Virus record (IMG/VR): IMGVR_UViG_3300033144_002593
Span: 1 to 28,264 of that record
DNA from: a virus
Reading direction: 5' to 3' (one strand)
Length of the DNA: 28,264 nt
In this document: positions 1 through 28,264 of the stretch, piece after piece
Position numbering within the stretch: position 1 is the stretch's first letter
Layout of the letters: every line of letters starts with the position of its first letter
Notes under the pieces: model-generated
Seen by the model: the letters and a program-made list of their open reading frames with translations, nothing else
The model's database searches: none
What the model was told of the DNA's origin: nothing
Position numbers and translations under genes: made by a program

Positions 1-2
1 GA

Positions 3-1145
3 AACGCCAACGGACAGACTCGTAGCGGATTATATTCTTTGTTCATACCTATGGAATGGAATTACGAAGGATACATTGATTCTTATGGCTTACCTGTCTT
101 CGACACACCAAAAAAACCTGTTGATGGACCGCATGGGGAAAAAATTAAAATAGGTGTAATAGAATATTGGGAGAATGAAGTAGAAGGACTAAAGCAAGAT
201 CAAGATGCTTTAAATGAATTTTATAGACAGTTTCCACGTACTGAAAAACATGCTTTCAGAGATGAGTCTAAAGAGTCTTTATTTAATCTAACTAAAATAT
301 ATCAACAAATAGATTTTAATGAAGACGCAAAAAATGAATTAGCAATAACTACTGGTAGTTTTCAATGGGAAGACGGTCAAAAAGATACTAGAGTTATATT
401 TATACCAAATAAACACGGTAGATTTAATATAACTTGGGTTCCACCATTACATTTACAAAATGTTAGATATATGAAAAATGGTATAAATTATCCAGGCAAT
501 GAATCTTTAGGTGCTTTTGGATGTGATCCATACGATATATCAGGAACTGTAGACGGTAGAGGATCAAAAGGATCTTTACACGGTTTAACAAAGTTTACAA
601 TGGAAGACGTGCCTCCACACCATTTTTTCTTAGAATATATAGCTAGACCACAAACAGCTGAAATATTTTTTGAAGATGTACTTATGGCTTGTGTGTTTTA
701 TGGTATGCCTATATTAGTTGAAAATAATAAACCAAGGTTATTATATCATTTTAAAAGACGTGGTTATAGAGGTTTTGCAATGAACAGACCTGATAAAAAA
801 AGAAATAAATTATCTGTTACAGAAAGAGAAATAGGTGGTATACCTAATTCAAGTGAAGATATTAAACAAGCTCATGCAGCTGCAATTGAAACATACATAG
901 AACATTTTGTTGGTTTACTTGAAAACGGATATGGTGATATGTATTTTCAAAAAACACTAGAAGACTGGGCTACTTTTAATATTAATAACAGAACAAAACA
1001 TGATGCATCTATTAGTACAGGTTTAGCTTTAATGGCTTGTAATAAGCATAGATATATGCCTCAACAAAAAAGACAAACAAAATCTGTAGATTTAGGTTTT
1101 AAAAAATACGACAATCAAGGAATTACATCAAAAATTATAAGTTAA
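3..1145 (+). CDS. Terminase large subunit, C-terminal part (5' end outside window)
   Basis: The large terminase is the packaging motor and headful nuclease that docks on the portal. The reading frame is open from base 3 to the left edge, reading NANGQTRSGLYSLFIPMEWNYEGY, so the gene starts upstream; the TTG at 39 is not a convincing start. The ATPase half is missing from the window. What remains fits the RNase H-like nuclease half: a first acidic site in GCDPYD (Asp codon at 525), a middle block with LMACVFYGMPILVENN, and a late HDASISTG block (His-Asp at 999-1004) typical of the end of the nuclease domain. The stop TAA is directly followed by the portal ATG, so the two are translationally linked. 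The family call rests on motif recognition and on the adjacent portal gene. Confidence 0.88.
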   Translation, partial: NANGQTRSGLYSLFIPMEWNYEGYIDSYGLPVFDTPKKPVDGPHGEKIKIGVIEYWENEVEGLKQDQDALNEFYRQFPRTEKHAFRDESKESLFNLTKIYQQIDFNEDAKNELAITTGSFQWEDGQKDTRVIFIPNKHGRFNITWVPPLHLQNVRYMKNGINYPGNESLGAFGCDPYDISGTVDGRGSKGSLHGLTKFTMEDVPPHHFFLEYIARPQTAEIFFEDVLMACVFYGMPILVENNKPRLLYHFKRRGYRGFAMNRPDKKRNKLSVTEREIGGIPNSSEDIKQAHAAAIETYIEHFVGLLENGYGDMYFQKTLEDWATFNINNRTKHDASISTGLALMACNKHRYMPQQKRQTKSVDLGFKKYDNQGITSKIIS

Positions 1146-3536
1146 ATGAATATATATACTAACCCTAATAGTGCCTTTCCTAGTCAAGTGGTAAGTGATG
1201 CTGTAAAAGCTAGCTGGGACTATGGTAAGCAAGTTGCTCAAGCCATAGAAGGTGAGTGGTTTTCTCAAGGAAGGACCAATGGTAATAGATATTTAACTAA
1301 TTGGAATAATTATCACCAACTAAGACAATATGCTAGAGGTGAACAAAGTATACAAAAATATAAAGATGAATTATCTATAAACGGTGATTTAAGTTATTTA
1401 AATTTAGACTGGAAACCTGTTCCAATTTTATCTAAATTTGTAGATATAGTTGTAAACGGTATTTCAAATAAAAGTTACGATATTAAAGCTTATGCTCAAG
1501 ATCCAGCTTCTGTAAAGAAAAGAACAGAATATGCTTCTAGATTACAAGAAGACATGGTATCTAGATCTTTTTTAGATAATGTTAATCAAAGTTTAGGTAT
1601 TGATTTATATCAATCACCAAATAAAAATATTATACCAGAAACACCAGATCAATTAGAACTTCATATGCAGCTTTCTTATAAACAGTCTATTGAAATAGCT
1701 GAAGAAGAAGCTATATCTAGTATATTATCTCAAAATAAATATGATTTAATAAGACGTAGATTAAATATGGATTTAACTGTTTGTGGTATTGCAGCGGCTA
1801 AAACTAGTTTTAATACAGCTGAAGGTGTAACTGTTGATTATGTTGATCCTGCTTATATGGTTTATTCATATACAGAAGATCCTAACTTTGAAGATATATA
1901 TTATGTTGGTGAGTTAAAAGCTATAACAATACCAGAACTTAAAAAAGAGTTTCCTGATATTTCAGAGGAAGAACTTAAAAGAATACAAGCTCAACCTGGT
2001 AATAGATCTTATATAACTGGTTGGGGTGATTACGATGAAAATACTGTACAAGTTTTATATTTTGATTATAAAACTTATCACAATCAAGTTTTTAAAATAA
2101 AACAAACAGATCAAGGTTTATTAAAAGCTATAGAAAAAGACGATGCTTTTAATCCACCTGAAAATGATAACTTTGAAAGAGTATCTAGATCTATTGAAGT
2201 ACTATATAGTGGTGCTAAAGTTTTAGGCACAAACACATTGTTAAAGTGGGAGCTTGCAGAAAACATGTCAAGACCATATGCTGATACTACAAAAGTAGAA
2301 ATGAATTATGCTATATGTGCGCCTCGTATATATAAAGGTAAAATAGAATCTCTTGTTAGCAAGTGTACTGGCTTTGCAGATATGATTCAGCTTACGCATT
2401 TAAAACTACAACAAGTTATATCTCGTATGGTACCAGATGGTGTGTATTTAGATATGGACGGACTTGCTGAGGTTGATCTTGGTAATGGTACTAATTATAA
2501 TCCAGCTGAAGCATTAAACATGTATTTTCAAACTGGTAGTATTGTAGGTAGATCATATACACAAGACGGTGACTTTAATCAAGGTAAAGTGCCAATACAA
2601 GAATTAAATTCTAGTTCTGGTCAAGCTAAAATATCTAGTTTAATAAACACATATCAATATTATTTACAAATGATACGTGATGTGACCGGATTAAACGAGG
2701 CTAGAGATGGTAGTACACCTGATAAATCAACATTAGTTGGACTACAAAAAATAGCCGCTAACGCATCTAACGTTGCTACTAGACATATTAAGCAATCTAG
2801 TTTATATTTAACACTAAGATTAGCTGAAAACATAGCGCTTAAAGTTGCTGATGCTTTAGAGTTTCCATTAACTAGAGAATCATTAGAAAATTCTATATCT
2901 ACATATAACATTAAAACATTAAAAGAAGTTGCTAATCTTAATTTACATGATTTTGGTATATATTTAGAATTAGAGCCAGATGAAGAAGAGCAAGCTAAGT
3001 TAGAAGAAAATATACAAGTAGCTTTACAACAAGGAGGTATTGATCTTGAAGATGCTATTGATTTAAGACAAATTAAAAATCTTAAATTAGCTAATCAAAT
3101 GCTTAAAGTAAAACGTAAGCAAAAAATGATTCAAGATCAAGCTAACCAACAGGCTAACATACAAGCTCAAGCAGCTGCTCAAGCTGAAACAGCTGAAAAA
3201 ACAGCTATGGCAGAAGTACAAAAACAAGAAGCAATATCTGGTGCTAATGTACAATATGAACAAGCTAAAAATCAAATGGAAATAGAGCGTATGCAAATAG
3301 CAGCTCAAATTGAGCAACAAAAACTTGCTAAAAAGTTTGAATATGATATGCAATTAAAGCAAATGGAAGTTCAAGCTATGCAAAGTAAAGAAGATAAAAT
3401 AGAAGATAGAAAAGATAAAAGAACAAAATTACAAGCCACTCAGCAGAGTGAAATGATAAATCAAAGAAACAATGACACAGGTCCTATAAATTTTGAAAGT
3501 CAGGACACTATGCAAGGGTTTCCAACAGTAACTTAA
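1146..3536 (+). CDS. Portal protein (796 aa) with long C-terminal coiled coil
   Basis: The portal is the dodecameric ring at the packaging vertex, through which DNA enters and leaves the head. Evidence is position (directly after terminase, two genes before the major capsid gene), size, and recognisable blocks such as YARGEQSIQKYKDELSINGD and the following LDWKPVPILSKFVDIVVNG (about residues 62-105), which I know from portals of flavophages and crAss-like podoviruses. Residues about 655-770 are extremely rich in Gln, Ala, Lys and Glu, with few prolines or glycines, predicting a long helical barrel or coiled coil like the crown or barrel of podovirus portals. The start is the first ATG, abutting the terminase stop with no room for a Shine-Dalgarno sequence. 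The last about 40 residues are polar and probably disordered. Confidence 0.9.
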   Translation: MNIYTNPNSAFPSQVVSDAVKASWDYGKQVAQAIEGEWFSQGRTNGNRYLTNWNNYHQLRQYARGEQSIQKYKDELSINGDLSYLNLDWKPVPILSKFVDIVVNGISNKSYDIKAYAQDPASVKKRTEYASRLQEDMVSRSFLDNVNQSLGIDLYQSPNKNIIPETPDQLELHMQLSYKQSIEIAEEEAISSILSQNKYDLIRRRLNMDLTVCGIAAAKTSFNTAEGVTVDYVDPAYMVYSYTEDPNFEDIYYVGELKAITIPELKKEFPDISEEELKRIQAQPGNRSYITGWGDYDENTVQVLYFDYKTYHNQVFKIKQTDQGLLKAIEKDDAFNPPENDNFERVSRSIEVLYSGAKVLGTNTLLKWELAENMSRPYADTTKVEMNYAICAPRIYKGKIESLVSKCTGFADMIQLTHLKLQQVISRMVPDGVYLDMDGLAEVDLGNGTNYNPAEALNMYFQTGSIVGRSYTQDGDFNQGKVPIQELNSSSGQAKISSLINTYQYYLQMIRDVTGLNEARDGSTPDKSTLVGLQKIAANASNVATRHIKQSSLYLTLRLAENIALKVADALEFPLTRESLENSISTYNIKTLKEVANLNLHDFGIYLELEPDEEEQAKLEENIQVALQQGGIDLEDAIDLRQIKNLKLANQMLKVKRKQKMIQDQANQQANIQAQAAAQAETAEKTAMAEVQKQEAISGANVQYEQAKNQMEIERMQIAAQIEQQKLAKKFEYDMQLKQMEVQAMQSKEDKIEDRKDKRTKLQATQQSEMINQRNNDTGPINFESQDTMQGFPTVT

Positions 3537-3540
3537 CTGT

Positions 3541-3571
3541 ATTATTAATTATTTAATTATATTATATTATG
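3541..3571 (+). repeat. AT-only leader repeat, copy 1
   Basis: A 31-base stretch ending in the ATG of the putative scaffold gene. It recurs at 6289-6319 in front of another head gene with one mismatch (T here, C there, at the ninth base). Apart from the G of the ATG it is purely A and T. Its placement at the same distance from two starts suggests a shared promoter or translation leader; which of the two cannot be told from sequence. Confidence 0.7.
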
Positions 3572-4774
3572 TCAGAAGAAACAAAAACAAATGAACCTGT
3601 TAAGCAGGAAGGTGAGTTTAGTTTAAAAGGTAAAAAAACTAAACCAAAACAATTAACAAAAAAAGATAACGAAGTAAAAAAAGTAGTTATTAGTCCTAAA
3701 GAACCTCTATTAGAAGTTGAGGATAATGTTAAAAAAGTAGAAATTAAAAAAGAAGACAATGCCATTCAAATCGGAGAAACAGAGAAGGTATCTGTGGAAG
3801 AACCATCCGGAGATAGCACAGAGGTGGGAGAACCTGTACAAGAGTCCAACGAGACTACTGAAGGGTTTTCTCCGATCAAAGAAGTAGTTGAAGAAGATAT
3901 AGTAACAGAGCAAGAAGTTAAAGAAGCTATTAGAGATGAAAAAGTTTTAGGTAAGCAATTACCTGAAAACATTGAAAAGCTAGTTACTTTTATGGAAGAA
4001 ACTGGTGGTACAATAGAAGACTATACTCGTTTAAACGCTGATTATTCAAATATTGATGACAAAGCATTGTTAAAAGAATATTATAGAAAAAATAAACCTT
4101 ATTTAGAAGGTGAAGATATTGATCTTTTGTTAGAAGATTTTTCATATGATGAAGAATTAGATGAACCAAAAGACGTACGTAAAAAGAAAATTGCGTATAA
4201 AGAAGAAGTTGCAAAAGCTAAAAGCTATTTGGAGGAATTGAAAGTTAAATATTACGACGAAATCAAGTTGAGACCGGGCGTAAATCAAGAACAACAAAAA
4301 GCATTAGACTTTTTCAACCGATACAATAAGGAGCAAGAACAAGCTGAGCTTAAGCATGAAAAATTTAAAGCCAATACTAAAGAGCTTTTCAATGAAAATT
4401 TCAAAGGTTTTGATATTACAGTTGGAGATAAAAAATATAAGTATAATGTGCAAAACGCTAAAGCTCTTGCTGATAAACAATCAAACATTAATAATCTGTT
4501 AGGGAAGTTCCTAGACGCAGATGGAAATGTTGCTGATACAAGTGGTTATCACAAAGCTATGTATGCTGCTGAAAATGTAGATCGCATTGCCGCTCATTTT
4601 TATGAACAAGGAAAGGCTGATGCAGTTAAAGATGTTGTTAATAAATCAAAAAACTTGTCTGACTCTAAAGCTAGATCACAGCAAGGTGAGGTTTATATAA
4701 ACGGCCTTAAAGTTAAATCAATTAGTGGTGCTGATTCTACAAAACTTAAAATAAAAACAAGAAAATTTAACTAA
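3569..4774 (+). CDS. Putative head scaffold or capsid assembly protein
   Basis: This 401-residue protein lies between portal and major capsid genes, the usual place of a scaffold. Residues 1-125 are nearly all Lys, Glu, Thr, Val and Pro and look disordered; residues about 130-300 are strongly charged with long helical stretches (KEEVAKAKSYLEELKVKYYDEI); the end (GLKVKSISGADSTKLKIKTRKFN) is basic and could bind the capsid inner face. There are no catalytic motifs. A segment at 3761-3880 inside the disordered part has clearly higher GC than its flanks. The ATG at 3569 is set by the repeated AT leader ending on it. The scaffold role is an inference from position and composition; an inner-capsid decoration protein is an alternative. 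Confidence 0.6.
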   Translation: MSEETKTNEPVKQEGEFSLKGKKTKPKQLTKKDNEVKKVVISPKEPLLEVEDNVKKVEIKKEDNAIQIGETEKVSVEEPSGDSTEVGEPVQESNETTEGFSPIKEVVEEDIVTEQEVKEAIRDEKVLGKQLPENIEKLVTFMEETGGTIEDYTRLNADYSNIDDKALLKEYYRKNKPYLEGEDIDLLLEDFSYDEELDEPKDVRKKKIAYKEEVAKAKSYLEELKVKYYDEIKLRPGVNQEQQKALDFFNRYNKEQEQAELKHEKFKANTKELFNENFKGFDITVGDKKYKYNVQNAKALADKQSNINNLLGKFLDADGNVADTSGYHKAMYAAENVDRIAAHFYEQGKADAVKDVVNKSKNLSDSKARSQQGEVYINGLKVKSISGADSTKLKIKTRKFN

Positions 4775-4790
4775 TTAAAAATTATTAATC

Positions 4791-6245
4791 ATGAGTTTAT
4801 CTCCACAATTTGGAGGGTTAATCCCTTCTCAAGCTCAGGAAATATTAAACAGTAACTACTTACAGTTTAACGGTGGTGCTGGTGCAGGCGATAGCAATTC
4901 TTTTGCACAACAATATTTACCTGAAGTTTACGAACAAGAAGTTGAAAGATATGGTAACAGAACTTTATCTGGATTCTTAAGAATGGTTGGCGCTGAAATG
5001 CCAATGACATCTGACCAAGTAATTTGGTCTGAGCAAAACAGACTACACATCTCATACGACAATATTCAAGTTGCTGGTGATGCTGCTGGTGCTGCTGCTG
5101 CTAATCAGAACGTTATTACAGTTCCTGGTACTATGAACAATGTTGTATCTATTAATGATACTGTAGTTCTTTTAGAGCCATCTTCTGGTAACGAAGCTAA
5201 AGCAATTGTAGTTGCTACAACGCCTGGTGCTGGTGGAAACTTTATCGTTGCTCCATTTAATGGTGCAGGTTTAGTTGCTGGTTCAGGATTTACTGCTGCT
5301 ACAGGTGCTAAAGTATTTGTATACGGTTCAAGTTATCAAAAAGGAACTGATATGGTTGCAGGTGGTACTGGTACTAGTGCTCCAAGAATTTCTGTTGAGC
5401 CTCAGTTTACACAATTTTCTAACTCACCAATTATCCTAAGAAACCAATACGTAGTAAATGGTTCTGATATGGCACAAATCGGTTGGGTTGAAGTTGCTAC
5501 TGAAGACGGAACATCTGGATATTTATGGTATTTAAAATCTGAGTCTGAAACAAGATTAAGATTTGAAGATTACTTAGAAATGTCTATGGTTGAATCTGAA
5601 TTTGCTCAAGCTGGAATCCCTGCTCAGCCAGGATCTGAAGGTCTTTTTGCTGCAATTCAAGCAAGAGGTAATGTACAGTCTGGATTTACAGCTGCTGCTG
5701 GTCTTGATGAATTTGATGCTATTCTTAAAAACTTAGATACTCAAGGTGCTATTGAAGAAAACATGCTTTTCTTACAAAGACAAACTTCTCTTGATTTTGA
5801 TGATATGCTAGCAAGCATCTCTGGCGGTTACGCTGGTGGTACTGCTTTTGGTTTATTTGAAAACTCAGAAGAAATGGCTTTAAACCTTGGATTCTCTGGA
5901 TTTAGAAGAGGTTCTTACGACTTTTACAAAACTGATTGGAAATACTTAAATGACGCTTCTACAAGAGGTGCTATTGTAGGTATTAATTCAATTGAAGGTG
6001 TATTAGTACCAGCTGGAACTTCTACTGTTTACGATCAAATTTTAGGAACTAATATCCGTAGACCTTTCTTACACGTACGTTATAGAGCTTCACAAGCTGA
6101 CGACAGAAGAATGAAGTCTTGGGTAACTGGTTCTGCAGGTGGTGCGTTTACTTCAACTCTAGATGCTATGGAAGTTAACTTCCTATCAGAAAGATGTTTA
6201 GTAACACAAGCTGCTAACAACTTTGTATTATTCAAAGGAATCTAA
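4791..6245 (+). CDS. Major capsid protein
   Basis: At 484 residues this is the main shell protein, expected to have the HK97 fold. The N-terminal block FAQQYLPEVYEQEVERYGNRTLSGFLRMVGAEMPM and the later QVIWSEQNRLHISYDN match the start of major capsid proteins I recognise from marine flavophages and crAss-like relatives. Residues about 90-200 are small-residue-rich beta sequence, probably an inserted or surface domain. Context supports it: it follows the putative scaffold and is followed by a strong hairpin. Codon choice is visibly different from the neighbours, with many AAC, TTC and TAC codons where other genes here use AAT, TTT and TAT, as expected for the most heavily translated gene. The ATG at 4791 is preceded by an AT-rich leader with ATTATTAATC and no Shine-Dalgarno sequence. 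Confidence 0.9.
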   Translation: MSLSPQFGGLIPSQAQEILNSNYLQFNGGAGAGDSNSFAQQYLPEVYEQEVERYGNRTLSGFLRMVGAEMPMTSDQVIWSEQNRLHISYDNIQVAGDAAGAAAANQNVITVPGTMNNVVSINDTVVLLEPSSGNEAKAIVVATTPGAGGNFIVAPFNGAGLVAGSGFTAATGAKVFVYGSSYQKGTDMVAGGTGTSAPRISVEPQFTQFSNSPIILRNQYVVNGSDMAQIGWVEVATEDGTSGYLWYLKSESETRLRFEDYLEMSMVESEFAQAGIPAQPGSEGLFAAIQARGNVQSGFTAAAGLDEFDAILKNLDTQGAIEENMLFLQRQTSLDFDDMLASISGGYAGGTAFGLFENSEEMALNLGFSGFRRGSYDFYKTDWKYLNDASTRGAIVGINSIEGVLVPAGTSTVYDQILGTNIRRPFLHVRYRASQADDRRMKSWVTGSAGGAFTSTLDAMEVNFLSERCLVTQAANNFVLFKGI

Positions 6246-6254
6246 CAATCACAC

Positions 6255-6295
6255 TAATAATAACCTCCGTCTTCGGGCGGGGGTAATTATTATTA
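6255..6295 (+). terminator. Strong UUCG hairpin after the capsid gene
   Basis: Starting 10 bases after the capsid stop, CCTCCGTC pairs with GGCGGGGG around a TTCG loop (6272-6275), 8 bp including two G-U pairs. The stem continues as A-U pairs: TAATAATAA (6255-6263) pairs with T6284 and, after a 3-base bulge, TATTATTA (6288-6295). There is no run of T after the stem, so it may be a terminator of a type that does not need one, or a 3' stabiliser of the abundant capsid mRNA. It is the only GC-rich stretch in this gap. Confidence 0.75.
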
Positions 6296-6319
6296 ACTAT
6301 TTAATTATATTATATTATG
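6289..6319 (+). repeat. AT-only leader repeat, copy 2
   Basis: Thirty of 31 bases match the leader at 3541-3571, and again the repeat ends exactly on an ATG. Its first seven bases also form the 3' arm of the hairpin at 6255-6295, so the hairpin and the leader are mutually exclusive in part. It is probably a promoter or translation leader for the gene at 6317. Confidence 0.7.
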
Positions 6320-7135
6320 GCTAAAAAAGCTAAAGCAGAAACTGTTGAGGTTGCACCTCAAGAGGTTGCAGTAAAAACTGCACCAAAACCAACTAAAGAA
6401 AGTTGGGAAATTAAAGATAGAATGTATTACCTAAGAGGTAATAAAACACCTTTAACTCACACTATACCTGGTAAACATACTAAAAAACACTCTTTATTAT
6501 ATTTTGATAAAGCATCAGGTAAACAAAGAGAAATAAGATATGCAACAAATCAAGACTCACCTCTTGTTGATGAACAACATGGAGAGTGTACTATGGGGCA
6601 TATTATATTTAGAGATGGTAAACTTGTAGTACCTAAAGAAAAACAAAATTTACAAAAATTACTTTCACTGTATCACCCCGCAAAAGGTAAGTTATATGAA
6701 GAGTATAGCGCTTTACAAGAAGCTACTGATGATTTAGATATTTTAGATCTTCAAATTGACGCTTTAAATGCAGCTAGATCTATGGATATAGATTTTGCAG
6801 AAGCTATTATGAGAGTAGAATTAGGTTCTAAAGTTACAAGTATGAGTTCAAAAGAAATAAAAAGAGATTTATTATTGTTTGCTAAAAACAATCCTAAACT
6901 ATTTATATCTTTAGCTAACGATGAAAATGTTCAACTTAGAAACTTTGCCATTAGAGCTGTTGAAGCAGGTATAATAAATATATCAGCTGATCAAAGAGCT
7001 TTTACATGGGGTTCTAATGATAGAAAATTAATGAACGTACCTTTTGACGAAAACCCATATTCTGCATTTGCAGCTTGGTTAAAAACTGATGAAGGTGTAG
7101 AAGTTTATCGATCTATAGATAAAAAACTTAATTAA
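6317..7135 (+). CDS. Conserved phage head-region protein of unknown function
   Basis: This 272-residue protein starts with a Lys, Ala, Pro and Val-rich, probably flexible tail (1-30), then a beta-rich part (DRMYYLRGNKTPLTHTIPG, about 34-105) and a long helical part. I recognise the later blocks AEAIMRVELGSK, LRNFAIRAVEAGII and FTWGSNDRKLMNVPFDENPYSA as typical of proteins located just after the capsid gene in marine flavophages, but I know no function for them. It has no catalytic motif or membrane segment. Position suggests a head completion, decoration or regulatory protein of head assembly. It sits alone between two hairpins and behind its own leader repeat, so it may be expressed at a level separate from the capsid gene. 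Confidence 0.7.
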   Translation: MAKKAKAETVEVAPQEVAVKTAPKPTKESWEIKDRMYYLRGNKTPLTHTIPGKHTKKHSLLYFDKASGKQREIRYATNQDSPLVDEQHGECTMGHIIFRDGKLVVPKEKQNLQKLLSLYHPAKGKLYEEYSALQEATDDLDILDLQIDALNAARSMDIDFAEAIMRVELGSKVTSMSSKEIKRDLLLFAKNNPKLFISLANDENVQLRNFAIRAVEAGIINISADQRAFTWGSNDRKLMNVPFDENPYSAFAAWLKTDEGVEVYRSIDKKLN

Positions 7136-7145
7136 CAAGTGATAT

Positions 7146-7179
7146 TAATATAGGGGCAGCACTCGCTGCCTCTGTATTA
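7146..7179 (+). terminator. 15-bp hairpin after the gene at 6317
   Basis: The arm TAATATAGGGGCAGC (7146-7160) pairs over its whole length with GCTGCCTCTGTATTA (7165-7179) around the loop ACTC, with two G-U pairs. It begins 10 bases after the stop codon and is followed by TAATAAAAAATATA, so again no T run. It is likely a terminator or mRNA-end stabiliser. The sequence is unrelated to the hairpin at 6255, but the position relative to the stop is the same. Confidence 0.75.
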
Positions 7180-7193
7180 TAATAAAAAATATA

Positions 7194-8132
7194 ATGGCAG
7201 TAAACGTAAATACAGTATACAAAACAGTCTTATTAATTACTAATAAAGAGCAAAGAGGTTATTTAACACCAACTGAATTTAATAGTTTGGCAAATCAAGT
7301 TCAATTAGAAATTATAGACGGTTATTTTGAAACTATTAATCAACAAACACGTGTATTGCAAAATGAAACAGAATATGCTAATAGATTAAAAAATGCTCAA
7401 GAGCAGTTAGACATATTTAAAACAATAGGCACGTGCACATATACAGCTCCTACAACGACCGCCCCTGGTTTTTTCGATGTTCCAGCTTCTTCAGGAACAC
7501 CAAGTGCTGTGCAAAATTTTAGTACAGTAGGAACCCAATCAACATACGCATTAACTACTATAACACAAGCACAAGTAGACACAAGTACAGTTATTGTTAC
7601 TTATTTAGGCGCAGTATATTCTTCGCAAAATTATTCTATAACTGGTGGTCAACTTATATTGTTAAATGGTAACTTGCCTACGGGTAATCCTAATAACTTA
7701 GTAATTACTTTATATCCTAATGATTTTTATAAATTAGGAACTGTACTATATAGAGATGATAGAGAAGTAGAGCAAATTCAAAGAAATGAATTAGCTATGT
7801 TAAATTTATCTCCTATAAGTAAACCTACTGATTATTTTCCAGTTTACTTATATGAAAACAAAAGAATAACTATTTACCCACAAACAATTAATAGTAATGT
7901 ACAAGCAACATATTTAAGAAAACCAGCAGATGTAATGTGGAATTTTACATCGGCAAATGGTTATTATGAATATGATAGTACTGGATCTGTAGATTTTGAA
8001 TTAGACGATACAGAGCAAACAAATATTATTTTAAGAATATTATTTTACGCTGGAGTTGTAATTGAAGACAGAACAGTTATAGAAGTTGCTGCCGGTGAAG
8101 TTGCTAAAGAAGAACAAAATAAAAGAGCATAA
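7194..8132 (+). CDS. Putative connector/ring (head-to-tail adaptor) protein
   Basis: This 312-residue protein is probably one of the ring proteins stacked under the portal. Residues 1-75 are helical (LTPTEFNSLANQVQLEIIDGYFETINQ), a block I associate with a conserved protein in this position in flavophages and crAss-like phages. Residues about 114-176 are a beta-rich insert (STYALTTITQAQ to LVITLYPND) resembling beta modules in the next two tail genes. The remainder (YKLGTVLYRDDREVEQIQRNELAMLN to the end) returns to mixed alpha/beta with a helical C terminus. The stop TAA shares a base with the next ATG, indicating translational coupling to its likely ring partner. The functional label is inferred from position and partial family recognition. 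Confidence 0.65.
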   Translation: MAVNVNTVYKTVLLITNKEQRGYLTPTEFNSLANQVQLEIIDGYFETINQQTRVLQNETEYANRLKNAQEQLDIFKTIGTCTYTAPTTTAPGFFDVPASSGTPSAVQNFSTVGTQSTYALTTITQAQVDTSTVIVTYLGAVYSSQNYSITGGQLILLNGNLPTGNPNNLVITLYPNDFYKLGTVLYRDDREVEQIQRNELAMLNLSPISKPTDYFPVYLYENKRITIYPQTINSNVQATYLRKPADVMWNFTSANGYYEYDSTGSVDFELDDTEQTNIILRILFYAGVVIEDRTVIEVAAGEVAKEEQNKRA

Positions 8133-9376
8133 TGAGTTTAATAACAGAAACAAATCAACAATATTACGCTGGATCTCAAGGCTTCAGAGGCGACGTAGGC
8201 AATACACAAAATCAAAAATTTGTTACTAGTTTTAATACTGATTTAAAAATGGGTAGTTCAACTAGTTGGAGTACAAATGACCCTGATTATGTTTTAAACA
8301 ATTTTAAAGTATATACAAGTGCTACAGGTTTAGCTGGTTCTTGGAACGAGTGGATAACAGAAATGTCTGTTGCATTAGACGGTAAAACTTTAACTTTAGT
8401 TGCAGCGCCAGGTGCTAATGTTTATATAGTTGTACAACTAAAATCACTTAGCGGTGGTAAGTATGGACAAACAGATGTTGAAAGAGCTTTTGGTGAAACT
8501 GTAGAAAACAATTACGGAGGTTATGCTTATTTAAAATTAAACGATATAGTTAGTAATTTTTTAGTAGGTTATGTAGGCAAAGACAAACTTATACCTGATG
8601 TAAAAAGAACTGATGTTATATTTCATGCTAAAAGAGGCTTGCAAGAGTTTAGTTATGATACTTTAAAAAGTATTAAATCATCTGAATTAACTGTACCTGA
8701 GTCACTATCTTTAGCAATACCACAAGACTACGTAAACTATGTTAGTCTTTGCTATATAGATAGTTTTGGAATAAAAAGACCTTTATACCCAAATAATAAT
8801 TTAACAACAAATCCTTATTATACTTTTTTACAAGACAGTGCTGGTGTGCCAATACAAGATAGTCACTCTGAAAACACTGAAGGTACTTCTATTACTGTTG
8901 AAAGATGGGGCGACGCTAATGTTAAGTTAATAAATGGTCAATGGTACGAAAATTATGAAAACTTTGGCTACGCTTGGGATAATTATGGTTTAAATGGACC
9001 GTTTAACTGGGGTAGACTATATGGTTTAGATCCACAGTATTCACAAGCAAACGGTTGGTTTGGCATAAATGAAAGAGATGGTAAGTTTACTTTTTCTAGT
9101 AATGTAGTAGATAAGTTAATTGTTTTAGAATATGTATCTGATGGATTAGCTTATGACATGGACACTAGAGTACCTAAGATGGCCGAGGATGCACTTTATG
9201 CTTATATACTATATAATATACTATCTACACGTCCTACTACTCAGGAATATATAGTTCAAAGATTAAAAAAAGAAAAAAGAGCTAAGCTTAGAAATGCTAA
9301 AATAAGATTATCTAACATTAAACTTGATCAAATAGTACAAGTTATGCGAGGTAAGTCTAAATGGATAAAACACTAA
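8132..9376 (+). CDS. Putative tail tubular/ring protein
   Basis: A 414-residue structural protein. Residues about 20-112 form a beta-rich N-terminal module. The core begins near residue 131 with YAYLKLNDIVSNFLVGYVGKD and continues through DVIFHAKRGLQEFSYDTLKSI and LAIPQDYVNYVSLCYIDSFG; I recognise this as a very common structural protein of marine Bacteroidetes phages, in the same neighbourhood as the tail tubular protein of short-tailed phages. The C terminus (QRLKKEKRAKLRNAKIRLSNIKLDQI) is basic and helical. It overlaps the previous gene by one base and its stop lies in the leader of the giant tail gene. Name and role as a tail ring are inferred; the family recognition is stronger than the function. 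Confidence 0.68.
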   Translation: MSLITETNQQYYAGSQGFRGDVGNTQNQKFVTSFNTDLKMGSSTSWSTNDPDYVLNNFKVYTSATGLAGSWNEWITEMSVALDGKTLTLVAAPGANVYIVVQLKSLSGGKYGQTDVERAFGETVENNYGGYAYLKLNDIVSNFLVGYVGKDKLIPDVKRTDVIFHAKRGLQEFSYDTLKSIKSSELTVPESLSLAIPQDYVNYVSLCYIDSFGIKRPLYPNNNLTTNPYYTFLQDSAGVPIQDSHSENTEGTSITVERWGDANVKLINGQWYENYENFGYAWDNYGLNGPFNWGRLYGLDPQYSQANGWFGINERDGKFTFSSNVVDKLIVLEYVSDGLAYDMDTRVPKMAEDALYAYILYNILSTRPTTQEYIVQRLKKEKRAKLRNAKIRLSNIKLDQIVQVMRGKSKWIKH

Positions 9377-9385
9377 AATTAAATG
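9374..9385 (+). promoter_or_regulatory. Shine-Dalgarno-free start leader TAAAATTAAATG
   Basis: The stop TAA of the upstream gene, an A/T spacer and the ATG of the 1633-residue tail gene form a 12-base unit that recurs exactly at 15615-15626. A-rich bases just before the ATG without AGGAGG are the pattern known from Flavobacteriia ribosomes, whose anti-Shine-Dalgarno tail is hidden. Confidence 0.45.
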
Positions 9386-12300
9386 GCAGAAGGTAAAAAT
9401 AGTTTCATCAAGTCTAAAATGAATAAAGACTTAGATGAAAGATTAATTCCAGGCAACGAATATAGAGACGCAACAAATATAGCTGTATCTAGATCAGAAG
9501 CAGGAGACGTTGGAGCTTTAGAAGCTATTTTAGGTAATGCCTTAGTTGGTAAGTCAATTCAAGGTGGTGAAATAATAGGTTATTTTGTAGATAATACAAA
9601 TTCTATTGTTTATTATTTTGCAACAACACATAGTGGTACAGCTACAGCACCTACAACAGCTATATGTGGTGTATATGCTATAACTTTAGGCGAAAACTCA
9701 GGCGCTATTCAGCAATTAGTTTATGGTAGTTGGTTAAATTTTTCACAATCAAATCCTATAACAGGTGTAAATTTAGTAGAAGATTTATTATTTTGGACTG
9801 ATAATAGAAATCAACCAAGAAAAATAAACGTTAATCAAGCTTCTAACAATGCTTCATATTATACTAATGAAGATCAAATATCTGTAGCTAAATTCGCTCC
9901 TTATATAGCTCCTGAATTTATAAACTTAAGAGATACTGAAACAAATTGGTATGGCTCACCTGATTTAAAACCGTCAACAATGAGTGACGCGTCTGATCCA
10001 TCTACAGTTAGAGCTCAAATATACGACGTCTCTAATTCTAATTTAGCAGTAACCAAATACAGAAATGGTGACACTATTGATGGACCTATATTTACACAAG
10101 CTCAATGGGTTGCTAAAGATGCAGCGCAAGAAGGTGCTTACTGTGTTTATGAAGATTATGACGGTAATAAAGTTACTTATGGTGTATTATATAATAAATG
10201 GGCTGTAATTGATTCTAGAGGTTTAGCTCCTATAGGTTTTAAAGTACCTAATTTAACTGAGTGGACTGCAATAGCAAACTCCAACTCAATGACACAACAA
10301 AAAAGTATTAACTTTTGGGCTAACAACCCAGGTAATAATTTATCTGGATTAAACGTTAAACCAGGTGGTTACAGAGTAGCGGCATCAACTAATAATGATT
10401 TTGTTGATATAACATCAGCAGCTTACTATTGGACCAGCGACGCAGCTGCCGGAGCAAATACACCTTTTGTAAAATATTTAGATACAACAGCTGCTACAGC
10501 TGATGTATCAGGACAGACAGACACTAAAGCAGGTATGTCTGTAAGAGTTGTAGCAGATTCAAGTCAAAACTATGAAGGTTGGAATGGTGACGAAGACTTT
10601 TTAACTGAAAAATTTGTAAGATTTAGTTATAGATTTAAATTTGATGATAATGAATATTCTGTAGTAGCACCTTTTAGTCAAGATGTTTTTATACCTTATC
10701 AAGAAGGTAAGTTTGTTAATGATGATGAAAATCAAGCTTTTATATCTACAGTTGTAGAGTTTATGTCTAACTCTGTAAACAACGCTGTGTTAAATATAAC
10801 TTTACCAGCAATAGATATAATAACAAAATATAAAGTAAAGGCTATTGATATAATATTCAAAGAATCAGATAAAATACAATATCAAGTGTTAGAGTCTATT
10901 ACTGTAGATCAAGACTTTATAAGTGCATTAAATAATACTAATATATATCAATATAATTATCAATCAACTATACCTATAACTACTTTACCGTCTTTTGAAA
11001 CTACAAGAGTTTTTGATAAAGTGCCTGTGCAAGCATTAGCACAAGAGGTTACAGGTAATAGAGTTATGTATTCTAATTATTTAGAAGGTTGGACGGCTCC
11101 TACAGGTTTAGATTATTATGTTACAGTTGATACAAAAAGTCAACAACAATTTACAGAGTATCCTCAACATACTTTAAAACAAAATAGAAATTATCAAGTT
11201 GGTGTTGTATTAGCTGATAAATACGGTAGACAAACTGATATAATTCTGTCAAACCAAGATGCTGTATTAGACTCAGAAGGAAGACCTCAAGCGGGATCAA
11301 ATGTTTTTAGTGAATACAAGCCTTTGTCTTTTGCTCCAAATGTAGATGCATGGACAGGTGATACACTTGAAATAAATTATTTACAACCTATACCAGAAGA
11401 TCCATCAGGTAATTATCCTGGTGCTTATGCGTATGGTAATTATTTTACTGTAATACATGAAAACGCTACAAATGCTAGGTATCCATATTTTTGGTCAAAA
11501 AGCTATCAATATTTTACAGCTACAACTAACCAAACAGTTTTTACAACTCAAGCAATCGACTATGCTGACTCTCAAGGCAGCAATAACACATTAAGTGTTT
11601 ATGTTAATAGTGGAGATGGATATGTAGAGCAAGCTACAAATACTTATACTGTAAGCAATGTTACTAATACAGTAACTATAACTTTTAATGCTGCACCACC
11701 TTTAAATTCAAATGTAAAAGTACAGTTATTATATACAGTTTTCAATTTATATAAATATGAAACAGGATCTGCAGATAGTCAAAGACCTTTGTTTCCAGAT
11801 TTTGTAACTAATTCTGCTACATATTTTTCAGAAGGTAAAGCGTTAAGAGGTCAATATTGTGATTATACAAAAATTAGAGAAGCTACTACTACATCTGATT
11901 TAAACGGTGTTTATAAAGTTGAGTTTACAACATTTGATGAAGTAAACAAAAGTTATCTATATAATGGAGCACCTACAACTAGACCTGAACCTAATTTTCC
12001 TGTAGGTACAGAAGAAACATTTGCAACATACGATATAAATGTTAGAGGTTTTTATAGTTATAGATTTGGTGTAAAACAAATAGAACAAGATTATTATAAT
12101 GTTTATTTACCTGGTTTAATAAACGGTTATCCAATAGATACATCTACACTTGAACAAGATGAAATTGGTTTTACTACATTAGTATCTGATAATATAAATA
12201 AACTACCTAGAGATTTACAAGCAGTAGGACCACAAGATAATCAATTTACTAGTGATGCTAGTTTTTTCCCAAGAGTATCTAACATGGTTTTTGTTAATTC

Positions 12301-14284
12301 TGCTCCAGTTGGATTTTTTACTACCAACCAACAAGTTTATCCTAATTCATCTCCTGATGATGTAGAATTAATAGGTACTGTTAATGATTTATTTCCTGCT
12401 GATGCAGATGGCACTGCTGCTCCTACTTTAAATGAATTTTCAATATACGATGAAACTTCAAAGCCTTTATTAGCAAAGTTTTCAACGCAACAAAGATTAG
12501 GTGTAACTGAAGCACAATATACAACGCCTCAACAAGGTAATGGTAATTATCCTTATCCACCTAACTTAGGTTTAGCTGTATTAGAAACAACTCCTTTTAT
12601 ATCACCTTTAGAATTATTTTATGAAACTTCTACTAGTGATTTAATTTCACAATTAAATTTAGATGTTACAAATGTAAGCACTGACATAACAGGTAATACC
12701 TGGGCTAGTGCTATAAAAGAACTTAGTGAAAATGATCCTATAAACTCTATTGTAACAAGTTATTTTTACCCAACAGCAGGTGGACAACAAGTAAACACAG
12801 CAACGTGTGAAATATTAAGTATATTCTCTAGAAGTTATCCTACTGATGTTATAGATACAACTATAGATTATGGTCCTAATGGTAGTAATAGATTAACACT
12901 TGTTTCCAATGGAGCAGGTGGTTATGCGGTTAAAACATTAGATACTTTTTACGCTGGTAATGGTGCTGCGGGTGAGTCGCTTTATGACGTAGCAACAAGA
13001 GGTAATTTTCAATTAAATATTAGATGGACTCAAGCTAATGGTACAACAGTAGATCAAAGCATAGATTTGCAATTAGCAAATAACGATCCAGAAGTTTTTA
13101 ATGTGCCTGCGACATTTGAAGTTCCATCTACTTCAACACAAATAATAGTAGGAAGTACAAGTAATAATGCTTTTAATTCTCCATTAGGTTGGAATGGTTG
13201 TGCTGCAAATACAGGTAGTTTACAAGCAGCTCACCCATCGGATAACTCTGTAACATTTAATAATTCTGGGTATACTGTTTTAAGTGTTACTAAAACTGGA
13301 GGTCCTAGCAACACCACAACTTTCTATGGTATTTTAGACACAACTGGTAATAATCCTATATCAGATATTTTACAAGGAACAAATGGTGTTGTTTTTCAAA
13401 ACAATCAATTATTCCCTGCGACTCCAAACACAAACCCAAATTATAGAACTTTTTCTATGTCTTGTGTAAATACTGTAGGTAATGAGCCTGGGTATAGTTA
13501 TTGTGTTGATATGAGGTTGACAGATTCATTAGGAGCTGCAACAGATTTTAGTTTTTGCTACACTGTAGGTACTCTTGATTTTACAGGTCAAGTTATTGCA
13601 ACACCTTATCAAATAGCTGCTAGTAGTGGTGGTAGTGGATATGATCAAGTGCCTCGTAAAAATTTCCCAAATAGTGGTAATATTTCACAAAACATGACTC
13701 AAATAACTGGAGGACCAGGTTATACGCTGCCAAAATGGATAGGTCAAATTCAAAATTGGACTACTAATACTGTGTATGTTTGGGGAGTTACAACACCTGG
13801 ATCAGGTGCTGGAGGTTCTTCTGGTACTGCTACTTTTCAAGGTTCTACTGGTGGAACTAGAGCAGATGGGTCTACTACAAACGTATTTAATAGTTGGTCA
13901 AGTTCATATAGCTTAGCTAATCCTAGTAATCAATTTGTTTCTTTAATGATACTTTCTCCGTTTACTCCTAATGCTGGACAAATAGCAGCTGGCGTAAGAC
14001 CAGGACAAAAATGTACAAATGGTGCTGCTTGTGCAGGTGGTGCAAATTATGATTTTAGCGGATGCGCAGTTGTTAACTATGAAATAGCTTGTTCTCAGAT
14101 ATTTACAGGAGCTACTTTTACTGTTTCATGGAATACTTCACCTGTTAATCCACCGCAGAATACAACAGCTGTAGACAATGTAGCAAACAGTTTACCACCT
14201 TTTTATCCTTCAGCTGATGGTACAAGCGTAAGTACACCTAGTGAACGTTGGCAAACTGTTACTCCAGTAGCAGCTGGACCATAA
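9383..14284 (+). CDS. Giant tail protein (stabilization/muzzle-like) with inserted FISUMP domain
   Basis: This 1633-residue protein should form the outer tail and host-facing surface. Its start, NSFIKSKMNKDLDERLIPGNEYRDATNI then EAILGN, is a signature I know from the large tail stabilization proteins of flavophages and crAss-like phages. Residues about 215-392 form a nearly complete FISUMP (Fib_succ_major) domain: NLAVTKYRNGD, YGVLYNKWAV (266-274), RGLAPIGFKVPNLTEWTAI, YYWTSD (348-353) and GMSVRVVAD at the end. Residues about 710-784 form a beta module like those in the two preceding genes. The C-terminal third is Gly, Ser, Thr and Asn-rich, with eight cysteines between 1273 and 1570, against four in the first 1272 residues. 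FISUMP domains are known mainly from cell-surface proteins; binding of host surface material is inferred. Confidence 0.75.
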   Translation: MAEGKNSFIKSKMNKDLDERLIPGNEYRDATNIAVSRSEAGDVGALEAILGNALVGKSIQGGEIIGYFVDNTNSIVYYFATTHSGTATAPTTAICGVYAITLGENSGAIQQLVYGSWLNFSQSNPITGVNLVEDLLFWTDNRNQPRKINVNQASNNASYYTNEDQISVAKFAPYIAPEFINLRDTETNWYGSPDLKPSTMSDASDPSTVRAQIYDVSNSNLAVTKYRNGDTIDGPIFTQAQWVAKDAAQEGAYCVYEDYDGNKVTYGVLYNKWAVIDSRGLAPIGFKVPNLTEWTAIANSNSMTQQKSINFWANNPGNNLSGLNVKPGGYRVAASTNNDFVDITSAAYYWTSDAAAGANTPFVKYLDTTAATADVSGQTDTKAGMSVRVVADSSQNYEGWNGDEDFLTEKFVRFSYRFKFDDNEYSVVAPFSQDVFIPYQEGKFVNDDENQAFISTVVEFMSNSVNNAVLNITLPAIDIITKYKVKAIDIIFKESDKIQYQVLESITVDQDFISALNNTNIYQYNYQSTIPITTLPSFETTRVFDKVPVQALAQEVTGNRVMYSNYLEGWTAPTGLDYYVTVDTKSQQQFTEYPQHTLKQNRNYQVGVVLADKYGRQTDIILSNQDAVLDSEGRPQAGSNVFSEYKPLSFAPNVDAWTGDTLEINYLQPIPEDPSGNYPGAYAYGNYFTVIHENATNARYPYFWSKSYQYFTATTNQTVFTTQAIDYADSQGSNNTLSVYVNSGDGYVEQATNTYTVSNVTNTVTITFNAAPPLNSNVKVQLLYTVFNLYKYETGSADSQRPLFPDFVTNSATYFSEGKALRGQYCDYTKIREATTTSDLNGVYKVEFTTFDEVNKSYLYNGAPTTRPEPNFPVGTEETFATYDINVRGFYSYRFGVKQIEQDYYNVYLPGLINGYPIDTSTLEQDEIGFTTLVSDNINKLPRDLQAVGPQDNQFTSDASFFPRVSNMVFVNSAPVGFFTTNQQVYPNSSPDDVELIGTVNDLFPADADGTAAPTLNEFSIYDETSKPLLAKFSTQQRLGVTEAQYTTPQQGNGNYPYPPNLGLAVLETTPFISPLELFYETSTSDLISQLNLDVTNVSTDITGNTWASAIKELSENDPINSIVTSYFYPTAGGQQVNTATCEILSIFSRSYPTDVIDTTIDYGPNGSNRLTLVSNGAGGYAVKTLDTFYAGNGAAGESLYDVATRGNFQLNIRWTQANGTTVDQSIDLQLANNDPEVFNVPATFEVPSTSTQIIVGSTSNNAFNSPLGWNGCAANTGSLQAAHPSDNSVTFNNSGYTVLSVTKTGGPSNTTTFYGILDTTGNNPISDILQGTNGVVFQNNQLFPATPNTNPNYRTFSMSCVNTVGNEPGYSYCVDMRLTDSLGAATDFSFCYTVGTLDFTGQVIATPYQIAASSGGSGYDQVPRKNFPNSGNISQNMTQITGGPGYTLPKWIGQIQNWTTNTVYVWGVTTPGSGAGGSSGTATFQGSTGGTRADGSTTNVFNSWSSSYSLANPSNQFVSLMILSPFTPNAGQIAAGVRPGQKCTNGAACAGGANYDFSGCAVVNYEIACSQIFTGATFTVSWNTSPVNPPQNTTAVDNVANSLPPFYPSADGTSVSTPSERWQTVTPVAAGP

Positions 14285-14317
14285 GTTAAAAAGTAAAAAA
14301 ACAAGTAATAATAATAT

Positions 14318-15613
14318 ATGAGTGTTTCTATAAAGCTAAAGTATTATAACTCTTACATGTTAAAGAAGATAAATAGAGTCGGTATTTCGTCTTTATATGA
14401 TTGGTATGTAGAAGAATCTAGAATAAAAGGTGGTTTTAATAATGTGCAAACAGGCTTAGCTCCAAGAGCTTTTTTAGCTTCAGAAAACAATGCGCAAAAA
14501 TCTAGACCTTCTTCTATAATGTATTCTGGTATATTTAACTCTAGAACAGGTATAAATCAAACAAATGTTTTTCCTTCAGGTGAGGAAATAACTAGAACTG
14601 TAGATCCTTCTAAAGGCTCAATACAAAAACTTTATGCAGAAGATACTAATTTAACTATATTTCAAGAAAGAAAAGTTAATAGAGCTTTAATAGATAAAGA
14701 TGCTATATATACTCAAGAAGGTCAACCAGTTCAAACCGCATCTAATGTTGTTATTGGTGCTATTACACCTTATTTAGGTGATTGGGGTATTAGTAGAAAC
14801 CCTGAAAGCTTTGCTGTATATGGTTATAATAAATATTTTACAGACAAAGATAAAGGTGCTGTGCTAAGATTAGGTAATAATGGTATTACTGAAATATCAT
14901 CATTTGGTATGTATGATTATTTTAGAGATGCTTTTGCTAATATGTCTGATGATAAAGTTAGAGCAGGTTGGGATATTTACAACAAATGTTATACAATAGC
15001 TTTATTTGAGCAAAATAAATTTAACCAAGGTGAATTTACAACATTAAATTTTGATGAAGCAATAAATGGTTGGGTAAGTAGATATAATTATTTACCAAAT
15101 CAAATGTTTAGTGTGCAAAATAGATTTTATAGTACATACGAAGCTGGTGTTTATCAACATTATTCTAACAATGTACCTAGAGCTACTTTTTATGGTAATG
15201 CTCAAAACGGTAGTACACAGTCAACAGTAACTACTGTGTTTAATCAACAACCATCATTAGTTAAAAGATTTAGAACTATAAACTATGAAGGTGATAACAA
15301 TTGGTCGTTAAGCAGTTTTATTACAAGTGATAATGATACCGTAACATCTATAGCAGCGCCTGTAGTTCCTACAACTTTAGCTCAAATGGATGCTCAATTG
15401 TTACAAAATATATTTAAACCAAAAGAAAATAAATACTTTGCTAATCTTATAAATAGTTCATCTGCTGTTCAAGGTGAAGTTATTTATGGCGGTCAAGTAT
15501 CTGGTGTAAAAGGATTTTTTGCTACAGCAACATTTGCTGCACAAAATGATGCTAACACAGGTAAAAATGAATTATTTGCTGTATCTACAGAATACAACGA
15601 ATCATCTTATTAA
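14318..15613 (+). CDS. Tail protein, C-terminal partner of the giant tail protein
   Basis: A 431-residue structural protein. I recognise EESRIKGGFNN, IMYSGIFNSRTGINQTNVF, KLYAEDTNLTIFQERKVNRALIDKD, WGISRNPESFAVYGYNKYF and GITEISSFGMYDYFRD as blocks found in the C-terminal half of large tail stabilization proteins of flavophages and crAss-like phages, where I recall them in one chain with the sequence that starts the gene at 9383. Here they are a separate gene, 33 bases downstream in the same frame-independent operon. It is probably a beta-propeller-like or muzzle component; I see no enzyme motif. The first residues (MSVSIKLKYYNSYMLKKI) could be a fresh start near an old fusion point. The ATG follows the A/T-rich AATAATAATAT. 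Confidence 0.68.
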   Translation: MSVSIKLKYYNSYMLKKINRVGISSLYDWYVEESRIKGGFNNVQTGLAPRAFLASENNAQKSRPSSIMYSGIFNSRTGINQTNVFPSGEEITRTVDPSKGSIQKLYAEDTNLTIFQERKVNRALIDKDAIYTQEGQPVQTASNVVIGAITPYLGDWGISRNPESFAVYGYNKYFTDKDKGAVLRLGNNGITEISSFGMYDYFRDAFANMSDDKVRAGWDIYNKCYTIALFEQNKFNQGEFTTLNFDEAINGWVSRYNYLPNQMFSVQNRFYSTYEAGVYQHYSNNVPRATFYGNAQNGSTQSTVTTVFNQQPSLVKRFRTINYEGDNNWSLSSFITSDNDTVTSIAAPVVPTTLAQMDAQLLQNIFKPKENKYFANLINSSSAVQGEVIYGGQVSGVKGFFATATFAAQNDANTGKNELFAVSTEYNESSY

Positions 15614-15614
15614 A

Positions 15615-15626
15615 TAAAATTAAATG
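15615..15626 (+). promoter_or_regulatory. Shine-Dalgarno-free start leader TAAAATTAAATG, second copy
   Basis: This is the same 12 bases as at 9374-9385, ending on the ATG of the cupin gene; here the TAA at its beginning is not the upstream stop but lies just behind it. A third, looser version (TAAATTTAATG) precedes the giant gene at 17909. It supports the ATG at 15624 as the start. Confidence 0.45.
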
Positions 15627-16085
15627 AATAAACTAGCTAAAAAAATTAGAAATAGCATAGTTGATTTCCAAACAAGTTTAGAAAAATCAGAAGACATAGA
15701 TGTTTTTTTTGGCGATACCGAAAACTGTCCTGTTAAAAATACATTTGCAGATGGTATGCATGTAAGGGAAATAACTATACCAAAAGGAATTTTTGCTATT
15801 GGGAAAATACATTTACACGAGCACGTAAGCTTTTTATTAAAAGGTAAAATGATCATAGTAGATGAAGAAAATGGAAGACAAGTAATAGAAGCTCCTCAAA
15901 CAATAATATCTCAACCGGGAATAAAAAGAGCTGTTTACGCAATAGAAGATTGTGTTTTTACAAATGTTTTTGCAAACCCCACAAATGAAAAAAATATTGA
16001 AAAATTAGAAAAAAATAATGTTGTTAATACTTATGATGAATATTATTTACAACTAGAAAATCAAAAAAAAATAGATAAAATATGA
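15624..16085 (+). CDS. Cupin-fold protein in the virion gene cluster
   Basis: A 153-residue protein with a single small beta-barrel cupin. Residues 60-74 read GKIHLHEHVSFLLKG, matching cupin motif 1 (G, then HxH, closing G), with His63, His65 and His67 as candidate metal ligands. Motif 2 is recognisable as QPGIKRAVYAIED (about 96-108), but the His that normally completes the metal site is replaced by Arg, so catalysis is doubtful and a binding or structural role is more likely. The block CPVKNTFADGMHVREITIPKG precedes it, and PTNEKNIEKLE follows; I recall the same arrangement in small proteins between phage tail genes. It overlaps the next gene as ATGA. The function in the particle is unknown. 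Confidence 0.75.
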   Translation: MNKLAKKIRNSIVDFQTSLEKSEDIDVFFGDTENCPVKNTFADGMHVREITIPKGIFAIGKIHLHEHVSFLLKGKMIIVDEENGRQVIEAPQTIISQPGIKRAVYAIEDCVFTNVFANPTNEKNIEKLEKNNVVNTYDEYYLQLENQKKIDKI

Positions 16086-16798
16086 GTTATGTAGCTGTAG
16101 GCAGTGGTGTTTTAAGCATTGCTGGCGGAATATTCGGTGGTAGTAAAGCCAGAAGAGCTAAACGAAGAGCAGCAAAAAGAAGAAAAGCTCTTGGTAAAAA
16201 ACTTAAGCAGCTTGAAGCTAACAGACAAGCTATTATAAATCCATATGCTGGTGTTACAAGTTTAGCTAATTTAGCTACTGATTTATCTAATCAAATTAGT
16301 AATCCTTTTGCTAATTTATCTGTAGCTACTAAAGCGGCTGAGATGAAAATAGAACAAAGTAATATTGCTTTAGCAAACACATTAGATACTATACGTGCAA
16401 CAGGAGCAAGTGCAGGTGGTGCTACAGCATTAGCGCAAGCAGCTTTACAAGCTAAACAAGGCGTTGCTGCTAGTATTGAAGCACAAGAAAAAGCCAACGA
16501 AGATAAAAGAGCTGCAGGAGAGCAACAAATGGAAATGCAAAGAGTTGCTGAACAAAGAAGATTACAAAGTATTGGTATTAGCGAAGGAGCTAGAGAGCAA
16601 CAGGCTCAAGCTCAAGGCTTACAGTTTGAGTTTAATGCTAGAGAAAGAAGACAAGATAATCAAATTAATAGAGTTGAAAATCAACTTGGTATGGCAGCAA
16701 GAGCAGAAGCTCAAGCAGCAGCTGATCAAACATCTGCTATTACTGGTATGGTAGGCGGTTTAACAAGTATAGCTGGTAGTTATTTACAAGGACGATAA
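16082..16798 (+). CDS. Internal virion (ejection-type) protein
   Basis: This 238-residue protein has the build of podovirus DNA-ejection proteins such as T7 gp14 or P22 gp7: a glycine-rich hydrophobic N terminus (residues 2-20, VAVGSGVLSIAGGIFGG), a very basic patch (21-45, ARRAKRRAAKRRK), a long Ala/Gln/Glu/Arg helical centre with heptad-like spacing (about 85-215), and a second hydrophobic glycine-rich tail (222-236, GMVGGLTSIAGSYL). The ends could insert into the host membrane while the helices line a channel. It overlaps the cupin gene by ATGA and precedes two more likely internal proteins. A minor tail or scaffolding-like coiled coil remains possible. The assignment is by architecture and position, not by a catalytic motif. 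Confidence 0.65.
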   Translation: MSYVAVGSGVLSIAGGIFGGSKARRAKRRAAKRRKALGKKLKQLEANRQAIINPYAGVTSLANLATDLSNQISNPFANLSVATKAAEMKIEQSNIALANTLDTIRATGASAGGATALAQAALQAKQGVAASIEAQEKANEDKRAAGEQQMEMQRVAEQRRLQSIGISEGAREQQAQAQGLQFEFNARERRQDNQINRVENQLGMAARAEAQAAADQTSAITGMVGGLTSIAGSYLQGR

Positions 16799-16802
16799 TA
16801 TT

Positions 16803-17903
16803 ATGGAAAATAAAAATATAACTAGAAACCTTATTATAAAACAAATAATAGAAAGTGACGCTATAGCTTATAATAAAGAATATGTTGCGTCTCCTACAGA
16901 TTCTAACTTTGGATTATTTAACAAAGCGTATCAACATACAGGTAAGTTATATGCTAAATTAAGTTTAGCAGTTCAAAATAATAAATGCTTAGATGAGCAT
17001 TGTACTTATGAAATAAATCAATTAAGAATATTAGATAATGCACCACAGGTATCTTTAGAGTTTATGGAGATTTTAAATTCTGAATTAATGGTAACAGAAG
17101 AAGATAATTATGATGTAAACAATGATTACTCTTTTTTAGTTGCACAATGTGTTATAACTAATAAACCTGGTTTTTCTAAAAATGATGGCTATGATGTTAA
17201 TTTATATTTGCTTGAAGACGGTAGTCAAAAAATAGTATTTAGTGGTCCTGGTTTTGAAAAAGATTTTGAAGTAAATAGTTCTACACTCAAAGCCTTAATT
17301 GATTCAGATACTTCATTAGTTGTGTCAACACCAGATATAAACAAAGACATGTTAAGACTATTAACTGAAGTTGGTTTGTTTGATCCTGAGTTTATAGGTG
17401 AAAATGAAGAATTAAAAAATAATGCTAAAATATTAGATGAATTTATATTAAAAACACCTGAAGGTGAATTTGATTATGAAGTTGTAGAAATAGGTAATGG
17501 TAAAGCAAGAAACTTTTTAAAGTTTGACATGCAAAGAATAGAACAAAAAATAGATCCTTTTATAAATGCTGAAGTAGCTGGATTATTAGGGTCTGAACAA
17601 GACGCGGTAGCTGCTTGGAACGTTTATATAGGTAGAGAATCAAGTGTTGATGAAGATGACCAAATGGTTCAAGATGCAAACGCTGGTAGTTTATCATGGT
17701 CTTATGAAAAAGATTTACCTTTAAAACAAGATAAAAAAGTACAATTTGAATCTCATTATAAAAGTTATTTTATAAATAATTATTTAAAAGAATTTTTAAC
17801 AAATCAAGTACCTACAGTAAAAGAAGATGCTGCTGTATTTGATTTAGAAGAAGCTAGAAAAGCAAAAGCACAAAAGTTTTTAAAGGATAACGACTTAAAC
17901 TAA
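16803..17903 (+). CDS. Conserved virion-associated protein of unknown function
   Basis: I do not recognise a named family for this 366-residue acidic protein. Residues 1-60 are helical; 105-180 are mixed, with likely beta strands (YDVNLYLLEDGSQKIVFSGPG); a central block KARNFLKFDMQRIEQKIDPFINAEVAGLLG (about 238-267) looks like a conserved helical core; and the C terminus carries SHYKSYFINNYLKEFLTNQVP followed by a charged helix. It has no signal peptide, membrane segment or clear catalytic motif. It begins 5 bases after the ejection-type gene and ends 5 bases before the giant gene, so it probably belongs to the same set of proteins packed inside the head, perhaps as a partner or chaperone of the giant protein. 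Confidence 0.6.
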   Translation: MENKNITRNLIIKQIIESDAIAYNKEYVASPTDSNFGLFNKAYQHTGKLYAKLSLAVQNNKCLDEHCTYEINQLRILDNAPQVSLEFMEILNSELMVTEEDNYDVNNDYSFLVAQCVITNKPGFSKNDGYDVNLYLLEDGSQKIVFSGPGFEKDFEVNSSTLKALIDSDTSLVVSTPDINKDMLRLLTEVGLFDPEFIGENEELKNNAKILDEFILKTPEGEFDYEVVEIGNGKARNFLKFDMQRIEQKIDPFINAEVAGLLGSEQDAVAAWNVYIGRESSVDEDDQMVQDANAGSLSWSYEKDLPLKQDKKVQFESHYKSYFINNYLKEFLTNQVPTVKEDAAVFDLEEARKAKAQKFLKDNDLN

Positions 17904-17908
17904 ATTTA

Positions 17909-20900
17909 ATGAACGAGTTAGAAAAATACGTAGCTTCACTTCAAGATCAAAACTTAAGTAAAGACGAAATTAAAGCTAAAGTTAAAGCTTGGAAAGCCGC
18001 TAATCAACCTCTAAATCAAGAAGAAACTGATGTTGAAAAAGTAGAATTACAAGAGGATAACATACCAACTAAATCTTACTTTAAAGACGATGGAAGCGGT
18101 GAATTTAATCCTGACGCTTTTGAAGATGAAACGTCAAGAAATATAGCAGTACAAGTAAATAAAGACGCAAAAAAAGCCAAAGACTCTGCAGGTGTGATTC
18201 TGGATGTAGAGTCCAAGAAACCAAAGTCGGGATCACAATCGGAAGATTTTATATCGGATTCATACTTTACTCGTAGAGGTGATGATATTATATTTGATTT
18301 AGAAGCTTTTGCAACTAAAGATACAAGAAACATAGCTAGACGTGTAAATTTACCTGAAGTTAATAAAACTTATAGTATAGGTGCTGGTGAATATAAAATG
18401 GATTATGATGTTAATGGTATACCGGTTTTTTATTCTAGACCTATAGGTTCAAATAATTGGTCTAGTGCTAATGACGATCCATTAAGAACAGCTGTTATTG
18501 CTCAAAAATTAGGTATAGGTGATCCTAATTTCAATGTTGATGATTATGATATAGAACCACCAATGGCTCCATCTGTTGAAGATGAAGAAGAAAACTTATA
18601 CGACCCTGAAGTTGGTTCTGTAGTCACGCCTGATGGACAAAATGTAAATCAGTTAGATGACGTGTCTTTAACTGTAGGTGGTATAACGTTAATTGCTCCT
18701 AGTTCTGATCATTATAAAATTGATGGCGTGCTTTATAATACTGATGCATTAAGAGAAAGCATAAGAACAAATCAACCTGGATTTGAAGAAGTTACTGGTT
18801 TAGATGACTATCTTACTAAGCTTAGAAAAAACGGTCACACTGTAGAGGCTATGTCTACAAATGGTTATGAAGGTTCTCTTGAAGAAAAATTTGATAACTA
18901 TGTTAACGATACTAACATAACAACAGATCAAGAACTAGAAATAGAAGCCGAAGTAAACGCGATAGATTTTACACCCATAAAACAAGAATTTACTACTGGC
19001 GGAGGAGGTTCTAGTTTAACTGGTTATACTCCAACGCAAACAATAACTCAAGAAATTCAACCATACGAAGAGGAGTTAACTAGAGCGAGAGAAATAATTA
19101 AACAAGAAAAGCAAGAAACTTTTGATGAAACACCTATAACACAAGAAGAGGTTGAAGCAGTTGCTAGAACTTTAATAAAGCAAGATAAAATACTAAGTAA
19201 ACATAATCAATTAAAAAAAGATTATTTAGAAGACTTACCAAACAAAGAAAGAGAAGAGTTATTTGAATTTGTTTTAAATAGATTTAGAGACAATGAAAGA
19301 CTTTTTGATGGTGGTGAGCTGCCTGATTTTTTTACAGATCCAGATACAGGTGTTACATATGATAAAAAAGAATTAGAAGAAAGATTTGATTTTGAGTCTA
19401 GATTTGAAAAAGTTTTAAACGGAACTACAGCAAGTAACATTAGAGTTGTAACGCAAGCTATTGATAAAAATAAAATAGAACTAGAAAATTTATATAATCA
19501 AATAAAAGAAGGTCAAGCTAATGGATTTGATGTTACTGCTTTGGCTGAAAAATATAATGATGTTATAACTTTAATGAATAAAAGAATTAAAGGTGTTAAT
19601 ACATATAAAAAAGAATTAAATTATCAATACCAAGATGTAGCTTTAGATTATCAAAATTATATTGCTAGACATGAAGAGTACAAAGGAGATGCTTATGAAT
19701 TAGAGTGGCTTAAAAGAAACTATAGTCAAATGTTAAAATACTTTCCTAGCCCTGGTGATCCAGGTGATTTAGTTATTAATACTAGTCAATATGTTTTAGG
19801 TGGTATACAGCAACTATTAGGTTTAATAAATATGGCTGGTGGACCAGCGCGGTCACCAGAAATTACAGGTTTACAGTTTCGTCTTGGTAAAATGCAAAGT
19901 GATTTTATAGATTATAGAAACAGAAGAAAAGAAAGATTTGTAAAAGCTCCTACGTTTGGTGAAAGTTTTTCAAGTGTGGCAAGCGCGGCAGAATATCTTG
20001 TGGATCAAGGTTTTGAAATGGCACCTTTTTATGGTATAATGATTGGTGGTAGTTTAGTTGGTGGCCCAGTGGTCGGTATGGTTGCGGCTTCTGGTACTTC
20101 AGGTGGTATGTATACTGGTGAAAGATTTAATGAAATGTTCCATGGCGGAAGAGGTATTGATATAATGGATTTAAATGCAGCAGCCGTTGGTTTTAGTACA
20201 TTAGAATATTTTGGAGGTGTTTTACCTACTTGGAAAATATTTAAATCTTTAAAAACAAGATGGAATGGTACAGTAGGTAATGAAGTTTTAGAAAGTGGAT
20301 TTAAAAACTGGGGTAGAAGACAAATGTCTTATTTACCAGAACACTTAAAGCTAGTTGGTTTAGATGTTTTTGGAGAAACTGCTATAACGCAAGTTGGTCA
20401 AAATATAATAGATGGTAGACCTTACTGGACAGGTGTAGGCGAAGCAGGTTATTTGTCTTTAATTTTTGCTAACACAGTCTCTGCAACTCCTGTAGTTATG
20501 GGTGGTGTATACAATGCTTTAGCCACTCCTAAAATGACAACAGATTTTAGAAACAATGTAGACAAAATACGCATAATAGAAAGTTCTTTATATGATTTAA
20601 GGTTTAAAAAACCTACATTTAAATCTAGTTTAAGCGCTGCAGAAATTTTATCAAAGAAAAATGAAATTATACAACTGCAAGATTCTAATGCTAACATATT
20701 AATAGAACAAAATAAAAAGCTAAAAAATATAGATGTAGACGGTTTTAAAATATATACAGACGCTATGACTCGTTTAGCTGAGTTAAAAACAAAAGCTGAA
20801 AAAATAAACAACGATTCATCATTAACTAGATCTGAAAAAGAAGTTTTATTAGATCCTTTAAGAGCAGAATTTGAAATAATAGTAAGTGCTAGAAATCAAT

Positions 20901-23900
20901 ATGTAGAAGCATTTACAAAAACATTTCCTTTATTACCTAAGTCAGAACAAGAAAGATTAAAAATCGAAGGTATAAGAAAATTAAAAATAAAAGGAGTTGA
21001 TAATCCTACTGAAAAACAAATATTTGACGCTGCAGAACAAGCTCATACAACAGAAAAATTTAACAATAATAAAGAAAAATCTTTAGCTTTACTTGAATCA
21101 TTAGTAGGTAAAGGTATAGATATTAATTATGAAATAGGTGAGTCTAATAAGATAACTATACAAAAGTACAAAAACATGTTATTGGCTAGATTAAAAGATC
21201 CTAATAACAATTTAGACCAAGAAACGTATGACGCTGAACTTCAAAACTTTACTATTGGTATAGAACAAGGCACTATAAACGGTAGTACTTTTGTTTCTAC
21301 AATAACAGATTCAAAAGGTAACGAAAAATTAGTTTATGATGTAATTGTTTCTCAACAAAATTCTGTAGCAAATGCTAAAAGTGAAACAGCTTTTCATGAG
21401 TTAAACCATGTTATAGCATCAGAAGCTATTGGAACAGATCCAGCTGCTTTTCAACCTGTAGCAAATAGTATATTAGCTTACTTAGCTGACAATGATATTA
21501 ACGCATATAATAGAGTAGTGGGTAGAACGCTAAAACAAACACCTGATGAAATTATAATGGTGTTTTTAGAAGAATTAGCTGAAGGACGTGTTAATATTGA
21601 AAAAGCTACAGAGTCTAATTTTTGGAGCGTACTAGGTTTTGGTATGAATAATTCTATAAAAAATGCTGCTAATAATGATAGTTTTAATTTAGATTTATCT
21701 GGTGAAAATGGACCATTAAGATTTTTTCAAACATTAGCAGAAGCTTATAAAGACAAAGCATTAACAGTTAGTGCTTTAGAAAGTGTACTTGAAAGTGACG
21801 CGTGGTTAGACAGCAAAGGTGAAGAAGTAACTATGGACCTAGATGAAGTAGTTATTACAGCGCCATCTTCTAAAAAATCACAATCAATATCATCAAGAGG
21901 TATACAGTTTATAGAAGGAGCAAAAGAAGGTATTTATAGTAATGAAGATTTAGTTACAATAGTTAGAGGTAAAAATGATACTGATAGATATGCGGCTGCA
22001 GAAGCTATAGTTGAAAGAAACTTTGGTTTAATATCTGGTATTATTGGGTTTGAAAGAAGAGGAACACAAGGTGTTAGTGTTGAAGGTGTTAAACAAGCTT
22101 TAATCGAAATAATATTAGGTGGTGATATAGCTAAATGGAGTGGTAAAACAACTCCGTTATTTGAGGAGGGTGAAGGTTTTAATCCTGAAACAGCTCAAGT
22201 AACTACTTTTTTAGGAAGACTTAGAAACAGAGGAGAAATATTTGAAAGAGCTAGAGACTTAGGTGATACAGTTGTTGATCAAACAACAACACAAGATGAA
22301 GGCACTACAGAAATACCTGAAGTAACAACAACACAAGAAACAGTTGTAGAAACAGATCCATTTAAAGTTTTACCTAACGTAGACGTACAGTCTGTTGTAG
22401 ATGCTGTAAGTCAAGAAATAGAACTAGGTAATTTAGACATAGACAATGTAACGTTAAAAGATTTAAAACCTTTTTCTGAAGCAGCTGCACAACAAATAGC
22501 TGATGAGTTAGGAATACCAGTATCTCGTATATTAAATCCAAAAGACAATTTACGTAAAGGTGAAGTAACACCTATACAAATGTTTATAAAAAAGAATGGA
22601 CCAGCTTTATTAGCATTGTTAAAACAAGTTAAAGGTAATGCTGATTTAGTAACAGTTACAGATAGTAAAGGTAGAACTAAAAAAATAGGTGGTGAAGGAA
22701 GAAGAATAGCTCAAAAAATATTAGACGCATTTTTTATAAAAGGAGATAAAGTAAATAATCAAATACAATACAAATTAGATTTATCTAAACTAGATTTACC
22801 TTATTTTTATTCTGTGTTTGGTATGGACGCTTCAGGTAATATAAAAGACGCTAGATCAGAATTTGCTCAAGCTGCAAAAGGATTATTAGAATTATTAGCA
22901 AGATTGCAAACACTTAGTGCTATTGAAGCTTCTATAGATATACAAGTAGAACAAGGAACTATAACAGAATCAGAAGGTAAACGTAAAAAAGTTTCAGTAA
23001 AACGTAGTGAAACACCAGTTACATTTGATCACAAAAAAGGTAAGTTTATTATTGATAAAAGATTTACTGATAAAAAAGATGGTACAAGAGTAAACAGCAA
23101 AGGTCAAACAGTAAAAGTTAGAACTTTTGATTTAGCTACAGCTGATGGTGTTGACTTAGTTTCTACATTAAACGACTTTATAAAACTAAACCCAAGTTTA
23201 GGTTATTTGTTTAGAACTGGCATGACTGGTGGTTTTAACTTAACATTTAATAAAACTGGAGACTTTGATAAAGCAATACCAGGTGTTGTTAAAGGCAAAG
23301 GAGCAATTGGTAGAAGTAAATACACTCTTGTTGGTGGTTTACAAAGCTCAACAGCAATAACAAAAATAATAGACGATTTTAGCAAACAGGGTGATAAGCT
23401 AAAACTTTTAAAAAAGTTATTTTTAAAAATAGAAGATTATTTAAAAGATAATCCTGATAAAGCATGGGTATTTCAGCAGTTTTTAATTGATGGTACTAAA
23501 GACCAAAACCATCCGTTAAGATTTTTAGCTCCAACAACATTTTATGCTATTGACCCTATTACAGGCAAAACGAATATAAAAAACAAAGTAACTGAAGAGC
23601 ATATGCAACCAGCTGTAGAAGTTGGTAAAACATTGTTAGACGCGGCAATCAAAGGTCAAGTTGAATCTGTATTTGATGATGTAATTTCAAAATCATATGC
23701 ACAAGGAGGTTTATTAGAAGTTGATGACTTGGTTTTAAAATCTTTTGGTTTAAACGAAAGCATGCCTAAGTCTTTTTATGAAAAAGTTATACCTTTGTTA
23801 AAAGAAGGTAAACTAGATTTTCTAAAAGATGGTTTAGCATCTTGGATTAGATATAGTGAAAATAATGTTGCAAATCCTTTTTCTTACAAACTTATGAGTC

Positions 23901-26900
23901 CTAATATTACAATAGGTGAATTTTTTGTAGGCAAACTAGATTTAAAAGGATTAAATATACCTAAAGCTGATTTTAATGTAGCTTTAGAAATGGCAGGATT
24001 AAAAGCTAATGGTTTAATAACTCAGGTTTTAACTGGTGAAATAACACTTAAACAAGCTAAAGCAGAGTTTAAAGTATATAGATCAAAAATACTACCTTTA
24101 AAAGTTAAAGCTTTTAATAATATAAACACTACGTTTGGTAAAAAGACTATGCTTAGTGAAACTGTTACTGATCAAATAAAAGTATTATCAGACTATGCTA
24201 AAGCTATTGAAGTAGCAAGAGATCCTAATGCACCTAAAAAAGGTATATCTGTTTTAGATTTTGATGACACAGTAGCTATTACAAATAGTAAAGTAATAGT
24301 AACAATGCCTGATGGAACTGTAAAAAGTATAGATGCAACTGAGTTTGCATTAAACCATGAAGGTTTAGAATCTATGGGTGCAACGTTTGATTTTAGTGAT
24401 TTTAACAAAGTAGTTGGTGGTAAGCGTGGACCATTGTTTAATAAACTTAAAAAAGCTGTAGATAAATTTGGTAATACAAATGTGTTTATATTAACAGCAA
24501 GAGCTCCAGAAGCTGCGCCTGCTATATTTGAATGGCTAAAATCAGAGAATATAATACTAAAGCAAGAAAACATAGTTGGTTTAGCAAATGGTTCGCCTCA
24601 AGCTAAAGCTAATTGGATGGTTAGTAAAGCCGCAGAAGGTTATAATGATTTTTATTTTGCTGACGACGCTATATTAAATGTTAATGCTGTTCAAGCTGTT
24701 TATGATGTTTTAGATGTAAAAGGTAGAGCTCATATTGCTTTAAGAAGTAAGCAAAACAATTTTGACACTATAATGAACGACATTATAGAAAAGAAAACAG
24801 GTATTGCATCTTACAAAAATTATTCTGCTGCTAAAGCAAAAACAATTGGTGCTGGTAAAGGTAGATTTGATTTTTACATACCACCATCAGCAGAAGATTT
24901 TACAGGTCTTTTATATAAACTTTTAGCTAAAGGTAAAGTTGGAGATGCTCAAATGGCGTTTTTTAAAGATAATTTACTTGATCCATATAATAGAGCTGAA
25001 ATAGAAATTGAATCAGCTAAAATAGCCGCTGCAAATGATTTTAACGCGTTAAAAGCTGCTTTTCCAGATATGCCTAACAGTTTAAAAAAAGAAACAGGTA
25101 TAGGTAAATTTACTTTTGAACACGCGATTAGAGCTTATATATGGGGTAAACAAGGTGTAAGCATACCTGGATTATCAAAAAGAGATTTAAAAAGATTAAG
25201 TGATTTTGTTACTGCTAATTCTGATTTAAAAGTATTTGCTGATGAACTTGTTACAATATTAAAAGGTGAAGATTACCCTGCTCCAGGCCAAAATTGGGTT
25301 GCAGGAACTATAACAACTGACGTTATAGGTAATATAAATAAAGTTGGTCGAGCTAAATACTTAAAAGAGTGGCAAGAAAATGTAGACATTATATTTTCTG
25401 AAAAGAATTTAAATAAGCTTGAAGCTGCTTTTGGTAGTGATTATGTTAAAGCTTTAAAAAATAGTTTAAGTGCTATGAAAAGAGGTAGTAATAGAAGTAG
25501 TAATACAGATTCTATTACTGAAGCATGGTATGATTGGATTAATAACTCTGTAGGTGTTGTGATGTTTTTAAATACTAGATCAGCATTTTTACAAATGATT
25601 TCTAATATTAACTTTATAAACTGGAAAGATAATAATCCTTATCAAGCTGCAAAAGCTTTAGCTAATCAACCTCAATACTGGCAAGATGTTATGTTTTTAT
25701 TAAACTCTTCATACTTACAATCAAGAAGAGATGGTTTAAAAATTAACATTAGTGAGTCTGAAATAGCAGATTTAGCTACATCTAAAGATGGAAATAAAAT
25801 ACAAAAGTTTATTGCGTTAGCTTTAAATAAAGGTTTTGTATTTACTAGATATGCTGATAGTTTTGCAATAGCAACAGGTGGTGCGACTTTTTATAGAAAC
25901 AGAGTTAATTCATATCTTAAAGAAGGTATGAGCCAAGAAACTGCTGAAAAACAAGCTTTTGAAGATTTTAGAGAAGTATCTGAAACAAGTCAGCAGTCTA
26001 GTAATCCTATGAAAATAAGTGATCAACAAAGATCTGCCGCTGGTCGTTTAATACTTTCATTTGGTAATACACAAATGCAGTATGCTAGAATACAGAAAAG
26101 AGCTATACAAGATTTAATAGCAGGTAGAGGTGATTGGAGAGAACATGTGTCTAAAATAGTTTATTACGGTGGTATACAAAACTTAATGTTTAATGCATTA
26201 CAACAAGGTATACAGTTCTTATTATTTGATGGTGATGAAGCTGATGAAAAAGATCAAACTAAAAGATCACAAAGAATTGAAAGAACACTTAATGGTATGT
26301 TTGATTCGCAGGTAAGAGGTATAGGTATACAAGGAGCTTTAGTAGTTACACTTAAAAATGTGTTAATGGAAATAGCAGAACAAGCTGGTAAGAAAACACC
26401 TGAATACGCTGAAGCTGTAGATGCTTTATTTTCTATATCTCCACCAGTACAAGCTAAATTAAGAAAATTAAATAGCGCTGCAAATACTTTTTCTTGGAAC
26501 ATGCAAGAAATGAAAGAACAAGGTATAGATATAGATAACCCTGCTTATCTAGCTGTAGCGCAAACTATATCAGCTTTAACAAATTTACCTACTGACGAAG
26601 CTGTTTTAAAAATAAATGCTATGAGAAATATACTAAGCGATCAAACTGAAGCTTGGCAGAAAGTAGCGTTGTTATTAGGTTGGGGTACTTGGGATGTTGG
26701 TTTACCTTATTACGGTGTAGAAGATAAAGTTATTATTACACCTGAAATGGAAGCTGAAATAAAAGTAGAAAACATGATGAAAGAAACTACTAAACCTCAA
26801 CAAGTTGAAACATTATTAAAACTTGGTTTAACTAAGAAAGAAATTAAAGCTTTAAAATACGAAAAAGATAGAGTAAATAAAATTATTGAACTACAAAATA

Positions 26901-26920
26901 AAAAAGAAGATGGAAAGTAG
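17909..26920 (+). CDS. Giant polyvalent virion protein with zincin-like motif and HAD hydrolase domain
   Basis: At 3003 residues this is by far the largest gene. In order: a short helical head (MNELEKYVASLQDQNLSKDEI); two degenerate copies of a 30-residue unit (56-84, 118-147); a Lys/Glu-rich helical part to about 640; Gly-rich hydrophobic segments near 705-745 and 855-880; HELNH at 1163-1167 with EELAE at 1221-1225, as in gluzincin-type metallopeptidases; a Thr/Glu linker at 1457-1483; a complete HAD set (DFDDT 2117-2121, Thr2196, Lys2233, Asp2252-Asp2253); and a helical C-terminal part around FGNTQMQYARIQKRA (2718 on) that I recall from giant marine phage proteins. Polyvalent phage proteins are known to chain several effector domains and be injected. 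Ejection and enzymatic activity here are inferred. I see no RNA polymerase DxDxD motif. Confidence 0.72.
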   Translation: MNELEKYVASLQDQNLSKDEIKAKVKAWKAANQPLNQEETDVEKVELQEDNIPTKSYFKDDGSGEFNPDAFEDETSRNIAVQVNKDAKKAKDSAGVILDVESKKPKSGSQSEDFISDSYFTRRGDDIIFDLEAFATKDTRNIARRVNLPEVNKTYSIGAGEYKMDYDVNGIPVFYSRPIGSNNWSSANDDPLRTAVIAQKLGIGDPNFNVDDYDIEPPMAPSVEDEEENLYDPEVGSVVTPDGQNVNQLDDVSLTVGGITLIAPSSDHYKIDGVLYNTDALRESIRTNQPGFEEVTGLDDYLTKLRKNGHTVEAMSTNGYEGSLEEKFDNYVNDTNITTDQELEIEAEVNAIDFTPIKQEFTTGGGGSSLTGYTPTQTITQEIQPYEEELTRAREIIKQEKQETFDETPITQEEVEAVARTLIKQDKILSKHNQLKKDYLEDLPNKEREELFEFVLNRFRDNERLFDGGELPDFFTDPDTGVTYDKKELEERFDFESRFEKVLNGTTASNIRVVTQAIDKNKIELENLYNQIKEGQANGFDVTALAEKYNDVITLMNKRIKGVNTYKKELNYQYQDVALDYQNYIARHEEYKGDAYELEWLKRNYSQMLKYFPSPGDPGDLVINTSQYVLGGIQQLLGLINMAGGPARSPEITGLQFRLGKMQSDFIDYRNRRKERFVKAPTFGESFSSVASAAEYLVDQGFEMAPFYGIMIGGSLVGGPVVGMVAASGTSGGMYTGERFNEMFHGGRGIDIMDLNAAAVGFSTLEYFGGVLPTWKIFKSLKTRWNGTVGNEVLESGFKNWGRRQMSYLPEHLKLVGLDVFGETAITQVGQNIIDGRPYWTGVGEAGYLSLIFANTVSATPVVMGGVYNALATPKMTTDFRNNVDKIRIIESSLYDLRFKKPTFKSSLSAAEILSKKNEIIQLQDSNANILIEQNKKLKNIDVDGFKIYTDAMTRLAELKTKAEKINNDSSLTRSEKEVLLDPLRAEFEIIVSARNQYVEAFTKTFPLLPKSEQERLKIEGIRKLKIKGVDNPTEKQIFDAAEQAHTTEKFNNNKEKSLALLESLVGKGIDINYEIGESNKITIQKYKNMLLARLKDPNNNLDQETYDAELQNFTIGIEQGTINGSTFVSTITDSKGNEKLVYDVIVSQQNSVANAKSETAFHELNHVIASEAIGTDPAAFQPVANSILAYLADNDINAYNRVVGRTLKQTPDEIIMVFLEELAEGRVNIEKATESNFWSVLGFGMNNSIKNAANNDSFNLDLSGENGPLRFFQTLAEAYKDKALTVSALESVLESDAWLDSKGEEVTMDLDEVVITAPSSKKSQSISSRGIQFIEGAKEGIYSNEDLVTIVRGKNDTDRYAAAEAIVERNFGLISGIIGFERRGTQGVSVEGVKQALIEIILGGDIAKWSGKTTPLFEEGEGFNPETAQVTTFLGRLRNRGEIFERARDLGDTVVDQTTTQDEGTTEIPEVTTTQETVVETDPFKVLPNVDVQSVVDAVSQEIELGNLDIDNVTLKDLKPFSEAAAQQIADELGIPVSRILNPKDNLRKGEVTPIQMFIKKNGPALLALLKQVKGNADLVTVTDSKGRTKKIGGEGRRIAQKILDAFFIKGDKVNNQIQYKLDLSKLDLPYFYSVFGMDASGNIKDARSEFAQAAKGLLELLARLQTLSAIEASIDIQVEQGTITESEGKRKKVSVKRSETPVTFDHKKGKFIIDKRFTDKKDGTRVNSKGQTVKVRTFDLATADGVDLVSTLNDFIKLNPSLGYLFRTGMTGGFNLTFNKTGDFDKAIPGVVKGKGAIGRSKYTLVGGLQSSTAITKIIDDFSKQGDKLKLLKKLFLKIEDYLKDNPDKAWVFQQFLIDGTKDQNHPLRFLAPTTFYAIDPITGKTNIKNKVTEEHMQPAVEVGKTLLDAAIKGQVESVFDDVISKSYAQGGLLEVDDLVLKSFGLNESMPKSFYEKVIPLLKEGKLDFLKDGLASWIRYSENNVANPFSYKLMSPNITIGEFFVGKLDLKGLNIPKADFNVALEMAGLKANGLITQVLTGEITLKQAKAEFKVYRSKILPLKVKAFNNINTTFGKKTMLSETVTDQIKVLSDYAKAIEVARDPNAPKKGISVLDFDDTVAITNSKVIVTMPDGTVKSIDATEFALNHEGLESMGATFDFSDFNKVVGGKRGPLFNKLKKAVDKFGNTNVFILTARAPEAAPAIFEWLKSENIILKQENIVGLANGSPQAKANWMVSKAAEGYNDFYFADDAILNVNAVQAVYDVLDVKGRAHIALRSKQNNFDTIMNDIIEKKTGIASYKNYSAAKAKTIGAGKGRFDFYIPPSAEDFTGLLYKLLAKGKVGDAQMAFFKDNLLDPYNRAEIEIESAKIAAANDFNALKAAFPDMPNSLKKETGIGKFTFEHAIRAYIWGKQGVSIPGLSKRDLKRLSDFVTANSDLKVFADELVTILKGEDYPAPGQNWVAGTITTDVIGNINKVGRAKYLKEWQENVDIIFSEKNLNKLEAAFGSDYVKALKNSLSAMKRGSNRSSNTDSITEAWYDWINNSVGVVMFLNTRSAFLQMISNINFINWKDNNPYQAAKALANQPQYWQDVMFLLNSSYLQSRRDGLKINISESEIADLATSKDGNKIQKFIALALNKGFVFTRYADSFAIATGGATFYRNRVNSYLKEGMSQETAEKQAFEDFREVSETSQQSSNPMKISDQQRSAAGRLILSFGNTQMQYARIQKRAIQDLIAGRGDWREHVSKIVYYGGIQNLMFNALQQGIQFLLFDGDEADEKDQTKRSQRIERTLNGMFDSQVRGIGIQGALVVTLKNVLMEIAEQAGKKTPEYAEAVDALFSISPPVQAKLRKLNSAANTFSWNMQEMKEQGIDIDNPAYLAVAQTISALTNLPTDEAVLKINAMRNILSDQTEAWQKVALLLGWGTWDVGLPYYGVEDKVIITPEMEAEIKVENMMKETTKPQQVETLLKLGLTKKEIKALKYEKDRVNKIIELQNKKEDGK
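18074..18160 (+). repeat. Degenerate 30-residue unit in the giant protein, copy 1
   Basis: Residues 56-84, beginning SYFKDDGSG and ending RNIAVQVN, pair with residues 118-147. Shared positions include SYF at the start, a central Phe, an Ala-Phe pair, and RNIAxxVN at the end. Probably a small repeated binding module; DNA-level similarity is low. Confidence 0.6.
18260..18349 (+). repeat. Degenerate 30-residue unit in the giant protein, copy 2
   Basis: Residues 118-147, beginning SYFTRRGDD and ending RNIARRVN, match copy 1 at 18074-18160 at the protein level. The linker between the copies contains a GC-richer segment (18181-18240). Confidence 0.6.
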
Positions 26921-27068
26921 CCCTTTATACGGAAAAATTAGCTCTGCATGTAAAGCAGCAGCAAAAAAGAAATTTAAGGTATGGCCAAGTGCATACGCTT
27001 CAGGTTGGGGTGTAAGATGTACAAAAGCTGGTGGACCAGGTAATTACGGAAATAAAAGTAAAAAATAA
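26910..27068 (+). CDS. Small basic protein with KVWPSAYASG motif (DUF5872-like)
   Basis: The chosen start is the ATG at 26910, overlapping the end of the giant gene by 11 bases, giving 52 residues (MESSPLYGKISSACKAAAKKKF...). An upstream ATG at 26886 in the same frame would add eight residues but lies deeper in the giant gene. The centre KFKVWPSAYASGWGVRC is a motif I recall from small proteins of phages and large DNA viruses, some assigned to DUF5872; the function is unknown. It is strongly basic, so nucleic-acid contact is possible. Its stop shares a base with the next ATG. Confidence 0.6.
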   Translation: MESSPLYGKISSACKAAAKKKFKVWPSAYASGWGVRCTKAGGPGNYGNKSKK

Positions 27069-27559
27069 TGGCTTATAAACAAAACGCAAAAACACCATTA
27101 GCTCACTGCTGGGCAGGCGTTATGCATGTTCAACCATGGAACAAGATGCGCAATAGAACTGCAGCTGCAGCTGGTAGAGGACTAGGTAATGATCCTAGTT
27201 TAGCTGAGGCAGAGAAAAAAAGAAAGTCTCCACTTGAATGTTGGGACGGCTACGAAAGAGTTCCTGGTACGCAAAAAGGTGCTAAAGGTAGTTGCCGTAA
27301 ATCATCACCTGTAAAAAAACAAAAAGGTGGTGGTACTACAAAAACATGTTTACCTAAAGCTAAAATTGACAGCTTGTCAGCAGAAAAGAAAAAAGAACTA
27401 GTTAATGCTAAAAAAGCATCAGGAGCTAGTGGCGAATATAAAAGATCCAGTAAAACTAACGTAAAAAATGCTCGTAAAAAAGGCGCTACATTGCGTGATT
27501 GGTTTGAAAACGAAGACTGGAGAAGAGTAGATGATCCATCAAAAAAATGCGGAGAATAA
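27068..27559 (+). CDS. Basic protein with Cys/Trp motifs and DUF6321-like C terminus
   Basis: This 163-residue protein is very rich in Lys, Arg, Gly and Ser. It has LAHCWAGVMHVQPW at the N terminus, SPLECWDGYERVPGTQKGAKGSC near residues 57-76, and ARKKGATLRDWFENEDWRRVDDPSKKCGE at the end. The middle motif and the RKKGATLRDWF ending are ones I recall from small marine phage and viral proteins, the latter resembling DUF6321. Six cysteines placed with tryptophans could bind metal or form disulfides. It shares basic and WP/CW features with the preceding 52-residue protein and is coupled to it by a one-base overlap. The function is unknown; a DNA-associated virion protein is a guess. Confidence 0.58.
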   Translation: MAYKQNAKTPLAHCWAGVMHVQPWNKMRNRTAAAAGRGLGNDPSLAEAEKKRKSPLECWDGYERVPGTQKGAKGSCRKSSPVKKQKGGGTTKTCLPKAKIDSLSAEKKKELVNAKKASGASGEYKRSSKTNVKNARKKGATLRDWFENEDWRRVDDPSKKCGE

Positions 27560-27560
27560 A

Positions 27561-27872
27561 ATGGCAAAAATACCACAAATAGGCGAAGATACTAAATTCA
27601 CATTAGATGTGAAAACAATAGGTATAATTATAAGTTTTGTTGTAGGATTATCTACAACTTATTTCACTTTAAAATCTGACATAGCTTTGGCTATGGAAGA
27701 ACCAAAGCCAGAAATAACTTCATTAGAATTTAAATACAAAGACGAATTAATTAGATCGAACGTAGAAAAAGTTATTGAACAAGTTGATAATATTGAAAAA
27801 GATGTTGATGAAATAAAGCAAATGATAGATAAACTAGATCAGCGTCTTTATGAAATACAAAGAAAAAGATGA
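27561..27872 (+). CDS. Single-span membrane protein with coiled coil (holin- or spanin-like)
   Basis: The start at 27561 (MAKIPQIGEDTKF) is preferred over an in-frame ATG at 27531, which would overlap the previous gene by 29 bases; it is preceded by the A-rich AATAAA. The resulting 103 residues have a short polar N terminus, one membrane span at about residues 19-37 (TIGIIISFVVGLSTTYFTL), and a charged helical region with coiled-coil spacing (about 55-100, VEKVIEQVDNIEKDVDEIKQM). This layout fits a small holin, an inner-membrane spanin-type protein, or a membrane-bound superinfection factor; the sequence does not decide between them. The stop overlaps the next gene as ATGA, next to two genes for exported proteins, which favours a role at the envelope. 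Confidence 0.62.
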   Translation: MAKIPQIGEDTKFTLDVKTIGIIISFVVGLSTTYFTLKSDIALAMEEPKPEITSLEFKYKDELIRSNVEKVIEQVDNIEKDVDEIKQMIDKLDQRLYEIQRKR

Positions 27873-28201
27873 AATTAATTATTGCGTTGTTATTTACTAC
27901 TTTTGCATTTGGACAAAATTATAAAGATGATATTAGTATAGTTCAATATAGTGCAAAGTTTTTAGTAGATAAAGAAATATCATTAAAAAAATTAAAAAGC
28001 TTTAATACTCATACATTTTACATGAGTGAGCATAAAGAATATTTTACTGAAGAAAACATAGAATATTTGCCAACTATATGTGTATATAATAATGGCGAAG
28101 AAGTTTTAAGAATACATGGTGGTATGTCATTAGAACTACCAGAAGATACTTTAAAACAAGTTATTAACAAAGTAGATGAACTACAAGCAAATAAATTTTA
28201 G
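27869..28201 (+). CDS. Exported thioredoxin-fold-like protein lacking CxxC
   Basis: A 110-residue protein with a clear signal peptide (MKLIIALLFTTFAFGQ, cleavage likely before or after Gln16), so it is expected in the periplasm or outside. The mature part reads as a thioredoxin fold: a first strand SIVQYSAKF where active thioredoxins have the WCxxC turn, a middle strand THTFYMSEH, then ENIEYLPTICVYNNGEEVLRIHGG with Pro68 in the cis-proline position and the usual closing strands, and a last helix DTLKQVINKVDEL. The CxxC is absent; the only cysteine is Cys71. It should therefore be a binding or structural relative, not a disulfide enzyme. The fold call is by pattern and needs a structure prediction. 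Confidence 0.6.
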   Translation: MKLIIALLFTTFAFGQNYKDDISIVQYSAKFLVDKEISLKKLKSFNTHTFYMSEHKEYFTEENIEYLPTICVYNNGEEVLRIHGGMSLELPEDTLKQVINKVDELQANKF

Positions 28202-28264
28202 ATGAAAAAATTACTATTATTATTTTTACTGATTAGTTTTACTAGTCAAGCTCAATTTAAAAAA
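28202..28264 (+). CDS. Start of an exported protein, cut by the window end
   Basis: Immediately after the stop of the previous gene an ATG opens a frame that runs to the last base: MKKLLLLFLLISFTSQAQFKK, 21 residues. This is a textbook Bacteroidota signal peptide (two lysines, a leucine-rich core, and SQAQ at the cleavage site), so the gene is very probably real though the product is unknown. Zero spacing to the exported protein before it suggests one expression unit. Confidence 0.6.
   Translation, partial: MKKLLLLFLLISFTSQAQFKK

Follow-up and report, generated by a model that had tools for sequence, protein, structure and literature searches.

The question raised by this locus is how a domain of the FISUMP family (Fib_succ_major, PF09603), which is held by cellular genomes, came to lie inside a tail protein of a virus, and what it does there. 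The window, i.e., the whole stretch of DNA analyzed, corresponds to a 28,264-base IMG/VR record; it encodes a terminase part, a portal protein, further structural proteins, a 1633-aa ORF (9383..14284, plus strand, like the other window features written in this form below), a 431-aa ORF and a short-tail-fibre-like protein in this order, with a 3003-aa ORF further on. The FISUMP domain had been proposed in the 1633-aa tail protein by first-pass annotation, and PF09603 indeed matched its residues 219–390 (70.6 bits, E 2.7e-19, cut-off 33.9) and, on the DNA of the record, positions 10037–10552 (77.4 bits, E 2.4e-23). The same search gave matches in one of 14 control genomes, that of Bacteroides ihuae; PHROGs gave no match to the FISUMP stretch. 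Translation of the block originally delimited, 10025–10559, yielded the motifs quoted for it, and its borders were right within a few residues; an alignment of 21 relatives and an AlphaFold2 model gave a slightly longer inserted module (about residues 199–399, about 9977–10579).

Regarding the protein itself, the 1633-aa ORF is a muzzle of the crassvirus type (tail-tip gate), with an N-terminus homologous to gp44 of phicrAss001 in sequence and fold. It was matched by phrog_14478 (virion structural protein), with the best stretch at residues 5–187 (E 7.9e-47). The downstream 431-aa ORF (14318..15613) matched positions 919–1233 of the same phrog and contained the crAss_MUZ_C domain (PF25729; 29.4 bits, cut-off 27), and is the C-terminal part of the muzzle encoded separately. 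An insert-free family profile aligned over residues 1–172 to gp44 1–177 (hhalign, E 3.2e-8, against a single-sequence template); by the sequence profile alone, the alignment to gp44 stopped before the insert and none was obtained beyond it. Structures were predicted for residues 1–580 and for the FISUMP stretch. The model of residues 1–580 was weak (mean pLDDT 68.2, pTM 0.43); its two top VIA-align matches were the phicrAss001 muzzle (7qol_P: Z 11.9, rmsd 4.6, 195 aligned residues, model 57..530 versus gp44 65..278), and the next row was an unrelated propeller with Z 9.2. Foldseek returned nothing at E 0.001 or better for this model, with 7qol_P outside the first 50 matches, and PDB sequence searches gave no match.

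In the domain layout of gp44 given in the available part of Bayfield et al. 2023 (PMC10172136), Ig1 comprises residues 163–292 and lies between propeller blades 2 and 3. Because the VIA-align alignment runs past the insert to gp44 278, FISUMP is placed after blade 2 and ahead of Ig1: residues 1–170 (9383..9892) are the equivalent of propeller blades 1–2 by hhalign and VIA-align, and about residues 405–575 (10595..11107) form the Ig1-like domain, positioned by the structural alignment of model residue 530 with gp44 278. The position first suggested, after a conserved N-terminal part, was therefore sustained and made more precise. Replacement of gp44 Ig1 by FISUMP was ruled out, since the structural alignment continues beyond the insert to gp44 278.

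The window muzzle resembles gp44 (PMC10172136, as excerpted) in N-terminal sequence and fold, in the position among the tail genes and in the family of the muzzle C-terminal domain. It differs in consisting of two ORFs with about 200 residues inserted, whereas gp44 is one chain with, by eye, a short linker before the Ig1 strand. The named matches belonged to phages of Flavobacterium, Cellulophaga, Tenacibaculum and Maribacter. The closest named N-terminal homologues were those of phi38:1, filed under Pervagoviridae, and of Flavobacterium elemo phages, with 31–34% identity and the same gene order; Pervagoviridae are placed near Crassvirales by predicted structures in the portion of the source available (PMC9855967). 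The crAss_MUZ_C domain was present in phi38:1 and elemoF as in the window, and was not found in MW202828. A muzzle divided over two ORFs was seen in the window and in all 57 first-scan loci whose C-part could be located, versus a single ORF in phi38:1, elemoF and MW202828. In one locus (L018, 10001–14921), the N-terminal muzzle ORF broke off after 859 residues, with a second open frame of about 755 codons behind it.

The block is also an insertion relative to the named homologues, as had been supposed: 239 residues separate the conserved anchors in the window versus 24 in phi38:1, 23 in MW202828 and 25 in elemoF, so that the site is nearly empty in the phi38:1 and elemo muzzles. Among 36 representatives without FISUMP, the anchor-to-anchor length was 23–25 residues in these three named phages, 54–59 in four, 100–117 in 22 and 150–256 in seven; further relatives carried up to several hundred residues at the site, as measured with looser profile borders. 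Much of the group of 100–117-residue inserts was alike. BLAST grouped 29 of these 36 inserts together, an outcome probably due in part to border text that they have in common, while L071 with L077, L073, L078 and the three named phages stood apart; Pfam gave nothing above cut-off for 19 of the non-FISUMP inserts. Because relatives carry other sequence of varied length here, the loop between blade 2 and Ig1 is a hotspot of insertion. A Gly-rich block of about 70 residues was nested within FISUMP in L014, L024 and L037, and similar Gly-rich text was seen by eye at the site in L073, L292, L307 and L317, which lack FISUMP. The last 350 or so residues of the 1633-aa ORF (1280–1633, 13220..14281) had clear homologues only in muzzles with the FISUMP insert: 28 of these were matched, none of the others scored better than E 0.029, and all 22 rows of the tree built for this C-terminal tail carried FISUMP.

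The inserted module is predicted to have a C-type-lectin fold. The AlphaFold2 model of FISUMP alone (9977..10579) had a mean pLDDT of 90.6 and a pTM of 0.87. VIA-align listed 34 rows for it, the first 33 at Z 5.0–7.8, each single value (below 8) being within the background of the tool, under its caution level; row 34, with Z 2.3, was a ribosome chain. The first 33 rows are C-type-lectin-fold proteins, and about half of them are entries of one enzyme, the formylglycine-generating enzyme (FGE). The InvE adhesin, Treponema TvpA, Legionella Lcl and phage Mtd were among the matches, and Mtd was also the best Foldseek match (E 0.22). BFVD yielded three viral proteins with E under 0.001, of which two carry the domain in their annotation, and a Microcystis phage also carries a FISUMP; therefore, the presence of FISUMP in phages was already known. 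A full-text literature search found no work on FISUMP, by that name, in phages, or on Fib_succ_major in muzzle or tail proteins.

We analyzed the distribution of the domain in several scans, each keeping the best 80 matches, so that the proportions are not population frequencies, and several loci across the scans represent the same contig. FISUMP was found in 36 of the 78 loci listed in the first muzzle scan, always inside a muzzle ORF (36/36), and in 11 of the 80 loci listed in the scan by the muzzle N-terminus, some of which were too short to show it. The FISUMP-only scan of viral sequences listed the best 80 of 189 relatives, all of them muzzles. In cellular genomes (best 80 of 320 relatives), 69 of the best 80 loci belonged, by record titles, to Bacteroidota, Chlorobiota or Ignavibacteria, which bears out the assignment of the family to cellular genomes; one locus, L085, was a phage muzzle. 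Cellular FISUMPs of Bacteroidota, Chlorobiota and their allies share the domain with the window at 31–38% identity among 29 aligned; their frames were single-domain in 92 of 95 cases (one of the 95 being a phage muzzle), and 21 of the 25 frames listed were shorter than 320 codons.

On the tree of muzzle flanks, the presence of FISUMP required one change, separating 29 representatives with it from 36 without (support 100); for these 65 rows, 20 of 157 sequences had been dropped as short or not splittable by text anchors. The larger tree of 125 representatives, delimited by profile borders since text anchors failed on 40 of 80 loci, and with 15 of 237 sequences dropped as too short, again required one change (33 with, 92 without, support 100), and every sampled representative of the clade (33/33) carried FISUMP. 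Identities of the insert followed those of the flanks (r 0.83, 0 of 5000 permutations, 29 rows). The phage copies formed a group of their own: one branch with support 99 split 30 phage FISUMPs from 97 bacterial ones. Because the label changes once on the muzzle trees and the phage copies stand apart from the bacterial ones, these trees indicate a single old gain of FISUMP, by the ancestor from which a diverse muzzle class descends, with retention ever since; the donor was probably a Bacteroidota surface protein. The capture of a host surface module by this phage, as first suggested, thus stands insofar as a domain of a cellular family was inserted; the domain is not private to this phage, was gained once in an ancestor and follows its flanks by descent. 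Recent private capture was ruled out by the single old gain on the muzzle trees. Swapping of FISUMP alone between close strains was considered and dropped, since other parts of the locus differ as much or more; in the L026 and L200 groups the insert differed by 3.2% versus 0.4–1.1% in the immediate flanks. About 510 bases directly upstream of the muzzle in L172 were absent from L180 and L184.

C-type-lectin-fold domains are known targets of diversity-generating retroelements (DGRs). According to the available parts of the papers cited here, FISUMP or DUF1566 proteins are DGR targets in Bacuni phages, and in Bacteroides phages such targets are linked to tropism (PMC8143477). Human microbiomes likewise have DGR targets with FISUMP or the related DUF1566 (PMC4159848), and crAss-like phages diversify C-type-lectin tail-fibre or receptor-binding proteins in this way (PMC12386605, PMC11054128). 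Our module resembles the domains of these receptor-binding or target proteins in its predicted fold, the Bacuni ones being of the same Pfam family or a relative. However, the systems in those excerpts comprise separate fibre or target proteins together with a reverse transcriptase, whereas here FISUMP lies in the muzzle, and not at the gene end, as the reading as a DGR target would have it. RVT_1 was found in none of 17 related contigs, possibly incomplete, and in none of the 16 window ORFs scanned with Pfam, and no repeat family of the window touched the FISUMP stretch, although a template could sit outside the window. The ratio of replacement to silent codon changes was 0.36 in the insert, between 0.49 upstream and 0.17 downstream (206 non-independent pairs). 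On the codon ratios, the RVT_1 search of these contigs and ORFs and the repeat search of the window, a hypervariable DGR target was set aside, and we give it very little credence.

The pN/pS ratio was below 1 in every region of the muzzle. Summed over 20 pairs, it was 0.28 in the C-half of FISUMP (95% interval 0.19–0.39), 0.154 in the N-half, 0.18 in the propeller part, 0.089 in Ig1 (the lowest value) and 0.213 in the rest of the muzzle; out of 2000 bootstraps, the C-half came out above Ig1 and above the N-half in every one, above the propeller part in 1994 and above the rest of the muzzle, from which it does not clearly stand out, in 1883, and after removal of the most divergent pair it stood at 0.232 versus 0.208 for the rest of the muzzle. 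Compared with the adjoining Ig1, evolution of the C-half of FISUMP is thus about three times as fast.

The family was also found at other tail positions. PF09603 search of 21 contigs gave one copy each in 17, namely in all 16 with the muzzle insert and in one of the five without it. In the latter (contig of L066; L327 1747–3852), FISUMP occupied residues 509–665 of a 701-aa tail-fibre-like protein with tail PHROG matches; it scored 35.3 bits against a cut-off of 33.9 and was missed by the FISUMP profile built here. Among 39 further contigs without the insert, two carried FISUMP towards the C-terminal end of the muzzle ORF, where the coordinates put it in the same frame as the N-terminus, so that 3 of 44 contigs lacking the muzzle insert had the domain elsewhere. 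The C-terminal muzzle copies did not join the main phage clade with support (support 0), and their lack of a supported placement is compatible with either independent capture or relocation.

These observations bear on whether the insert is a structural or stabilizing module of the muzzle, which would clamp subunits together or act close to the cargo channel and make no host contact. Its presence in all 33 representatives of the clade and its descent together with the muzzle flanks fit a fixed structural role too, as do purifying selection throughout the muzzle and 19 columns invariant across phage and bacterial copies. At the same time, related muzzles have 23–25 residues or other sequence at the site, the C-half outpaces Ig1 as described above and the same family ends a tail-fibre-like protein in a relative; on balance, we consider a purely structural role unlikely.

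The history of the muzzle was compared with that of its neighboring genes. On quick trees, the FISUMP label changed five times each for the terminase part, the portal, g401, the 484-aa gene and g272, twice and three times for the two virion structural genes directly upstream of the muzzle (7194..9376; 312 and 414 aa; phrog_14543 and phrog_13977), which we take from their position to be ring proteins, and six times for the downstream gene g238. Four segments of the muzzle required one change each, with supports of 85, 98, 93 and 99, and so did the 431-aa ORF, with a support of 100. A separate quick portal tree of 49 rows gave four changes; the short-tail-fibre gene (15 rows, two changes), g366 (only four rows) and the 3003-aa gene (none) offered too few rows to use. 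In AU tests, a FISUMP clade was rejected by the portal (p 7.6e-36; 18 of 53 rows with FISUMP, thinned from 73 labelled loci with a near-full portal, with phi38 and elemo left out), by the 484-aa capsid-position gene (p 1.6e-4) and by downstream g238 (p 7e-4), and was neither supported nor clearly rejected by the ring-position genes (312 aa, p 0.16; 414 aa, p 0.0547). Three concatenated muzzle segments, on the contrary, recovered the FISUMP clade with 100/100 (20 of 49 rows), and the muzzle rejected the group defined by the portal (p 6.5e-85, 20 of 40 rows).

On these trees, both muzzle ORFs share one history and the tested genes on either side another. The FISUMP clade is rejected by the tested head genes and the downstream gene but supported by the muzzle, so that the pair of muzzle ORFs was seemingly exchanged between lineages, as a tail-tip cassette apparently swapped among phages that differ in their heads. 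Instead of a moving muzzle, transferred head genes, chimeric assemblies or model error could also have produced the conflict. The trees carry no direction of transfer, and are compatible with head-gene transfer; the ring-position genes are intermediate between the two histories, the relatives on these trees are metagenome contigs, the AU tests of the conflict used LG+G4 with no mixture model, and two of the four muzzle segments back the FISUMP clade only at 85 and 93. Against this stand the consistent counts (five changes for each of five head genes and one for each of five muzzle parts, with six for g238 downstream) and the rejection in both directions, by head genes and by the muzzle; moreover, chimeras would not be expected to recur at the same boundary across many samples. 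These alternatives therefore appear somewhat doubtful, and movement of the muzzle is retained in what follows.

Regarding function, we consider it fairly likely that FISUMP is a module binding the host surface at the tail tip, beside the gate. In this reading, the muzzle is the tail-tip gate, as in crassvirus-like podoviruses. The ancestor of one muzzle class acquired the domain in a single event, with a Bacteroidota surface protein as the probable donor, in the loop that joins blade 2 of the propeller to the first Ig-like domain, and its descendants retained it. By analogy with the hexamer of phicrAss001, six copies would be exposed at the tail tip of each virion. Their most likely target would be a glycan or protein on the outside of Bacteroidota cells, and they would position or trigger the gate, with a possible effect on host range, and the pair of muzzle ORFs would pass as a cassette between phages with different heads. 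A tail tip with FISUMP that appears to have moved between lineages, with other or almost no sequence at the site in relatives, fits a part involved in host recognition. Adhesion and an effect on host range gain indirect support from the conflict between the muzzle and head-gene trees, from the faster change in the C-half of the domain and from the FISUMPs at other tail positions in three relatives. In the excerpts of Bayfield et al. 2023 (PMC10172136), gp44 forms the tail-tip gate, the crassvirus muzzle is thought to touch the cell and open the gate, and insertions are reported in its crass and IG2 regions, with no mention of the loop between blade 2 and Ig1. A short-tail-fibre gene near the muzzle (phrog_12032) is a rival candidate for the receptor binder.

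C-type-lectin-like domains bind diverse ligands, and FISUMP might instead bind free or algal polysaccharide or shed surface layers, keeping the virion near its prey and not setting the host range. The family receives one mention in a paper on surface proteins of F. succinogenes and cellulose adhesion (PMC4619616). However, the domain lies in a tail-tip protein and not on the capsid, and its history is shared with the muzzle gate; a non-receptor ligand is thus rather improbable, and host-surface binding is preferred.

In its broadest form, which we put forward tentatively, the proposal is that the muzzle is an exchangeable cassette for receptor recognition: a loop beside the gate would take up alternative modules, one class would have gained a bacterial-type domain of lectin fold, and phages that differ in their heads would have handed whole muzzles on to one another. 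Tropism would then depend on the gate itself as well as on fibres, and FISUMP would have been taken up at further tail positions within this phage family too. A modular loop bearing a lectin-fold domain beside the gate is a candidate for host recognition, and the muzzle class might predict the host better than head-gene taxonomy does. The locus shows a cellular surface-protein family in the tip of a virion tail, and the contigs and ORFs searched gave no sign that a retroelement diversifies it.

The host of the virus is probably to be sought among aquatic Bacteroidota. The contig L085, which carries a muzzle of this class, was binned in a Flavobacteriaceae MAG, a hint at Flavobacteriaceae as the host family. 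Additionally, an AT-rich repeat of 50 nt, possibly a promoter or leader, was found in the window at 3540–3589 and 6288–6337; the two copies are 84% identical and span the gene starts at 3569 and 6317.
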